64,000 nucleotides of DNA from an uncultured Prevotellaceae bacterium (GTDB lineage: Bacteria > Bacteroidota > Bacteroidia > Bacteroidales > Muribaculaceae). How positions within the stretch are numbered: position 1 is the first letter of the stretch; every line of letters starts with the position of its first letter. This document shows, in pieces, positions 1 to 64,000 of this stretch. The notes below the pieces were generated by a model that ran no database searches, was not told the DNA's origin, and was given only the letters and a program-made list of their open reading frames with translations. The stretch lies in assembly GCA_900320245.1 (NCBI GenBank), contig ONRP01000004.1, forward strand, positions 1 through 64,000. The letters run 5' to 3'. A program made the position numbers and the translations under genes.

Positions 1-85
1 GACCACCAAAAATCTTCACGCCGAGGCGTTTGCTTTCGCTCTCGCGGCCGTTCTTTGAACTGCCGACACCTTTTTTATGTGCCAT
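1..85 (-). CDS. rpmA: 50S ribosomal protein L27 (partial, N-terminus only)
   Basis: The reverse strand from position 85 reads MAHKKGVGSSKNGRESESKR and continues LGVKIFGG before the left edge cuts it. That is the conserved N-terminus of bacterial L27, a large-subunit protein whose N-terminal tail reaches the peptidyl-transferase centre. It follows rplU by 32 bases on the same strand, the usual rplU-rpmA order, so the two are probably co-transcribed. Only 28 codons are visible. Confidence 0.95.
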   Translation of the reverse strand, partial: MAHKKGVGSSKNGRESESKRLGVKIFGG

Positions 86-117
86 AATCTAAAGAGTTTG
101 GATTTTTAAATGGTTAA

Positions 118-438
118 TTAAGCAATGACTTCTTTAATCTCAAGTTGGGTAAACTGCTGGCGATGACCGTTCAGACGGCGATAGCCTTTGCGACGCTTCT
201 TCTTGAAGACAATCACGTGTTCACCTTTCACGAGGGGAGCCTTTACCTCGCAAACAACCTTTGCACCTTCGACGGTAGGTGCGCCAACCTTAACGGCACC
301 GTCGGCATCCACGAGAAGGACGCGGTCAAACTCTACAGAGTCGCCTTCCTTGCGCTCGTCGCCGAGGTAGTGGACATACAACTTCTTGCCGGTCTCGACA
401 CGGAACTGCTGTCCCTGAATCTCTACAATTGCGTACAT
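118..438 (-). CDS. rplU: 50S ribosomal protein L21
   Basis: A 106-residue protein beginning [15 protein letters not shown], the typical L21 start, with the basic segment [19 protein letters not shown] near the C-terminus that contacts 23S rRNA. Its length matches the family. L21 is a structural large-subunit protein. It is the first gene of the rplU-rpmA pair and has a good promoter at 531-560. Confidence 0.97.
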
Positions 439-530
439 TTGTTAATCTTGTAGTTTAAATAACTGTCCCTGAGGCGGCTAGAATCATCTGTCCAGCACTT
501 TCCTGAGCCCCGCGGGCACTAATGCGGGTG

Positions 531-560
531 CAAAGGTAATGCTTTTCTCCGAACTGACAA
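531..560 (-). promoter_or_regulatory. Promoter of rplU-rpmA
   Basis: On the minus strand a TTG (558-560) lies 19 bp before TACCTTTG (531-538). This matches the Bacteroidetes housekeeping promoter (-33 TTG, -7 TAnnTTTG), about 90 bases upstream of rplU. Confidence 0.7.
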
Positions 561-621
561 GCACTTAGGCTGAATTTTTTTTTGATGAGGATGCCCAAAA
601 TGGCCGGATTCGGCCTCGTGG

Positions 622-1365
622 CTAAAGGATAGGGTAGGGATAGGTAATGTCCCACAGGAACAGGGCGTTGCCGGGCATCGACGTGCCGGCGGCGCAGCGG
701 TCCTTGCGCTCGATGACCTGGCAGAACTCCTCCACGGTCATCTTGTGGCGCCCCACCTCGACCAGGGTGCCGACGATGGCACGCACCATGTTGCGCAGGA
801 AGCGGTCGGCAGTGATCGTGAATACCCACTGGTCGCCCTCTCGCGTCCACTGGGCATGGGTGACACGGCAGTTGTTGGTCTTGACGTCGGTGTGCAGTTT
901 GGAGAACGAGGTGAAGTCGGTGTAATCCAGCAGACGCGCAGCCGCCTCGTTCATCAGGTCGAAGTCGAGGTCGGGAGGACATTTCCAACTCAGCGGGTAG
1001 CGGAACGGGTCCTTACGGGTGACGGCAAAGTACTTGTAGGTGCGGCTCGTGGCGTCAAACCGGGCGTGGGCGTCGTCGTGGACTGCCGCTATGCTGTAGA
1101 CAGCGATGTCGGCAGGCAGTAGGGCATTGAGGCTGTGCACCAGCCGATTGACGTCAGCGATAGGCTGCTCGGTGTCGAAGTGGGCCACCATCAGGTGGGC
1201 GTTCACGCCGGCATCGGTGCGTCCTGCTCCCGTCACGGGCGTGGGCACGCGCAGGAGCGTGGCCATCGCCTCCTCGACGGTCTGCTGTACCGAGGTGTCG
1301 TGGGGTTGCACCTGCCATCCATGGAAGTCCGCCCCCCTAAAGCCCAATCTCATGAAATACCGCAT
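622..1365 (-). CDS. truA: tRNA pseudouridine synthase A
   Basis: A 247-residue protein beginning MRYFMRLGFRGADFHGWQVQ. The motif GAGRTDAGVNA holds the catalytic aspartate (D51), as in TruA, which makes pseudouridine at positions 38-40 of the tRNA anticodon stem-loop. RFLRNMVRAIVGTL and the C-terminal PGNALFLWDITYPYP region are also typical. Length is normal. The start codon lies only 5 bp downstream of the last unit of a heptamer array (1371-1426), so its own promoter, if any, would lie within or beyond that array. A short GC palindrome near 602-616 downstream could be a weak terminator. Confidence 0.96.
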   Translation of the reverse strand: MRYFMRLGFRGADFHGWQVQPHDTSVQQTVEEAMATLLRVPTPVTGAGRTDAGVNAHLMVAHFDTEQPIADVNRLVHSLNALLPADIAVYSIAAVHDDAHARFDATSRTYKYFAVTRKDPFRYPLSWKCPPDLDFDLMNEAAARLLDYTDFTSFSKLHTDVKTNNCRVTHAQWTREGDQWVFTITADRFLRNMVRAIVGTLVEVGRHKMTVEEFCQVIERKDRCAAGTSMPGNALFLWDITYPYPIL

Positions 1366-1370
1366 TTTTT

Positions 1371-1426
1371 TAGTCCCTAGTTCTTAGTCCCTAGTTCTTA
1401 GTCCCTAGTCCCTAGTTTTTAGTCTA
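1371..1426. repeat. Heptamer tandem array, left arm of inverted pair
   Basis: Eight contiguous 7-bp units on the plus strand: TAGTCCC, TAGTTCT, TAGTCCC, TAGTTCT, TAGTCCC, TAGTCCC, TAGTTTT, TAGTCTA. The main unit is the reverse complement of GGGACTA, found in the array at 1834-1873, so the two arrays face each other around the gene at 1447-1806. Confidence 0.92.
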
Positions 1427-1446
1427 CCGTTTTAAGTTATTGGTTT

Positions 1447-1806
1447 CTAGTCATGTATTGAGTTGGAGAGAGCATTTAACATCTTGGCTATTTCTTTAAT
1501 TAGAAGATGAATTGTCATTGTTTGTGAAGTCTCTAAATAATTCAATCTTTCACATAATTCAATTTGGGTTGATAATTCTCCCAGAGAACCCCGAGCCATC
1601 GAAAGAAATCTAATAAACTCTTTAGATGTGATGCGTCCTTGACCCTCTGCTATATTGGATGGAACAGAGATAACAGCCCTGCGAATTTGATCTGATAAAG
1701 CATAGGTTTCTTCTTTGGGCAAGAACTTGACTATCGCATATACTTCAACAGCCAAATCCATTGCTTTTTGCCAAACTATCAAATCTCGGAATTCACTCGA
1801 CCTCAT
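1447..1806 (-). CDS. Four-helix-bundle protein, IVS/S23 family
   Basis: A 119-residue, mostly helical protein with the family hallmarks FRDLIVWQKAMDLAVEVY near the start, YALSDQIRRAVISVPSNIAEG at about residues 55-75 and a central FIRFLSMARGSLGELSTQIE. This family (four helix bundle, S23 ribosomal intervening-sequence protein) includes the ORFs in 23S rRNA intervening sequences and is structurally related to the Avd accessory protein of diversity-generating retroelements. Here it is in neither context: there is no rRNA or reverse transcriptase nearby. It sits between truA and speA, bounded by two inverted heptamer arrays, and its stop codon (TAG, 1447-1449) lies in array-like sequence. The gene is visibly more A+T-rich than its neighbours, which suggests acquisition. 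Its function is unknown; nucleic-acid binding is an inference from the family. Confidence 0.88.
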   Translation of the reverse strand: MRSSEFRDLIVWQKAMDLAVEVYAIVKFLPKEETYALSDQIRRAVISVPSNIAEGQGRITSKEFIRFLSMARGSLGELSTQIELCERLNYLETSQTMTIHLLIKEIAKMLNALSNSIHD

Positions 1807-1833
1807 ATATTGTGAGAATGATTATAATCTAAC

Positions 1834-1870
1834 AACTAGAAACTAGAAACTAGGGACTAGGGACTAGAAA

Positions 1871-1873
<3 letters not shown>
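1834..1873. repeat. Heptamer tandem array, right arm of inverted pair
   Basis: Five 7-bp units plus a partial one: AACTAGA, AACTAGA, AACTAGG, GACTAGG, GACTAGA, AACTA. It contains GGGACTA, the complement of the unit at 1371-1426. The speA stop codon (TAG on the minus strand, 1871-1873) is made by the last unit. Confidence 0.9.
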
Positions 1874-3787
<1,914 letters not shown>

Positions 3788-3836
3788 GGCTCAGTAAGTT
3801 GTTTAGTCGGTTGTACAATGCGGTTAAATGTGAGCG

Positions 3837-3867
3837 CAAAGTTAGTGCTTTTTATTGGTAACGGCAA
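3837..3867 (-). promoter_or_regulatory. Promoter of speA
   Basis: Minus-strand TTG (3865-3867), 20 bp, then TAACTTTG (3837-3844), about 50 bases before the speA start. Confidence 0.7.
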
Positions 3868-3913
3868 TAACAATGACACATTTTGCTGATTATCCCCCTT
3901 CGGCTCGGGGAAC

Positions 3914-3953
3914 AAAAAACGGGCGGAGAACCCGCTGTCCGGGTCCTCCGCCG
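3914..3953 (-). terminator. Rho-independent terminator of the 3992-5848 gene
   Basis: Read on the minus strand, a 13-bp stem (3940-3952 with 3922-3934, one mismatch) with a 5-base loop is followed by six T residues (3914-3919). It lies just downstream of the secreted dockerin gene and upstream of speA. Confidence 0.85.
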
Positions 3954-3991
3954 TGAGTTTTCTTGTGGCTTGTGGCACAAGCCGTCGGGAA

Positions 3992-5848
3992 TTACCAGGC
4001 GCCGGTGAGCACGAAGTTAATCAGTGCAGTCACGTCGTTGATGTCGACATTGCCGCTGCCACCCTCGACATTGCAGTCCGAATTAACAAAGTGATACTCA
4101 ACGTCCTTGCCCAGCACGACGTCGATGAGACGCGTCACGTCGTTGATGTCGACAACGCTGTTGCCATCCACGTCGCCACGCTTGCCTGCGGGAATAACCT
4201 TCTCGATGATGAGGGTCATGTCGTCCACGCTCAAGGTCAGGTTCCACTGGCCGGCGGGAATCTTGAAGGCATGAGGATCACCATTCATCTCGAGGCTCAG
4301 TTCCTTGTTCAGTTGCTCATTGGTTACCAGGAAGTCGCCGCCTTCGGTGACAGCACCGAAGCGGTAGGGAGCGATAGTGTTCCAGTCATTCTCGTACTCC
4401 GACAGCATCTTGGTGAAACTGAAGTAGTTGTAGCCGATGCCGTCATTGGGGTCGATGTTCTTGCCCTCGGTGGTGATGGTGGCGGTGTAGATGTTGTTCT
4501 CTTCGTCGCGGGTCATCTGCAGGCCGACGTTGGTTTGCCAGCCGTTGCTGTTCACCTCACCCATGATGTAAACATCACCGGTGTAGTGGATGTCACCGGT
4601 CTTAGTGGCAACGAGGCTGACATTGCCGGTCTCGAGGTCGAAGGTGAACACGAGGGTGTAGTAACCTGCTTCGTTGATGACATACTGGGCATTGAAGTCT
4701 GCGGGCCACCAGGTGCCGTCAGAGGTCACTTTGTACTCGATTGTGTAGTTGGCGGGAATCTCCACGTCTTTCACAGTGAGGGTGTACAGGCCATCCTCGC
4801 CCAGCGTCATGTTGTTGGCAGGATCGATAGTCCAGTTGCCGAGAATGTTGCTGGCAACGGTGTAATCCGGAGTTTTGGTCATGCGGTAAACCGAGATGTG
4901 GGCTCCGGGAGCGTCGTTGGTGCTGGGATAGTACTGATAGATGGTCACGCCATCGGCATCAACTTCGGCCCACAGCCAGTTGATGGCAAGGCCTGCGGCG
5001 AGTGTCGTGGTGACGCTGGGAAGCACCGAAACGATGGGTTGGCTGGCACCGGCCTCAGCAACGCAAACACCGTCAAGATAGTCTCCGTATCCTGTGGGCT
5101 TGTAATTGTAGAGGAATAACTCCTTGCCGTCCCAAACGAAGGGGAACACACTCATGGTTGAGCCTCTCGAGGGCAGACCGAAAGCCGATCCCGCATAATT
5201 GTCTCCATCGGGGAGCAACTTCACTGGATTTGTTGTGCGGGTATAGTACAACAAGGCGTCATTACCCTCCAGGTCGGTATAGGCATAAATCGGAGTCGTG
5301 GTCGATGTCGTGACATTGCCACAATCAGGATTATAACTTTCATCGGTATTAACCTTGCCATCAGTAATCACCAGTTTGGCGATAGCGGTTCCGCTAGTGT
5401 TGGAGGTAATGTAGAGTTCGCCATCTTCCATCATGTTTCCCTTGGCGGTGCCCAGCACATCGCAACGGCCTAATGCTCCGCATTCTTCCGGAATCTGATA
5501 AGTCTTCGTCTCTTCAGTCAAGGGATTGACGACAGTAATTGTCGCACCCAAGCCCCAGTTGCCGGGGAAGGCTACGTTGCTGTAGATGATATTGCCGGCC
5601 TCGTCACGGGTGATGGTCATGTTGGGACTACCCGTCATAGTGCCTTTCAGGCCGGTCTGGTCATAGATGTAAATCGTGGATTCAGTCCTTTCGTTGATGT
5701 AGAACTTGCCGTTCATGCCCAAGCCCTGGCGGGCATTGCTCGCATTGATGCTTGAGATGTCGTAACTCCACAACTTCTCGATTGTGTAGCCGGCGCTTGC
5801 GCCCAGTGCTACGGCTGCCATGGCAGCAAACAATAGTAATTTCTTCAT
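3992..5848 (-). CDS. Secreted protein with C-terminal dockerin-like repeats (DINDVT class)
   Basis: 618 residues. A signal peptide (MKKLLLFAAMAAVALGASAG) is followed by a repetitive region (about 25-330) that may be a propeller. Next comes a beta-sandwich with carbohydrate-binding-like features (about 345-420, NWTIDPANNMTLGEDGLYT... and TWWPADFNAQYVINE, recalling SusE/SusF-type modules), a second beta domain, and a dockerin-like pair at about 560-617. The repeats are GDVDGNSVVDINDVTRLIDVVLG and NVDINDVTALINFVL (quoted in part), with a cysteine before the second loop. No enzyme motif was recognised. It stands alone with its own promoter and terminator. The class of its repeats matches the C10 proteases at 55-63 kb rather than the nearer glycan locus. 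Function unknown; a secreted binding protein is a guess. Confidence 0.8.
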   Translation of the reverse strand: MKKLLLFAAMAAVALGASAGYTIEKLWSYDISSINASNARQGLGMNGKFYINERTESTIYIYDQTGLKGTMTGSPNMTITRDEAGNIIYSNVAFPGNWGLGATITVVNPLTEETKTYQIPEECGALGRCDVLGTAKGNMMEDGELYITSNTSGTAIAKLVITDGKVNTDESYNPDCGNVTTSTTTPIYAYTDLEGNDALLYYTRTTNPVKLLPDGDNYAGSAFGLPSRGSTMSVFPFVWDGKELFLYNYKPTGYGDYLDGVCVAEAGASQPIVSVLPSVTTTLAAGLAINWLWAEVDADGVTIYQYYPSTNDAPGAHISVYRMTKTPDYTVASNILGNWTIDPANNMTLGEDGLYTLTVKDVEIPANYTIEYKVTSDGTWWPADFNAQYVINEAGYYTLVFTFDLETGNVSLVATKTGDIHYTGDVYIMGEVNSNGWQTNVGLQMTRDEENNIYTATITTEGKNIDPNDGIGYNYFSFTKMLSEYENDWNTIAPYRFGAVTEGGDFLVTNEQLNKELSLEMNGDPHAFKIPAGQWNLTLSVDDMTLIIEKVIPAGKRGDVDGNSVVDINDVTRLIDVVLGKDVEYHFVNSDCNVEGGSGNVDINDVTALINFVLTGAW

Positions 5849-5945
5849 AAACCTGTAGTCTTTTTTTAGATGTTAATATATGCGGTTAAACAGTAGTCTT
5901 TTTATCCATCCGGCAGCACCAAAATGTCACCTGAACAATCGATGG

Positions 5946-5976
5946 CAAATATAGAAAAAATATGTCAAATCATCAA
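5946..5976 (-). promoter_or_regulatory. Promoter of the 3992-5848 gene
   Basis: Minus-strand TTG (5974-5976), 20 bp, TATATTTG (5946-5953). The leader is about 90 bases. Confidence 0.65.
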
Positions 5977-6101
5977 TCATTTATTGGCAATTTTCACTTT
6001 TTCTTCGCATTTTACACATTTCGGTAGTGTGTGGCATGGGATACAGGGGACGTTGCTACAGGCCCTGCGGTTGAATGTTGAAAAAATAATGCTTATGTGC
6101 T

Positions 6102-6131
6102 TTGCAAGCCCGCAAAAAACACCTATCTTTG
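6102..6131 (+). promoter_or_regulatory. Promoter of fructose-bisphosphate aldolase
   Basis: TTG (6102-6104), 19 bp, TATCTTTG (6124-6131), about 48 bases before the ATG. Confidence 0.72.
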
Positions 6132-6179
6132 CAGCAAATAAGATAAATGTTTTATCCAAACAGTATTTTTTAAAGCATT

Positions 6180-7181
6180 ATGGTAAATTACAAGGATTTA
6201 GGTCTCGTGAACACCCGCGAGATGTTTGCTAAGGCAGTCGATGGCGGCTATGCCATCCCCGCATTCAACTTCAACAACATGGAGCAGTTACAGGCTATCA
6301 TCAAGGCTTGCGCCGAGACGAAGTCGCCTGTCATCCTGCAGGTTTCCAGCGGTGCTCGCAAGTATGCCAACCAGACGCTGCTGCGTTACATGGCCGAGGG
6401 CGCTGTAGAGTATGCCAAGGAGTTGGGCTGGGAGCATCCCCAGATTTGCCTCCATCTGGACCATGGCGACACCTTTGAACTGTGCAAGTCCTGCGTGGAC
6501 TTCGGTTTCTCGTCGGTAATGATCGACGGCTCATCGCTCCCCTACGAGGAGAACATCGCCCTGACCAAGAGGGTTGTGGAGTATGCCCACCAGTTCGACG
6601 TGACTGTTGAGGCCGAACTCGGCGTGCTCGCCGGCGTGGAAGATGACGTAGTGGCCGAGGAATCACACTACACCAAGCCCGAGGAGGTAATCGACTTCGC
6701 TACCCGCAGCGGTTGCGACTCGCTGGCCATCAGCATCGGCACCAGCCACGGCGCCTACAAGTTCAAACCCGAGCAGTGCACCCGTGACCCGCAGACCGGC
6801 AAACTCGTGCCTCCTCCCCTGGCATTTGATGTGCTCGAGGAGATTGAGAAGAAGTTGCCCGGCTTCCCCATCGTGTTGCACGGCTCGTCGAGCGTTCCCC
6901 AGGAGTATGTTGACATCATCAACAGCCACGGCGGCAACCTGCCCGATGCCGTAGGTATCCCCGAGGAGCAGTTGCGCAAGGCTGCCAAGAGCGCCGTTTG
7001 CAAGATCAACATCGACAGCGACAGCCGTCTGGCCTTCACCGCAGCCGTTCGCAAGGTCTTCGTTGAGAAGCCCGGTGAGTTTGACCCCCGCAAGTACTGC
7101 GGTCCCGCTCGTGACGAGATGGTTAAACTCTACAAGCACAAAATCATTGAGGTGCTGGGTAGCGACGGCAAGGCCGAGTAA
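6180..7181 (+). CDS. fba: Class II fructose-bisphosphate aldolase
   Basis: 333 residues. This zinc-dependent glycolytic and gluconeogenic enzyme cleaves fructose 1,6-bisphosphate to DHAP and glyceraldehyde 3-phosphate. HLDHGD (D94, H95) supplies the catalytic acid and the first metal histidine; SVMIDGSSLPYEEN, EAELGVLAGVED, SIGTSHGAYKF and VLHGSSSVP hold the other metal and phosphate sites. KINIDSDSRLAFTAAVRK is the typical near-C-terminal phosphate-binding segment. The length suits the long class II form common in Bacteroidetes. It is monocistronic, with its own promoter and a hairpin after the stop. Confidence 0.96.
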   Translation: MVNYKDLGLVNTREMFAKAVDGGYAIPAFNFNNMEQLQAIIKACAETKSPVILQVSSGARKYANQTLLRYMAEGAVEYAKELGWEHPQICLHLDHGDTFELCKSCVDFGFSSVMIDGSSLPYEENIALTKRVVEYAHQFDVTVEAELGVLAGVEDDVVAEESHYTKPEEVIDFATRSGCDSLAISIGTSHGAYKFKPEQCTRDPQTGKLVPPPLAFDVLEEIEKKLPGFPIVLHGSSSVPQEYVDIINSHGGNLPDAVGIPEEQLRKAAKSAVCKINIDSDSRLAFTAAVRKVFVEKPGEFDPRKYCGPARDEMVKLYKHKIIEVLGSDGKAE

Positions 7182-7208
7182 CCAACAACTCGCGTGAACC
7201 GAATCCTG

Positions 7209-7250
7209 CAAGGTCACTTGCTTCCCCAACCGGGGCGGCGAGTGGCCTTG
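7209..7250 (+). terminator. Hairpin, possible terminator of fba
   Basis: CAAGGTCACT (7209-7218) pairs with AGTGGCCTTG (7241-7250) through one G.T pair, with an inner CCCC/GGGG stem. No clear U-run follows, so the terminator role is inferred from position. Confidence 0.5.
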
Positions 7251-7404
7251 CTTGCCTCCATCCCTCACTGTCAATTATTGCAAGTCACAGCCTTGCACCC
7301 GCCCTCCCGCTTCTCCCGTCCTTCCCGTCCCGTCCTTCCCGCTCCGCTCCGTCTCGTCAAGTTCCTGCAATCCCGTCCAGTATGTGGCGTTGTCAACGCC
7401 TCCC

Positions 7405-7485
7405 TCCAGTCAGTCCCGTTCCTCCAGTCAGTCCCGTTCCTCCAGTCCGTCCAGCCCGTCCCGTCTATCTCTCCCGTCTTTCCTG
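7405..7485. repeat. Nonamer tandem array
   Basis: Nine contiguous 9-bp units: TCCAGTCAG, TCCCGTTCC, TCCAGTCAG, TCCCGTTCC, TCCAGTCCG, TCCAGCCCG, TCCCGTCTA, TCTCTCCCG, TCTTTCCTG. The first four form two perfect 18-bp repeats. More degenerate copies precede it from about 7305. The units resemble those at 35190-35297. Confidence 0.85.
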
Positions 7486-7556
7486 TCTATTTGCTTGATT
7501 CCCAGCCGTTAATCCCCGTTTCTCAAAAAATCAACCAAAAAAAATCGTTAAAAAAT

Positions 7557-7587
7557 TTGGTGGGTATGTAAATCGGTATTACCTTTG
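7557..7587 (+). promoter_or_regulatory. Promoter of tRNA-Pro
   Basis: TTG (7557-7559), 20 bp, TACCTTTG (7580-7587), about 40 bases before the tRNA. Confidence 0.7.
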
Positions 7588-7626
7588 CACCGCTTTACGA
7601 AACAATTCCGTTTCGGTAAGTGCGAT

Positions 7627-7701
7627 CGGGGTGTAGCTCAGTCCGGTTAGAGTACGCGTCTGGGGGGCGTGGGGTCGCTAGTTCGAATCTAGTCACCCCG
7701 A
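7627..7701 (+). tRNA. tRNA-Pro (anticodon GGG)
   Basis: It folds as a full cloverleaf. Acceptor CGGGGTG pairs with CACCCCG, D stem GCTC with GAGT, anticodon stem CGCGT with GCGTG around the loop CTGGGGG (anticodon GGG), and T stem GCTAG with CTAGT around TTCGAAT. The discriminator base is A. CCA is not encoded and must be added after transcription. Confidence 0.95.
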
Positions 7702-7707
7702 CATCGC

Positions 7708-7746
7708 AAAAGGTGCTGATAGTCATTGATTATCGGCACCTTTTTT
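7708..7746 (+). terminator. Terminator of tRNA-Pro
   Basis: GGTGC-GATA pairs with TATC-GCACC across a 9-base loop, followed by six T residues, directly downstream of the tRNA. Confidence 0.88.
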
Positions 7747-7809
7747 CATAGTATCAACCAAGCGTGGCATGGGGCGCTCCCTGTGTCGCGGTAATTCAAG
7801 CCAACAGTG

Positions 7810-8907
7810 ATGAGAAGCATAGTAACCGCGTTTTTGATGGTGATGGTAGTGGCCATGACCGCTTCTGGACAGTCGTGGCTGGGTGGTGACATCTCGATGA
7901 TGACATCCAACGCCCGCCATGGGGTGATTTACAAGGACTCGTGCGGCGTGACCGTCGACCCCTATGACCTGTTCAGGCAGCAGGGGTGGAACATGATGCG
8001 CGTGCGCCTGTTCGTCGATCCGCAAAATGCCCCTGGAAGCCATCACGACCAAGGGGTCTGCCAGGACCTGGATTATGTCATCGGCCTGTGCAAGACCATC
8101 AGGGCAAGAGGCTTTGAGGTGATGCTAGATTTCCACTACAGCGACACCTGGGCCGACCCGGCCAAGCAGTTCACGCCTAAGCGCTGGGAGGGGCTGGACA
8201 GCAAGACGCTGGCCGACAGCATCTACCGTTACACCCGCCATTGCCTCACTGCCTTGAAGAATGCAGGTGTGGAGCCCGCCATGATTCAGGTGGGTAACGA
8301 GATAACCTTCGGTATGGACTGGCCCGTGGGCCGCGTCGACCCGTTGAAACCGGACAACTGGGACGTGTTTACCCGTCTGCTCAAGGCGGGCTGCAAGGCC
8401 TGCCGCGAGGTGTGCCCCGCAGCAGGTATCATCATCCACACCGAGAAGGCCGGCGACTGGGAGATGACACGCAACTACTACGACCGCTTGGCAGCGGCAA
8501 GCCTGGACTATGACATCATCGGGCTGAGTTATTACCCCATGTGGCACGGCACGATTCCCAACCTGGGCCTGACGCTCGACCGGATTGCCGAGCGCTATCC
8601 CGATAAACCCGTGATGATGGTCGAGGCGGCCTATTACTACCTCCATGACGGCAAGTCGTGGGACGGCAGCGAGGACTTTTCGCAATGCCCGCCGGGCACC
8701 ATCGAGGGCCAGCGCGAGTTCACCGAGCAGTTGGTCAACGAGTTGAACCGTCACGACAACGTGAAGGGCCTGTTCTGGTGGTTCCCCGAGGAGAACAGTT
8801 ACGGCACACCCTACCAGGGCCGGGGAGGCCTCAACCGCGGCCTGTTCAACAATGCCGACGGCTGCGCTCTGCCTGCCCTCTACGAGATGGCCCGCTTCAA
8901 GCGTTAG
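7810..8907 (+). CDS. GH53 arabinogalactan endo-beta-1,4-galactanase, secreted
   Basis: 365 residues from the ATG at 7810; the in-frame GTG at 7807 is less likely. The signal peptide is MRSIVTAFLMVMVVAMTASG. The GH53 barrel starts GGDISMMTS, has WNMMRVRLF and MLDFHYSDTWADP, and carries the acid/base glutamate in QVGNEI (E164) and the nucleophile glutamate in MMVEAAYYY (E272). The family cleaves beta-1,4-galactan of type I arabinogalactan and pectin side chains. The mature protein is one catalytic domain with no dockerin, unlike most secreted enzymes in the window. It is followed closely by an EamA transporter; whether they act together is unknown. Confidence 0.93.
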   Translation: MRSIVTAFLMVMVVAMTASGQSWLGGDISMMTSNARHGVIYKDSCGVTVDPYDLFRQQGWNMMRVRLFVDPQNAPGSHHDQGVCQDLDYVIGLCKTIRARGFEVMLDFHYSDTWADPAKQFTPKRWEGLDSKTLADSIYRYTRHCLTALKNAGVEPAMIQVGNEITFGMDWPVGRVDPLKPDNWDVFTRLLKAGCKACREVCPAAGIIIHTEKAGDWEMTRNYYDRLAAASLDYDIIGLSYYPMWHGTIPNLGLTLDRIAERYPDKPVMMVEAAYYYLHDGKSWDGSEDFSQCPPGTIEGQREFTEQLVNELNRHDNVKGLFWWFPEENSYGTPYQGRGGLNRGLFNNADGCALPALYEMARFKR

Positions 8908-8942
8908 TCTTTATTTACCTGGGACTTTAAATCGTGATACAC

Positions 8943-9881
8943 ATGAAACTCGCCAACAACAAGAATCACTTGATAGGTATTGTGTGTGCCGTCCTGTCGG
9001 CGGTGTGCTACGGCACCAACCCGTTTGGCGCATTACCGCTCTATCAGGAGGGGGTGAACACGGCTACCGTGTTGGCACATCGCTTTGGCCTGGCAGTTAT
9101 CCTGCTGGCTGTTGTCATGCTCGCCAGGCGTGAGTCATTCAAGGTGACCCGGCAGGAGTTCAAGGTCTTGTTCTCACTGGGTATCCTGTTTGCGGCATCG
9201 AGCATTACCTACTATCAGAGTTTCCACTTTATGGATGCGGGCATCGCCTCGACCATCCTCTTTGTCTATCCCGTGATGGTGGCTGTGATTATGGCGGTGT
9301 TTTTCAAGGAGCGCGTTACGGTGGTCACGGTCATAGCGATAGTGATGTCGCTGGTGGGTATTGTCCTGCTCTATAAGGGCGGGCCGGGAGCCTCAATCAG
9401 CGTGGTGGGCATCATCCTGTGTGTGCTCTCGTCGTTAGCCTATGCCGTCTACATCGTCGTGGTCAACCAGTCCAGCATCAAGATGTCATCGTTCAAGGTC
9501 ACCTTCTATGCCATGCTGGTGTGCGAGATTTCGCTGGTCCTGTATTCGTTCACGGCACCCGAATTGTATCTGCATTTCTTGCCTTCGCGGCGCGCTTGGT
9601 TCTATGCGTGCTGGTTGAGCGTTGTTCCCACGATTCTCTCGCTGGTGTTCATGACCATTGCTGTGCACTCGGTGGGAGCCACACCCACGGCCATCTTGGG
9701 AGCACTTGAGCCGCTCACGGCGGTCACAATAGGTGTGCTGGTGTTTGGCGAGATGCTGACACCGCGACTCGTGGTCGGAATCCTATTCATCTTGTTTGCG
9801 GTGATGATGGTCGTCCTGGGCAAGGACCTGCACCTGCGCACCATCACCCATGCCGTCTCCAGGTTGTGGCACTGGAAGTGA
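8943..9881 (+). CDS. EamA/DMT-family transporter
   Basis: 312 residues from the ATG at 8943 (an upstream in-frame GTG at 8934 is possible). About ten transmembrane helices form two EamA repeats, with AVLSAVCYGTNPFGALPLY at the start of the first and ILCVLSSLAYAVYIVVVNQSS at the start of the second. Each repeat ends in the typical GVLVFGE / VFFKERVTVVTVIAI type helix pair. The drug/metabolite superfamily exports or imports small metabolites; the substrate cannot be told from sequence. It starts 35 bases after the GH53 gene and is probably co-transcribed with it. Confidence 0.9.
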   Translation: MKLANNKNHLIGIVCAVLSAVCYGTNPFGALPLYQEGVNTATVLAHRFGLAVILLAVVMLARRESFKVTRQEFKVLFSLGILFAASSITYYQSFHFMDAGIASTILFVYPVMVAVIMAVFFKERVTVVTVIAIVMSLVGIVLLYKGGPGASISVVGIILCVLSSLAYAVYIVVVNQSSIKMSSFKVTFYAMLVCEISLVLYSFTAPELYLHFLPSRRAWFYACWLSVVPTILSLVFMTIAVHSVGATPTAILGALEPLTAVTIGVLVFGEMLTPRLVVGILFILFAVMMVVLGKDLHLRTITHAVSRLWHWK

Positions 9882-9905
9882 AAGCAAAAAACTTCATCTA
9901 TCCCT

Positions 9906-9935
9906 TTGCCAAGCCCACAGTTTTCATTAAATTTG
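9906..9935 (+). promoter_or_regulatory. Promoter of the exonuclease III gene
   Basis: TTG (9906-9908), 19 bp, TAAATTTG (9928-9935), 29 bases before the ATG. Confidence 0.6.
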
Positions 9936-9964
9936 CACTTTGAATTCTAAATCAGAAAGTTGCA

Positions 9965-10720
9965 ATGAAATTCATCTCGTGGAATGTGAACGGCCTGCGT
10001 GCAGTGGCCGGCAAGGGCTTTGCCGACATCTTCAAGGAACTGGACGCTGATTTCTTCTGCCTGCAGGAGACCAAGATGCAGCAGGGACAGTTGGACCTGG
10101 AGTTTGACGGTTACCGCTCCTATTGGAACTATGCCGAGAAGAAGGGGTACTCGGGCACGGCCATCTACAGCCGGCACGAACCTGTGGGCGTGACCTATGG
10201 CATCGGCATCGAGGAGCATGACCATGAGGGCCGTGTCATCACCCTCGAGATGCCCGGTTTCTACCTCGTGACCTGTTACACACCCAACAGCCAGGACGGC
10301 CTCAAGCGTCTAGACTACCGCATGACGTGGGAAGACGCCTTCCGTGGCTATCTGATGGAACTCGACAAGAAGAAACCCGTCATCGTGTGCGGCGACCTCA
10401 ATGTGGCCCATCAGGAGATTGACCTCAAGAATCCCAAGACCAACCGCAAGAATGCCGGCTTCACCGACGAGGAGCGCGACAAGATGACCGTGCTGCTGGC
10501 GGCAGGTTTCACCGACACCTGGCGTTTCTTTAACCCCGATGTAGCCGATGTCTACTCCTGGTGGAGTTACCGTTTCAAGGCCCGTGAGAAGAACGCGGGC
10601 TGGCGCATCGACTACTTCCTGGTGAGCAACCGCTTGCAGCAGCAGTTGAGCGACGCCAAGATCCACACTGCCATCTATGGCAGCGACCACTGCCCCGTCG
10701 AGGTTGATATCGATTTATAG
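9965..10720 (+). CDS. xth: Exodeoxyribonuclease III / AP endonuclease
   Basis: 251 residues of the exonuclease-endonuclease-phosphatase fold. MKFISWNVNGLRA opens the protein; LQETKMQ holds the metal-binding glutamate (E37 region), CGDLNVAHQEIDL the catalytic Asp/Asn pair, WRIDYFLVS and GSDHCPV the catalytic histidine. The enzyme cleaves the DNA backbone 5' of abasic sites in base-excision repair and removes 3' blocking groups. The length is that of the ExoIII group. A 9-bp array begins 3 bases after the stop. Confidence 0.95.
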   Translation: MKFISWNVNGLRAVAGKGFADIFKELDADFFCLQETKMQQGQLDLEFDGYRSYWNYAEKKGYSGTAIYSRHEPVGVTYGIGIEEHDHEGRVITLEMPGFYLVTCYTPNSQDGLKRLDYRMTWEDAFRGYLMELDKKKPVIVCGDLNVAHQEIDLKNPKTNRKNAGFTDEERDKMTVLLAAGFTDTWRFFNPDVADVYSWWSYRFKAREKNAGWRIDYFLVSNRLQQQLSDAKIHTAIYGSDHCPVEVDIDL

Positions 10721-10722
10721 AC

Positions 10723-10767
10723 CTCTTCCAGTATATCCAGATTATCCAGACACTCCAGATTCTCCAT
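10723..10767. repeat. Nonamer tandem array
   Basis: Five 9-bp units: CTCTTCCAG, TATATCCAG, ATTATCCAG, ACACTCCAG, ATTCTCCAT. The core TCCAG is kept while the first four bases vary. It fills the 49-base gap between the exonuclease stop and the next ATG (10770), so it occupies the expected leader of the permease gene. Confidence 0.85.
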
Positions 10768-10769
10768 CT

Positions 10770-11966
10770 ATGGCACAAACAGTACAACCCAAGAAATATG
10801 ACTTTGACCGCGTCGTGAGGATGGTGCTGACCCTCATCAGCGTGGCCGTCGGCGTCTGGCTCGTCAATTACCTGAGCCCGGTGCTCATGCCCTTTGTCGT
10901 GGGCTTCATTTTGGCCTATATCATCGAGCCGCTGGTCGAGTGGCTGCAACGCAAGGCGCGCATCAGTTCGCGAGGCGTTGCGGTTACCCTTGCGCTCATC
11001 ATTGTCCTCGGGACGATAGTGGGTTTGTGCTGGCTCATCATCCCTTACCTTATCGACGAGTTTAGCGTGATGTCAAAGCAACTGGCGGCCTATGCCAGGT
11101 CGTCGCTGCACATCCCCTATGTGCCGGCCGAAATCAACGAATTCATCCAGCGCTATATCGACCTGGATAAGTTCAACGAAATCTTCAGCAAGCAGCAATG
11201 GATGGAGATCGTCAACAAGGCCGTCTCGGGTGCCTGGTCGGTTGTGGGTGGCACGATGAGCGTGATTTTCAGTATCATCTCGTGGTTCATCGTGCTGTTG
11301 TACATGTTCTTCATCCTGCTGGACTACAATAAGTTGTCAAGGGCTTTCAAGGCCGCTATCCCGCCCAAGTACCGCCGCATGTCGCTGCGTGTCTTCGGCG
11401 ACGTGGCCGACACGATGAGCCGATACTTCCGCGGCCAGGCAGCGGTGTCGTTCTTTGTGGGCGTGATTTTCGCCATCGAGTTCTACATCATCGGTCTGCC
11501 CATGGCCATCGCCTTCGGCATGTTTGTGGGCCTGCTCAACATGGTACCCTATCTGCAACTCATCTCGATTCCTATTGCCGCCTTCCTGTGTCTGGTGGCG
11601 ACAGCGGCCACCGGCGGCAGTTTCTGGGTGATGTTCGGATGGGTCATCTTGGCCTACCTCATCTGCCAGGTCATCCAGGACATGGTGCTCATCCCCACCA
11701 TCATGAAGTCGCAGATGGGCCTCAACCCTGCCATCATCTTCCTGTCGTTGTCGTTGTGGGTCTATGTGCTGGGTTTCATCGGCCTGATTATCGGCTTGCC
11801 GCTGACGACGCTCATCATCTCCTATTACTGCGAGTTTGTGCTCCACCAGCCCAACCCGTTGCACAAGAGCAATAAGAAGAAAAACGAATCCAAGAAGGCT
11901 CCCTTGGCCCTCACGTCATCGTTCATCAGCACCTATCGCAACGAGAACGGCAGCGACAAGGCTTGA
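10770..11966 (+). CDS. AI-2E family transporter (PerM/UPF0118)
   Basis: 398 residues from the ATG at 10770. An in-frame extension back to 10677 is rejected because it translates the nonamer array. Family features are an N-terminal pair of helices ending PVLMPFVVGFILAYIIEPLVEWLQ, a soluble middle part, and the C-terminal block GLPMAIAFGMFVGLLNMVPYLQ, ending VLGFIGLIIGLPLTTLI. Members include the TqsA autoinducer-2 exporter and Na+/H+ antiporters, so the substrate is uncertain. Inner membrane. It lies 10 bases upstream of miaA and is probably co-transcribed with it. Confidence 0.9.
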   Translation: MAQTVQPKKYDFDRVVRMVLTLISVAVGVWLVNYLSPVLMPFVVGFILAYIIEPLVEWLQRKARISSRGVAVTLALIIVLGTIVGLCWLIIPYLIDEFSVMSKQLAAYARSSLHIPYVPAEINEFIQRYIDLDKFNEIFSKQQWMEIVNKAVSGAWSVVGGTMSVIFSIISWFIVLLYMFFILLDYNKLSRAFKAAIPPKYRRMSLRVFGDVADTMSRYFRGQAAVSFFVGVIFAIEFYIIGLPMAIAFGMFVGLLNMVPYLQLISIPIAAFLCLVATAATGGSFWVMFGWVILAYLICQVIQDMVLIPTIMKSQMGLNPAIIFLSLSLWVYVLGFIGLIIGLPLTTLIISYYCEFVLHQPNPLHKSNKKKNESKKAPLALTSSFISTYRNENGSDKA

Positions 11967-11976
11967 TGTTGCGGCG

Positions 11977-12873
11977 ATGGACAAGACCCTGATTGTCATC
12001 ACTGGACCCACAGGAGTGGGCAAGACGGCGGCGGCCATCAACCTGGCCCGTCACCTGCATTGCGACATCGTCAACGCCGATTCCCGTCAGATCTATCGCG
12101 GCATCCCCATCTGTACGGCCGCACCCACGCCCGACCAGTTGGCGGCGGTGAGGCATCACTTTGTGGCTTTCAAGGAATTGGAAGAGAGTTACAGCGCGGC
12201 TCAGTTCGAGAGCGACGTCATGGCCCTGCTGCCCGCCTTGTGGCAGCAAGGCGACCATGTCGTGATGTGTGGCGGCTCGATGCTCTATGTCGACGCGGTG
12301 TGCAACGGCATCGACCAGTTGCCCGACATCAGTCCCGAGGTGCGCGCCGCCGTCAAGGAGAAACTGCGCCTCGAGGGGTTGGAAAGCCTGGTCAGGGAAT
12401 TGGAAGGGCTGGACCCGCAGTATGCCGCGACGGTCGACCGCCGCAATACCAGCCGCGTGTGCCATGCCGTGGAAATCTGTCGGCAGGCCGGAGTGCCCTA
12501 TTCGTCGTTGCGCACCGGCACCGCCAAGCAACGTGATTTCAGAATCGTCAAACTCGTCCTCAACATCGAGCGGGAGCGCCTGTTTGACCTCATCAACCGC
12601 CGTGTGGACCAGATGATTGAAGCAGGCTTGGAAGAAGAGGCCCGCTCGGTCTACCACCTGCGCCATCTCAACTCGCTCAACACTGTGGGCATGAAAGAGC
12701 TGTTCGCCATGTTCGACGGCACGATGGACCGCCACACGGCCATCGAGCGCATGAAGAAAAACACACGCCTTTATGCCAAGAAACAACTCACGTGGTACAA
12801 AAGAGACCAGGCCGTCACCTGGGTTTCCCCCGATGACGACCTGATGAACCTTCTTTCAGGTTTTGACTCCTAA
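11977..12873 (+). CDS. miaA: tRNA dimethylallyltransferase
   Basis: 298 residues from the ATG at 11977; the longer frame upstream overlaps the permease gene and is not used. The P-loop GPTGVGKT (residues 10-17) is followed by IVNADSRQIYRGI, GGSMLYVDAV and the DRRNTSRVCHAVEI segment, then LNTVGMKEL near the C-terminus. The enzyme adds the isopentenyl group to A37 of tRNAs that read codons starting with U. The Bacteroidetes protein is often about 300 residues, as here. The TAA stop is the first three bases of a TAACTCC repeat unit. Confidence 0.96.
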   Translation: MDKTLIVITGPTGVGKTAAAINLARHLHCDIVNADSRQIYRGIPICTAAPTPDQLAAVRHHFVAFKELEESYSAAQFESDVMALLPALWQQGDHVVMCGGSMLYVDAVCNGIDQLPDISPEVRAAVKEKLRLEGLESLVRELEGLDPQYAATVDRRNTSRVCHAVEICRQAGVPYSSLRTGTAKQRDFRIVKLVLNIERERLFDLINRRVDQMIEAGLEEEARSVYHLRHLNSLNTVGMKELFAMFDGTMDRHTAIERMKKNTRLYAKKQLTWYKRDQAVTWVSPDDDLMNLLSGFDS

Positions 12874-12909
12874 CTCCTAACTTCTAACTCCTAACTCCTA
12901 ACTATTAAA
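12864..12909. repeat. Heptamer tandem array between convergent genes
   Basis: Units TGACTCC, TAACTCC, TAACTTC, TAACTCC, TAACTCC, TAACTAT run contiguously. The array overlaps the last codons and stop of miaA (12871-12873) and, on the other strand, the stop of the C10 protease (12905-12907). The convergent genes therefore have only 31 bases between their stops, all of it repeat. Confidence 0.92.
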
Positions 12910-15481
12910 TCCCCTGAATGATGTTGATGACAGCATTGACGTCGGCAAGATTGACTTCGCCGTCGCCGTTGACGTCAGCATCAGTATTTCCGGTGCTGCC
13001 GAGGATGATATCGATGACGGCATTCACGTCAGCGATGTTGACCTCGCCGTCGAGATTGACATCTCCGGCAATCTGTAAATCCTTGTAGTGCAGGGTGAAG
13101 TCATCGACATAGGTCGATGCCGTGCCGCCGCCGGTCATGGCCACGCGGAACAGAGCGCCGTCACGGGCGTTCAGGTTAAGTTGCCAGATGACAAGTTCAG
13201 TACTACTGCCGGGGACGATGGCGGCGAGTTCACCTTCGATAGTGGGAACCTTGACCCAATTTGCGCCATTGTCCACCGAGTATTCCAGAGTGTACTTGGC
13301 ATCGGCCGACGCGTTGTTGAAGAAGGTGGCCGTAGCCATCAGGAAATGGTGGGCAACCGGCTCGACGCTATAGAAAGTGCTCGGTTTCTTCATCACCACC
13401 GAGTGGCTGCCGTTGCACTTGCCTTCGCCGGGAGCGCGCACGCCGCTCTTGTTGAAGTTCCACTTGGTGAACACGCCCTGGACATTGGTCTGGCTGGTCG
13501 ATGAGTTGGCCTCCATGGCCTCGAAGTCCTCGACAATTTTATCACTCTTGGGGAGGATGACAAGATTGTAGGTGCCGTCGGGCTCTTCCAGGTCATACCA
13601 TCCCCCGCGGGGGGTGAACGGCTGGCCGCTGTCATCCACGAGCAGAAGTTGGTAACGTCCCCATTCTGCCGGGGCCATCATCTGCAGTGTGTAGGACTCG
13701 GTGCTGTTGAAGGCAACCGATACGGGAACAGGGTCGCTGACAGCCACCTCGGTTCCGTTGGAACGCAACGACAGGTGCATGTTGCCAATGGTTTGGTTGA
13801 CAGGTCCTTGCGGCCCGTATCCGTAACCCGTGTAGGACAGCGTGACATTGACATCAAAGGGCTCGTTCACATAGATGTCGAGGTTTGCCGGAGCGAAGGC
13901 ATCAAGGTCATAGGTCTCGGCCAGCGCGCAATCCGACAGCGACACCATGTCACCGTCCAGGCGCATCTTGCAGAAGACGGGTTGCCCTAACTGATTACTG
14001 ATCCAGGAATCGTAGTTGCCGTCTTTCAGAGGCGAATAGGCCATTTTGATGATATACTCGCCATCCTCCAGCGATGCGTCGGGGGTGAAGACGATATCCT
14101 CGTTATTGGCCCACCAACTTGAGGGGAACACCTTATAACTCAACTTGTGGGACTGCTGTTTCACGCCGTTCTGGTCATAGACTGCCAGTTCCATAGGAAT
14201 GGTGTCATAGGGTATCGACCAGTTTCCCACGCTCTCGTAGCCGACGGTCTCGAGCAAGTTGCCTTGGACAATCAGGTCCGAGAAACCGATGCTCACCTCG
14301 CTGTCGCGGGGTGCACTCTGCATGTTGGGATGCATCACGCCGCGCAGGTAGAGCACGTCGGCCACCTCATTGCCGCGAGGAGCGGGAATGATACCGAACA
14401 TGGCGTCCTGGCCATACTTGAAGTCGTTGCCTGCCGAGGGGGCCAGCACCGATACCAGGAAGTAGTTGTCATAGGCTCCGCCCCAACCCCAGTTGACGTG
14501 GAAATAACCGTCGGTGTCATAGCCGTCGAACACGAAGGCATGGCCGCCCAACGAGCCCTGCGAATAGGCAAATCCGCAATACAGGATGGGACGGCCGGCG
14601 CTGAGTTCGTCCATGAGCACCAGGTCCCACTCCTCGCCACCGAACAGGTCGCGCTGCAGCAGGTAAGCCTTGTCGCTGTATCCGAAATATGTAATCAGGG
14701 CTTCGAGAGCATCGGTCTCCTGGGCACCGCTCGAAGCACCGTAATTCATGTCTACCGAGATGCCGACATCGCTCATCAGTTTGGCCACGGCATAGCAGGA
14801 CTCGGGGCTGCTGCTGGAGTCGTAAGTGTCCAGCATGAGGTCCCACTCATAAACCGATTGGCTGAAATCGGCGTAGAGTGTGGTAGGATCGGTATTGTTG
14901 ACATTGCAATTGTAGGAATGGCTGCCGGTGCCTCGCTCAGGCCACTCGTGGTAGTTCATGATTTGGGCCATCGCTGTGGCTACACATCCCGTCACGGCAC
15001 GTACCGCTCCTCCGCTATAGGTGGGGCACAGGTTGTTGTAGGGGGCCTCCTGGTTCCATCGGGTGGTCACCAAGGGCGCGACGGCGGTGCTCCGCTTGAC
15101 GGGGTGGTGGACTACCGCTTTGCTATGCGCCTTCAGGTAGGCAATCTCGCGGTTCATCTCCGTCATCCAGTCCTGCATGGGCAGGGGAATGTCGCTCGAC
15201 GTGAACGCTCCGGTGTTGCCATAGCCCAGCACCTGCGGCAACCGTTCGTCACCGGCGACGATGACAAATCCGTCCTGCTCGCCGCGGTTGAAGATGTAGA
15301 AGTGGCTGTCCTGGGCAGTGTAGGCAAGCCGCAGCGACAACGAGCCCGGTGCCGAGGACCGGGAAGACTTCTCGGCAAAAAACTGTGCAGCCGTCTGGCG
15401 GGCTGCCGATTCGCTCACCCGTTGGGCCTGCACAGTGCAGACCGTGGCCAGGGTGATGGCTAACAGAAGTATTCGTTTCAT
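12905..15481 (-). CDS. C10 (streptopain-family) cysteine protease with dockerin-like repeats (NIADVN class)
   Basis: 858 residues from the ATG at 15481; the longer start at 15526 is rejected because the -7 box covers it. The order is signal peptide MKRILLLAITLATVCTVQAQ, a streptopain-type propeptide (FYIFNRGEQDGFVIVAGDER), a C10 catalytic domain with Cys166 in TGCVATA, His314 in GGHAFVFDGY and the VNWGWGG loop, then several beta-sandwich domains (about 370-800). At the end are two EF-hand repeats, DVNLDGEVNIADVNAVIDIIL and a second of the same type. C10 enzymes are secreted papain-fold proteases activated by prodomain removal. Unlike the other C10 genes here it stands alone and has the NIADVN repeat class used in the glycan locus. 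Confidence 0.93.
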   Translation of the reverse strand: MKRILLLAITLATVCTVQAQRVSESAARQTAAQFFAEKSSRSSAPGSLSLRLAYTAQDSHFYIFNRGEQDGFVIVAGDERLPQVLGYGNTGAFTSSDIPLPMQDWMTEMNREIAYLKAHSKAVVHHPVKRSTAVAPLVTTRWNQEAPYNNLCPTYSGGAVRAVTGCVATAMAQIMNYHEWPERGTGSHSYNCNVNNTDPTTLYADFSQSVYEWDLMLDTYDSSSSPESCYAVAKLMSDVGISVDMNYGASSGAQETDALEALITYFGYSDKAYLLQRDLFGGEEWDLVLMDELSAGRPILYCGFAYSQGSLGGHAFVFDGYDTDGYFHVNWGWGGAYDNYFLVSVLAPSAGNDFKYGQDAMFGIIPAPRGNEVADVLYLRGVMHPNMQSAPRDSEVSIGFSDLIVQGNLLETVGYESVGNWSIPYDTIPMELAVYDQNGVKQQSHKLSYKVFPSSWWANNEDIVFTPDASLEDGEYIIKMAYSPLKDGNYDSWISNQLGQPVFCKMRLDGDMVSLSDCALAETYDLDAFAPANLDIYVNEPFDVNVTLSYTGYGYGPQGPVNQTIGNMHLSLRSNGTEVAVSDPVPVSVAFNSTESYTLQMMAPAEWGRYQLLLVDDSGQPFTPRGGWYDLEEPDGTYNLVILPKSDKIVEDFEAMEANSSTSQTNVQGVFTKWNFNKSGVRAPGEGKCNGSHSVVMKKPSTFYSVEPVAHHFLMATATFFNNASADAKYTLEYSVDNGANWVKVPTIEGELAAIVPGSSTELVIWQLNLNARDGALFRVAMTGGGTASTYVDDFTLHYKDLQIAGDVNLDGEVNIADVNAVIDIILGSTGNTDADVNGDGEVNLADVNAVINIIQGI

Positions 15482-15523
15482 AATCGGGTTTAGAAGAAAA
15501 TTCAGTAGAATAATATGATTATG

Positions 15524-15554
15524 CAAAAGTAGTCATTCTCGCTATTGTGTGCAA
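15524..15554 (-). promoter_or_regulatory. Promoter of the 12905-15481 protease
   Basis: Minus-strand TTG (15552-15554), 20 bp, TACTTTTG (15524-15531). It supports the start at 15481, since transcription would begin downstream of 15526. Confidence 0.72.
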
Positions 15555-15632
15555 GAATGTCGCCTGGTTTTGTTGAATTTCGGCCGGGGTGGCTAAAAGG
15601 TGTATGTGCCGATATCGGCACATACTACAATG

Positions 15633-16385
15633 TCAATCAATCAGTTGTGCAATCGTTGCGGCAACACGGCGTGCCGTGGTGTAGTCCAGGCTGGCCTCGT
15701 TGGCGCCGGGACGCCCCATGTACAGGTTGGGGTTGACATATTGCATTGCGCTGGGCTGGGGCTCGCGGCCCGAGAAGTGGAACTCGTGCAGCCCTGTCTT
15801 CGCGCGCAGTTCAGCGATGTTGTCCTCGGTCACGCCGCTGCCGGCCATCAGGATGATGCGCCCCGCAGCCTGCCGGTTGAGACGGGCGAGCAAGTCAGCG
15901 CCCTGGATGGCTTTGGGCTGCTGGCCCGAGGTGAGGATGCGGTCAAAGCCGAGGCCGATGATGTCCTCCAGCACCTGTTCCGGGTCGGCTGCGCGGTCAA
16001 AGGCGCGGTGCATCGTCACGCTCATCCCCTTGGCGCAGTCCATCAGGTAACGGTTCTTCTCGACATCGATGGTGCCGTCGGCCCGCAGGCAGCCGAACAC
16101 CACGCCGTCAACGCCCAGTTCGCGGCACACGGCGATGTCGGCAGCCATGCGCTCCACCTCCAGGTCGCTGTACAGGAAGTCCCCGCCGCGCGGACGGATA
16201 ATCACGTGCAGCCGTGTTGTCGTGAGCACGCGCCGTGCTACCTTGATTTCGCCATAACTGGGTGTCGTTCCACCCTCGGGGATGCCGGCGCACAGTTCCA
16301 CGCGGTCGGCTCCGCCCTCTTGTGCCGCCAGACAGGATTCCACGCCGTTGGCACACACTTCTACCATGAATTCGTCTCGTCTCAT
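15633..16385 (-). CDS. cutC: CutC family protein
   Basis: 250 residues, a TIM-barrel protein of the CutC family. It opens FMVEVCANGVESCLAAQEGGADRVELCAG, with VIIRPRGGDFLYS, GVDGVVFGCL, MSVTMHRAFD, RILTSGQ and IILMAGSGVTEDNI all present. The family was linked to copper tolerance in E. coli, but that role is disputed and the true reaction is unknown. Length is typical. It has its own promoter. Cytoplasmic. Confidence 0.94.
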   Translation of the reverse strand: MRRDEFMVEVCANGVESCLAAQEGGADRVELCAGIPEGGTTPSYGEIKVARRVLTTTRLHVIIRPRGGDFLYSDLEVERMAADIAVCRELGVDGVVFGCLRADGTIDVEKNRYLMDCAKGMSVTMHRAFDRAADPEQVLEDIIGLGFDRILTSGQQPKAIQGADLLARLNRQAAGRIILMAGSGVTEDNIAELRAKTGLHEFHFSGREPQPSAMQYVNPNLYMGRPGANEASLDYTTARRVAATIAQLID

Positions 16386-16405
16386 CGTTTCAACCTATTG
16401 ATGCA

Positions 16406-16436
16406 CAAAATTACCGATGATGGTTGACTTACACAA
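16406..16436 (-). promoter_or_regulatory. Promoter of cutC
   Basis: Minus-strand TTG (16434-16436), 20 bp, TAATTTTG (16406-16413), about 20 bases before the start. Confidence 0.7.
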
Positions 16437-16491
16437 CTGTTTCGGTCATTTTTCGGTCACCGGTGGCGGATTCCGCTTTCGGTGTCGGCAC

Positions 16492-16517
16492 AAAAAAGCC
16501 CACCTGGCGGGTGGGCT
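16492..16517 (-). terminator. Terminator of the 16539-17162 gene and the operon before it
   Basis: On the minus strand AGCCCACC pairs with GGTGGGCT and a run of six T residues follows. It is the first clear terminator after the dockerin gene series that starts at 22499. Confidence 0.85.
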
Positions 16518-16538
16518 GATTCGTTTTAGTTGTGTGGG

Positions 16539-17162
16539 TTAGAGTGTGAACCGTTTTCCGTTCCACTTCAGCGTCTTTACTTTCTTGCCGCTGTCATACC
16601 ACAAGGTGACCGTGATGTCCTTACCCTTGCGCGGCAAGGTATAGGAATGCCTTACGTCGTATTTATACACGGCCTCGGTGCCCCTCCTGTCCTCGCAGTA
16701 GGTCATGATCTTCTTAGCATTGTCGTAGCGGTAGAAATCGAGGCCGTCATACTGGCCGGCTTCACACCGCCCATCGATGAAAGATGCCACATTGTAGGCA
16801 AACAGTTTGTGTTTTCCGTCGGCCTCGTTCCAGTAGCACATCTCAACCCTCAACAAGTGCTCTATAGATTCATACTCCGATCTGCTTTCATAGAGCACAT
16901 AACCGTTTTTCTCATCGATGGTGAGAGTCACGCCTTCTTCCATCGGGAGGCCTTTTTCATGCCTGTCCCATGCATAGGCGACGGCGTTGAGCACTTCGTT
17001 GCAGCACTCTTCTTCGTCAACATTCTCGGTAGTGGCAACAAAGGCCGTTACAAAGTCGCGGATGTTGGGTCTTGCGCCTTTATATTTCACACGGATGGCA
17101 TCCTGCGCAGTCAGCGCCAAGGCGCAGCAGGCAATCAAGAGGGTCAATGACAATCGTTTCAT
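16539..17162 (-). CDS. Small secreted protein of unknown function
   Basis: 207 residues. Signal peptide MKRLSLTLLIACCALALTAQ (signal peptidase I or, less likely, a lipoprotein). The mature part is a mixed alpha/beta domain with acidic and aromatic residues, a CC pair (about 52-53), and a C-terminal beta region ending WNGKRFTL. No known motif was recognised. It starts 38 bases after the phosphodiester glycosidase gene, with a terminator behind it, so it is probably the last gene of that operon. It lacks dockerin repeats. Confidence 0.7.
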   Translation of the reverse strand: MKRLSLTLLIACCALALTAQDAIRVKYKGARPNIRDFVTAFVATTENVDEEECCNEVLNAVAYAWDRHEKGLPMEEGVTLTIDEKNGYVLYESRSEYESIEHLLRVEMCYWNEADGKHKLFAYNVASFIDGRCEAGQYDGLDFYRYDNAKKIMTYCEDRRGTEAVYKYDVRHSYTLPRKGKDITVTLWYDSGKKVKTLKWNGKRFTL

Positions 17163-17200
17163 GATCTTGATATTATTAGGATGTTACTGAATAGTGTCAA

Positions 17201-19573
17201 TTAACTCAAAATAATGTCAATCAGTGCGTTGACATCGGCGATGTTCACCTCGCCGTCAGCGTTCACGTCACCCACACTCAGCACGTTGCCCGACAGGATC
17301 ATGTCGATGACCGCGTTGATGTCGGCGATGTTGACCTCGCCGTCCAGGTTCACGTCACCTGTGGCGGGGTGTTCATTGGGCGGCATATTGGCATATACAA
17401 GTTCCATGCCAGGAATTTTCAGGCTGTATTGTTCGCCCGTGGTGACGCTGTTGTAGGTGATGTAGTAGTAGACCAGGTGCAGCGGGAAGTTGCCCAGGTC
17501 GGCGGCATCACAGATATCGGTGGCCGGCACATCCAGGACGATGGGGCCGTCGGCAACCGTGCTGATGGGGTATTCTACCGTGACACGTTCGCCATAGCCG
17601 TTCTCGAGCAGGATTTTTACCGACTTGAGTTGCAGCGCCCCCGGCTCGAGCCGCAGTCGCAGCGTGTCGGGGATACCCCACATCCTCACTGACTTGGAAA
17701 TCTTGATGTAGGGGTTGCGCGACGAGGCTCCTGTGAAGTCAATCTGCATGCCGTTCTCCAGGGCCGTCACGATGCGGTCCTTGCCGCCGCTTTGGGCAAT
17801 GTCCCATGTGGCGGGGTCGATGGGCGCGTTCTCGACAGTGGTCACACGGGCCTTGGGATTCTCTACCTGGACGAGCAGCGAGTCGGCAAGCAGGGGATGG
17901 CTGGAGCCGACGAAGGTGCGCCCGTCGGCCACGGCCGTGATGATGCCCTGACCGTCAACGGCGCAGACCTGCTCATCGGCCGATGTCCACGCCACTACCG
18001 AAGGGTCCACCTTGTCCAGCCCGTAGCCGCTCACGCCGTTGATGTTGATGGCATAGGGGTGATACTCGTCGATGACCACGCTGTCGCTCACCAGCATCCA
18101 TTGCGCCTCCATGATGGTGACAGCCTGGCTGGCGGTGATGCCGTTGTAGTGGACATACAGGTTGCCCGAGGCGGGGGTCGACGTGGCATGGAAATAGCCC
18201 TGCTCGTCAAAGGTACCCACCTGCGGGTCGCACGAGAAGGTGCAGCCTTGCAGGTCGCGCGTCTTGAGCACGCCATACTGGTTATAGCCCCACACGCCGA
18301 ACGTGGTGGTCGCCGAAATCGACAGGTTATAGCATCGTGGCTCAAAACTGATGATGCCGATGGCATCGTCCTCGGGGGCGGTCGAGACGAACAGACAGCC
18401 GTTGCCCACGGCACGCACCGAACCGTCGCTGGGGTGATTCATCACCTCGTCATTGACCAGGATGCATGAGGAGCCGCCGCCGTCAAGGTTGACTGCTGTG
18501 ACGGCACCCAAGGCATCAAAGATGCCCTTCATCTCCTGCAGGGTCACGCCCACCGAGGTCAGGTGGCGGCCGTCAACGACAACGAAGTACAGGCGGGTGC
18601 TGTCGGCGTTAAAGCCGATGGCGGTGCGGGGATGGCGTTCGGCCCAGTCCTCCATAAACTCGCCGTTCTGCATGATGATGTGGTTGCTGCCACCGATGAG
18701 TTGGTGGATGTTCACGTCGTGCGGGCCGTTGTTGAGCGTGAGGCCGAAACTGATGTCCAGCGCGTCGCCCACGGCCATCTGCTCGGCCTTGTTGGCATAG
18801 GAGCCCTTGAGCCACAGGATGGCTTTGCCGTCGGGAATCGTGGTCGAGCCCTGGGCATCGATGATATCCTCGATGATGCAGTGCTCCAGGCCGTTGGCGA
18901 GCCAACGGAACGGCTCACCGGCAGGGCGCAGCACCACCATCTTGCCCGTGTTGGAGGCGTCATAGGTCACGGGGCCGTAACTGCGGGTGAACAGGATGGT
19001 CTGGTTGGTGGCGATGTTCTCGTAGGCATAGCGCATACGGTTCACCAGGTTCAGGGCAAAGGAGGTTTCGCCACAGGTTACCGTCCCCGTGAAGGTCAGT
19101 CGGTCAACGTAGGGGTGCCCGCCGTCGTCCAGCACCAGGCAGGCACGGTTGTGGCTGCTCAGCACCAGTTCGTCGTTGCGCACCTGTCCGCTCAGGGGCA
19201 GACCCACTTCGTTGGTCGGTGAGGTCATGAAGAAGTCGCCGTTGACGGCCCCGACAACCTCGTGCCCGGGACGGTTGTTGCGAATCGCCATGTTGACGGG
19301 CGTCTCACTGCCCACCGATTTCTCGGCTCCCAGGCAGGTCTCCATCGTGATGTAGGGGTTGGTCAGGTCCATCTCGACGACACTCACCTTGAGTGGCAGC
19401 GCCGGGATGTCATATTTTGCCGCCGTCACGCCGGGACCGGCCAGATGGGGGAAGATGAGCGTGTCCACATCATAGGCCTTGCCGCCAATCACCCACTGGT
19501 CGCGGGCAAATCCCGTGACGCAGGCCAGCGACAGGACGGCAAGGCATATGAGATGTCGATAGGTGCGTGTCAT
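17201..19573 (-). CDS. Phosphodiester glycosidase (NAGPA domain) with dockerin-like repeats
   Basis: 790 residues. After a signal peptide (MTRTYRHLICLAVLSLACVTGFA) comes a NAGPA-type domain (about 80-400): VVGAVNGDFF, LVLDDGG, the TAIGFNADSTRLYFVVVDGR block and VTAVNLDGGGSS near residue 365. Members cleave N-acetylglucosamine-phosphate diesters, as in the human uncovering enzyme and bacterial exopolysaccharide-active enzymes. A beta/Ig-like region with a Big2-like part (SYVVAWTSADEQVC type) and a jelly-roll follow. The C-terminus has two NIADVN/NIADIN EF-hand repeats. Its start overlaps the preceding gene by 4 bases, so the two are translationally coupled. Extracellular; the natural substrate is unknown. 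Confidence 0.88.
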   Translation of the reverse strand: MTRTYRHLICLAVLSLACVTGFARDQWVIGGKAYDVDTLIFPHLAGPGVTAAKYDIPALPLKVSVVEMDLTNPYITMETCLGAEKSVGSETPVNMAIRNNRPGHEVVGAVNGDFFMTSPTNEVGLPLSGQVRNDELVLSSHNRACLVLDDGGHPYVDRLTFTGTVTCGETSFALNLVNRMRYAYENIATNQTILFTRSYGPVTYDASNTGKMVVLRPAGEPFRWLANGLEHCIIEDIIDAQGSTTIPDGKAILWLKGSYANKAEQMAVGDALDISFGLTLNNGPHDVNIHQLIGGSNHIIMQNGEFMEDWAERHPRTAIGFNADSTRLYFVVVDGRHLTSVGVTLQEMKGIFDALGAVTAVNLDGGGSSCILVNDEVMNHPSDGSVRAVGNGCLFVSTAPEDDAIGIISFEPRCYNLSISATTTFGVWGYNQYGVLKTRDLQGCTFSCDPQVGTFDEQGYFHATSTPASGNLYVHYNGITASQAVTIMEAQWMLVSDSVVIDEYHPYAININGVSGYGLDKVDPSVVAWTSADEQVCAVDGQGIITAVADGRTFVGSSHPLLADSLLVQVENPKARVTTVENAPIDPATWDIAQSGGKDRIVTALENGMQIDFTGASSRNPYIKISKSVRMWGIPDTLRLRLEPGALQLKSVKILLENGYGERVTVEYPISTVADGPIVLDVPATDICDAADLGNFPLHLVYYYITYNSVTTGEQYSLKIPGMELVYANMPPNEHPATGDVNLDGEVNIADINAVIDMILSGNVLSVGDVNADGEVNIADVNALIDIILS

Positions 19574-20958
19574 GACTTCAGAATCATGTCAATGACGGCA
19601 TTGACGTCGGCGATATTCACCTCGCCGTCGCGGTTGACGTCACCCGCAGGTGCTGTCAGACCCGACAAAATCATGTCAATCAGGGCGTTGACGTCGGCAA
19701 TGTTGACCTCGCCGTCACCGTTCACGTCACCGGGATTGCCGGGTTGAGGATCTCCGCCGGCATCCACGTTGCGGCCGATTTTGTAGACGGCCATACCGTT
19801 GTAGGCCTTGAAGGTGAGCAGTGTCACCTCTTCAAAGCCCTCGTTGTCAACACCGTATTCCACGGCGAAGCAGTGCACGCGCAGACCGCTGTCGTTCACC
19901 TTGCCCAGACTGTCGGCGGGAATCGTCCAGTACTTGGTCATGCCGCCCAGCGACTGTCCCTCGCCCAACTCGCAGATGTTGGCTTGGCAGCCGTGGCCGT
20001 TGCCGTTCATGTCGGCATTTACATACACGAGGAAGTCGCGACCGTCAAGTTTGAACTCCATGCAGCCGTTGGGAGTGGACTGGGGCCACAGCGCGGGGTC
20101 GGTGTCTTCAAACGAGTCGATGACCGAGCCCGAGAAGTCGTAGATGACGGGTGCGGTGTCAAAGCAGTCGATATAGAACATCTCACCGCTGTAGCGCGAC
20201 TCCTCGTCGGGACCCTCAATCATCTTGATGACAGGTGCCAACGAGAAGCCCGTCTTGGTCTCGGGATAGAAGTTGATGACGTCCATGTAGGGGTCGCCTT
20301 CAAAGCCGCCCTCCCATTCACCGTTCTGGTCGGCATGCATGCGGTACAGGGTGGGGAAACCGGGGTCGGCGGTCGCGCCCGACACGGTCATGATGTTACA
20401 CTCGGCCTGTTCGAGGGTGATGTCGCCGATGACGTCCAGGTAGTCGGTGCGCTGCGGCGCATCGCCCTTGTCCATCTCGACAACGAGGGTGAGTTCACCC
20501 GTCTCGGTATTGACGAGATACACGGGGACATACTGCTGCACCGTGCTGGTCATCGGAGCCACCCAGATGTGGTGGAAACTGTCCTTGCCGATGCTGGCGA
20601 TACCCAGGAAACGGTCGTAGGGGGCGCCATCGAGCGTCAGGGGCAGGTCGGGCAGCGGGCTGCCGTCAACGGCCGAGAAACGGTGGATAATCGACTGTGC
20701 AATCGTGTCGTTGCCGATGATGACGGGCTCCTCGCTGCGGGCCACGTAGATGATGCCCTGGTCCATCGTTGCCGTGCGGGCACGCTGGTTGCAGATGGCG
20801 TTGTCGGTGTAGTTGGTGCCGCTGTGGACGCGGTCAAAGATCCATTTGTTCACGATTTTGATGCCGTTCACCTCTTGATAGGTCTGGCCGTCGGTAATGG
20901 CCCATGCGCTGAGCGATGCAGCAATCATGGCGATGAGGAGTAGTAGAGATTTTTTCAT
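19570..20958 (-). CDS. Secreted dockerin protein, copy A of a tandem paralogous pair
   Basis: 462 residues. Signal peptide MKKSLLLLIAMIAASLSAWA, then a roughly 370-residue domain starting ITDGQTYQEVNGIKIVNKW with repeating short beta segments (IIYVARSEEP, HRFSAVDGSPLPDLPLTLDG, YLVNTETGELTLV, MAVYKIG) that suggests a beta-propeller. Two dockerin-like repeats follow a short PQPGNPG linker. It is clearly paralogous to the gene at 21102-22499 along its whole length. The stop overlaps the start of the phosphodiester glycosidase gene by 4 bases. No enzyme motif is seen; a binding or structural role is inferred only. Confidence 0.82.
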   Translation of the reverse strand: MKKSLLLLIAMIAASLSAWAITDGQTYQEVNGIKIVNKWIFDRVHSGTNYTDNAICNQRARTATMDQGIIYVARSEEPVIIGNDTIAQSIIHRFSAVDGSPLPDLPLTLDGAPYDRFLGIASIGKDSFHHIWVAPMTSTVQQYVPVYLVNTETGELTLVVEMDKGDAPQRTDYLDVIGDITLEQAECNIMTVSGATADPGFPTLYRMHADQNGEWEGGFEGDPYMDVINFYPETKTGFSLAPVIKMIEGPDEESRYSGEMFYIDCFDTAPVIYDFSGSVIDSFEDTDPALWPQSTPNGCMEFKLDGRDFLVYVNADMNGNGHGCQANICELGEGQSLGGMTKYWTIPADSLGKVNDSGLRVHCFAVEYGVDNEGFEEVTLLTFKAYNGMAVYKIGRNVDAGGDPQPGNPGDVNGDGEVNIADVNALIDMILSGLTAPAGDVNRDGEVNIADVNAVIDMILKS

Positions 20959-20991
20959 TTTATATCAAATATTTGAGTTTAGAAAATAAAA

Positions 20992-21087
20992 ATTTCACGC
21001 TAAACTGCCAGACCGCTAAGCGATTCTCATTGCTTGCAGAAGGCTCGCAATAACTAATCTTAGCGCCTTAGCGGCTTAGCGTGAAAT
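20992..21087. repeat. Imperfect inverted repeat with 8-bp sub-repeats
   Basis: ATTTCACGCTAA (20992-21003) is the exact reverse complement of TTAGCGTGAAAT (21076-21087). Further in, CCGCTAAG pairs with CTTAGCGG. The right arm is itself a short tandem array, CTTAGCGC, CTTAGCGG, CTTAGCG. It fills the gap between the two paralogous genes. A transcript could form a long stem; processing or partial termination is possible. Confidence 0.8.
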
Positions 21088-21101
21088 CCTATGCTGATAA
21101 A

Positions 21102-22499
21102 TTAGTTGTTCAGAATGATGTCGATGAGGGTGTTGACGTCGGCAATGTTCACCTCGCCGTCACCGTTCACGTCGGCTGCTGCTGTCGAGTTGCCGCTCAG
21201 GATCATGTCGATGGCGGTGTTGACGTCGGCGATGTTCACCTCGCCGTCACCGTTCACGTCACCCTTCACAACGGGCTGAGGATCGTCGCCGCCCACGTTG
21301 GTGCCGATTTTGTAGACGGCCATACCGTTATAGCACTTGTAGATGAACAGCGTCACTACCTCGTTGCCCTGGTCATCGGTGCTGTATTCCACGTTCATGC
21401 TCTCGACGCGCGTGCCTCCGTCACTCACGGCGCCCAACTCGTCGGGAACCATCCAGTAGCGCTGCATGCCGCCCAGCGACATACCCTCGCCCAACTCGCA
21501 GATGTACACCTGGCAGGCTTTGTTGATCATCGTGGCCTCGTCCACACCGGTATACTGGGCTGCGACAAACACGATGAAGTTGCGGCCTTCGAGCGTGAAC
21601 TCGCACACACCGTTGGCACCCACGTCCATGGGCCAGAAGGCGGGATCCACTTCCTCGAAGTTGTCGACCATGGTACCCGTGGCGTCATACAGGATGGGTG
21701 ATGACGAGAAGCCGTCGACATAGAACAGTTCGCCGCTGTAGCGCGTGTCCTCATCTTCGCCCAGTACCATCTTCACGACGGGAGCATAACCCCACTGGGT
21801 CACCGTCTCGGGATAGAAATCAAGGATGGCCAGATAGGGGTCGCCCTCAAAGCCGCCCTCAAAGTCTTCGCCCTGTTCGGCATGCCAGCGGTAGAGCAAT
21901 TCTGAACTGGCGCCCACGGTCATGATGTTGCACTCGGCCTCTTCGCGGGTGAGGTCGCCCATCACGTCGATATAGTCACAGCGTGCCAGCGCGTCGCCCT
22001 TCTCAAGACGGGCTACCAGCGTCAGTTCGCCGGTCTCGCCGTCGAGCAGATAGACGGGTTGCTCAGTAGCCAGTTCGCTGGTGTAGGGGGAGATGTAGAG
22101 ATGTCCGAAATTGTCCACTCCGACGGTGTTGGCGTTCAACACCGAGTTGCCATAGATGGCGCCATCGAGCGTCAGCGGCAGTTCCTTGACCATCTCGCCG
22201 GTGGCTGCATTGAGTTTGTAGACCACGCTCTGCGACAGGGTGTCGGTACCCTGGATAACGGTGTTGGCGTTGGTGCGGGAGATGTAGATGTAGCCGTCGG
22301 TCATGACCGCCGTGCGCGCACTGGTGTTGCAGTAGGGTTTACTGGACCATTGCTCGCCAGTGTGGGCACGATCCTGGATCCACAGGTTCTGGATGCGGAT
22401 GCCGTTCACGGCTTCATAGGTCACACCGTCGGTGATGGCCCACATACTGGCTGCCCAACTGGCCGCCATAACAAGGAAAAGCAGTAAAGATTTTTTCAT
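21102..22499 (-). CDS. Secreted dockerin protein, copy B of a tandem paralogous pair
   Basis: 465 residues. Signal peptide MKKSLLLFLVMAASWAASMWA, then the same domain as its neighbour (ITDGVTYEAVNGIRIQNLW, YIYISRTNAN, VYKLNAATGEMVKELPLTLDG, YLLDGETGELTLVARLEKGDA). A VKGDVNGDGEVNIADVNTAID-type repeat pair ends the protein. The longest shared segments lie in LPLTLDGA, GGFEGDPY, ICELGEG.SLGGM and NGMAVYKIG. It is the first gene after the promoter at 22560-22590, so it probably heads an operon of copy B, copy A, phosphodiester glycosidase and the small secreted protein. Function unknown. Confidence 0.82.
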   Translation of the reverse strand: MKKSLLLFLVMAASWAASMWAITDGVTYEAVNGIRIQNLWIQDRAHTGEQWSSKPYCNTSARTAVMTDGYIYISRTNANTVIQGTDTLSQSVVYKLNAATGEMVKELPLTLDGAIYGNSVLNANTVGVDNFGHLYISPYTSELATEQPVYLLDGETGELTLVARLEKGDALARCDYIDVMGDLTREEAECNIMTVGASSELLYRWHAEQGEDFEGGFEGDPYLAILDFYPETVTQWGYAPVVKMVLGEDEDTRYSGELFYVDGFSSSPILYDATGTMVDNFEEVDPAFWPMDVGANGVCEFTLEGRNFIVFVAAQYTGVDEATMINKACQVYICELGEGMSLGGMQRYWMVPDELGAVSDGGTRVESMNVEYSTDDQGNEVVTLFIYKCYNGMAVYKIGTNVGGDDPQPVVKGDVNGDGEVNIADVNTAIDMILSGNSTAAADVNGDGEVNIADVNTLIDIILNN

Positions 22500-22559
22500 A
22501 ATCCGTTGGTTTTAAAGTTGTTATATCTCGTTTAATGGTTTAACTATTCATTAACTTAG

Positions 22560-22590
22560 CAAAGATAGTGAAAGCCGAGAGGAATGGCAA
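22560..22590 (-). promoter_or_regulatory. Promoter of the 21102-22499 gene (conserved-spacer module)
   Basis: Minus-strand TTG (22588-22590), then a 20-bp spacer CCATTCCTCTCGGCTTTCAC, then TATCTTTG (22560-22567). The spacer is nearly the same as those of the promoters at 38536, 57749 and 60315. Confidence 0.8.
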
Positions 22591-22820
22591 GCAAAAAAGC
22601 AATTTTTTTGCTTGAACAATCCCGAGGCGCCTCCTATCTTGCCCGCGCTGCCAAGCGCCTGGGAACGATAGTGAAAGCCGAGAGGAATGGCAAGCAAAAA
22701 AGCAATTTTTTTGCTTGAACAATCCCGAGGCGCCTCCTATCTTGCCCGCGCAGCCAAGCGCCTGGGAACGATAGTGAAAGCCGAGAGGAATGGCAAGCAA
22801 AAAAGCAATTTTTTTGCTTG
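22564..22820. repeat. 103-bp direct tandem repeat, 2.5 copies
   Basis: Copies begin at 22564, 22667 and 22770; the third stops after about 51 bases. The first two differ by a single base noticed by eye (GCGCTGCC versus GCGCAGCC). Each copy carries a hairpin, AAGCAAAAAA with TTTTTTGCTT, next to the promoter spacer. Only the copy nearest the gene keeps an intact TATCTTTG box; in the others the box runs into the repeat junction (TATCGTTC). Confidence 0.92.
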
Positions 22821-22824
22821 GGTT

Positions 22825-24414
22825 CTACCCTTGCAGAATCAGGTCGATAAGCGCTGCAACATCGGCGATGTTGACCTCGCCGTCACCGTTCACATCGGCC
22901 GAGCGTGACGAGGCGTCGTTCAGTATCATGTCAATCAGCGCACCCACATCAGCAATGGTCAACTCATCGTCATCGTTCACGTCACCGATGACAAGAACGT
23001 CGGTACCGTCAAATCCCAACTGCTCATCCATCCACTTGATACGGTGCCGCAGCCAGCGCTTCAGGTAGGCTATCTCGTCGGCATAATTGGCCGCAATGTA
23101 ATAGTTGGGCCACACGTAGGTTCCCCACCTGGGATAGGCCATGCTATTGCGACGCTCTGCTCCGCCCACGGTGAGCACTGTCACGAGCGAGTCGATGGTG
23201 TGGTTCAACCGTTCCATCGTGAGGTTGCTGCTCCGGTATTGCGCCCACCGCGCCCGCAGTTGTGCCGTGTAGGTCGGGTCGTTGTTGAGCATGTACCACC
23301 AGAAGGGCACCATATTGGTCGAACCGCTGGCGTTCAGGAGGTCATTCATCTGGTAAATCCACGTGTCGGTGCGCCAGCCGTCGTGATAGTCGGCGTTGCC
23401 GTAGGCCAGGTTCATGTCCCACACCACGCACTTGAAACGCGGGTCTTGGCTGTCGCGGCGCTTGAAGAACTTGCCGCTCAGGCGGTAGCCGTCCACGTTG
23501 TGCCCGATTTCCATCGCCAGTTGATAGTCGATGAACGACATCTCGTCGATGTAGATGCACTCGCCGTTCTCGGGGTCGCGGTACTGATTGCGGGACAGTG
23601 CCGTTTCCATCTGGTTGATGCGGTCCTGAATGTATTCAGTCTGAGCCTCGGTGAGGTCTTCGTAGTCGGGAATCCTGTAGCAGAAGTAGATGTGCCGTGA
23701 GGGGATAAAGGAACCGTCATTCAGCACGGGACAGTAGTTCGACATGAACACCGGCTGCTTGCCGTCGTCACGTTCCACCTCCATCAGGTAGCCGCCGCTG
23801 AGTTCATCGCCTTCCTCGCCCGGGTCATCGAGATGGAGACGGTACCGGCCTTTGGAAACGACCTCTGACAGGATATAGACGCCATAGTAGATGCCGTTGT
23901 AGATGACCTCGCAGTAGCGGCCTTGAGGCGTGTATTCCATCCAGGGCCGCGAAATTTCAAAGGCCAGCAGGTCGCGCAGCATGCTCTTGTCGGCATACGG
24001 GCCCAGCAGTGCCCAGTTGTTGTCCTTGCCCATGCCCAGCAGCGACACTTTCACCCACGAGCCGCCCTCTTCCAGCGGGCGGTTCAGCGGCCTGAAGGAG
24101 TAGGGCTTTTTGGAACTGTAGGTATAGGAACTCTTGCCGCGGTAGCGAATGCCGACGTAGCCGTCATACTCGATGTGCTGTCCGAGATGTGCTACAGTGT
24201 CGGCATAGTTGGTGATGCCGTCTCCGTTGTGCAGGATTTTCATGCGGGCGGTGATTCTCTCATCCTGCTGCATGGTGCCGTCGACGGTGAGCCACACGAT
24301 GGGCAGATTGGTCGAGGTAAGCCTCACATACTTGTTGGTGGGCGCACCGACGACCTGGGCGAGGGTTTGAAGTGTCCCCGCTACCAGTACTGCTATCAGA
24401 ATGACTCGTTTCAT
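22825..24414 (-). CDS. CotH kinase-like secreted protein with dockerin-like repeats
   Basis: 529 residues. Signal peptide MKRVILIAVLVAGTLQTLAQ, then an N-terminal beta domain and a CotH kinase-like domain (about 95-400): YRGKSSYTYSSKKPYSF, WALLGPYADKSMLRDLLAFEI, YNGIYYGVYILSE and FKCVVWDMNLAYGN, the metal-binding DMxxxxG-type motif. CotH proteins are atypical kinases; B. subtilis CotH phosphorylates spore-coat proteins outside the cell. The protein ends in two EF-hand repeats, GDVNDDDELTIADVGALIDMIL and ADVNGDGEVNIADVAALIDLIL (in part). CotH-dockerin fusions are known from cellulosome-producing Clostridia. It follows the GHL10 gene by 43 bases in a likely operon. Confidence 0.9.
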   Translation of the reverse strand: MKRVILIAVLVAGTLQTLAQVVGAPTNKYVRLTSTNLPIVWLTVDGTMQQDERITARMKILHNGDGITNYADTVAHLGQHIEYDGYVGIRYRGKSSYTYSSKKPYSFRPLNRPLEEGGSWVKVSLLGMGKDNNWALLGPYADKSMLRDLLAFEISRPWMEYTPQGRYCEVIYNGIYYGVYILSEVVSKGRYRLHLDDPGEEGDELSGGYLMEVERDDGKQPVFMSNYCPVLNDGSFIPSRHIYFCYRIPDYEDLTEAQTEYIQDRINQMETALSRNQYRDPENGECIYIDEMSFIDYQLAMEIGHNVDGYRLSGKFFKRRDSQDPRFKCVVWDMNLAYGNADYHDGWRTDTWIYQMNDLLNASGSTNMVPFWWYMLNNDPTYTAQLRARWAQYRSSNLTMERLNHTIDSLVTVLTVGGAERRNSMAYPRWGTYVWPNYYIAANYADEIAYLKRWLRHRIKWMDEQLGFDGTDVLVIGDVNDDDELTIADVGALIDMILNDASSRSADVNGDGEVNIADVAALIDLILQG

Positions 24415-24431
24415 CGCTCTTTTTGGTTATT

Positions 24432-24458
24432 CAGTCTCTCCAGTTCGTCCAGACCCGC
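24432..24458. repeat. Short nonamer array
   Basis: Two to three 9-bp units (CAGTCTCTC, CAGTTCGTC, CAGACCCGC) fill the gap between the GHL10 gene stop and the CotH-like gene. They share the C-AGT core of the arrays at 7405 and 35190. Confidence 0.6.
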
Positions 24459-27022
24459 TATTGCAAGATGATGTCAATAGCGGCATTGACATCGCTGATG
24501 CTGATTTCGCCGTCACCGTTCACGTCGGCGGGTCGTGTGCCGCCACCGTTGAGGATAAAGTCAATCAGGGCGTTGATGTCGGCGATGTTCACCTCACCGT
24601 CACCGTTCACGTCGCCACGGATTATCTCATGATACACAAAGGTGCGCACGTTGCAGTAGTCAGTATACTGGAGGGTAGTGCCTGTGGCCAGGGTGCGGTA
24701 TCCGTAGCGGGCACGAACGTAGTAGGTGTCGCCGTCAACGAGTTTGCCGGCGCCCTTGATGTCGCCCAGCAGGGGCGTTTCAAAGGTTCTTTCCAGCGTG
24801 CCGTTATAGGATGTGCGGGTGGGGAAGGACTCAGAATCGCTGATCTGCACTTTCAGCACCGCCGCGCCCTCGAAGGGTTCAAAGGCCACCTTGTCGATGT
24901 TGTACAGCACTGTGTCGCCCTCGGCGGGACACAGATAGGCGGGCACGGGCGGAATCACCTCGACGGTGGTGAACGGCGAGACGGGAGTCGTCACCGTGGC
25001 GCTGCCGTAGGTGGCTGTGACGCGCACATAGTAGGTCGTGGCGCCCGCCAGGCGGTATTGCGGCACTTGCCATTGCGGCTCGTGAAGCACGATGGTGTCG
25101 GCATTGTTCATCGTCCGTGACGAGGACAATTCCAGCAGATAGGCCGTGCCCTGTGCTCCAGGCGTCCACGTGATAAGGGGCTTGAGGGGAACAGCCGTGG
25201 CATCGCTGTCGGGCGAGGTGATGCGCATCTGGCCGATGGTGAACTGCCGCAGGGCGCTGGCGTGGTCCCACTGGTTGAGTCCGCGTGCCACAACGCGCCA
25301 CCAGTAGGTGCCGGTGCTCAGGCAGGGGATGTAGGGCAGGGGGCAACTCAACGAGTCGACCTCGACCTGTGATACCAGGGAATCCATCTCGCTGTCGGCA
25401 AACACCTGCACGACATAGAGCGCCGACTCGCCTTGCCACTGCAACGACGAGAGTTCGGGCACCTCGGCGCCGTCCTCGGGATAGAGCAGTACGGGTTCGG
25501 GGGCCTGGGTGGCCACGGCTCCCGGAGTGACGGGGGCATACTCGTTCTCCCAGCGGTCAAGGATGGTCACCGCATAGTGGTAGCCCTCGCGCTTGGCGGC
25601 GGGAACGGTATAGTTGGCACAGTAACTGATGCCCTCGATATAGGAAGCCTGGCAACTGAAGTCGCTGTCATCCACATTGTCGGGGATGGCATAAACGACA
25701 TAGCGCACATTGGGGATGCTGTCCCAAGTGAGGTTACCGTTGCTGTACTCCAGGTTGGTCACCGTGGCGTAGGTTTGGTCGGGCTTGACCCATGCCGGGG
25801 CAGGGTTCAGGGCGATGGTGGAGTAGAGGCTGTCCTTGAGCCAGATGCGCAGTTGGCGCACCTTGCCGTCGATGATCTCCTTCTTGTTGCGCCACGTGTT
25901 GTAGCGGAAGTACACCATGCCGGGGTTGCCGCCGGCCGCCATGGCCTCGCGCATGACACGTCCCTGCTTGACGAACTCGGCGAGCGTCCAGCCTTCCTCG
26001 TCGGGTACCCATTGGCTGATGAAGATGTGGCGGTTGAAGCGTGCGGCCATCTTACCCCACCACGTGGTGACGCCGGTAAAGGTGCCTGTCGTCTTCCAGT
26101 AGACCTGTGGCGCCAGGAAGTCGATGGTGCCGCGTGTCACCCAGGCCATCGGGTCGCTATAGATCTGGTTATACTGCCAGTCGCTGCCCACGGGGCATGG
26201 CTCCACGCCATACTTGTCGGCGACGGCTTGGGCGGTGCAGGCAACACCGGCAGGGCCGATACCGAAGCGCACCCACGGCTTCACCCGCTTGACCATGTCG
26301 TTGACGTCCTTGACCATCTGGTTCACGTTCTCGCGGCGCCAGTCGCCCTGCGACATCGTGCCTCCTGCGGCCTTATAGGCGTTGTAGAGGTCGGCGTCGA
26401 GCGTGAACGACGGGTTGTCCTGGTTGTAGAAATAGTCGTCGAACACCAGTCCGTCGACGTCATATTTCTCCAGAATGTCCTGGCACACGTCCACGACGCG
26501 CTGGCGCACCTCGGGGATGCCGGGATTGAGCACCGTCTCGTAATCAGTCGTCAGCAGCCACTCGGGGTGCGTGTGGATGTAGTCCAATTCGCTCTGGCCC
26601 CACTTGTTGTCGCCGTGGCCGTAGCGGTAGGGGTTAACCCAGGCATACACCTCGATGCCGCGCTTGTGGGCCTCGGTGACAAGGTACTCAAAGGGGTCGA
26701 ACGCCGGAGCCACGCCACGCGTGCCCGACACGTAACTCGACCACGGCTCATAGGCTGAGTTGTACATCGCGTCGCACATTGCGCGAACGTGGTAATAAAT
26801 CGTGTTGATGTGGTTCACCTGCAGCGTGTCGAGCATCTTGCGGCAGGCATTCTGCATGACGGGGGTGTTGCTCGTCGTGATGGCGCCGCTGGGCCAATCG
26901 CTCAAGTAGGCGGTAATCCACATGCCGCGTTGCTCCCGTTTGGGCGCCGTGTCGGCAGCAGCCGTGACAAAACTGGCGGCAAACGCCGCCAGTAATGCTA
27001 TCAGGATGAATCTCTTCTTCAT
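24458..27022 (-). CDS. GHL10-family glycoside hydrolase-like protein with dockerin-like repeats
   Basis: 854 residues. Signal peptide MKKRFILIALLAAFAASFVTAAA, then a GHL10 (family 10-like glycosylhydrolase, PF02638 type) barrel at about 30-400: REQRGMWITAYLSDWPSG, HINTIYYHVRAMCDAMYNS, RGIEVYAWVNPYRYG, DVCQDILEKYDVDGLVFDDYFY, GIGPAG and DFLAPQVYWKTTG. Several fibronectin-III-like beta domains follow (about 430-790). The C-terminus has two repeats, DVNGDGEVNIADINALIDFIL and DVNGDGEISISDVNAAIDIIL. Relatives act on bacterial cell-wall or exopolysaccharide glycans, but the substrate here is unknown. It is downstream of the PKD lipoprotein gene in the SusCD operon. Confidence 0.88.
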   Translation of the reverse strand: MKKRFILIALLAAFAASFVTAAADTAPKREQRGMWITAYLSDWPSGAITTSNTPVMQNACRKMLDTLQVNHINTIYYHVRAMCDAMYNSAYEPWSSYVSGTRGVAPAFDPFEYLVTEAHKRGIEVYAWVNPYRYGHGDNKWGQSELDYIHTHPEWLLTTDYETVLNPGIPEVRQRVVDVCQDILEKYDVDGLVFDDYFYNQDNPSFTLDADLYNAYKAAGGTMSQGDWRRENVNQMVKDVNDMVKRVKPWVRFGIGPAGVACTAQAVADKYGVEPCPVGSDWQYNQIYSDPMAWVTRGTIDFLAPQVYWKTTGTFTGVTTWWGKMAARFNRHIFISQWVPDEEGWTLAEFVKQGRVMREAMAAGGNPGMVYFRYNTWRNKKEIIDGKVRQLRIWLKDSLYSTIALNPAPAWVKPDQTYATVTNLEYSNGNLTWDSIPNVRYVVYAIPDNVDDSDFSCQASYIEGISYCANYTVPAAKREGYHYAVTILDRWENEYAPVTPGAVATQAPEPVLLYPEDGAEVPELSSLQWQGESALYVVQVFADSEMDSLVSQVEVDSLSCPLPYIPCLSTGTYWWRVVARGLNQWDHASALRQFTIGQMRITSPDSDATAVPLKPLITWTPGAQGTAYLLELSSSRTMNNADTIVLHEPQWQVPQYRLAGATTYYVRVTATYGSATVTTPVSPFTTVEVIPPVPAYLCPAEGDTVLYNIDKVAFEPFEGAAVLKVQISDSESFPTRTSYNGTLERTFETPLLGDIKGAGKLVDGDTYYVRARYGYRTLATGTTLQYTDYCNVRTFVYHEIIRGDVNGDGEVNIADINALIDFILNGGGTRPADVNGDGEISISDVNAAIDIILQ

Positions 27023-27031
27023 TGATGTCAG

Positions 27032-27073
27032 TCTTTAACCTCTAACCTTTAACCTCTAACCTCTAACCTAGAA
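27032..27073. repeat. Heptamer tandem array
   Basis: Contiguous units TCTTTAA, CCTCTAA, CCTTTAA, CCTCTAA, CCTCTAA, CCTAGAA. The array spans the 45-base gap between the PKD lipoprotein gene and the GHL10 gene and supplies the stop codon at 27068-27070. Confidence 0.9.
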
Positions 27074-28798
27074 CAGATTGGTCAGGCGCGGATTGATGCA
27101 CAAGCCCAGAATCTTGTCCTTGTTGCCGTTGAAGTTGTATACCTTGCCGTCGTTGGGATTGAAGTAGTACAAGCCCGTGGTGTAGGTCTTCTCGGTCGTA
27201 GCGGCGCGGAAGCCGAAGTAGACGTAGTGGGTCTGGGCATCAACAGCGAACTGCGTGGTGTAAACACCCTCGGCGTCGGTCGTGTTGATCGGGTCGGCCT
27301 CCATCGTGATGAAGTTGATGTACTTGTCATAGGTCACCGTGGCGTTCTCGGCTGGGATGGCATATTGGGTGAAGCCCACACCGGGCGTGGTGCCCTTGGT
27401 CATCCACACATACAGGTAGCCCAGGTCCTCGTCCAGCGTGAAGGCGCGGGGCTGAGTGGTCTCGAGCACGATGGGATGGGGGATGGGCACGCCGGTACCG
27501 GTCTTGCCGATGTCACTCGGCCGGAAGCGGTAGATACCGTTGCCCGAGTAGTTCTTGCCCCACCAGAACATGCCGGTGCGGTCAAGATACAGGCCCGTGT
27601 GGATGGCACCGTAGGCGATGCCCTGGCCATAGTAACTCAACTGATTGTTGACTACGTAGTAGCCGGCGGTGCTGTTGAAGTTGGTCTGCTCGGTCTCACC
27701 TCGTGCACTGAGCGGCATGGTGCGTATACCCGTGTTGCGGTCGGTGTAGTAGAGCGTGGTGCCGTCGGTGCAGCCCTGGAACGGGTCGTTGAAGGCGGGA
27801 CCGCCCACGTTGGTGACCATCACGTTGGTGGTCAAGCCGTCGGCGCTCATCACGGTAATCTTGCCGTCGCCCAGGTTGCCGGCCTCGTCATTGATGTAGT
27901 AGTACTGCTTGCCGCAGTCCAGGATATAGACGTTGTCCTGTTCGATGGTGGCGCTGTCGGTCACCGTCTTCTCGGTGGCGAACACCAGCGTGGTGGGCAT
28001 GTTACCCGAACTTACGCCCATGTCGAACGGCAGGTTCTTGGTGCCGGCGGGCAGTTGTGCGAGGTCTACCAGTTTCACGGCCATGATGTTGCCGCCCTGG
28101 GTTGCGTAGTAGAGCGTGGGAGCGGGAATCGACGAACCCACCTGCACGTTGACGTAACTATCCTCCAGGCGGCGGTTCTCGCCGTTGATGTCAAACCACG
28201 TCTGCAGCGTGATGCGCTGCGAACCGATGTTGCTGAAGGTCAACTTGCCGGGGTTGTCAATCGTGCCGTCAGCGTGGCTGTAGCCCTCAAAGGTCGAGAT
28301 GATGTTGCCCTGGCTGTCACGCGTGCCGTCGGGGAACGTCCACACATATTTGCAGGTCAGGTTCTCGGGGTTGGGCAACTCGATGTCGAGGCTCACGTTC
28401 ACGTCGTTGATGACCACGGGCGTCGCGCTCTGCTCGGCAACGCTCAGCAGCGGGGCGATGTCATAGATGAGCAGCGGATAGGTGCGGCTGCCCACACCGT
28501 CGACGGTCAGCGTCACCTGATAGATGCCCGCTGTGGCATACTTGTGCGAGGGATTCATCTCGGTCGATGTGGTGCCGTCGCCGAAGTCCCACATCACGCT
28601 TCCCGACTTGGACGAGGTGTTGGTGAACTCGATGGTCGACACCACATAGAAGTCGAGACCATAGCGGTCGTCATCCACCCGATAGGTGAAATCCACATCC
28701 TTGGTGGGGAAGTTGTCATAGTCGGGCGTCTTATCGATACACGACACCACCATCATCACCATCACAAGAATGAATGCTATTTTATTGAATGTCTTCAT
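27068..28798 (-). CDS. PKD-domain surface lipoprotein with propeller-like C-terminus
   Basis: 576 residues. Lipoprotein signal with lipobox cysteine at about residue 20 (MMVVSC). A PKD-like domain (about 35-115) is recognised from VMWDFGDGTTSTEMNPSHKY and GIYQVTLTVDG, and a second Ig/PKD-like domain runs to about 215 (YVWTFPDGT). The remaining 350 residues have repeating short beta segments (APTLYYATQGGN, NVYILDCGKQYYYIN, TTLYYTDRNTGI, HYVYFGFRA, GLYYFNPNDGKVYNF), suggesting a beta-propeller. PKD-like lipoproteins are common partners of SusC/SusD and probably help to bind the glycan or peptide at the cell surface. Fourth gene of the SusCD operon. Confidence 0.85.
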   Translation of the reverse strand: MKTFNKIAFILVMVMMVVSCIDKTPDYDNFPTKDVDFTYRVDDDRYGLDFYVVSTIEFTNTSSKSGSVMWDFGDGTTSTEMNPSHKYATAGIYQVTLTVDGVGSRTYPLLIYDIAPLLSVAEQSATPVVINDVNVSLDIELPNPENLTCKYVWTFPDGTRDSQGNIISTFEGYSHADGTIDNPGKLTFSNIGSQRITLQTWFDINGENRRLEDSYVNVQVGSSIPAPTLYYATQGGNIMAVKLVDLAQLPAGTKNLPFDMGVSSGNMPTTLVFATEKTVTDSATIEQDNVYILDCGKQYYYINDEAGNLGDGKITVMSADGLTTNVMVTNVGGPAFNDPFQGCTDGTTLYYTDRNTGIRTMPLSARGETEQTNFNSTAGYYVVNNQLSYYGQGIAYGAIHTGLYLDRTGMFWWGKNYSGNGIYRFRPSDIGKTGTGVPIPHPIVLETTQPRAFTLDEDLGYLYVWMTKGTTPGVGFTQYAIPAENATVTYDKYINFITMEADPINTTDAEGVYTTQFAVDAQTHYVYFGFRAATTEKTYTTGLYYFNPNDGKVYNFNGNKDKILGLCINPRLTNLF

Positions 28799-28816
28799 CT
28801 TTTTTCAATTTTCAGC

Positions 28817-28872
28817 GTTAACTATTAACTGTCAACTATTAACTGTTAACTGTTAACTGTTAACTAGTTAAG
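28817..28872. repeat. Heptamer tandem array
   Basis: Eight contiguous units: GTTAACT, ATTAACT, GTCAACT, ATTAACT, GTTAACT, GTTAACT, GTTAACT, AGTTAAG. It fills the 65-base gap between two lipoprotein genes and makes the stop codon of the upstream one (28864-28866). Confidence 0.92.
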
Positions 28873-29910
28873 CGTTACTTCTTTGTTATCGGTAGTCACG
28901 CCCACCTTGCCGTCGGTGTCATACACCCGGAATTGGGGCTCCAGGAAATAGGTGCGGTTGAAGTTCACCGTGTAGGCCTTGTCTGCCGTGTTATAGATCC
29001 ACGACGTGAAGGGGATGGTCTCGAGCATGCTCTTGAAGTAGGGCATGTACTGGCGACGCACCGTGGTGATCTTGCCACCCGTGTCATCGCTGTAGCGGCT
29101 GAACAGCCAGAAGGCCGACTTGTAGACCGGCTGCACGTTCACGCCCGACGGAGCCTCGCTCTCGCTGGCAATCTCGTGGTAGTTAGCCTTGCCGTCATCA
29201 CCCACCGTGATGTAGTAGTAATGGTCCACTTCATCGGTGGTGTACCAGGCGTTGGACTTGTCGTCGGTCGTCGTGTCGGTCGGGAAGTCGATGCCGTATT
29301 GGGCATTCAACTGCTCAAACAGTTCGATAGGGAAGTTGTACTTGATGTAGACGTTGCGCAGGTCGTTGTAGTAGGTACTGTCCTTGGTCAACGCGTTGAC
29401 CATGTAGGCCATGAACTCGTCCTTGAACGTCGAGGGATAGTAACTGTCAAACTTCTCCTGGTCCCACTCCTCGGGATTCACCCAAGACACGGGTGCCAGG
29501 GTGCGCGAGGTGGGGAAACTGTCGGTCAGCACATACTCGTAACCGTCCCACTCGGCTTTGCTGTGGGGGTAGGAGGCTACCATCTGGCTGGAGCGCACCG
29601 TGTCGGTCAGCGAGTAGTTCTTGGTATAGGCCAGCGACGTGGTCAGTTTGCTGGTCGCCGTGGCGGTCTGTTCGCGCTTGATCAGGCACCACACCTCGCT
29701 GTGGTCTATCGCTTTCTCGCTGGTGGTGTAGTACTTGCCCTTGAAGGTGGCATAGCGGCCCGCCTTGACCACCGTGGAACCTTGTTCCCAGTCTACCGTG
29801 GGCAACACCTGGCCGAGTTCACCGTTGTCGGCAAACGGGTCATGTATCGCACACGAGGCAGTGAGCAATGCCATCAGAGCCAAGAGTCCATATATTTTGT
29901 ATCGTTTCAT
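28864..29910 (-). CDS. SusCD-associated surface lipoprotein, DUF4843-like
   Basis: 348 residues from the ATG at 29910 (MKRYKIYGLLALMALLTASC); the ATG nine bases earlier is possible. The lipobox is LLTASC, followed by an aspartate-rich exit segment. The mature protein starts with a beta domain (VKAGRYATFKGKYYTTSEKAIDHSEVWCLI), has a helical acidic middle part and a C-terminal beta part (YTVNFNRTYFLEPQFRVYDTDGKVG). It resembles the variable lipoproteins coded after susD, but the family assignment is tentative. Probably outer-membrane and surface-exposed. Confidence 0.75.
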   Translation of the reverse strand: MKRYKIYGLLALMALLTASCAIHDPFADNGELGQVLPTVDWEQGSTVVKAGRYATFKGKYYTTSEKAIDHSEVWCLIKREQTATATSKLTTSLAYTKNYSLTDTVRSSQMVASYPHSKAEWDGYEYVLTDSFPTSRTLAPVSWVNPEEWDQEKFDSYYPSTFKDEFMAYMVNALTKDSTYYNDLRNVYIKYNFPIELFEQLNAQYGIDFPTDTTTDDKSNAWYTTDEVDHYYYITVGDDGKANYHEIASESEAPSGVNVQPVYKSAFWLFSRYSDDTGGKITTVRRQYMPYFKSMLETIPFTSWIYNTADKAYTVNFNRTYFLEPQFRVYDTDGKVGVTTDNKEVTLN

Positions 29911-29913
29911 AGT

Positions 29914-29957
29914 TGTCAACTATTATCTGTTATCTATTAACTGTTAACTATTAACTA
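29914..29957. repeat. Heptamer tandem array
   Basis: Units TGTCAAC, TATTATC, TGTTATC, TATTAAC, TGTTAAC, TATTAAC in succession. It occupies the gap between susD and the next lipoprotein gene and includes the stop of the susD gene (29955-29957). The unit is related to that at 28817-28872. Confidence 0.9.
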
Positions 29958-31868
29958 CTCTTGCGTCAGTGAGGAAACTTCGCCATAGTTGTGGGCCCAG
30001 TTCATGGGTTCCTGCAACCACTTGTAGTTCTTGTAGGCGCCCAGGCGCTCAAGTTCCTGACGGTTGTACTTCTCCTCGGTCTCCGGGTCGTAGTTGATGC
30101 GCTGGATCCAGGTGTTCTCCTTCTGCTCCTCGGTCAAGCCGTCGATCCAGTAGGCTGCATACAGGTTGTAGGGCCTGCGCAGCGTCGGATAGACGATTTC
30201 CTGGTTGTCGCCGATGCCGTAGTGGTTGCGGTTGTTACTGTAGTGGTAACGGCGCATGTCGGTCCACTGCTCGGGCTGCAGGTACATGGCGATGTACTTC
30301 TGCTGCATCAGGTCGCTCAGCGAGAATTCGCTGGGGTTGAAGAACCAGTGCTTGTTGCCGCGGTCGGTCACCTTGTGCACGGCGACGTTCTTGCCCTTGT
30401 AGTAGTCCTCGTTGTCGAGGAAGGCTGCAATCTGGGCATCCCAGTACTCGGCAGGCTGGAAACCGGGCTTGCCGCCGGCGACAGAGTTGCCGGGATACTT
30501 GTTGTCGGTGCTGGCATTGTAGTTCTCGTTGGGATAGTTGCGCAGGAAGGCGTCGAGGTGGCGCTGGATGTTCCACTGGGTGGCCTCCTTGGCCAGGGCA
30601 CACGCCTCGGTCTTCTTGCCCATCCAGTACAGGGCCTCGGCCTTGATGAAGTACAATTCCTCCATCGTGAAGATGGGATTGTAGGCGTCGGCGGCACCGG
30701 CATAGGCGCCCATGTACAGGTTGGGATAGTTGGCAATCTTGTAGGACGTACCCATACCGATGTTGTTCTCCAGGTAACGCATCTTGATGCGCTCGCTGGT
30801 CACCGACGGGCTGGCGGGTCCCGTGCGGGCAATCATCAGCAGGCCGCAGCGCGGGTCGTTGGCAAAGCCGTCGTGGGCGCCCTCGGCATTGAACATGCCG
30901 CAGGTCATCTCATTGTCAGGCTTGCTGATACCCATCAGGTCCACCATGAAGAACTTGCTCGGGATGGCGCTGCCCAGCAGGTTGCCGCGCGACTCCCATG
31001 AGTTGATGACGGGCTGGGCCACGCTCCATACGGCGTTCTGGGTGCCCGTGCCGCCGTCCCAGTAGTAACGGGGCTCGTTGCCGAACCACGGCTCGCGGCT
31101 GCCCTGATAGTCAAACACGTCGCCCTTGCGCCACTGGTTGATGGCAGCGTCGGCAGCGTCGATGATCTTCTGGCACATCGCGGGGCTGCGGTCCACATTG
31201 GGGATGTTGCGCAGCAGCAGGCGGGCCTTGACGGCCAGCACCAGGCCTTTCCACTTCTCGAGGTCACCGCCGTAGACGCGGTCCTCGTTGACAGTGAGTT
31301 CCTGATTATCGGGATTGTTGACGATGGCGGGATCCTCGTACATGGCAATCAGGTCGTCGCACTCCTGCATCATCCAGGCATATACCGAGGCCTGGGTGTC
31401 ATACTTGGGCGCGATGCTCTGATAGGATTCGCTCTGGGGGATGTCGCCAAAGGCGTCGGTGGTCAATTGGGTGGACATCAATTTGATGGTGCGCCCGATG
31501 AGTTCATAGTTGGGCGAGTTGATGGCCCTGGAGTTGTTCACCAGGTTCAGTGTGTTCTTGCCGATGTCATAGAAATGGCGGCGCCACATCGGGTGGCGGT
31601 TCATCGTCAGCATCTCCCACTCGCACTTGTAACTGTAGGCTCCCACCGAACTCTTGCCGCCAGTGGTGAGCATCTGCGAGAAATAGGCGTAATATTCACT
31701 GTGGTCATACACAATCTGTTGGGCATAATAGATGATGACGGGCAGGCCGTCCTTGGCATCAATCTCGTGGGCCCTATCGGGGTTGACGTTATCGTCGAGG
31801 ATATCGTTGCAACTCACCGATACCAGGCCAACCAGCATTAACAATGCAAATAATTTAATCTTTTTCAT
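29955..31868 (-). CDS. SusD/RagB-like surface nutrient-binding lipoprotein
   Basis: 637 residues. Signal MKKIKLFALLMLVGLVSVSC with lipobox cysteine, then CNDILDDNVNPDRA, the usual SusD N-terminus. It has a helical TPR-like core (YELIGRTIKLMSTQLTTDAFGDIPQSE, EKWKGLVLAVKARLLLR) and a C-terminal half with FTMEELYFIKAEALYWMGKK and LMQQKYIAMYLQPEQWTDMRRYHY, both hallmarks of SusD-like proteins. It forms the lid on the SusC barrel and captures oligosaccharides or peptides. This form, with NDILD.NVNPD at the start, is often labelled SusD/RagB group 2. It follows susC by 15 bases. Confidence 0.95.
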   Translation of the reverse strand: MKKIKLFALLMLVGLVSVSCNDILDDNVNPDRAHEIDAKDGLPVIIYYAQQIVYDHSEYYAYFSQMLTTGGKSSVGAYSYKCEWEMLTMNRHPMWRRHFYDIGKNTLNLVNNSRAINSPNYELIGRTIKLMSTQLTTDAFGDIPQSESYQSIAPKYDTQASVYAWMMQECDDLIAMYEDPAIVNNPDNQELTVNEDRVYGGDLEKWKGLVLAVKARLLLRNIPNVDRSPAMCQKIIDAADAAINQWRKGDVFDYQGSREPWFGNEPRYYWDGGTGTQNAVWSVAQPVINSWESRGNLLGSAIPSKFFMVDLMGISKPDNEMTCGMFNAEGAHDGFANDPRCGLLMIARTGPASPSVTSERIKMRYLENNIGMGTSYKIANYPNLYMGAYAGAADAYNPIFTMEELYFIKAEALYWMGKKTEACALAKEATQWNIQRHLDAFLRNYPNENYNASTDNKYPGNSVAGGKPGFQPAEYWDAQIAAFLDNEDYYKGKNVAVHKVTDRGNKHWFFNPSEFSLSDLMQQKYIAMYLQPEQWTDMRRYHYSNNRNHYGIGDNQEIVYPTLRRPYNLYAAYWIDGLTEEQKENTWIQRINYDPETEEKYNRQELERLGAYKNYKWLQEPMNWAHNYGEVSSLTQE

Positions 31869-31883
31869 AATCAGTCGGCCTTT

Positions 31884-34800
31884 TTAGAATGTTGCTTTAA
31901 GTGTGAAATTGAAACTCCGCGTGCTGGGCACGTTGTAGTTGTCGATACCGGCACCACCGGTACCACCTGCCGTCGAGGCCAGCACGGCGGGGTCGTTGCC
32001 GCGGTACTTGGTCAGCATCAGCAGGTTGCGCGCTGTGGCGGTGAGCGTCAAGCCCTTGATGGGCCAAGTGTGCTTGAAGTGGCTGCCGATGTCGTAACTC
32101 AGCGTCACATAACTCAAGCGGATATAGGAACCGTCCTCGATGAAGTTGGACGATACAGTCGAGTAGTAGGTGTTGATGAAGTAGGAGTCAAGCACGATGG
32201 GTGTGGTGTTCTTGACATAGGTCGTCGTCCCGTCAGGGCCAGGCACGGCCTGCACACCGTTGATGATGTACTCGCGGTTGCGGTAGCGGTCATACAGACT
32301 GCTCATGCCGTTGGTAATCTGGCTGCGGCCCGTGACGTTGACCACGTCACCGCCCTTGCGGCCGTCGAACAGGAACGACAGCGTCGCGTTCTTGTAGCGC
32401 AGCGTGCTGCCGATACCCAGCAGCCAGTCGGGCTCGCGGTTACCGATGTAGAGGCCCTTGGCGGCGTTGATGATGGGATAGCCGTTCACGTCACACACGA
32501 TGTTGCCGTCCGGGTCACGCACGTAGTCCTTACCCGAGATACCGGTCGAGGACTCGCCCAGGCGGGCAACGGGGAAGATGTCGCCATACTGGGTACCCTG
32601 GATTTCGGTGATGTCGTTAGGCAGATATTTCACCTTGCTGCGGTTGAACGAGAAGTTGGCGAAGCCCGACCAGTTGAAGTCGGCAGTCTTGATGAGGTCC
32701 TGGTTCAGCGAGATTTCCATACCGTGGTTCTCCAGGCTACCCTCGTTGCGCGTCTGCAGAATGGTACCCGAGGCGGGCGACACGCGCACACTCACAATCT
32801 GGTTGTCGACCGTGGTCGAGTAGTAGGCGATGTCCAGACGCGTCCAGTTGTGGAAGAAACGCAGGTCGGCGCCAATCTCCCACGACTTAGTCATCTCGGG
32901 CTCCAGGTCGATGGCGCGCGATGTGGTGGGATCCACACCGTAGCCGCCGTCGGGGAACAGAGTCCATTGCTTGTAGGTGTCGGTGAACAGGTAGCGGGGA
33001 CTGTCCTTACCCACCTTGGCCCAGTTGCCGCGCAACTTGCCGTAACTGAACCAGTCGTTGGACAGGTGGAACAGTTCGCTGAAGATGACACCCGCCGTGA
33101 CCGAGGGATAGAAGTAGTTGGTCTTGGACGCCTGCTTGAAGGCCGACGAACCGTCCATACGGCCTGTTACCGACAACTGCGCCATGCCCTTGTAGTCAAA
33201 GCGCAACTCGCCGAAGTGGCCATACTTGTTGTACTTGCTGTGGTACAGCGTCGGGTGGTTGGCGATGAGCAGGTCGCCGTTGGTGAAGTCGGTGTTGTTG
33301 AAACTGTAGAACTCACCGCCCAACTGGAAGTGCTCGTTATAGATCGAGGACTCCAGGCCCTTGGTCTCCTTGAACTCAAGACCATACAGGGCACTCACGG
33401 TGTAGTCCTCGGCAAAGGTGTGCTGATAGGTGGCGAGGAACTGCATGTTCAGCAGCGCGCCGCGCGAGGGCTGGAAACTGTAGGAACCGTAGCGGTCCTG
33501 CATATCCGACAGTTTGTTCTTCACGTCCTCGGCATTGGGGTCCACCAGGTCGCCGTCATAGATGCGGGGCACAGTGTAGGAATCATACATCGAGTAACTC
33601 TTGTCGTAGCCCATTTTGCCGGTGAACACCAGGTTCTTGATGGGCTCGTAACTGATTTGCCCGTTGATGACGAAGCGGTTGCCCTCGGTCTGGCTCCAGT
33701 CCATGAAGCGGCCGAAGTAGGGCGACACGGCGCCGTTGATGCGCTCGGTGTCCAGCAGGTTCTCCCAGTGGTCGTAGTAGGCCCACCAGTTCACATGGCC
33801 CTCCAGCGTGCGGTAGTCGCTCATGTCCTTGTTGATACCCCAGTTGTAGATGCTGGACATCGAGTTGCCGAAACCGCGCGAGGTGCGGTTCATGAAGTTG
33901 GCACTCAGGCTGATGGTTACCTTGTCGCTGGGCTTATAGGAGCCCTTGAGCAGCACGTTGATCTGCTTGCGGTAGTCCTTGGGCACGATACCCTTGTTGT
34001 CGGTATACGATACCGAGGCGTAGGACGAGAATTTCTCCGTTCCGCCGCTCACGCTCACGTCATACTTCTGCAGGATACCTGTCTGCAGGAACTCCTTCAG
34101 GTTGTTGTAGTAGGTGTCGTTCTCGCTCAGATAGGGACCCCAGCCGCCGCTGCCCATGTTCTCCTTGTACATGCCCTTGGCACCGGGAATGAAGGTGGAC
34201 TGGATTTTGGGCAGGCGGGCAGGCACGTTCAACTCCAGCGAGGCCGAAGCGGTGACGGTGATTTCACCGTTCTTGCCGCCGCTCTTGGTGGTAATCATGA
34301 TGACACCGTTGGCGCCTTCCTGACCGTACAGGGCCGAGGCGGCAGCACCCTTCAACACGGTGATGTTCTCAATGTCGTTGGGGTTGAGGTCGGCCAGCGT
34401 CGAGGCTCCACCGCGGATGGCCATACCGTCGACAATCATCAGCGGCTCGTTGCTCTGTGAGTTGTTCATCGACGAGATGGCACGGATGATGACCTGTGTC
34501 GACGAGTTGGGCGAACTACCGCCGGTACTCACCTGCAGACCGGCGATTTTGCCCTGCAGCGAGTTGGCGAAGTTGGTGGAACTGCCAGCGGTCACCTGTT
34601 CCTCGTCAAGGGACTGAACGGCGAAGTTCAGTTTCTTCTTCTCTTGGGTCTGGCCCATGGCGGTCACCACGACCTCGCCCAGCACTTGGGAATTCTCGTC
34701 AAGGACGATGTTGACCACGGTCTGCCCCGGGCCAATCTTCACGCTCCTGGGATTCATGCCCACGTAACTCACGTCGAGCACGTCCCCGTCCCCGGCCTCA

Positions 34801-34979
34801 ATCGAGAAACGGCCGTCAATGTCGGTCGCCGTGCCGCGCGTTGTGCCGTGCACCTTGACCGTCGCGCCGATAATTGGCTCGCCGTCGCTCGACTGCGTCA
34901 CCACGCCTGTCACAACGCGGGCCAGGCCCGGGAGCGACAAGAGGCTTAGGCAGAATAGCAAAAGTAACTGTTTTCTCAT
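31884..34979 (-). CDS. SusC/RagA-type TonB-dependent outer-membrane transporter
   Basis: 1031 residues. Signal peptide MRKQLLLLFCLSLLSLPGLA, then a carboxypeptidase-D-regulatory-like domain (about 22-95, VTGVVTQSSDGEPIIGATVKV), the SusC box LGEVVVTAMG, a plug domain (about 115-235, with ALYGQEGANGVIMITTKSG) and a 22-strand barrel ending NYNVPSTRSFNFTLKATF. It imports SusD-bound oligosaccharides or peptides with energy from TonB-ExbBD. First gene of the SusCD operon. No adjacent SARP, HTCS, SusR or ECF-sigma/anti-sigma regulator gene is seen. Confidence 0.96.
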   Translation of the reverse strand: MRKQLLLLFCLSLLSLPGLARVVTGVVTQSSDGEPIIGATVKVHGTTRGTATDIDGRFSIEAGDGDVLDVSYVGMNPRSVKIGPGQTVVNIVLDENSQVLGEVVVTAMGQTQEKKKLNFAVQSLDEEQVTAGSSTNFANSLQGKIAGLQVSTGGSSPNSSTQVIIRAISSMNNSQSNEPLMIVDGMAIRGGASTLADLNPNDIENITVLKGAAASALYGQEGANGVIMITTKSGGKNGEITVTASASLELNVPARLPKIQSTFIPGAKGMYKENMGSGGWGPYLSENDTYYNNLKEFLQTGILQKYDVSVSGGTEKFSSYASVSYTDNKGIVPKDYRKQINVLLKGSYKPSDKVTISLSANFMNRTSRGFGNSMSSIYNWGINKDMSDYRTLEGHVNWWAYYDHWENLLDTERINGAVSPYFGRFMDWSQTEGNRFVINGQISYEPIKNLVFTGKMGYDKSYSMYDSYTVPRIYDGDLVDPNAEDVKNKLSDMQDRYGSYSFQPSRGALLNMQFLATYQHTFAEDYTVSALYGLEFKETKGLESSIYNEHFQLGGEFYSFNNTDFTNGDLLIANHPTLYHSKYNKYGHFGELRFDYKGMAQLSVTGRMDGSSAFKQASKTNYFYPSVTAGVIFSELFHLSNDWFSYGKLRGNWAKVGKDSPRYLFTDTYKQWTLFPDGGYGVDPTTSRAIDLEPEMTKSWEIGADLRFFHNWTRLDIAYYSTTVDNQIVSVRVSPASGTILQTRNEGSLENHGMEISLNQDLIKTADFNWSGFANFSFNRSKVKYLPNDITEIQGTQYGDIFPVARLGESSTGISGKDYVRDPDGNIVCDVNGYPIINAAKGLYIGNREPDWLLGIGSTLRYKNATLSFLFDGRKGGDVVNVTGRSQITNGMSSLYDRYRNREYIINGVQAVPGPDGTTTYVKNTTPIVLDSYFINTYYSTVSSNFIEDGSYIRLSYVTLSYDIGSHFKHTWPIKGLTLTATARNLLMLTKYRGNDPAVLASTAGGTGGAGIDNYNVPSTRSFNFTLKATF

Positions 34980-35042
34980 TCTTTAGTAGGTTTTATTGAT
35001 TAGGTAATATTTGTTTATCTGAGTTGGTTATAGATTGAACTA

Positions 35043-35073
35043 CAAACATACACATTATTTTTCTATTACTAAA
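35043..35073 (-). promoter_or_regulatory. Possible promoter of the SusCD operon
   Basis: Minus-strand TATGTTTG (35043-35050) fits the -7 box, but the -33 position has only TTT, not TTG, at the expected spacing. A weak -33 box could mean an activator is needed. Confidence 0.5.
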
Positions 35074-35189
35074 ACAGATACCCGTTTTTAACATAGAAAC
35101 ACCATGATTTTTTGATTTAGTAACAGTTTTTCAAGAAATTTTACCATTGTTCACCGCCCAACACAACAACAAGGAGAGGCCGGATTCAC

Positions 35190-35297
35190 AAGCAATCCAG
35201 CCCCTCCAATAAGTCTAATAAGTCTAATAAGTCTGATAAGTCTGATAAGTCCAGTCCGTCCAGCCTCTCCAGTATGTCCAGTCCGTCCAGCCCGTCC
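35190..35297. repeat. Nonamer tandem array
   Basis: About twelve 9-bp units: AAGCAATCC, AGCCCCTCC, three AATAAGTCT, GATAAGTCT, GATAAGTCC, AGTCCGTCC, AGCCTCTCC, AGTATGTCC, AGTCCGTCC, AGCCCGTCC. It changes gradually from an A+T-rich unit to a C-rich one while keeping the 9-bp phase. It ends directly at the GH20 stop codon. Confidence 0.9.
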
Positions 35298-35299
35298 GG

Positions 35300-37777
35300 T
35301 TACTTGAACAGGTAGGTGGTCACGCTCTCGTGACCCAAGTAGAATGCCTTGGCCTTAACGACCTGGGGTTGCGTTTTGACGGGCACGGGCGCTGTCCAGC
35401 GCGGTGAGTCGATGGTGGGTTCGCTGCCGTCGAGGGTATAGGTAACCATCTCGTCGGGGTACTGCGTGTTGATGAGCAGCATGCCGTCGGCCACCTTGAT
35501 GCCCGGAGGACCAACACGGAAGTTGAAGCCCATACTGTTCAGCAGGGGCAACTCGCGCGTGCCGATTTTCAGGTTATACTGGTGACGGGCCTCGTTGTAG
35601 GCCTCGTTATCGGCAAGATTCTGGCTCCACTCGGGAGCGGCGGTCCATGCGCGCTCACTCACGCCCATCATCTTGGGCAGCATCATGTACTGCACCTGGT
35701 CAAAGTTGCGCAATGTCTCGCCCCACAACTGGGCCTGGATGCCGATGATGTTGTTGGGACGCTCAAGTTTCGCTTTGCCATCGCTTGCCGTGGTGATGTC
35801 GATGGGGGTGCCGTCAACAGCCGTGCGGGCGCTGGCATAGAGGTTGGTGGGCAGGGCGCTCCAGGCGTCAAACTCGTCGACCTTGCCGCCCCAGTGCAGT
35901 CCTTGCTCGTTCTGGTGCCAACTGTAGCCCATATCCAGGTAGAAGTTGGTCACGTTGGACAGAATCACGGGATAGCCGTCGTTGGCCAGGCGATAGGGCA
36001 CGTCGCTGCGCGAGCCCACGGTGCTCCAGGCGTTCACGCCGGCCACGCGCGGAATCATCAGCGCATTGTACTCGGGGGTGTTGTCCAGGCCGATTTCCTG
36101 CCAGCCCTCGATGCGGATTTTGCGGGCCTCGAGCAGGGTGCTGATGCGTTTCAGGAAATAGGCATGCACGTCGTGCTGGTCCTTGAGGCCTTCGCGCTGC
36201 ATGAGCGCCTGCACGTCGGGGCTCTGGTCCCATGCGCCGCGGGCCACCTCGTCGCCGCCCAGGTGGACGACCTCGAGTTTCAGGCCGGCTTCCTTGTACA
36301 TCTGCTGCAACTCACCGACCACATAGTCGATGAACAGGTAGACGTCGTCGCTGGCCACGTTGAGCACATTGTCGTGATAACTCTGGGCCGAGGTGTAGAC
36401 CGAGGTGTTCTTCTCGTCCCACAGGCGGTACTGCTTGGCAGTGGGGTTGCTCGCTGCACGGTTCTTCATCGCCACGATAGCGGCGCGGGCGTGGCCCGGC
36501 GTCTCAATCTCGGGGATGATGTTCACGCCGTGTTTCCAGGCGTAGCGCAGCAGGTCGATGAACTCGCTGCGGGTGAGATAGCCGTTGGCGCACTGCGACA
36601 GGTCGTCGGGGTTGCCGTTGCCGTCAAATATCTGTGCCAGATAGCCCTTCTCGTCGAGCGTGGCGCCGCGGCGTGCGGCCACCTGGGTCAACTCGGGAAG
36701 GCCGGGAATCTCCAGACGCCAGGCCTCGTCGTCGGTGAAGTGGAACTGCAGCGTGTTGATCTTGTAGTATGACAGCAGGTCAATCAGCCGTTTCATCTCG
36801 GCAGGACCGGCCACATAGTTGCGGGCAACGTCAAAGTGCATACCGCGGTAGCCGAAGTCGGGCCAGTCAATCACGAAGCAGTTCTGCAGGCGGTGGCCCT
36901 TGCTGTGGTCCAGCGCGGCGATGAGGGTCTTCACGCCGTTCATCAGGCCGGCACTCGTCGCTCCGTGGATGGTGATGCGTCCGTCATGCACGCGCAGGCT
37001 GTAGTACTCGCGGTTGGTGCTCATCTTCTTGTCGAGCAGCAACTCGATGACGGTGTTCTGGCCGCTGGACACATAGATGCCGCGTTTCTTCAGTTCGTCG
37101 GTGAGCAGGTTCTTGACACGGCGGTAGCCGCCCCACTGGAAGAACTTGCCGTACTTGATGGTCACGATGCTGCCCACCTGGGTGAAGCCGTCCTCGATGT
37201 CGACCTCCTTGGGGGTGGGGAAGATGTCATAGTCGTTGCCCGTATAGCCGTCGCCGAAACTGTTGATGGCCGCGTTGTAGGCATACATGTAGTTGCCGTC
37301 GGGATAAGCCTTGTGGTCGCGCCACTGGCCGGGCTTGTCGAGCGGCGAACGCTTGATGTTCACCGCGATGGGGTGGGACATGTCACCATCCATCACGACA
37401 TGGCCACCGGCGGGCATGTAGCACTTGTTGATGACGGCGCCGCCCATCACCATCTCCACCACCAGCGAATCGCCGGCGGCGATGGGTTTGTAGTTGCCGT
37501 TGGGCTTGACGCGGTAATAGGTCGTCGACACCTCCTCGATGTCCACAGGACAGCCTGCAGGCACGGTCACCTGGCGAGAGAACTGGTTGAAAAAGAACTG
37601 CCAGTTGTCGCCGAGCGGCTGCTTGCTGATGTTCTTGATGACAAAGCGGGAGTTGTAGTTGTTAGCCGACGTGTTGTTCTGTCCCATGTGCCAATCCACG
37701 GCGATGGGCGACTGGGCGCTCATCGTCATGGCTGCCAGCAGGCAGGCCAGGGTAGTCAATAACTTGATTGTTCTCAT
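35300..37777 (-). CDS. GH20 beta-N-acetylhexosaminidase, secreted
   Basis: 825 residues from the ATG at 37777 (MRTIKLLTTLACLLAAMTMSAQ, a signal peptide); the upstream ATG at 37819 is rejected because it lies before the signal and within the phosphatase gene. An N-terminal beta domain (CHB_HEX-like, about 22-170) and a GH20b domain (about 180-300) precede the catalytic barrel (about 305-690). There, VVHLGGDE carries the catalytic Asp-Glu pair (D509-E510) and FHFTDDEAWRLEI and IIPEIETPGHARA are typical. It removes terminal GlcNAc or GalNAc in host or bacterial glycans. It overlaps the phosphatase gene by ATGA. Confidence 0.94.
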   Translation of the reverse strand: MRTIKLLTTLACLLAAMTMSAQSPIAVDWHMGQNNTSANNYNSRFVIKNISKQPLGDNWQFFFNQFSRQVTVPAGCPVDIEEVSTTYYRVKPNGNYKPIAAGDSLVVEMVMGGAVINKCYMPAGGHVVMDGDMSHPIAVNIKRSPLDKPGQWRDHKAYPDGNYMYAYNAAINSFGDGYTGNDYDIFPTPKEVDIEDGFTQVGSIVTIKYGKFFQWGGYRRVKNLLTDELKKRGIYVSSGQNTVIELLLDKKMSTNREYYSLRVHDGRITIHGATSAGLMNGVKTLIAALDHSKGHRLQNCFVIDWPDFGYRGMHFDVARNYVAGPAEMKRLIDLLSYYKINTLQFHFTDDEAWRLEIPGLPELTQVAARRGATLDEKGYLAQIFDGNGNPDDLSQCANGYLTRSEFIDLLRYAWKHGVNIIPEIETPGHARAAIVAMKNRAASNPTAKQYRLWDEKNTSVYTSAQSYHDNVLNVASDDVYLFIDYVVGELQQMYKEAGLKLEVVHLGGDEVARGAWDQSPDVQALMQREGLKDQHDVHAYFLKRISTLLEARKIRIEGWQEIGLDNTPEYNALMIPRVAGVNAWSTVGSRSDVPYRLANDGYPVILSNVTNFYLDMGYSWHQNEQGLHWGGKVDEFDAWSALPTNLYASARTAVDGTPIDITTASDGKAKLERPNNIIGIQAQLWGETLRNFDQVQYMMLPKMMGVSERAWTAAPEWSQNLADNEAYNEARHQYNLKIGTRELPLLNSMGFNFRVGPPGIKVADGMLLINTQYPDEMVTYTLDGSEPTIDSPRWTAPVPVKTQPQVVKAKAFYLGHESVTTYLFK

Positions 37778-38274
37778 TGTAATATATTGTTTTGTTGTAA
37801 TATGCTGTCCAGCAGACATTCACAGGAGTCTTCCAGCAGGTCGAGCACCAATTCAAAGCCCTCACTGCCCTCGTAGTAGGGGTCGGGCACATAGTCGTAG
37901 TGGGGATAACGGCGGATGTAGTCACCCATCATTACCACCTTGTTCTGTTGCTCGATAGTCGCGGCACGGTCACACAACTCGTCCACGTTGCCGGCATCCA
38001 TGCCCACGATGAGGTCAAAGTCCTCAAAATCACTGGCCTGCACGCAGCGGGCACGGTGATTCAACTCATAGCCGCGTGGGCGGGCATGCACACGCATCCG
38101 CTTGTCGGGCAGGTCGCCGACGTGCCACCCGCCGAGGCCTGCCGAGTCGATATGGAACCGTTCGGTCAGCCCACGGGCATCCACCAAGCGCTGCATCACC
38201 GCCTGGGCTGCCGGCGACCGGCAGATGTTACCCAGACATACCATGAGCACGCTGTATTTTCCTGATGCTGTCAT
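37774..38274 (-). CDS. Low-molecular-weight protein tyrosine phosphatase
   Basis: 166 residues. The signature CLGNICRSP near the N-terminus gives the nucleophile Cys13 and Arg19; YVPDPYY carries the general-acid aspartate (D131). These cytoplasmic enzymes dephosphorylate tyrosine, often of tyrosine kinases that control polysaccharide export. Its stop overlaps the GH20 start by 4 bases (ATGA), so they are translationally coupled, which is an unusual pairing. Length is typical. Confidence 0.94.
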   Translation of the reverse strand: MTASGKYSVLMVCLGNICRSPAAQAVMQRLVDARGLTERFHIDSAGLGGWHVGDLPDKRMRVHARPRGYELNHRARCVQASDFEDFDLIVGMDAGNVDELCDRAATIEQQNKVVMMGDYIRRYPHYDYVPDPYYEGSEGFELVLDLLEDSCECLLDSILQQNNILQ

Positions 38275-38380
38275 TTTGAAGGTGCAATATTACAAAAAAA
38301 CGATGAAATTTGGCACTCGAGCCACTGGTTTTTTCATTATTTGTGTCTAATTTTGACTTGCGGCGAAGATAGGCTCCTGC

Positions 38381-38562
38381 TCCTTGGGTAAGATAGGCTG
38401 TGGTTCGGGAATGCAAGAAAAATCGCATTTTTTCTTGCTATTCCGCTCACCTTGCACTATCATTCCCTGCGGAGGTATGTATCCTTGGGTAAGATAGGCT
38501 GCGGTTCGGGAATGCAAGAAAAATCGCATTTTTTCTTGCTATTCCGCTCACCTTGCACTATC
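38381..38562. repeat. Tandem repeat, two 81-bp copies at 101-bp spacing
   Basis: Copies at 38381-38461 and 38482-38562 are almost identical (one G/T difference seen). Each has TTCGGGAATGCAAG, a hairpin (GCAAGAAAAA with TTTTTCTTGC), and the promoter spacer ending CTTGCAC. The first copy runs from TATC into ATTC and so lacks a -7 box; the second has TATCTTTG. Confidence 0.92.
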
Positions 38563-38566
38563 TTTG
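38536..38566 (+). promoter_or_regulatory. Promoter of the DUF5715-like gene (conserved-spacer module)
   Basis: TTG (38536-38538), 20-bp spacer CTATTCCGCTCACCTTGCAC, TATCTTTG (38559-38566). The -33 box lies in the 3' arm of a hairpin. Confidence 0.8.
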
Positions 38567-38600
38567 CTTGCTGAAACATGAAATGACCTCAGAATCAAAG

Positions 38601-39362
38601 ATGAACCGAAACATCTTGCACCTGCTGCCTTTGCTGCTGATACTGGTGTGCCTTGTTATGGCAGGCACCACGTCGTGCGGGCGTTGCAGCAGGGGCCAGC
38701 AACAGGATACTACAGCGTGGGACTATAAGGCTCCGCCGGCCATGCCGGTGAACAGGGCCTTGATGGGTGACAGCATGGGCCTCATCGCCGATGCTGAGAT
38801 CCATCATCTGCCCACCTATATCGAGCAACGGCCGCTCAAGGAAATTTTCAACGACTCCAATGCGCTGCAACTCAAGGCGGCAGAGCAGAACGGTTTCAAG
38901 CCCGTGACATCACTGCGCGATGCCTACGCTATCGACAGGCCGCTGATCCGCATCTACTCCTGCGATGCCTATTTGCTGGACGACCTCACCGCATCGGTGC
39001 CCTATCTGGTCCCCAAGGCGGCGCAACTGCTCAAGGAGATTGGCTATGCCTTCCAGGACACCATACGCAAGCGCGGAGGCAAGGAATACCGCATCAAGGT
39101 CACCAGCGTCACGCGCACCGACTTCAGCGTGTCCAAACTCATGAAGCGCAATCGCGCGGCAACCGAGAATTCCTGCCACCGCTACGGCACCACATTCGAC
39201 ATCAGTTGGGTCAAGTTTGACTGCCTCGACCCGAGCATGGTCATCTCGCTCGAGGACTTGAAGAACATCCTGGCCGAGGTCGTGCAGGACTTCAGGCGGC
39301 AGGGCCGTTGTTATGCCATCTTTGAGCGCAAGTCAGGCTGCCTGCACATCACCGTGAGATAA
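38601..39362 (+). CDS. DUF5715-like lipoprotein, possibly M15-peptidase related
   Basis: 253 residues from the ATG at 38601 (MNRNILHLLPLLLILVCLVMAGTTSCGRC); an in-frame ATG at 38583 is also possible. The lipobox is TTSC. The C-terminal half has YRIKVTSVTRTDFSVSKLMKRN, then HRYGTTFDISWVKFD and CLHITVR. The order of an SxxHRYG.xxDI motif and a later HIT resembles the metal-binding pattern of M15/VanY-type D,D-peptidases, but the match is distant. It probably acts at the cell envelope. It is followed after 34 bases by the HAD hydrolase gene. Confidence 0.75.
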   Translation: MNRNILHLLPLLLILVCLVMAGTTSCGRCSRGQQQDTTAWDYKAPPAMPVNRALMGDSMGLIADAEIHHLPTYIEQRPLKEIFNDSNALQLKAAEQNGFKPVTSLRDAYAIDRPLIRIYSCDAYLLDDLTASVPYLVPKAAQLLKEIGYAFQDTIRKRGGKEYRIKVTSVTRTDFSVSKLMKRNRAATENSCHRYGTTFDISWVKFDCLDPSMVISLEDLKNILAEVVQDFRRQGRCYAIFERKSGCLHITVR

Positions 39363-39396
39363 TAAACATCATTTATAATCATATATATAACCCAAA

Positions 39397-40137
39397 ATGA
39401 CTCTACAACAGACGATAGCCGAGTACCTGAGATACACAGGTCAAAAAGGCTTAGACATCAGTGCCGCCCTCATCGATTGCGACGGCGTGCTCTATGACTC
39501 GATGAAGTACCACACCCAGGCTTGGGTGAAACTGATGAAGAAAAACGGTATCAAGTGTACCCGTGACGAGTTTTACGAACTGGAAGGTATGACCGGCAGC
39601 GAAATCATCAAGATGAAGTTCAAGACCGGTGCCGGAAAGAATGTCACCGACGATGAGGCCCATGCCCTCTATGGCGTGAAGACGCGCTACTTCAGGGAAC
39701 TGGGTGAGGCTCCCGTGATGCCTGGTGCAGTGCGCGTGCTCGAGACGCTCAAGGAGTCGGGCATCGTTAACGTGTTGGTTACCGGTTCACAGCAGGATGC
39801 CCTGCTCGAACGCATCGAGAGGGACTTTACGGGTCTCTTTGGTGAGGTAAAAGTCACCGGACACGACGTGCGCAAGGGCAAACCCAATCCCGAGCCCTTC
39901 CTCAAGGCGATGAACAAGGCCGAGAAGAAGCCTCACCAGTGCCTCGTTATCGAGAATGCTCCGTTGGGTGTGCAGGCCGCCCATGCCGCCGGCTGCTTCA
40001 CCATCGGTGTCACCACGGGTCCCATCCCCGAGAAGGACCTGTACAAGGCTGGAGCCGACCTCGTCTATAAGAACATGGACGAACTGGCAGCAGCACTGCC
40101 CTCGCTGCTCGTGGCCTTGTCGCTCATCAAAGCCTGA
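39397..40137 (+). CDS. HAD-superfamily hydrolase (beta-phosphoglucomutase-like)
   Basis: 246 residues. Motif I is LIDCDGVLYDS with the nucleophile aspartate, a helical cap follows, motif II is VTGSQ, and motif III/IV is GKPNPEPFLKAM with VIENAPLGVQAAHAAG. This matches the phosphoglycolate phosphatase/beta-phosphoglucomutase group of HAD enzymes, which act on small phosphorylated metabolites. The substrate cannot be told. It is probably co-transcribed with the lipoprotein gene before it, and a hairpin with a T-rich tail follows. Confidence 0.92.
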   Translation: MTLQQTIAEYLRYTGQKGLDISAALIDCDGVLYDSMKYHTQAWVKLMKKNGIKCTRDEFYELEGMTGSEIIKMKFKTGAGKNVTDDEAHALYGVKTRYFRELGEAPVMPGAVRVLETLKESGIVNVLVTGSQQDALLERIERDFTGLFGEVKVTGHDVRKGKPNPEPFLKAMNKAEKKPHQCLVIENAPLGVQAAHAAGCFTIGVTTGPIPEKDLYKAGADLVYKNMDELAAALPSLLVALSLIKA

Positions 40138-40159
40138 TACTGGCCACTGTTCAGTACAA

Positions 40160-40212
40160 CAAGAAAGACATCAAGGACAATCAATAGCGCATTGTCTTTC
40201 TTGTCTTTCTTG
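40160..40212 (+). terminator. Probable terminator of the HAD hydrolase gene
   Basis: CAAGAAAGACA (40160-40170) pairs with TGTCTTTCTTG (40193-40203), with an inner GACAAT/ATTGTC pairing, then a pyrimidine-rich tail. The loop is long and the tail is not a pure U-run. Confidence 0.5.
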
Positions 40213-40354
40213 TCTTCACGACGGGCACCGACGTTTCAACAGACAAGAACGAGAAGCAAGATATTTGGTGCTATTTTGCTGAAAACCAATAATTCATCAC
40301 TCTTGTCTTGGATTTTCAAAGAACAAATTCTCTTCAATAACACGAGCCAAGCAG

Positions 40355-41389
40355 ATGCAGAACCTCATTTTCTCCAACCAGGTCCAAGCCGCCGTCGAAC
40401 AGTCGGCAGCACGCGGCAACCACAATATGACGGTGTGGATTGCCGATGCCAACACGGCCAATTTCCTGCCGGAATCGGCCGTCAACGTCATCACCATTCC
40501 CGACGGTGACGCGGCCAAGTCGCTCCCGACGGTGTGCCGCGTGTGGGACGAGATGCAGCGCCTGGGGGTTACACGTCACTCGCTGGTCATCAACCTGGGC
40601 GGCGGCATGGTGACCGACCTGGGCGGCTTTGCGGCAGCGACCTTCAAGCGCGGTGTCAGGTTCATCAACGTGCCCACCACGCTGCTGGGGGCTGTCGATG
40701 CCGCTGTGGGAGGCAAAACGGGTTTTAACTATGGTGGACTGAAAAACGAAGTCGGTGCCTTTGCTCCCGCCAGCGACGTCATCATCTCGACGCGCTACTT
40801 CGACACCCTCCCCGCGAGCGAGATGAAGTCGGGTTTTGCCGAGGTCATCAAGCACTCCATGCTGAGCGACCGCACTGAGTTCCTGCGCCTGCTGGATCAT
40901 GATTTCACCGCGCCCATCGACCACGACGACCTGTTGGAGCGCCTGCGCCGCTCGGTGCAGGTCAAGGTGGACATCGTCGGGCACGACCCCCACGAGCACG
41001 GCGAGCGCGAGGCCCTCAACCTGGGTCACACCGCGGGACATGCCTTCGAGGCCTTGGCGCTGCAGCGCGGTACCCCCGTGCCCCATGGCTATGCCGTGGC
41101 GTGGGGACTGGTCACCGAGGCCGTCCTCTCTCATCTGCGCTTGGGCTTTTCCAGCGACGATGTCCATCGCTTGGGAGCCTTTGTGCGCGACAACTACCGC
41201 GATTTCCCCTTCACGTGCGACGACTATGACGAGTTGCTGCAGTTGATGCGGCACGACAAGAAGAGCCGCAATGGTGAAATCACATGTACACTGCTCGAGG
41301 CGATAGGTAACTACCGCCTCGGCCAGACTGTCGACTGCGATGACATGACCGCAGCACTCGACATCCTGCGCGACCACTTGGGCCTGTAG
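40355..41389 (+). CDS. aroB: 3-dehydroquinate synthase
   Basis: 344 residues. This NAD- and zinc-dependent enzyme makes 3-dehydroquinate from DAHP, the second step of the shikimate pathway. INLGGGMVTDLGGFAAATFKRGV binds NAD; VPTTLLGAVDAAVGGKTGFNYGGLKN, KSGFAEVIKHSM and LNLGHTAGHAFEAL hold the substrate and metal sites (E, H, H). Length is normal. The start follows a 217-base gap; an ATG a few codons earlier is not supported by alignment to the family. Confidence 0.96.
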   Translation: MQNLIFSNQVQAAVEQSAARGNHNMTVWIADANTANFLPESAVNVITIPDGDAAKSLPTVCRVWDEMQRLGVTRHSLVINLGGGMVTDLGGFAAATFKRGVRFINVPTTLLGAVDAAVGGKTGFNYGGLKNEVGAFAPASDVIISTRYFDTLPASEMKSGFAEVIKHSMLSDRTEFLRLLDHDFTAPIDHDDLLERLRRSVQVKVDIVGHDPHEHGEREALNLGHTAGHAFEALALQRGTPVPHGYAVAWGLVTEAVLSHLRLGFSSDDVHRLGAFVRDNYRDFPFTCDDYDELLQLMRHDKKSRNGEITCTLLEAIGNYRLGQTVDCDDMTAALDILRDHLGL

Positions 41390-41423
41390 GCCTCAACTGG
41401 CGCGCTATTGATGATTCCGATGT

Positions 41424-42116
41424 TTATTTCAACCGGTGCCCCTCGCCCTTCTTGGCATTGCGCTCAAAGGGCAGGTCGACTTGTTCTTCCGCTTTGATGA
41501 TGACCGGCATACCCACAGCGGCGTAATTGTCGTGCAGGTGGTCCAGGTCACCGTCCCTCAGGCGGATGCAGCCCTCGCTGTCGCGGCCGGGCATCTTGTC
41601 CTCGTTGTTGGTGCTGCCGTGGATGCCGATGCCCGAGAAGGGGGTCTCCAGGCGCATGAACCAGTTGCCATAGGACAGAATCGAGCCACGGCCGTCGCCA
41701 AAGTCATGCGACCACGTGCTGGCTTCCTGTATCTGTTTGATCTTGAACGGGGCTCCGGGTTCCGACTCGGGGGTCCTCATGTCGCCCGATTTCTCTTTTT
41801 GGCCCTTATTGCGGCTGATGCACACGGGGTAGCGGGCGACAAGTGTCGTGTCGCCGTTGATGTCGGCATACACACTCAGCCGCAACTCCTTCTTGGAGAT
41901 GACGATAAAGGCCTTGTTGGGGTCTACTTTGCCGTCATAGAAGACCATGGCAGTGTCGGGGCGGTAGGTCACCTGGCCGTCCTTGCCGGCTACCTCGGCG
42001 CTCTCGTTGGCGGCAGGGGCTTCTTTGTTGTCTTTGGACTCTTGTTTATTATTGTCCGAGCCGCATGCCATCAGGGTCATGGCGGCAAACAGAATCATGA
42101 TATATTTCAGTTTCAT
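41424..42116 (-). CDS. L,D-transpeptidase (YkuD) lipoprotein
   Basis: 230 residues from the ATG at 42116 (MKLKYIMILFAAMTLMACGS); the frame extends further upstream but lacks a better start. Lipobox cysteine C18. The YkuD domain (about 65-215) has IGIHGSTN with H166 and RDSEGCIRL with the catalytic Cys183. Such enzymes cross-link peptidoglycan peptides (3-3) or attach proteins to the wall. It follows the GYF/zinc-ribbon gene by 23 bases and is the last gene of the SPFH cluster, linking that cluster to the periplasm. It is convergent with aroB, 34 bases apart, with no clear terminator. Confidence 0.92.
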   Translation of the reverse strand: MKLKYIMILFAAMTLMACGSDNNKQESKDNKEAPAANESAEVAGKDGQVTYRPDTAMVFYDGKVDPNKAFIVISKKELRLSVYADINGDTTLVARYPVCISRNKGQKEKSGDMRTPESEPGAPFKIKQIQEASTWSHDFGDGRGSILSYGNWFMRLETPFSGIGIHGSTNNEDKMPGRDSEGCIRLRDGDLDHLHDNYAAVGMPVIIKAEEQVDLPFERNAKKGEGHRLK

Positions 42117-42139
42117 CTTTTTTGTTTTGGGTTTTAAGA

Positions 42140-43492
42140 TTACTCTTCCACGAGATAGGAGAACTCCTTGGCGATATAGCACTCATATCCCTTAAAATAG
42201 ATTTTGTAGAAGTCACCGAAGTCTCCCAAGTATTCCAGGCGGTCTCCCTTGTTGGGGTGCAGGTTCTTGCCCTTGCTGTCGGTGATGATGTTGTAGTCGT
42301 TGAGTGCAGGGCTGGTGCGCACTCTCACGTTCACACCGTTCACCACGACATACGTCTTCTTCTGGGCATGTCTTGCCGTGACGGTGCTGTCAGGGCTTTC
42401 CGTGGGTGCTGCTGGGGCTACTTCTGGTTCTTGTTCATCTTCCAGGCCGGGATTGGTGTCTCCATCTTCATTGATGGTCCATTCGTAGGGCTCATCTTTG
42501 CTGCTGGACTGATTGGGGCGGATAACGAACATGTACAGGCATACGCCGCCCAAAACCAAAGCAGCAAGGATGGCCCCAATGATGGCAGCCATGGGGAAGC
42601 GGTTCTTGGTTTCAGTTTCAGTCTCAAAGGGCTGCTCTGGGTAGGGCTGTTGTTGGTAAGGCTGCTGCGGCTGGTAGGGCTGCGCCTGATAGGGTTGCTG
42701 CGCCTCAGGCTGCTGCGGCTGGTAAGGCTGCGCCTGATAGGGTTGCTGCGGCTCCAGTTGTTGCGGCTGGTAAGGCTGCGCCTGATAGGGCTGCTGCGGC
42801 TCCGGTTGTTGTGGCTGGTAGGGTTGCGCCTGATAGGGCTGCTGCGGCTCCGGTTGTTGCGGCTGGTAAGGCTGCGCCTGATAGGGCTGCTGCGGCTCCG
42901 GTTGCTGAGCCATTGCGCCAGCGGCAGCAATCTCGGTTACCTCCAGTGGAGCATAGTTGGTGTTATCGGTTTGTCCAACAGGCGTCCCGCACTGGGGGCA
43001 GCGTTCGGTTTGCGCACTCATGCGTTGTCCGCATTGCGTGCAGAAGATAAAGTCGTCTGTGCCCTCGGCCTGCGGTGCGGGCTCAGGCTGTTGCGGCTCG
43101 GGTTGTGGCACTGGTGCGGGCTGCGGCTCCGGCGGCTGTGGCTGGGTAGCCTGTTTCAAAATCTCCTGCAGTTCCAGGTATCGCGGCTCGTTGGGATTGA
43201 TGTCCAGCAACTCGTCGATGAGGGCGCGCGCCTGTTCAAACTGCTGGTTGGCGATGCTCAAGGTCGCGTTGCGGTAAATATCTTCGGTGTCAGGGCCGCT
43301 GTTCACGGCATCTTGGCCTGTTTGGAACAGGAAGGAGAGTTCCTCCACCTCACCGGCTTTCACCCACGATGGCATGCCTTTGCGCCACACGAGGGTCGTG
43401 GGCGTCAAGGGATGCTTGGCAAGGTCTTCAAGGAAAAACGGGCCTTGCCGCTCCGAATTCTCGTCTACGTAGTAATACTTAATGTTCGACAT
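42140..43492 (-). CDS. GYF_2 / zinc-ribbon / Pro-Gln repeat / TM / SH3b membrane protein
   Basis: 450 residues from the ATG at 43492 (MSNIKYYYVDENSERQGPF). In order: a GYF_2 (DUF4339) domain (about 3-52) with YYYVDENSERQGPF and VWRKGMPSW; a short TPR-like helical pair (70-110); a Pro-rich linker; a zinc ribbon with CTQCG and CPQCG (about 155-175); five 16-residue PQ-rich repeats; one transmembrane helix (MAAIIGAILAALVLGGVCLYMFVI, about 300-323); and a C-terminal bacterial SH3-like domain (VNGVNVRVRTSPALNDYN). The zinc ribbon and GYF would be cytoplasmic and the SH3 periplasmic. This suggests an adaptor linking the cluster's cytoplasmic parts to the wall. Its start lies one base after the bactofilin-like gene stop. 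Confidence 0.85.
   Translation of the reverse strand: MSNIKYYYVDENSERQGPFFLEDLAKHPLTPTTLVWRKGMPSWVKAGEVEELSFLFQTGQDAVNSGPDTEDIYRNATLSIANQQFEQARALIDELLDINPNEPRYLELQEILKQATQPQPPEPQPAPVPQPEPQQPEPAPQAEGTDDFIFCTQCGQRMSAQTERCPQCGTPVGQTDNTNYAPLEVTEIAAAGAMAQQPEPQQPYQAQPYQPQQPEPQQPYQAQPYQPQQPEPQQPYQAQPYQPQQLEPQQPYQAQPYQPQQPEAQQPYQAQPYQPQQPYQQQPYPEQPFETETETKNRFPMAAIIGAILAALVLGGVCLYMFVIRPNQSSSKDEPYEWTINEDGDTNPGLEDEQEPEVAPAAPTESPDSTVTARHAQKKTYVVVNGVNVRVRTSPALNDYNIITDSKGKNLHPNKGDRLEYLGDFGDFYKIYFKGYECYIAKEFSYLVEE
42657..42908. repeat. 48-bp coding tandem repeats
   Basis: Five near-identical copies coding for QQPEPQQPYQAQPYQP, with single substitutions (L for P, A for P). The low-complexity linker precedes the transmembrane helix. 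The number of copies is likely to vary between strains. Confidence 0.88.
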
Positions 43493-43493
43493 A

Positions 43494-44465
43494 TCACATT
43501 GTTCTTGCAAATTGTTCAACACTGAAGGAGCCGTCAAGGTCTTTCACCTTGATACGGCCGTGCAGGATATCAAAGAAGAATGACCTGAGGCGCTCGGTGG
43601 TCAGTAAGGCGGGTTTGCCGTCGCTGTCAAGGCCCAGGTCATAGGTCTTGAGCAACTGGGAACCCAGTGCGGCTGCAGTGAGCAGGAAGTGGTTCTGGAA
43701 CTTGTCGGTGTCAATCAGGTCGGCGGCAAGCACCTTGCCAATCACGCTGTAACTGTGCAGCGAGCGCTGGCGTTCACTGTCGGTGAGCGTGGTGTGCAGG
43801 TCATCAAGTGCCAGGTTGATTTCGATTTTGCCGCTTTCCTCGGCCTCCTCGAGATGACGGTACAGGGAACCCAGGTCGGCCAGCGCCAGCGAGTACAGTT
43901 TGGCCGACGGGGTGTATTCCACGCGTTCCACGCTGAAGACCGACGGCAGCAGCAAGTTGACATTGCCGTCCAGTTCCACATAGGGCGAGATGAAGGTGCC
44001 CACGATGCAGTCCTTGATGCTCAACGACTGGGTCGCGAACACGCCGCCGATAACGACGCAGTTCTCGAGGATGATATCATCGCCATACAGGCTTCCCGTG
44101 ACAAACGCGTTGCACAGCGTGATCGACTTGGAGTTGATGTCCGAGCAGAAGGTGCTGTTGCATTTCATGCCGCGCGTCACTACCGATGAGGCCGAACCCA
44201 CGGCCTTGCGGAAGATGACATCACCGTTCACGTCGTTGTTGATGTAGAGTTCACGCTGGGTGAACACTGCGCCCTTGACCTCAAAGGGGGCTCCCTCGAT
44301 GGTCAATTGGTTGGCATATAGGGGACCCTCGATAATCGTCTCGCCGACAACGGTGACGGTTCTCGACAGTTCCGAGATTTTGTTGGGCAATACTCCGCCC
44401 TTCACGATATTGTTGTCCAGACGCAGGTTAGTGTCTGTGATGTAGACTTCTTTTAATTGACCCAT
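43494..44465 (-). CDS. Bactofilin-like polymer-forming protein
   Basis: 323 residues. The N-terminal 190 residues are rich in short repeated beta segments (VVGETIIEGPLYANQLTIEG, VKGAVFTQRELYINNDVNGD, SLYGDDIILENCVVIGGV, SLSIKDCIVGTFISPYVEL) of the right-handed beta-helix type used by bactofilins. The last 130 residues are helical with an acidic part and end VEQFARTM. Bactofilins polymerise at the inner membrane to organise envelope enzymes. It has no signal peptide, so it is cytoplasmic. Spacing of 12 bases to the gene before it shows co-transcription. The call rests on repeat pattern, not on an aligned family. Confidence 0.72.
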   Translation of the reverse strand: MGQLKEVYITDTNLRLDNNIVKGGVLPNKISELSRTVTVVGETIIEGPLYANQLTIEGAPFEVKGAVFTQRELYINNDVNGDVIFRKAVGSASSVVTRGMKCNSTFCSDINSKSITLCNAFVTGSLYGDDIILENCVVIGGVFATQSLSIKDCIVGTFISPYVELDGNVNLLLPSVFSVERVEYTPSAKLYSLALADLGSLYRHLEEAEESGKIEINLALDDLHTTLTDSERQRSLHSYSVIGKVLAADLIDTDKFQNHFLLTAAALGSQLLKTYDLGLDSDGKPALLTTERLRSFFFDILHGRIKVKDLDGSFSVEQFARTM

Positions 44466-44477
44466 GATTGATATAGT

Positions 44478-45485
44478 TTATTGATTAAACATCTGATTGA
44501 TTAACTTTTTCACCCGCTCAGAGTGCGTGTCGTTCTGAGGAATGTTCTTGGCAATTTCGAGTTGCAGGTAGGAATTCAACTGCTCGGCGCCCTCGCTGGT
44601 GCTCAGCGGCATCTGCTCAAGCCGCGACGAGAGTGATTCCTCCAGGCCGCTGCATGATGCTGACAATTCCTGCGGAATGACGCATCGGCGCTCCACCTGC
44701 TGGTTTTCGCTTTCGGTCTTCATGTAGCACACCGGGATCAGGTAGGTGTCGCTGCCTTCACCGTCGATGTCGGTCTCCTGCATCGTCTTTTCGGTCCGGG
44801 CTTTCGACTCCAGGAACTGCTGGGCCTGCTCCATGGCCTGCAAGGCATGGCGTTTCATCAGTGCTGCGCTGATTTGCGCTTCCAGGAGGCTGCTCTCCTT
44901 GCTCATCGTCACCGCGGTCTGTATCATCTCGGTGTGGAGCATGCGGTCGCTCTGCTCGTCGACGTCGCCCACCAGTTTGAACACGGGCTGGTCAATCTCG
45001 TGGATACGGATCGACAGTTCGTTGTTCAGGTCGTTGAAGATCTTCTGGTAGCGGGCGCTGGTGCGGGCATAATCCTCTTCCATTTGCTGCTGCTTTTCCT
45101 GCAGGGTTTGTGCCTGTTGGCGCAGCAGGAGCAGTTTGGCATCGATGGCCTGCTCGAGTTCGGCTTTCTGTGTGCGCAGATCGGTGCGCACCGTACTGAA
45201 AAAGCCGTCGATGATCGACTTCGAAATCTTGTCGGCATTCTGCCTGATGGCAAGGCATTGGGCGGCGTTCATCGCCCCCACGCTGGCCGTCAAGCCGCTG
45301 ACGCTGTTGTTGCAGTGGGCCACGCTGGCGTCAAATGCTCCCGTGTCGACATGGACGTCAACTTCCACGAGTTCATGGGCGGTGCCGCTGTACGAAACCG
45401 AGCCCCCCGTCTGGGACGCAGGATAACTCACCGTCCCGCTGTAGTGGACGGATACTGTTCGTGAGAATCTTCTGCTGTAACTCAT
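44478..45485 (-). CDS. Coiled-coil protein, paralogue of the next gene upstream
   Basis: 335 residues. Ser/Tyr/Gly-rich N-terminus, then a long helical section (about 70-240) with strong heptad character (QAQTLQEKQQQMEEDYARTS). The core ARYQKIFNDLNNELSIRIHEIDQPVFKLVGD closely matches ARYLKIFTGINKELETRILQIDQPVFELVNK in the neighbouring protein. No known domain was recognised. No signal peptide. It may be a membrane-peripheral coiled-coil factor of the SPFH cluster, possibly comparable in role to PspA-type proteins, but there is no sequence evidence for homology to PspA. Confidence 0.78.
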   Translation of the reverse strand: MSYSRRFSRTVSVHYSGTVSYPASQTGGSVSYSGTAHELVEVDVHVDTGAFDASVAHCNNSVSGLTASVGAMNAAQCLAIRQNADKISKSIIDGFFSTVRTDLRTQKAELEQAIDAKLLLLRQQAQTLQEKQQQMEEDYARTSARYQKIFNDLNNELSIRIHEIDQPVFKLVGDVDEQSDRMLHTEMIQTAVTMSKESSLLEAQISAALMKRHALQAMEQAQQFLESKARTEKTMQETDIDGEGSDTYLIPVCYMKTESENQQVERRCVIPQELSASCSGLEESLSSRLEQMPLSTSEGAEQLNSYLQLEIAKNIPQNDTHSERVKKLINQMFNQ

Positions 45486-45497
45486 AATGGAGGTCTG

Positions 45498-46406
45498 TTA
45501 GAGGATTTCAAAATTTGACGAACCGAACAACTCGCGCATCTTGTCTTTGACGCGAGGTGCCATCTGGGCCATATCCACCATCCTCGTGAACTCGTCCCTC
45601 ACCGCCGGGTCACAGGCACCGTTGTGCCATTTCAGGCTGTCGGACGTGCGCACCGAGTTGTCGATGGCTCGGGCCGTCGATGTCTCCAGGTCGGCAGGGG
45701 TCATCACGTCCAAGCGGCTGGCCATGCTGCTGTCGTTCACCGACTCGCGTATCAGGACGGGCACCAGGTAATCGTGGTCATCGTTGCCTTCTTCGTTGTA
45801 TATCAGCACCTTGCTCGTGAGCACCCGTTGCTCGCCAATCTGCGACAGGAATCGCGTGGATTCCTCCAGCACGGTTTGGGCGTTGCGCTTCAGGTTCGAG
45901 GCAAGGATTTTCTGGCTGTCGGCGATGCTCTCGCTCTGGGATGTCGAAATCCACGAGGTCAGCGAGTTCATCCTGTTCGACGAGGACGCCATGTGCTTGT
46001 TCACCAACTCAAACACGGGTTGGTCAATCTGCAGAATGCGGGTCTCGAGTTCTTTGTTGATGCCGGTGAAGATTTTCAGGTAGCGTGCACTGATGCGCCC
46101 ATAGTCACGCTCCATGGTGCTCTTGATATTGAGCAACCGGCGTTTCTGCTGGGCCATTTTCATCAGCAATGCCTCGACACGGCTGTGCTTATTGGCAATC
46201 TTCTGCGAAATCTGGGAACACATCAACGTATAGAAGCCACGGTTCACATTGCTGCACACCTTGTTGGCACTGTGGTTCTCGGCGGCGATAACGGCGCTCT
46301 GCATCGTCACCACGGCCGCCGTAGTACCCTGTACATGGCTCGAAACGCTCTGCATTTCGGCAGCCATGGGAGTGGTATCAATGTTGCAGGGAATTAATGT
46401 TGCCAT
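45498..46406 (-). CDS. Coiled-coil protein, first of a paralogous pair
   Basis: 302 residues, mainly helical. It has the same conserved core as the 44478-45485 protein (SARYLKIFTGINKELETRILQIDQPVFELV, about residues 105-135) but a shorter N-terminal region. It starts 24 bases after the 750-residue protein gene and ends 12 bases before its paralogue. The family is not recognised. The pair suggests a hetero-oligomer. Confidence 0.78.
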   Translation of the reverse strand: MATLIPCNIDTTPMAAEMQSVSSHVQGTTAAVVTMQSAVIAAENHSANKVCSNVNRGFYTLMCSQISQKIANKHSRVEALLMKMAQQKRRLLNIKSTMERDYGRISARYLKIFTGINKELETRILQIDQPVFELVNKHMASSSNRMNSLTSWISTSQSESIADSQKILASNLKRNAQTVLEESTRFLSQIGEQRVLTSKVLIYNEEGNDDHDYLVPVLIRESVNDSSMASRLDVMTPADLETSTARAIDNSVRTSDSLKWHNGACDPAVRDEFTRMVDMAQMAPRVKDKMRELFGSSNFEIL

Positions 46407-46430
46407 AATAGTATCTCCTATCCGTTAACA

Positions 46431-48683
46431 TTAATTGTTCTCCTCGTCTTCCTTATAGTCCTCTTTCTCGGGAACGTAGGGAACGGCTTCATCGTCATCG
46501 TCCTCCTCAGGAATGTCGGGCACCTCGTCCTCCTCGGGGATGTCAGGCACCTCGTCCTCTTCGGGAATATCGGGCACCTCGTCTTCCTCGGGGATATCGG
46601 GCACCTCGTCCTCCTCGGGAATATCAGGTATTTCTTCCTCTTCGGGAACATCGGGCACTACATTCTCCTCGGGGACGTCGGGAACCTCTTCCTCCTGGGG
46701 AACGTCAGGCACCTCTTCTTCGTCGGGGGTAGGGGGAGTGGGGGGCTCTTCCTCATTGGTCGCGTTGGGTGTTGGAGCCGGCGGCGTGGTAGGAGCGGTT
46801 CTGCGAGGCTGGCTGGGCTTGATGTTCATGGTGATGCGGCTGACGGCATCCAGCGCGTTCACGGCAATCGACGGCAGGTTCAGCGACAGGTGCTCATAGG
46901 TCAGTTCCTCAACCTTGGGCTCGGGAAGCAGGATAGCCTCCTTGGCCAGCAGCGGGTTGGAAACGGCGAGCGGCTTGCGGCGGTTGTCCATGCTCTGGAC
47001 TTCGTCGGCAGCCACGGCAACCGAGTTGGAGTAGCCGTCCTGCAAACGGGCGTCATAGAACTCGACATGGCCAAACTTCTCGGCTTTCAGGGCGATGTCG
47101 TCCTGCAGGCGGTCCATATAGTCGCTGAACTCTTCCTGTACGTCCCTGAATTCCTGGGCCTGCATCTCAAATGCCGCCAGGGTGTTGGCCGAGTTGTCCT
47201 GCTTCTCCACAATCGCGTTGTCGAGTTTTCCGCTGTCCTCGGCACTGTCGACGGTGCTCATGTTGTCAAGCGTCTTCTGCAACTGCGACAGGGTGTTGAA
47301 GGCTTCGACATACTCGCTCAGGCTCTGCTGCATATTGTTGATGATGTCGGCACTCTCGGCATGGTTGGAACGGTAGAATGCGTCAACATCCTGGTGCCAC
47401 TTGTTCAGATAACTGATTTTCTGGTCATGAATCTGGCCGTAGATCTTGATGCGTTCAACACGGTTCTCCATCATCAGACGCTGAACCATCGGTGCCACAA
47501 TCTCTTCATAGATTTGATGGACGCCGAACGGCACACTCGTCACGCTGTTGTCCTCGGCGGTCCACTCGCCGGCGAACAGGCTGTAGCGCACGCGTGAACT
47601 TTCACGCAACTGGAAGGGCTCATAGCCCTGGATGGAGTCGGAGTAGTCGAAGCGCTCGTCGCGGATGCGGCGGATTTCCTCAGCCTCCAGCAGCGGTGAG
47701 TAGTGGTTATAGGGCGCTTTCAGGATTTTGAACAGGATATCGTTGGAGGAGTTCACCACCTTGTCGGTCGAGGCGAGTTTCATCGCCGAGATGGTCTGTA
47801 CCGACATCGCCATCGTGTGCATCAGATGCTTGAGCACATCCTCAAACTGCTCGGTGTCGCTCGACAAGGAGTCTTTGAGTTTGTTCAGGTGGCAGAAGTT
47901 GTCGATTTCGCCGTCATATCTCTTGTCGTCAAAGGCCTGGACAATGGGATGGTTGCCGGCATCGCTGGTGGCATATTCGTTCAGGAATTGCAGGTAGTCG
48001 CTGCCGTCGGCCACCAGGGGCAGCGTCACCGACTTGACTTCGGTATCGTTCATGCAGTAGGAGATGGTGCGAAGCGAGCGGTCGAGTTTACCCACGTAGT
48101 CGCTCTGGTTCACCTTCTGGATCGACAGCGAGTAGTCGTTGGTGTCGATGCTCTCCGACTCATCCGACGACTCTACAATCGGGGCCTCGGTGGTGAGTTG
48201 CTCCATCTGGGACATCGTTTCCACGAGCAGGTCGTTCTGCCGCGACAACTGCAGGCTCACCTGCGACGTGGGCACATTGCCCGTGTAGTCGATGACAAAG
48301 CACTTGTCCTCGTAGGCGACCTGTTGTGCTACGGGAACATAGGCTACGCCCATCTTGGTCACCTTGTAGTTTCTGAAGATGTTGGCATACTCTGCATTCT
48401 TGCGCTCAATCATCTGGTCGATGGCTGCCATCTGCTCGTCATACTGCTTGTTGCGGATGAAGTACATGAAGAAGGCCACGATGGTCAACAGCCATTTCCA
48501 GGTGTCGCTACGTTTCTTTTCAACCTCCTGCTTGTCCTGCACGAGTTGATTGATTTGTTGCTCGAGGGTCTCCTCCTGCCGCACAATGCGTTCGGCAGCC
48601 TGTGCGTAGTAGTTGAAGAGGAGCCGGGCTTGATCTTGGTAGATGTTGCTCGAGTCTTTGAAGATTTTTCCTGTTTTTGTCAT
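46431..48683 (-). CDS. Large membrane-anchored coiled-coil protein with acidic 9-residue repeats
   Basis: 750 residues. N-terminal helical part (about 1-60) with EETLEQQINQLVQDKQEVEKKR, one hydrophobic helix (WKWLLTIVAFFMYFI, about 63-78), then a long mostly helical region with coiled-coil character to about 640. A Pro/Thr-rich linker leads to a highly acidic tail of EEDEVPDIPE-type 9-residue units (about 660-735). No known domain was recognised. It is the largest protein of the SPFH cluster. The tail could bind divalent metal or basic partners; that is inference from composition. Confidence 0.8.
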   Translation of the reverse strand: MTKTGKIFKDSSNIYQDQARLLFNYYAQAAERIVRQEETLEQQINQLVQDKQEVEKKRSDTWKWLLTIVAFFMYFIRNKQYDEQMAAIDQMIERKNAEYANIFRNYKVTKMGVAYVPVAQQVAYEDKCFVIDYTGNVPTSQVSLQLSRQNDLLVETMSQMEQLTTEAPIVESSDESESIDTNDYSLSIQKVNQSDYVGKLDRSLRTISYCMNDTEVKSVTLPLVADGSDYLQFLNEYATSDAGNHPIVQAFDDKRYDGEIDNFCHLNKLKDSLSSDTEQFEDVLKHLMHTMAMSVQTISAMKLASTDKVVNSSNDILFKILKAPYNHYSPLLEAEEIRRIRDERFDYSDSIQGYEPFQLRESSRVRYSLFAGEWTAEDNSVTSVPFGVHQIYEEIVAPMVQRLMMENRVERIKIYGQIHDQKISYLNKWHQDVDAFYRSNHAESADIINNMQQSLSEYVEAFNTLSQLQKTLDNMSTVDSAEDSGKLDNAIVEKQDNSANTLAAFEMQAQEFRDVQEEFSDYMDRLQDDIALKAEKFGHVEFYDARLQDGYSNSVAVAADEVQSMDNRRKPLAVSNPLLAKEAILLPEPKVEELTYEHLSLNLPSIAVNALDAVSRITMNIKPSQPRRTAPTTPPAPTPNATNEEEPPTPPTPDEEEVPDVPQEEEVPDVPEENVVPDVPEEEEIPDIPEEDEVPDIPEEDEVPDIPEEDEVPDIPEEDEVPDIPEEDDDDEAVPYVPEKEDYKEDEENN
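46480..46735. repeat. 27-bp coding tandem repeats
   Basis: About eight or nine copies coding for E-E-D/E-E-V/I-P-D-V/I-P, four of them the same at protein level (EDEVPDIPE). They form the acidic C-terminal tail of the 750-residue protein. The 27-bp unit is a multiple of the 9-bp intergenic arrays, but the sequences are unrelated. Confidence 0.85.
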
Positions 48684-48810
48684 AAGGTGTATTGTTTATT
48701 GAGGTTATAGGATTCGGGTTGGGATTGTGGCAAACCAGGTAATTGCCCGCGGGCAACTTGTAGGGGATAGAAAAAGCGTTACCCCGTGAGGGCGGGGTAA
48801 CGTGCAGGCA

Positions 48811-49515
48811 TCAGTAGCGTTTCCTGTTCAGCAGTGTGCGTTCGAGGCTCGCAATCTTGTCGTTGATTTGCATCATGTCGAGCGGCTGCTGATACATGAG
48901 CACCCTCAGGTCCTGCACCGATTGCACGAACTGGTATTCCAGCGCCTGCGCCTCGGGAGCCAGCGACGGGGTGACAAAACGGGTCTCTTGCTGCAGTTTC
49001 TCGAGCCGTGCGACACACTGGGGGTCGAGGCGCTTGCTGCTGTACACTTCTTCCATGAACATCATCATCTGCGTCTTCAACGAGTCGCGGCCCTGTTTTT
49101 TGGCCTGCTCGAGGTGGTGGATTTCCTTGACCTTCTCGCCCGACTGGAGCGACGCGCCACGGCCCACCAGGGCAATCAGCACGATGGCCAGTTGACCCAG
49201 CAACTGGTAGGTGAACGGTATCTGCCAGATGATACCGCAGATCATCAGACCTATCGACAGCACCGTACACACCGTCAGGAAGAACATGTTGATACCCAAC
49301 ATGCCCACTTCCTTGTGCGAACTGTCCTTCGTGTTGATCAGGGGGAAGAACGAGGCCACGGCATAGACCGTGTAAATCAGGCACGAGACGACGATGTCGA
49401 GTGTCAGCACATCATTGCTGATGATGCCTCCGCCCAGTATCAGGAATGCGGCGATAATCAGGCCGTAGCCCAACAGCAGGGCCAGCACTTTATAGACTAT
49501 TCTTGCGTTACTCAT
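48811..49515 (-). CDS. Four-helix transmembrane protein with cytoplasmic coiled coil
   Basis: 234 residues. Four hydrophobic helices (about 8-32, 40-60, 70-95, 100-120) are followed by a 110-residue charged helical tail (KVKEIHHLEQAKKQGRDSLKTQ, RLEKLQQETRF). No family recognised. It lies between the SPFH gene (46 bases) and the 750-residue protein gene (127 bases) and is probably the integral membrane part of the cluster. Confidence 0.8.
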   Translation of the reverse strand: MSNARIVYKVLALLLGYGLIIAAFLILGGGIISNDVLTLDIVVSCLIYTVYAVASFFPLINTKDSSHKEVGMLGINMFFLTVCTVLSIGLMICGIIWQIPFTYQLLGQLAIVLIALVGRGASLQSGEKVKEIHHLEQAKKQGRDSLKTQMMMFMEEVYSSKRLDPQCVARLEKLQQETRFVTPSLAPEAQALEYQFVQSVQDLRVLMYQQPLDMMQINDKIASLERTLLNRKRY

Positions 49516-49561
49516 TGTGTAGATGTTTTTTTAGAGGGTTTGTTGATAAGATGACCGACCG

Positions 49562-50845
49562 TTAGAGTTTTTGGCCGCACTTCGGACAGAACTTGGCTGG
49601 TGTCGTGATGGGTGCACCGCAACGGGGACACGAGGGACCGGCACTCGTCTTCTGCTGGGCTCCGCAGTGCGGGCAGAACATGGTGCCCGGTGCGATACTG
49701 CCTCCGCAGGCATGGCACTGTGCCGCCGCGGCTGCCGACTGCAACGGGGTGCCGCAACTCACGCAACGGCGCGCCGTCTTGGGATTGTCCGAACCGCAGT
49801 TCGGGCACGGGTTGTATTCGGCACCGCAGTGCGGGCAGAACCGCTCGGTGGTCAAGTGCTTTCTGGAGCAACTGGCGCAGTATATCTCACGCACCTCGGG
49901 GCCTGCAGGCGCACCGCCCATGGGTTGTCCGCCCGTCTGGCCCTGGGGACCGAATGTGGGCTGTGAGTGATGGGTTTCCATCATGCCGCCGCCCATGCCG
50001 CCCATACCGCGGCCGCCCATCATGCTCATCGCCATCAGGCCGGCAAGCAGGCCGCCCTGGCTCGAGTTGCCGATCTGGTCCACGGCGTTGTTGGCCATGC
50101 CAAACATCTGTTCCTGTTGCCACGAGTGGCCCGTAATCGACATCGAGGCCTGGCTCGCCAGAGCCTCCGAGATTTTGCGGCCTTCGGCTGTCGTGGTGTC
50201 GACGGTGATGTCGTTCACATAGAAGCGCGTCATCGTCATGCCGTAGTCCTCCCAGAAGGCCAGCAACGATTCCTTGATGTATTGCGACAATGCGTCAAGA
50301 TGGGCCGTGATGCTCTTCAGACCCACCCGGTTCTGCGTCATGAACTGGATGATGGTGCTCTTGGCCTTGGTCGAGAACTCGCCATAGGCCTGCGACAGCA
50401 TGTCGGTCTCGGTGAACAGTTGCTTGGTGCCCACCATCTTGATCATGAACTTCTCGGGGGCGGACACCTTCACGCCATACTGGCCTTTCGCCAGCAGGGG
50501 CAGCATGGTCTGGTAGTCGGCGTCGTGGACGGTCATGTTCTTGGTCGCCCAACCCAGGTTGGCCGGCTCAAGCAGGTTGACGAACCACACCTCGGCGGTA
50601 AACGGGTTCTTGCCGCCGAAGGGGATGCCGAACAGCGACCTCAGCACAGGCAGGTTCTCGGTGTTGAGGGTGTGTTTGCCGGGGCCGAATTTGCCCATCA
50701 GTTGTCCCTTGCTGAATAGAAGGGCCTCCTGCGACTCGTTGACAATCAGTTGAGTGTAAGTGCTCAGGTTCGTGTGTGGGAAGCGGTATGCGAAGACAAA
50801 TTCGTTGCCTTGCGGCTGCCACATTACGCAATCAATTAGTGCCAT
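49562..50845 (-). CDS. SPFH-domain protein with C-terminal double zinc ribbons (YdjI-like)
   Basis: 427 residues. The N-terminal 250 residues are an SPFH domain of the YdjI/virion-core type (YTQLIVNESQEALLFSKGQLMGKFGPGKHTL, FGGKNPFTAEVWFVNL, YGVKVSAPEKF). After a Gly/Met-rich linker (GGRGMGGMGGGMM) come zinc-ribbon modules with eight CxxC pairs, from CASCSRKH to CPKCGQKL. In B. subtilis YdjI recruits the PspA homologue YdjF to the membrane with YdjG and YdjH. Here it heads an eight-gene cluster of different partners. No signal peptide; membrane-associated on the cytoplasmic side. Confidence 0.9.
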   Translation of the reverse strand: MALIDCVMWQPQGNEFVFAYRFPHTNLSTYTQLIVNESQEALLFSKGQLMGKFGPGKHTLNTENLPVLRSLFGIPFGGKNPFTAEVWFVNLLEPANLGWATKNMTVHDADYQTMLPLLAKGQYGVKVSAPEKFMIKMVGTKQLFTETDMLSQAYGEFSTKAKSTIIQFMTQNRVGLKSITAHLDALSQYIKESLLAFWEDYGMTMTRFYVNDITVDTTTAEGRKISEALASQASMSITGHSWQQEQMFGMANNAVDQIGNSSQGGLLAGLMAMSMMGGRGMGGMGGGMMETHHSQPTFGPQGQTGGQPMGGAPAGPEVREIYCASCSRKHLTTERFCPHCGAEYNPCPNCGSDNPKTARRCVSCGTPLQSAAAAAQCHACGGSIAPGTMFCPHCGAQQKTSAGPSCPRCGAPITTPAKFCPKCGQKL

Positions 50846-50975
50846 AATTCTGATTTTATTTGGTTTAAGTTATTTGTTTCAGTTCGATGCTCTTTTAAGG
50901 TCTCATCTCTGTGCCGTTTGTCGGTTGGCAAGAGGCTGCTGTCGTTGAGCGGTAAAGAATTAGTCTTAATTATTG

Positions 50976-50983
50976 CAAAGGTA
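50976..50983 (-). promoter_or_regulatory. -7 box upstream of the SPFH cluster
   Basis: Minus-strand TACCTTTG fits TAnnTTTG about 130 bases before the SPFH gene. No TTG is present at the usual -33 spacing, so the promoter may be weak or activated. Confidence 0.5.
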
Positions 50984-51100
50984 GGGACAAATGTTGGATA
51001 ATGAAAATATAATCCTACTTTTTTTTGCTTTTTAGCAGCACATTTGGTCCTTTGATTGCATTTTGATGCTAAAACGTGGTTCGGCATCCGATAAATGCAG

Positions 51101-51108
51101 TAATTTTG
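51101..51108 (+). promoter_or_regulatory. -7 box upstream of the RluA-type gene
   Basis: TAATTTTG, only 5 bases before the ATG at 51114. The very short leader would give an almost leaderless mRNA, so this may be coincidental. Confidence 0.35.
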
Positions 51109-51113
51109 CAGCG

Positions 51114-52739
51114 ATGAATATCGTCTTCCACCCTCTGGATATTGACCCGATGGCGCTCCCGTTGCCGAAGCGCTTCACCTGCCCGTTCCTGTACGAGCCG
51201 CACCCGCTGGCGCTGATGGCGGTCGGACAGGTGCAGCAATATGTCGCGTCGAGGACCGATTGGGCCGATGAAATGGCGTCGGGAAAGATGCTGGGAGTGC
51301 TCGTGGCAGCCGATGAATCCGGTTCACTGGGTTTCCTGGCGGCCTTCTCGGGCAACCTGGCGGGCTCGGTGCATCACGACTTCTTCGTGCCGCCGGTCTA
51401 CGACCTGCTCGACCCGCAGGGCGAGTTCAAGCGGGGCGAGGCCCAAATCACCGCTATCAACCAGGAGGTGCAACGGCTGGAGCAGTCCCCCGAATTGCTC
51501 GAGATGAGAATCCGCAAGACGGCTCTCGAACAGAAATTTGCCGATGAAATCGCCGATTTCAAGGCCTTGATGGCGCGGCACAAGCAGGAGCGCGATGCCT
51601 TGAGGGACGCTGGCGACCTCACACCTGAGCAACAGGAAGCGCTCCTCAACCAGAGCCGCTACGAGAAAGCCGAACTCAAGCGCATACGGCGGCGGCAGGA
51701 AGCCGAAAAGACCAAAATGTTCGATGAAATCGCCGATTTTCAACTCCGCATCGACCAGTTGAGGACGCGGCGCAAGACGATGAGCGAAGCCCTGCAAGAG
51801 CGCATCTTCAGGCTTTTTGTCGTGAGCAATGCCCGTGGTGAGCGTCGCGACCTGGTCGAGGTGTTCAAGCCCTTGGGTACGCTGCCGCCAGCCGGGGCTG
51901 GGGAGTGTTGCGCCCCGCGACTGCTCAACTACGCATTCAACCATGGACTCAAGCCCCTGTGTATGGCCGAGTTCTGGTGGGGTGCTTCACCCGCTGGTGA
52001 GGTGCGTCATCACGGTCATTTCTATCCCGCCTGCCGCAGCAAGTGCAAACCCATTCTCGACTTTATGCTCCAAGGCCTTGACGTGGAGGATAATCCGCTC
52101 GAGCAGCCGCAGCAGGACACCGTGTTGGACATCGTCTATGACGACCGTTGGCTCACGGTGCTCAATAAGCCCTCGGGGATGCTCACGGTGCCCGGCAAGG
52201 CACTGGAGGACTCGTTGCTAACACGTTACCAGGCCGCCCACCCCGAGGCTCATGGCCCCATCGTGGTCCATCGCCTGGACCAGGAAACCTCGGGCCTGGT
52301 CATCTTTGCCAAAGACAAGGCTACCCATAAGGCCCTGCAGCAGCAATTTGAACAGCACACTATCAGCAAGCGTTACATCGCCCTGCTCGACGGCTTGGTC
52401 ATGCAGGATGAGGGCGTCATCGATCTGCCCATCCGCCCCGACGTCGACGACCGTCCCCGCCAACGAGTGGACCGCGAGCACGGCAGGCCCGCCGTGACCC
52501 GATACCGTGTGCTGGAACGCAACGACGGCGTGACCCGAATCAGCCTTGAACCGCTCACGGGCCGCACCCACCAGTTGCGCGTCCATGCTTCCCACCCCCT
52601 CGGGCTGAACTGCCCCATCGTGGGCGACCGCCTCTACGGTCGCACCGCCAGGCGACTGATGCTGCATGCCCGGTCCATCACCTTTGTCCATCCAGCAACA
52701 GGCGAGACCCTTAGCCTCACCTGCTCTCCCGATTTCTGA
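51114..52739 (+). CDS. RluA-family pseudouridine synthase with long N-terminal extension
   Basis: 541 residues from the ATG at 51114. The C-terminal 210 residues are the RluA/TruC-type catalytic domain: YDDRWLTVLNKPSGMLTVPG, VVHRLDQETSGLVIFAKD with catalytic D389, LTGRTHQLRVHASHPLG and VGDRLYG. The first 330 residues hold a globular part (FTCPFLYEPHPLA, GFLAAFSGNLAGS) and a coiled coil (about 120-245, rich in E, K, R and Q) before a linker with C-rich GHFYPACRSKCKPIL. The normal family is about 300 residues. Such long forms occur in Bacteroidetes. It modifies rRNA or tRNA; the target is unknown. It is divergent from the SPFH cluster. Confidence 0.9.
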   Translation: MNIVFHPLDIDPMALPLPKRFTCPFLYEPHPLALMAVGQVQQYVASRTDWADEMASGKMLGVLVAADESGSLGFLAAFSGNLAGSVHHDFFVPPVYDLLDPQGEFKRGEAQITAINQEVQRLEQSPELLEMRIRKTALEQKFADEIADFKALMARHKQERDALRDAGDLTPEQQEALLNQSRYEKAELKRIRRRQEAEKTKMFDEIADFQLRIDQLRTRRKTMSEALQERIFRLFVVSNARGERRDLVEVFKPLGTLPPAGAGECCAPRLLNYAFNHGLKPLCMAEFWWGASPAGEVRHHGHFYPACRSKCKPILDFMLQGLDVEDNPLEQPQQDTVLDIVYDDRWLTVLNKPSGMLTVPGKALEDSLLTRYQAAHPEAHGPIVVHRLDQETSGLVIFAKDKATHKALQQQFEQHTISKRYIALLDGLVMQDEGVIDLPIRPDVDDRPRQRVDREHGRPAVTRYRVLERNDGVTRISLEPLTGRTHQLRVHASHPLGLNCPIVGDRLYGRTARRLMLHARSITFVHPATGETLSLTCSPDF

Positions 52740-52745
52740 TGGGTA

Positions 52746-52778
52746 GGGAGTGTCATCATTCCTGTTTGAGACGCTCCC
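52746..52778. terminator. Possible bidirectional hairpin between convergent genes
   Basis: GGGAGTGTC (52746-52754) pairs with GACGCTCCC (52770-52778), one G.T pair, between the RluA-type and TPR genes. There is no clear T-run. Confidence 0.4.
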
Positions 52779-52786
52779 CTTCGTGA

Positions 52787-54319
52787 CTAATTCCGGATAT
52801 AATATTGGTGCAGCAATTGATCCTGCTGCTCTGATGTCATGTTCAAGAACGATTTGGCCTCCTCGCTCAGTTCCTCTCCGTTACGTTCCATATAGGCGAT
52901 AGCCGTCTTCACCGCATAGCGGAAGCCCTCTTCGCCAGGGTCTTTCACATTGTTGGTGATGGCATAGTCGATCAGTGCGCAGATGGTTGCCATCACGCCG
53001 CAGGGGCTGGTGCCGACGGGACTGTCTCGCAGGGTGAGTGACACCTCGTCGGAGTTGGTAGCCCAAGTGATTATATACGCGTTGACTTTTAACTTCAACG
53101 TGCTGGTGGTGTCAAAAGGCTGCTCCAGCACCCATCGTGCCAGTCGTTGCGCGTCAAGTTTATGTTTGTGGCATCCATCAGCGTCACCAATTTCTTCAAA
53201 GGGTGGGATATTCAGACGATCCTTGAGGTAAACTTGAGTCCTCAATGTGGGCCTTTCTTTGGTCGGCTTGAAGGTATCTTGATTGTACCAAGTGATGAAA
53301 GCATCCATGGCTGCCGTGGCCGAGTCGTTCTCCAGCCATTGCTCATAGGCCTTCTCGTCACCCTTTTGCAACAGCCACATGCAATAAGGCTCCCAGTAGC
53401 CGTTCTTGAACACTTTGTAGTCAAAGTCCAGGATAGGAACGTCATAGTAATCCTTGTACATCTCATGGAACTCCTCGGTAAACCTCCGCTTCACTTCCAC
53501 CAGGTTCTTGAGGTCAAGTGATGTCGCGCCTGCAAGCGAACGGAGCATGGCCATTTCATAGCCCAGAGGCAACGGAATCTCCACAACCGATGTGTCTTGA
53601 TTGACGTTGATGGTATGGGTTTCGGTCAACGTGGAGTTGATGGTACCCTGCTCATTGTCAAACTGGATGTGGTCTTGATAGATGTCATACATCAGTTTGC
53701 TCATCTCGTTGCTGCGATTGTTGCTAGGCTCGAGCAGGCGGGCCACTTCGCCATACAACAGTGCCCACACCGGCTCGGTGGACATGGCATAGAGTTTGGC
53801 CAGGTGATAATAGGGAGAGGCCAAGTCGGGCTCAACCTCGATGGCCTTCTCGTAGAGCATCACCGCTTGGTCATAGTTCTGCTCGTGTTCGCTGATGATA
53901 GCCTGCTCCACATAGAGCAAACCGGCGTCGGGGAACCGTTTCAGCCCCTCGTTGTAGGCTTTGATGGCTTCTTTGCGTTTGCCCATATAGTCGAGCGTGT
54001 TGCCTTCCATCTGATAGACCTGGAAATTGGCCATCGGGTGTTTCTTCAGTTGATTGCACAGTTTCAGCAACTTGTCATAGTCCCCGGTCACGTTGTAGGC
54101 ATAGCCCAATTCATACATGATGTCATAGTTGTCGGGATAGACCTTAATAAGCGTCTCGATGATGTCGATGGCCGTTTCGGGCATACCGTTGTCCATGAGT
54201 TCAACGGCTTTCTCAAGCCGGGTGCGGTCTTTGGCACTCAGGTCTTGCAGGGTGCCGGTTTGGGCCGTCAGTACCAGAGCCGACAGCAACATTACAAGGG
54301 TCAGAAGGGTATGTTTCAT
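52787..54319 (-). CDS. Secreted TPR-repeat protein
   Basis: 510 residues. Signal peptide MKHTLLTLVMLLSALVLTAQ. TPR repeats cover about 35-215 (YPDNYDIMYELGYAYNVTGDYDKLLKLC, RKEAIKAYNEGLKRFPDAGLLYVEQA, YDQAVMLYEKAIEVEPDLASPYYHLAKLY). The C-terminal 280 residues are mixed alpha/beta with no recognised motif. Periplasmic or outer-membrane protein-protein interaction role inferred from the TPRs. A -7 box TACATTTG lies upstream (54401-54408, minus). It is convergent with the RluA-type gene. Confidence 0.82.
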   Translation of the reverse strand: MKHTLLTLVMLLSALVLTAQTGTLQDLSAKDRTRLEKAVELMDNGMPETAIDIIETLIKVYPDNYDIMYELGYAYNVTGDYDKLLKLCNQLKKHPMANFQVYQMEGNTLDYMGKRKEAIKAYNEGLKRFPDAGLLYVEQAIISEHEQNYDQAVMLYEKAIEVEPDLASPYYHLAKLYAMSTEPVWALLYGEVARLLEPSNNRSNEMSKLMYDIYQDHIQFDNEQGTINSTLTETHTINVNQDTSVVEIPLPLGYEMAMLRSLAGATSLDLKNLVEVKRRFTEEFHEMYKDYYDVPILDFDYKVFKNGYWEPYCMWLLQKGDEKAYEQWLENDSATAAMDAFITWYNQDTFKPTKERPTLRTQVYLKDRLNIPPFEEIGDADGCHKHKLDAQRLARWVLEQPFDTTSTLKLKVNAYIITWATNSDEVSLTLRDSPVGTSPCGVMATICALIDYAITNNVKDPGEEGFRYAVKTAIAYMERNGEELSEEAKSFLNMTSEQQDQLLHQYYIRN

Positions 54320-54400
54320 GATGGTTGAAATTTATAAGATAAATAATCAGGATTGTTGGCTGGCAGCCCAGGTCATCAGGCTCTTGCCGCTCTTATGTCG

Positions 54401-54408
54401 CAAATGTA
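54401..54408 (-). promoter_or_regulatory. -7 box of the TPR-protein gene
   Basis: Minus-strand TACATTTG about 80 bases before the start. The -33 TTG is missing at the standard spacing. Confidence 0.45.
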
Positions 54409-54519
54409 AGGAAATATGGCGATGAAATTGAAAATATTTACATTTTTTTTGAAATCAGCCTGTTTTAGCCAAAAAGAATGAAACAATCCTAATAGTTTAC
54501 AAAAATAAATTAAAATGCT

Positions 54520-54549
54520 TTGCCGTTTGCAATTGTAACTCTATATTTG
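54520..54549 (+). promoter_or_regulatory. Promoter of the TonB-domain gene
   Basis: TTG (54520-54522), 19 bp, TATATTTG (54542-54549), 61 bases before the ATG. Confidence 0.7.
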
Positions 54550-54610
54550 CCGCTGTCAAAGCACCGGAAAGCCCGCTGCCGCGACATTTCATCACTAATT
54601 CAAATAGCCT

Positions 54611-55051
54611 ATGCTCAAACGATTACGTTTAGGTTTGCTTTGTTTGATGGCGTTATTTACCGTGGTGCCCATGGCAGCACAGGTGCGTCACGTCACCACG
54701 GTCAATCCCTCGACCAAGCAGTCCTATTCGGTGGTCTATGAGTTTGACTACGTTGACATCCAGCCCCAATTCCCCGGCGGTGAGCGGGGACTCATCAACT
54801 TCATCAACAAAACCCGCGAGTACCCCTATCACGCTTACAAGAAGCACATCCAGGGGCGCGTGCTGTGCAGTTTCGTCGTCGGCACCGATGGTCGCGTGAG
54901 CGACGTGCGCGTGATTCGCGGAGCAGGCGACGAGAGCCTCAACCGCGAGGCTGTGCGCGTCATCGGCGAGATGCCGCGCTGGAGTGTCGGCAAGGTGGGC
55001 AACCAGCCTGTCGCCGTGCGCGTTGTCCTGCCCATCAACTTCCGCCTGTAA
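54611..55051 (+). CDS. Small secreted TonB C-terminal-domain protein
   Basis: 146 residues. Signal peptide MLKRLRLGLLCLMALFTVVPMAAQ, then a TonB C-terminal-like domain (about 50-146): PQFPGGERGLINFINKTREYP, GRVLCSFVVGTDGRVSDVRVIRG, SLNREAVRVIGEMPRWSVG and VAVRVVLPINFRL. It lacks the transmembrane anchor plus proline-rich spacer of true TonB, so it is a periplasmic TonB-like domain protein, a common Bacteroidetes form. It has its own promoter and a good terminator. Confidence 0.9.
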   Translation: MLKRLRLGLLCLMALFTVVPMAAQVRHVTTVNPSTKQSYSVVYEFDYVDIQPQFPGGERGLINFINKTREYPYHAYKKHIQGRVLCSFVVGTDGRVSDVRVIRGAGDESLNREAVRVIGEMPRWSVGKVGNQPVAVRVVLPINFRL

Positions 55052-55079
55052 CACCCTCACCATGGGCCGGTTTCTATGC

Positions 55080-55107
55080 CACGCTAAAGTGATTAGCGTG
55101 TTTTTTT
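55080..55107 (+). terminator. Terminator of the TonB-domain gene
   Basis: CACGCTAA (55080-55087) pairs perfectly with TTAGCGTG (55093-55100), then seven T residues. Confidence 0.93.
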
Positions 55108-55205
55108 GTCTTGTTGCCAGCCTGGTGATGACGATTTCCCATAATGCCAACCCCACTGACAGACTGCAGTTTTGCCATTTTTTTGGGTTATTTGTTGATT
55201 TTTGC

Positions 55206-55236
55206 TTGCATATTGTGAATAAATAGACTAATTTTG
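55206..55236 (+). promoter_or_regulatory. Promoter of the first tandem C10 protease
   Basis: TTG (55206-55208), 20 bp, TAATTTTG (55229-55236), about 50 bases before the ATG. The spacer is not of the conserved-module type. Confidence 0.7.
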
Positions 55237-55287
55237 CCGCCAATTCTAAACATTAACTAACATTTTTATATTTTTCAAGTTTTGCTT

Positions 55288-57648
55288 ATGAAGAAATTTT
55301 TATTCCTGTTGACCATCGCGTTTGCCGCGATGTCGATGTCGGCTGCACCTGTTGATCAGGCCACAGCCCAGAAGAAAGCCAAGGATTACCTTGCCCAGGC
55401 CTATGCCGGCAAGATCATGTCCCCTAACGCTTTAAACCCCGTGCTCGTCAAGACCGAGATGTGCAACGGGAAATCAACTCCCGCATTTTACGTTTACAAC
55501 ACCAGCACGACCTTTGTCGTGGTGGCTGCCGATGACCGTGCCGAGACGATTCTGATGGTCGGCGACAAGCCCCTCCAGGATGTCGAGAACCTGCCCCTGG
55601 GTCTCCAGGACATGTTCACCGTGTACAAGGGTGAGATTACCTACCTCGCTGAGCATCCCGACCTCAAGGTGGTTGCCAATGTCAAGAACAACTCACTCAA
55701 TGCCGTAACCTATGGCCCGCTGCTCTCCTGCAACTGGGATCAGGACGCTCCCTACTGGAACGAGTGCACCTTCAGCGGTTACCAGTGCTACACCGGCTGC
55801 CCCGCAACCTCGGCTGCCATGGTGTTCTATTATTGGAAATATCCCACCGACCCCGCACCCGCACTGCCCGGCTATGCATCAACGATTGATGTTAGTTATT
55901 GGAACTCAATCAGTTATACCCACCCGGCAATGCCTTCGGTTACCTTCGATTGGGACAACATGCTCGACACCTACACTGGCTCCTACACCAATGCACAGGG
56001 TGCTGCCGTTGCCGCGCTGATGCACTATATCGGCCATGCCGAGCACATGGCGTACGGTACCCAAAGCGCCGGTGGTAGTGGTGTGCACGTTGACAGTGTG
56101 GGTAACATCCTCAACGCCTTCCTTATCTGCGGTTATGACCCCGAGACCACCCACTTCGTGAAGAAGACCAGCGCCTATAGCGGTGGTACCACCCTCTACA
56201 GCGATGCCGAGTGGGCAGCAATGATTCAGGAGGAGATGGCCGCTGAGCGTCCCATCGTCTTCTGCGCCGTTGGTGATGGCGGTCACGCCTTCAACGTTGA
56301 CGGTTACCGCAGCAACGACAGCAAGTACCACATCAACCTGGGTTGGAGCGGCGACGGCAATGGCTGGTGCGTGCTCAACTCCTTCGGTGGCGGTGGCTCT
56401 GTTTTCAATACCTATCAGCAGATGGTACTCGGTATCCAGCCCCCCGCACAGGGTCCCTCTATCAAGGTGAACACGACCACCCTGAACATGGAAGCCTTCG
56501 TGGGCAAGACCTCTACCGCAACCTTCACCGTCAAGGGTAATGAACTTACCAGCAACATCACCCTGACGCTCAATGACCCCGACGGCGCATTTGCTCTCGA
56601 TGCCACCAGCGTCGCTGTCAGCGACCAGGAGAACGGCAAGGTCATCACCGTGACCTATGCTCCTCAGGCCAGCGGCAACCACACCGCCACCATCACTCTG
56701 AGCAACCCCGCTGCCGATGACAAGGTGATTACCATCAATGGTGTCGCAACCCTCGAGACCTTCGTTCCCGAAATGCAACCCGCCAACGAGAACTACATCA
56801 ACCTGACCAAGTTCCGCGCCGACTGGACCGACCAGACCGATCCTGCCAATGTCGAGAATTACACCCTCGAGGTTTCTACCCGTCCTGCTGTCGAGTTGCT
56901 CGACACCACCGATTGGACCTCGAACAACAATGTGCCTGCAGGCTGGACCGCATCTGGTCTGAACTATTATGGCTCTAACAGCGCATGCTACCTGTCTTCA
57001 TATGGCAACAGTTATGTACAGAGCAAAACCTATGACCTTACAGGATATGACAAGGTGACCGTGATGGTTTACTCTGAGCCCTACGGCAGTTCCAACACCA
57101 TGACCGTGTCCACCAGCGTTGACACAAAAACTAAGACTCTCTCGGGTTCCTCATTCTCCTGGTACACCTTCGTCCTGAATTGCGCAAGCAGCGACTATGT
57201 GAAACTCACCACCACTGGTTTGCCTGACATGAGGTACATGAAGGTTTATGCCGGTGACCTGACCGCTGCTATGCAACTCAAGGCTAACGAGGAGGGTGAC
57301 GCAACCTACCGCCTCATCACCGGTATCACCGACAAGAACTACACCGTCAATAATCTCGAGGCTGCTGGCACCTTCTATTACAGAGTGAAGGCCCTCTACA
57401 TCGACGGTACTCAGAGCGCATGGAGCAACAGCCAGAAGGTTACCCTCTTCGAGAACGGTGACGGCTATACTCTTGGCGACGTGAACCACGACCAGAGCGT
57501 AGACATCAACGATGTTACCGCACTGATCGCTTACGTGCTGGGCCAGGGCAACACCATTTGCACTGACTGCGCTGACGTATTTGACGACGACGCTATTGAT
57601 ATCAACGATGTTACCGCACTGATCAACATGGTGCTGGGTATGCAGTAA
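55288..57648 (+). CDS. C10 cysteine protease with dockerin-like repeats (DINDVT class), tandem copy 1
   Basis: 786 residues from the ATG at 55288. Signal peptide MKKFLFLLTIAFAAMSMSAA; streptopain-type propeptide (FYVYNTSTTFVVVAADDRAE); catalytic domain with Cys171 in YTGCPATSAAMVFYYWKYP and His333 in GGHAFNVDGY, then the NLGWSGDGNGW loop. After that come an Ig-like domain (about 390-490) and an FN3-type domain (about 500-720) that is interrupted by a roughly 130-residue jelly-roll. Two EF-hand repeats end the protein, GDVNHDQSVDINDVTALIAYVLG and IDINDVTALINMVLG, with a CTDC motif between. A secreted, zymogen-type protease; targets unknown. Confidence 0.94.
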   Translation: MKKFLFLLTIAFAAMSMSAAPVDQATAQKKAKDYLAQAYAGKIMSPNALNPVLVKTEMCNGKSTPAFYVYNTSTTFVVVAADDRAETILMVGDKPLQDVENLPLGLQDMFTVYKGEITYLAEHPDLKVVANVKNNSLNAVTYGPLLSCNWDQDAPYWNECTFSGYQCYTGCPATSAAMVFYYWKYPTDPAPALPGYASTIDVSYWNSISYTHPAMPSVTFDWDNMLDTYTGSYTNAQGAAVAALMHYIGHAEHMAYGTQSAGGSGVHVDSVGNILNAFLICGYDPETTHFVKKTSAYSGGTTLYSDAEWAAMIQEEMAAERPIVFCAVGDGGHAFNVDGYRSNDSKYHINLGWSGDGNGWCVLNSFGGGGSVFNTYQQMVLGIQPPAQGPSIKVNTTTLNMEAFVGKTSTATFTVKGNELTSNITLTLNDPDGAFALDATSVAVSDQENGKVITVTYAPQASGNHTATITLSNPAADDKVITINGVATLETFVPEMQPANENYINLTKFRADWTDQTDPANVENYTLEVSTRPAVELLDTTDWTSNNNVPAGWTASGLNYYGSNSACYLSSYGNSYVQSKTYDLTGYDKVTVMVYSEPYGSSNTMTVSTSVDTKTKTLSGSSFSWYTFVLNCASSDYVKLTTTGLPDMRYMKVYAGDLTAAMQLKANEEGDATYRLITGITDKNYTVNNLEAAGTFYYRVKALYIDGTQSAWSNSQKVTLFENGDGYTLGDVNHDQSVDINDVTALIAYVLGQGNTICTDCADVFDDDAIDINDVTALINMVLGMQ

Positions 57649-57728
57649 TCATGCAAGACATCGATTAAACAAAGCGAATTAATCAAATCGTGGGGCAGGG
57701 GAGCCATCCCTTGCCCCACATTTTTTTT
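57634..57728. repeat. Direct repeat, 3' flank copy 1
   Basis: The last codons, stop, 3' UTR and terminator of the first tandem protease gene are repeated without visible change at 60201-60294, about 94 bases long. Confidence 0.95.
57690..57728 (+). terminator. Terminator of tandem C10 copy 1
   Basis: GTGGGGCAGGGGA pairs with TCCCTTGCCCCAC, followed by T residues (57721-57728). Confidence 0.92.
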
Positions 57729-57748
57729 AGACTGGTTCTGGAAAAATG

Positions 57749-57779
57749 TTGGTATTCCGCTCGACTTGCACTATCTTTG
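57749..57779 (+). promoter_or_regulatory. Promoter of tandem C10 copy 2 (conserved-spacer module)
   Basis: TTG (57749-57751), spacer GTATTCCGCTCGACTTGCAC, TATCTTTG (57772-57779), 52 bases before the ATG. Confidence 0.82.
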
Positions 57780-57830
57780 TCGCCAATTCCAAACATTAAC
57801 TATCATTTTTATATTTTTCAAGTTTTGCTT

Positions 57831-60215
57831 ATGAAGAAATTTATATTACTGTTGACTATCGCGTTTGCCGCGATGTCGCTGTCGGCCGCCGATGTGTCCT
57901 CAACGCAGGCAAAGGCTGCAGCAAGTGCGTTTCTTAACAAACAAGTAGCCGCAGGGCATATTAAAGCCGCTGCCGCTGCCAACCTCCAACTCGTCAAGGC
58001 TGAAGTCTCGGTAGCCAGGCCCACAGCAGTGGACTACTACATCTTCAACTCGGCGAAATCTTATGTTGTGGTTGCTGGTGATGATCTGGCTCCCCAGATC
58101 CTGATGTACGGTGAAAAGGGTGCTCTCGACATTAACAACATCCCTCCCGGCATGCAGTGGCTGCTCAACAAGTACAAATATCAGATTGACGGTCTGAAGG
58201 CCGGTACCATGATGCCGGTGAAACTTCCTAAGTTCGCCACCACGCCTGTTGCACCGCTGGTAAACGCTAACTGGGACCAGAGCGCTCCTTACAACAACCA
58301 GTGCCCCACCAGTGGCAGTTATCACGCCGTTACAGGTTGCCCGGCAACCTCGTTGGCTATGTGCTACTACAAGTGGAAATGGCCCGAGACCTATCCCGCA
58401 GTAGCCGCCATCTCGTCGGCTTACGGTATTGCCGCTCCTGCTCTGCCCGAACGTGAAGCCGATTGGGCAAACATCATCGACGAGTACACTGGCCCGAGCA
58501 ACTACAATTCTACATCCGCGCAGAAGGACGCTGTGGCATGGCTGATGCGCTATGCTGGCCAGGCTATTCCCGATTATTCTTACGGTATCAGTGCCAGTGG
58601 TGCCAACGACCCCGAAATCTATCAGGGTTGCATCAATATGGGTTACACCGATGCCCAATACCTCTTGCTCACCGAACTTCAGGGTGGTGGTTGGAGCGGC
58701 TACTCCAATGGCCCGCAGCAGTACACCGACGCCGAGTGGAACGAATTCATGCTGAACGAACTCCACAACGGTCGTCCCATCGAGTACCTGGCCTATGACT
58801 ACAGTGGCTACCAACTTTCGGGTCATGCCTTTAACGTGTTTGGTGTAAATGCCAGTGGTCAGTACTATGTGAACTGGGGCTGGAGCGGCGACAGCAACGG
58901 CTATTGCACGCTGCACAACTTCACCACCGCTACCGGCGCTACTGGCCAGGCTGGCGCCTATGTCTTCAACTATGGCGAAGCCATGATTATCGGCATCGAG
59001 CCTCCCGCTGGCGCGCTTACCGATCCCAGAATCAAGGTTAACCCCACTACGCTCAACATGAGCACTATTGTGGGCAATCCCGCCACCGCCACATTCAACG
59101 TTAAGGGTTACAACCTCGTTGACAATATTGGCTTGAGCATTAGCGGTGATAATGCCTTCTCGCTGAGCACCACCAATGTCAATGCCAATGCCTCTCAGTC
59201 AGAAAATGGTGTGGATGTAACTGTTACCTATAATCCCGCTAACCCTGGCAACCACGAGGCTGTTGTCACGTTGACCAGCACTGATGCTCCTGACGTGACG
59301 CTCAAGATCAACGGTCTTGCTGAGTTGGAGACCTATGAGCCTGTGATGCTCGAAGCCGGCAATATCACTTCCACCTCGTTCAAGGCCACCTGGACCGACG
59401 AGACCCCTGCCGAGAACGTGGAGAGTTACACCCTGTTTGTGAGCGCTGAACCCTTCAAGCCCGCAGTTGCCCTGCTCGACACTACCGACTGGACTTCTTC
59501 GAATGCTCTGCCTGCTGGCTGGACTTCAAGCGGTTTCAGTTATTTTGGTTCCAATAACGCTGCCTACTTGAGTAACAGCGGCTATATACAGACTTGTAAC
59601 TACGACCTCACAGGCTATGACAAGATGACTGTGATGATTTACTCTGAGCCCTACGGCAGTAGCAACACAATCACAGTGGCTACCAGTCTTCAGAGCAAGA
59701 CCATTAACTTGTCTGGCAGTACCTTCAACTGGTACACCGTCGTTCTGGATTGCGCAACCAATGACCATGTCAAGGTTACTTCTTCTGGTCTACCCGACAT
59801 GAGGTACATGAAGGTTTATGCCGGTGACCTGACCGCTGCTATGCAACTCAAGGCCAGCGAAACCGGTGACAAGACCTATCGTGTCATCACCGGTATCACC
59901 GACAAGAGTTACACCGTGACCAATCTCACCGAGAATGGCACCTACTACTTCTATGTGATGGCCAACTACACCGATGGCGGTGTTTGTGACAGTAACATCG
60001 AGGAGGTTACCTTGTTCGGTGAAGCCCACGACTATGAGCCTGGTGACGTGAACCACGACCAAAGCGTAGACATCAACGATGTTACCGCCCTCATCTCCTA
60101 TGTGCTGGGCCAGGGCAACACCATCTGCATGACCTGCGCCGACGTAACTGCCAACGGCTATATTGATATCAACGATGTTACCGCACTGATCAACCTGTTA
60201 CTGGGTATGCAGTAA
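57831..60215 (+). CDS. C10 cysteine protease with dockerin-like repeats (DINDVT class), tandem copy 2
   Basis: 794 residues from the ATG at 57831; the 47-codon extension to 57690 is rejected because it covers the previous terminator and this gene's promoter. Signal peptide MKKFILLLTIAFAAMSLSAA. Cys170 in VTGCPATSLAMCYYKWKWP and His332 in SGHAFNVFGV are the catalytic pair, and VNWGWSGDSNGY follows. Ig-like, interrupted FN3 and dockerin parts are as in copy 1. The C-terminal region and the leader are much more similar to copy 1 than the catalytic domain is, which suggests local gene conversion. Confidence 0.94.
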   Translation: MKKFILLLTIAFAAMSLSAADVSSTQAKAAASAFLNKQVAAGHIKAAAAANLQLVKAEVSVARPTAVDYYIFNSAKSYVVVAGDDLAPQILMYGEKGALDINNIPPGMQWLLNKYKYQIDGLKAGTMMPVKLPKFATTPVAPLVNANWDQSAPYNNQCPTSGSYHAVTGCPATSLAMCYYKWKWPETYPAVAAISSAYGIAAPALPEREADWANIIDEYTGPSNYNSTSAQKDAVAWLMRYAGQAIPDYSYGISASGANDPEIYQGCINMGYTDAQYLLLTELQGGGWSGYSNGPQQYTDAEWNEFMLNELHNGRPIEYLAYDYSGYQLSGHAFNVFGVNASGQYYVNWGWSGDSNGYCTLHNFTTATGATGQAGAYVFNYGEAMIIGIEPPAGALTDPRIKVNPTTLNMSTIVGNPATATFNVKGYNLVDNIGLSISGDNAFSLSTTNVNANASQSENGVDVTVTYNPANPGNHEAVVTLTSTDAPDVTLKINGLAELETYEPVMLEAGNITSTSFKATWTDETPAENVESYTLFVSAEPFKPAVALLDTTDWTSSNALPAGWTSSGFSYFGSNNAAYLSNSGYIQTCNYDLTGYDKMTVMIYSEPYGSSNTITVATSLQSKTINLSGSTFNWYTVVLDCATNDHVKVTSSGLPDMRYMKVYAGDLTAAMQLKASETGDKTYRVITGITDKSYTVTNLTENGTYYFYVMANYTDGGVCDSNIEEVTLFGEAHDYEPGDVNHDQSVDINDVTALISYVLGQGNTICMTCADVTANGYIDINDVTALINLLLGMQ

Positions 60216-60294
60216 TCATGCAAGACATCGATTAAACAAAGCGAATTAATCAAATCGTGGGGCAGGGGAGCCATCCCTTGCCCCACATTTTTTT
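60201..60294. repeat. Direct repeat, 3' flank copy 2
   Basis: Same sequence as 57634-57727: end of gene, stop, 3' UTR and terminator hairpin. Confidence 0.95.
60257..60294 (+). terminator. Terminator of tandem C10 copy 2
   Basis: Same hairpin as at 57690, with seven T residues. Confidence 0.92.
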
Positions 60295-60314
60295 GACACA
60301 TATGGGGAAAAATG

Positions 60315-60345
60315 TTGGCATTCCGCTCGGCTTGCACTATCTTTG
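60315..60345 (+). promoter_or_regulatory. Promoter of tandem C10 copy 3 (conserved-spacer module)
   Basis: TTG (60315-60317), spacer GCATTCCGCTCGGCTTGCAC, TATCTTTG (60338-60345), 41 bases before the ATG. Confidence 0.82.
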
Positions 60346-60385
60346 CGGCCGCTAATTGACATTAACACCATTAATATCACCCTTA

Positions 60386-62746
60386 ATGAGAAGATTTCTT
60401 TTGATTGCTGCTCTCTTGTTGACAGCAGCACAGGTATGGTCGGCCAATGTCGACGCCGCTGCCGCACGGGCATTGGCTCAGCAGTTCCTGAACCGGCAGA
60501 ATGCCGGACGAATGGCGGCTCCCGCGCAGGGCTCCCTCAGTCTGGCCTATACCGAGATGAGCACCGTGTCGCCCTCGACCCCCGTCTTTTACGTTTTCAA
60601 CTCCAGCGCAGGGTTTGTCATCGTCTCGGGCGAGGACAGGGCTCAGGATATCCTGGCCTATGGCGACCAGCCGCTCGATATCAGCAACCTGCCTGATAAC
60701 ATGCTGTACTGGCTCGGCTGCTACAAGCGCCAGTTGGAATTCCTGCAGGCTCATCCCGGCATCAAGGTCGACGCCCCGTCGCTGCTCGCTCCCCAGCGTG
60801 CAGGCCAGACGGTCTTGCCCCTGATTACGGCCAATTGGAGCCAGAACGCCCCCTACTGGAACGAGTGCCCCGCCTTTGGCGCCGACACCTGCTACACGGG
60901 TTGCCCCGCCACCTCGCTTGCCATGGTCTTCCATTACTGGAAGTATCCCAGGCAGCAGACCCCTGCCGTGCCTTCCTACACGATGTCGCAGTATGGCGTG
61001 GTGCTCCCCGAACTGCAACCCACCGTCTTTGACTGGGACAATATGCTCGACGAGTACAAGAACGGCTATAACGACGTGCAGGCGGCAGCCGTGGCCCACC
61101 TGATGCGCTACATCGGGCAGGCCGAGGAGATGGACTACACCATCTCGGGCAGCGGTGCCTATGGCAAGGATGTGCTCCGGGCCGTCAAGTTCTTTGAATA
61201 TGACCAGAATGCCCAACTCCTGTTCAAGACCGACGACTTGGGCTATGCCAACTACACCGACGCCCAATGGGGCAACATGATACAGGCCGAACTCGAGGCA
61301 GGACGCCCCATCGTCTATCTGGCCTACGACAATTATACCGGGGCCGGACACGCCTTCAATGTCGACGGCTATGACGGCAATGGTGGATACCATATCAACT
61401 GGGGCTGGAACGGCAGGGGCAACGGGCACTATGCCCTGAATGCCTTCTCCTACGATGCCTACACCTTTGGCACCGGGCAGCAGATGGTCATCGGTATCCA
61501 GCCTTCCGAGGGGTATCAGAATCCCCGTCTGCAGGCTTATCCTGCGACGGTCGATATGGAGTGCTACATCAACCATACCGCCACCGCGACCATTAGCCTC
61601 AAGGGCACCAACCTCACCGGCGACGTGACCTTGACGCTCAACGATGCCGACGGCGTGTTTGCCATCGATGCCGCCACGCTGAGCCAGGCTGTGGCCGAGG
61701 CCGGCAGAGACATCACCGTGACCTATGCCCCCCGGGCAGTGGGCTCTTCGACGGCCACCATCACTTGCACCAGCCCCGATTGTGCCCCGTTGACCATCAC
61801 ACTGAACGGCAACGCGCCCCTCGAGATTTATCCTCCCGTGATGCAGCCTGCCGATGATTCCAGGGTCACGCTGACTTCGTTCCGTGCCGACTGGACCGAC
61901 CTCACTCCGGCTGCCAATGTCGCTTCCTACACCCTTGAGGTGAACGCCAAGCCGTTGTTCACGCTGCTCGAGGAGGCCGACTTCAGCAACCTGCCCCAGA
62001 TGGCCCCCAGCAACCAGGCCGCTAATGCGTCCGACTACCTGCCCGAGGGATGGACCTTCAACGGCAGCGAGTTCAACCTCGACGGCGGCTGCGTGAGCAT
62101 TCGCCGCAACGGCACCATTACCACCGATGTGCTGAACCTCAAGGGCTATGACAAGATGACGATCCAGGTCAATGCCAAGGCCTATGGCTACTACGGTGAC
62201 GGCTCTGAACTCTATGTGACGACGAGCCAGGGCACCCAGGAATTGGTGTTCATGTATGCCTACGAGACCAAGACCATCGTCGTGGACTGCGACGAGGCCG
62301 AGCAGATCGTCTTCAAGGCCGGCTACTATCCCATGATCAGGGACATCAGGATTTATGCCGGCGATGCCACACAGGCCGGTGACGGCAGCACTGACAACAC
62401 AGGCCGGCTCATCGAGGGCATCACTACGGGCAAAGCCTACACCGTCACCGACCTCACTGCCGGAGGCACTTTCCTCTATAAGGTAAAGGCCCTCTACATC
62501 GATGGCACCGAGAGCGACTGGAGCAATGTCGAGATGGTCACCCTGCACGAGGGCGGACATGCTTTTGACATCGGCGACGTGAACCACGACAATGATGTGA
62601 ACATCAACGATGTCACCGACCTCATTGCCTGTGTGTTGGGCAATCCCACCACCATCTGCCCCGATTGCGCCGACGTCTATCCTGACGGTCAGGTGAACAT
62701 CAACGATGTGACCCAACTCATTGCGGTGGTTCTGGGCATTCGCTGA
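60386..62746 (+). CDS. C10 cysteine protease with dockerin-like repeats (DINDVT class), tandem copy 3
   Basis: 786 residues from the ATG at 60386, chosen because the signal peptide MRRFLLIAALLLTAAQVWSA starts there. Propeptide FYVFNSSAGFVIVSGEDRAQ; Cys173 in YTGCPATSLAMVFHYWKYP; His322 in AGHAFNVDGY; INWGWNGRGNGH loop. The Ig-like and interrupted FN3 domains follow, and the end has DVNHDNDVNINDVTDLIACVLG and VNINDVTQLIAVVLG with CPDC between. It is more diverged from copies 1 and 2 than those are from each other. Confidence 0.94.
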   Translation: MRRFLLIAALLLTAAQVWSANVDAAAARALAQQFLNRQNAGRMAAPAQGSLSLAYTEMSTVSPSTPVFYVFNSSAGFVIVSGEDRAQDILAYGDQPLDISNLPDNMLYWLGCYKRQLEFLQAHPGIKVDAPSLLAPQRAGQTVLPLITANWSQNAPYWNECPAFGADTCYTGCPATSLAMVFHYWKYPRQQTPAVPSYTMSQYGVVLPELQPTVFDWDNMLDEYKNGYNDVQAAAVAHLMRYIGQAEEMDYTISGSGAYGKDVLRAVKFFEYDQNAQLLFKTDDLGYANYTDAQWGNMIQAELEAGRPIVYLAYDNYTGAGHAFNVDGYDGNGGYHINWGWNGRGNGHYALNAFSYDAYTFGTGQQMVIGIQPSEGYQNPRLQAYPATVDMECYINHTATATISLKGTNLTGDVTLTLNDADGVFAIDAATLSQAVAEAGRDITVTYAPRAVGSSTATITCTSPDCAPLTITLNGNAPLEIYPPVMQPADDSRVTLTSFRADWTDLTPAANVASYTLEVNAKPLFTLLEEADFSNLPQMAPSNQAANASDYLPEGWTFNGSEFNLDGGCVSIRRNGTITTDVLNLKGYDKMTIQVNAKAYGYYGDGSELYVTTSQGTQELVFMYAYETKTIVVDCDEAEQIVFKAGYYPMIRDIRIYAGDATQAGDGSTDNTGRLIEGITTGKAYTVTDLTAGGTFLYKVKALYIDGTESDWSNVEMVTLHEGGHAFDIGDVNHDNDVNINDVTDLIACVLGNPTTICPDCADVYPDGQVNINDVTQLIAVVLGIR

Positions 62747-62775
62747 CCTTCCGTTTTTCTACCGGTACGCATCAT

Positions 62776-62815
62776 GGCGCCGGGGTACTATCTGAATCGG
62801 TAGTATCCCGGCGCC
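62776..62815 (+). terminator. Hairpin after tandem C10 copy 3
   Basis: GGCGCCGGGGTACTA pairs with TAGTATCCCGGCGCC with one internal mismatch and a 10-base loop. The T-run after it is weak (TTGCGTTTTG). Confidence 0.7.
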
Positions 62816-62888
62816 TTGCGTTTTGCTTGCCGTTGGAGGCCTGTTCGGGAAAAATGTTGGCATTTGTCGCAAGTTTCTTACCATAAAA

Positions 62889-62919
62889 TTGTGATTTCTT
62901 AGATTTTGGTGTAATTTTG
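62889..62919 (+). promoter_or_regulatory. Promoter of the last C10 protease
   Basis: TTG (62889-62891), 20 bp, TAATTTTG (62912-62919). A remnant of the conserved-spacer module, with TTCGGGAAAAATGTTGGCATT, lies just upstream at about 62847-62867. Confidence 0.7.
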
Positions 62920-63029
62920 CAGCCTATTGATAAAGGTGGCTGCCTGAACAGGTTTGCCTGCCGTTAACTATCATCAACCTGCTGGAGCCAGATTAATAAC
63001 CATATATAATAAATAATAAACGCTTTTTT

Positions 63030-64000
63030 ATGAGAAGAATCTTATTGTTTGCCGCTGTACTCTTCGCTGCATTTCAACTTTCGGCTGCACCTGTCGATTG
63101 GCGTGCGGCTCAGGCCAAAGCCCAGAGTTTTGTCAACGAGCACCTTTATGACGGCAGGTTGCGTTCGCCCATCTCCGGCGAGATGAAGTTGGCTCATACC
63201 GAGATGAACTCCAAGGCGGTCAATCGCCCTGTCTATTACATCTTCAACTCCAGCAACGGTTATGTAATCGTTTCGGCCGATGACCGTGCCGAGGTTGTCT
63301 TGGGTTATGGCGACTATCCCCTCGACATCAACAACATCCCTTGCAACATGAGGGCTTGGTTGGCTACCTTCAGGGAGCAGATCGAGTATCTCCAGGCACA
63401 TGAGGGCCTGCAGGTCGAGACCCCCTCGATGCTCAAGGCTTCGTTCAACACTCCCAGCGTCGCTCCGCTGCTGACGGCGTTGTGGGACCAGGAGGCTCCC
63501 TATTGGAACCAGTGTGTCATCAATGGCTATCAGTGCCTGACGGGTTGCCCCGCCACCTCGGCTGCCATGGTGTTCCACTACTGGAAATATCCCGACTATG
63601 AAACCCCCGCAGTGCCTGGTTACAAGTGCAACCTGGCCACATCCTACTATGGTTCGACCACCGTCAACGTCGCTGCCCTGCCTCCCGTCACCTTCGACTG
63701 GAACAATATGCGCGACAGTTACAGCGGCAATTACTCCACCGCCGAGGCCAATGCCGTGGCTACCCTGATGCGCTACATCGGCCAGGCCGAGCACATGGAG
63801 TATGGCACCACCAGCGCCGGCGGTAGCGGTGTCAATGTCGACAGCGTGTCGCTGATTGCTGGCGCCTTTACCTTCTTCGGCTATGACGAGGAAACGGTGC
63901 GCGTGGTCAAGAAGACCAGCGCCTACAGTGGTGGCACCACCATCTACACCGATGCCGAGTGGGCTGCAATCATCCAGGAGGAACTCGTCGAGGAACGTCC
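63030..64000 (+). CDS. C10 cysteine protease, tandem copy 4 (partial, 3' end beyond window)
   Basis: An open frame of 323 codons from the ATG at 63030 runs off the right edge. Signal peptide MRRILLFAAVLFAAFQLSAA, propeptide YYIFNSSNGYVIVSADDRAE, and catalytic Cys173 in LTGCPATSAAMVFHYWKYP (codon at 63546). The visible part resembles copy 1 most (YGTTSAGGSGVNVDS, VKKTSAYSGGTT). The catalytic histidine and any dockerin would lie beyond the edge. Confidence 0.93.
   Translation, partial: MRRILLFAAVLFAAFQLSAAPVDWRAAQAKAQSFVNEHLYDGRLRSPISGEMKLAHTEMNSKAVNRPVYYIFNSSNGYVIVSADDRAEVVLGYGDYPLDINNIPCNMRAWLATFREQIEYLQAHEGLQVETPSMLKASFNTPSVAPLLTALWDQEAPYWNQCVINGYQCLTGCPATSAAMVFHYWKYPDYETPAVPGYKCNLATSYYGSTTVNVAALPPVTFDWNNMRDSYSGNYSTAEANAVATLMRYIGQAEHMEYGTTSAGGSGVNVDSVSLIAGAFTFFGYDEETVRVVKKTSAYSGGTTIYTDAEWAAIIQEELVEER

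Follow-up and report, generated by a model that had tools for sequence, protein, structure and literature searches.

Orphan IVS/S23-type four-helix-bundle genes between inverted heptamer arrays: a candidate two-part selfish element in Bacteroidales and other bacteria

The 64,000-nt stretch of DNA analysed here (the window; positions 1 to 64,000 of contig ONRP01000004.1 from an uncultured Prevotellaceae bacterium) contains, between truA and speA, a small gene enclosed by two arrays of 7-nt tandem repeats, and the locus raises the question of whether gene and arrays belong together as a mobile unit. The features are collected in Table 1. The left arm is composed of four copies of TAGTCCC, two of TAGTTCT and one each of TAGTTTT and TAGTCTA, while the right array, complementary and inverted relative to the left one, consists of five ACTAGAA/ACTAGGG units (1835-1869) followed by ACTATTT at 1870. 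An earlier note on this DNA had described eight TAGTCCC/TAGTTCT units facing five complementary ones, which was confirmed as eight TAGTNNN and five ACTAGNN heptamers. The best period-7 score in the region 1200-2100 is 24.8, the maximum among 1000 dinucleotide shuffles being 9.8; the arrays are far above chance. The enclosed gene is, as the same note had suggested, A+T-rich (63% in the ORF, 44% in the window) and of IVS/S23 type: its product is a full-length member of PF05635 (140.6 bits, cut-off 33.8, profile positions 1-106 of 106) and matches TIGR02436 (134.4 bits, cut-off 24, profile positions 1-108 of 109). The further claim that the arrays form the stop codons of both genes holds for speA, whose TAG (1871-1873) lies inside the last unit of the right array, and only loosely for the IVS gene, whose TAG (1447-1449) overlaps a stray unit ~20 nt past the main left array.

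Table 1. Cassette, neighbouring host genes and solo heptamer arrays in the window
Feature	Position	Strand	Remarks
truA, downstream host gene	622..1365	-	TIGR00071, 168.2 bits (cut-off 142.85)
Left arm, downstream of the IVS gene	1371..1426	.	Eight in-register tandem TAGTNNN heptamers
Degenerate continuation of the left array	1427..1454	.	One stray TAGT unit at 1448
IVS/S23-type four-helix-bundle gene	1447..1806	-	119 aa; PF05635 / TIGR02436
Right arm, upstream of the IVS gene	1829..1873	.	Inverted heptamers ACTAGAA/ACTAGGG
speA, upstream host gene	1871..3787	-	TIGR01273, 769.8 bits (cut-off 624.1)
Solo array ACTCCTA	12866..12908	.	Between convergent ORFs
Solo array TAACCTC/TAACCTT	27033..27074	.	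At gene junction
Solo array GTTAACT/ATTAACT	28802..28865	.	At gene junction
Solo array TATTAAC/TGTTAAC	29920..29957	.	At gene junction

The genome of the window (G000; 3.02 Mb in 73 contigs) contains three strong IVS genes, all of them between inverted heptamer arrays and each with a heptamer of its own: TAGTCCC in the window, GTTTAGA in L002 and GAGATAA in L003. Pieces of TAGTCCC-type arrays are present on other contigs of this genome (e.g., C19, C55, and C57), on which no strong IVS gene was found. Three further ORFs of 221-255 aa (L004-L006) gave weak PF05635 matches (25-31 bits) and have no heptamer arrays; they probably belong to another family. The window also holds repeats of other kinds. 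Nonamer arrays at 7405-7488, 10727-10766 and 35205-35297, of the types TCCAGTCAG, TCCAGATTA, and AATAAGTCT, form a second class, and tandem repeats of 103 bp (22564-22820) and 101 bp (38381-38562) match at 98-99%, each unit holding an A/T-run with the potential to fold into a hairpin.

IVS matches above the cut-off were found in 51 of the 61 genomes of the genus. From the best 120 matches listed (at least 89.4 bits), 112 loci were used, after exclusion of one match inside an already covered locus (L037), six near a low contig end and one with an internal stop; fifteen further listed matches of 72-89 bits were left out. An array was called at a period-7 score of at least 15 within ~300 nt of the IVS gene. 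Such arrays were found upstream at 82 loci, downstream at 75, on both sides at 66 and on either side at 91; the remaining 21 of the 112 lack a strong array altogether, and at one site found in five genomes (L010, L013, L014, L019, and L057) no array reaches a score of 11. When periods 4-15 were scanned, 7 and its multiple 14 alone stood out. Control genes (300) came from 20 stretches of 20 kb drawn from contigs with an IVS gene, away from that gene, and were called as longest ORFs, not by a trained gene finder; 13 have arrays upstream, 21 downstream and five on both sides.

Arrays could be passive products of host slippage, IVS genes being merely located in array-rich spacers. Heptamer arrays are indeed not rare in spacers of the genus (17 of 222), and the number of units varies widely, as expected of slippage. 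However, IVS genes have two-sided arrays ~35 times as often as control genes do (66/112 vs 5/300; Fisher 1e-39). Moreover, the arms were more similar in inverted than in direct orientation at 82 of the 83 loci where both could be compared, the sole exception (L020) having extra upstream arrays; by alignment score, inverted exceeded direct at 105 of 110 loci. The excess of inverted 7-bp arrays near IVS genes that the earlier note had put forward as a check was therefore found, and the association between the arms and the gene is solid. In the seven control genes with two-sided arrays inverted similarity was 0.32-0.54, exceeding direct similarity in one. Insertion of the gene into a pre-existing array was rejected, as direct flanks would be expected from it. 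Two loci below the threshold for the 83 (L074 and L093) have loosely periodic purine-rich arrays that look direct on both sides. Only ten of the 112 loci have their own inverted pair above the 99% level of upstream/downstream pairings from other loci, which we attribute to the similarity of heptamers between different loci. The shorter arm has a median length of 33 nt and measures 28-35 nt at 39 of the 66 loci. On the coding strand the arms have a constant polarity: the upstream arm is AG-rich in 67 cases vs 6 (9 ties) and the downstream arm CT-rich in 65 vs 3 (7 ties).

The 112 loci represent 25 sites common to several genomes and 34 single sites. At several of the common sites the heptamer is wholly different between species, the two arms being concordant within each; one site, for instance, carries three heptamers (GTGGAAG in L021, CGTTTATC in L058, and ATCGGGG in L076). 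Over 101 same-site pairs, which are non-independent, heptamer similarity correlated with IVS gene identity (rho 0.82) and not with flank identity (0.04), gene and flank identity being themselves unrelated (0.07). With one gene taken from each of 46 sites, heptamer similarity and protein identity gave a Mantel r of 0.46, with none of 2000 permutations as high, and heptamer similarity rose from 0.49 at protein identities below 20% to 0.82 at 70% and above. One heptamer per genome was considered as a simpler rule and dropped: a shared genome adds little beyond protein identity. These data show that the arms and the gene form a unit, the heptamer tracking the protein rather than the flanking DNA, which again speaks against passive slippage. 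The IVS genes had dN/dS values of 0.05-0.15 in 9 of 13 pairs, those for which it could be computed, and we count this as selection on the protein; one pair (L071/L082) has amino-acid changes and no synonymous ones. At L021 and L076, near-perfect palindromes just outside the arms are inverted copies of the adjacent host gene's end (e.g., GAGTAAAAACGCCATGGCGTTTTTACTC) and vary between species together with the host letters; they look like products of fold-back copying or bidirectional terminators.

One cassette was found at two places. L118 (genome G036) and L120 (genome G035) share 494 nt at 94% identity in unrelated surroundings, and the match runs between the outer ends of two arms, the 32-nt upstream arm and its exact inverted copy. 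At L118 another array follows the cassette, as though insertion had taken place next to an array already present. Both sites are occupied by IVS cassettes in other genomes as well, and gene conversion between resident cassettes could take the place of transposition here. Two more pairs of cassettes at different sites exceed 80% identity. The loci compared showed neither a target-site duplication nor an excision product, and no clean empty site was seen among them, the spacers of relatives mostly holding other repeats. The L143 region was compared with its counterparts in seven relatives but, being repetitive itself, yielded no clean boundary of an insertion; in the one solo-array spacer aligned with three relatives (L088) the array is shorter or missing, within a complex alignment.

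The truA-speA spacer itself was followed in relatives. The query matched in 58 genomes, and four of the 20 loci read (L036-L039) have an IVS insert. Of the 16 gene-free spacers, 15 have no period-7 array (scores 2-4.8). The remaining one (L054, genome G043) has a short inverted pair, TAGTTTTTAGTCC..GGACTTAAAAAACTA, of about two heptamers per side (score 10.2). Retention of the arrays where the gene is absent, which the earlier note had named as evidence against a unit, was thus seen in one spacer of 16, and two readings of it are possible: a remnant of a cassette after gene loss, or a gene-free hairpin or miniature form. Other repeats were recognised by eye in 14 of the 16 gene-free spacers (L040-L055), namely nonamer TCTAGA arrays in seven and octamer hairpins of the form CACGCTAAGACGCAAAGGCGCTAAG...CTTAGCGACTTAGCGTGAG in another seven, L043 having neither; these are possibly further repeat elements with partners of their own. 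No clean empty site was present among the 16.

Heptamer arrays without an adjoining IVS gene are also dispersed through these genomes. In sampled sequence of the genus, arms of IVS genes excluded, 76 of 78 solo arrays are intergenic, and 53 solos are closer to the arms of their own genome than to those of other genomes (0.67 vs 0.58, p 1e-4). In sampled stretches array density followed the presence of the gene, kinship between the genomes being ignored in these counts: 18 arrays per 400 kb in IVS-bearing genomes, 3 per 364 kb in four genomes with weak IVS matches only, and none in the 359 kb sampled from six genomes that gave no IVS match, or 3 per 723 kb for these ten relatives lacking a strong IVS gene; one genome (G052) has two arrays and no IVS gene that could be found. 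In complete genomes from other families of the phylum, six with IVS genes had 17 arrays of 7-8 nt units per 400 kb when the threshold was lowered, against none in four without (5 vs 0 per 400 kb at the first threshold, kinship again ignored). Part of this co-occurrence is phylogeny, related genomes sharing both repeats and genes. The lack of any array in the six IVS-free genomes nevertheless counts against slippage as a passive host process, and taken together with the two-sided excess and the tracking of the protein makes that explanation very unlikely.

Particular heptamers were also traced. TTTAGRG arrays are present in 30 of the 61 genomes, all of which have a strong IVS gene; the ten without one lack these arrays (Fisher 8e-4); six genomes (G006, G014, G021, G029, G046, and G048) have them with no matching-armed IVS gene among the loci read. 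At least five array hits were found in 11 of the 15 genomes with a GTTTAG-armed gene, a list compiled by hand, vs 6 of the 46 others (p 2.5e-5). GATCGGG arrays are limited to four of the 61 genomes (75, 42, 36, and 2 overlapping hits). In G041 such arms enclose an IVS gene; in G044 and G049 the arrays are present, the common IVS site has other arms, and none of the IVS genes read has matching ones. The hit counts for TTTAGRG and GATCGGG refer to pattern positions that may overlap, arms of the elements themselves being counted too, so that small ones (G017, G022, G051, and G057) may partly represent arms.

The arrays might act in RNA: the arms would pair in the transcript, as those of 23S rRNA IVSs do, the protein would bind this RNA to regulate or protect it, and the solos would be regulatory sites in other messages. 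The family owes its name to 23S rRNA intervening sequences, the arms could make a long stem, their polarity is fixed relative to the gene, and translational roles have been proposed for TAACTGA heptamers (PMC4679880, in the part available). Nevertheless, solo arrays between co-directional genes show no sense/antisense preference (22 vs 24, 4 ties), one cassette occupies two unrelated sites, and pairing alone leaves the joint change of all units on both sides between species unexplained. We regard action in RNA as unlikely, though the least improbable of the alternatives. In Rfam scans of 11 loci the arms matched no known RNA family, a single tRNA in L002 excepted, and there was no rRNA in the 3.3-kb locus L001, where the gene sits between truA and speA and not in 23S rRNA.

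A different transposase, e.g., a Y1 enzyme of the IS200/RAYT type, could move the arrays, the IVS gene being a passenger or a target. Y1_Tnp matches were found in 55 of the 61 genomes of the genus; among the other six, five also lack a strong IVS gene. However, G013, G060, and G011 are Y1-positive, have no strong IVS gene and contained no array in 100, 160, and 69 kb, respectively; G057 has no Y1 match and yet possesses armed IVS genes and solo arrays; and in the array-rich G036 the Y1 matches are weak only (best E 1e-5). A Y1 transposase as the sole mover is unlikely, and we would give the whole explanation only a slim chance. The parting of Y1 genes and arrays in some genomes points instead to a process at the DNA level that leans on host replication or repair.

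Pfam and NCBIfam scans revealed no transposase family in the window protein, and the gene between the arms has no Y1 match. To our knowledge, the IVS family has no known nuclease motif. The solved structures of relatives, 2gsc and 2rld, have five chains each, which we take to be a pentamer in solution. In the records examined, the genes are mostly annotated as 'four helix bundle protein' or 'S23 ribosomal protein'. A function in defence (no PADLOC match) and carriage by phages (no match among 50,697 phage records) were considered and set aside.

The Avd protein of diversity-generating retroelements (DGR) is likewise a pentamer. An Avd-like helper role, with cassettes retro-copied by a DGR-type or other reverse transcriptase, would agree with the distant kinship to Avd: the fold is homologous, with similarity between 4DWL and 2GSC (PMC10053308, as far as accessible), and the window protein matches the profiles DivGenRetAVD (40 bits, cut-off 80) and bAvd (32.6 bits, cut-off 40), both below threshold. 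RVT_1 matches are present in 23 of the 61 genomes of the genus. Nevertheless, no reverse transcriptase (PF00078) was matched in the window genome, a 90% complete assembly, nor in the array-rich genomes G020, G023, G035, and G036, and retro-copying appears highly improbable, the weakest candidate of all. The lack of an orientation preference among solos, together with array-rich genomes that have no recognised reverse transcriptase, argues for a DNA-level process.

The layout is not limited to the genus; it recurs in Clostridia, Chloroflexi, Treponema, and cyanobacterial plasmids. By alignment score, inverted exceeded direct at 23 of 29 phylum-wide loci (2 ties) and at 43 of 50 distant ones (1 tie), the latter mostly from Clostridia, Selenomonadaceae, Chloroflexi, and other groups; the own pair was above the 99% level of random pairings at 11 of the 29 and 3 of the 50. 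The distant set was derived from 80 loci, of which 27 likely to be from the window's own group (L267-L290, L292, L295, and L296) were dropped and 50 of the remaining 53 had enough flank. Outside the genus the array units are of 7 or 8 nt. In one genome (G093, with 14 IVS matches), two loci (L381-L382) have gene-free, inverted-looking pairs of 7-/8-nt arrays with loops of ~14-27 nt, resembling REPINs.

Finished plasmids, mostly cyanobacterial, were read in 16 of 32 records. Eight of the 16 loci have inverted arms (score 14.5-31.5), one is ambiguous (Gemmatirosa), three have a short partner only, two have no inverted partner and two look direct (Pseudanabaena galeata and Nostoc HK-01). Examples of the arms are GGGAGTA in Nostoc edaphicum, GGGAACA in Nostoc sp. 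C052, and GGTGACA in Anabaena sp. 90, the last between cas6 and cas4. The Nostoc edaphicum plasmid has a second inverted pair, GGGAACA, ~400 nt apart around another four-helix-bundle gene (two matches were already listed for this record, and the second gene is not a blind prediction). A closely spaced GGGAGTA pair lies within an annotated DUF4351 gene of the same plasmid. Since finished plasmids show the layout, the concern that it is an assembly artefact of metagenome bins is answered. On three cyanobacterial plasmids (L347, L355, and L356) the IVS gene lies among CRISPR-associated genes, twice between cas6 and cas4 and once between cas10 and a cmr3-family gene; the 23S rRNA IVP appears in a figure of genes associated with CRISPR adaptation modules (PMC10910872, consulted in part), and such plasmid genes are a possible source of the IVP-CRISPR links in the literature.

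Several known systems share parts of this layout. As in REP/RAYT systems, a gene lies beside inverted copies of its own repeat, there are many intergenic solos, and several repeat families occur per genome; the earlier note's comparison with RAYT and REP stands as an analogy, based on cognate inverted arms, dispersed solos, gene co-occurrence and protein-repeat co-variation. The heptamers vary between lineages far more than REP tags. Further differences are that the IVS protein is a four-helix bundle and not a Y1 tyrosine transposase, the gene between the arms having no Y1 match, and that the IVS-associated repeat is a 7-8 nt tandem array. Compared with REPINs (features from PMC3116915, in its accessible part), gene-free inverted pairs are present here too (downstream of the IVS gene in L106, in G093, and in L054). 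The 23S rRNA intervening sequences with an IVP/S23 ORF have the identical protein family, whereas the cassettes lie outside rRNA, their arms are heptamer tandems and solo arms are dispersed. As in the cassettes, the gene of rRNA IVSs lies between inverted repeats. Heptameric short tandem repeats (STRR) of cyanobacteria have a literature from 1990 onward, and the IVS-associated arrays are of STRR type, having 7-nt tandem units, an intergenic location and many copies per genome.

XCC0516, an IVS protein with a solved structure and an XCC locus name, presumably comes from the same Xanthomonas strain (ATCC 33913) that was used in a study of GGGAATC heptamers. In Xanthomonas campestris ATCC 33913 these are mostly intergenic, prefer four units and form 70 close convergent pairs, G-quadruplexes being stressed in the available part of that paper (PMC4692102). 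TAACTGA heptamers occur in Beggiatoaceae, cyanobacteria, and Bacteroidetes, and the accessible text on them floats a repeat-binding protein as a mobile element, naming none, and refers to a 2007 survey of 7-nt repeat over-abundance that suggested polymerase slippage (PMC4679880). The explanations discussed for heptamers in the available portions of both papers are G-quadruplexes, translational control and polymerase slippage; in contrast to the cassettes, no protein partner of the Xanthomonas or Beggiatoaceae heptamers is named there (PMC4692102, PMC4679880). Our literature search, which fell short of most subscription papers and preprints, found no report tying IVS-family genes to heptamer arrays.

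The likely explanation, judging from the comparisons above, is a two-part selfish element like REP/RAYT, whose pentameric four-helix-bundle protein would recognise and spread its own heptamer arms. The mobile cassette would measure ~450-500 bp and consist of the IVS gene and two inverted arms, each of ~4-8 lineage-specific heptamers. The protein, pentameric in solved relatives, would bind its own heptamer array and bridge both arms; one pentamer over four to five heptamers would, as a conjecture, fit the arm lengths. We infer that mobilisation depends on the IVS protein, which may promote the copying of arms or complete cassettes to further intergenic positions, as proposed for RAYT and REP. 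The substrate would be DNA, probably in the form of single strands that replication exposes, and, because the family has no known nuclease motif, cutting and joining may be borrowed from host replication or repair. In a broader sense, we lean slightly towards the view that orphan IVS/S23 proteins drive the heptanucleotide (and octanucleotide) tandem repeats of bacteria, as widespread selfish DNA with no recognisable transposase.

Tandem repeats of 7 nt have been reported to be over-abundant in bacteria with no accepted cause; with a matching protein partner, the question can be put to a direct test. If true, the explanation would account for the old excess of such repeats in cyanobacteria, Bacteroidota, Clostridia, and Xanthomonas, would give the IVS/S23 family a role, and would extend mobile DNA to a type in which the protein is not a known nuclease. 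Incidental findings, such as IVS genes between cas genes, may be explained by it as well.
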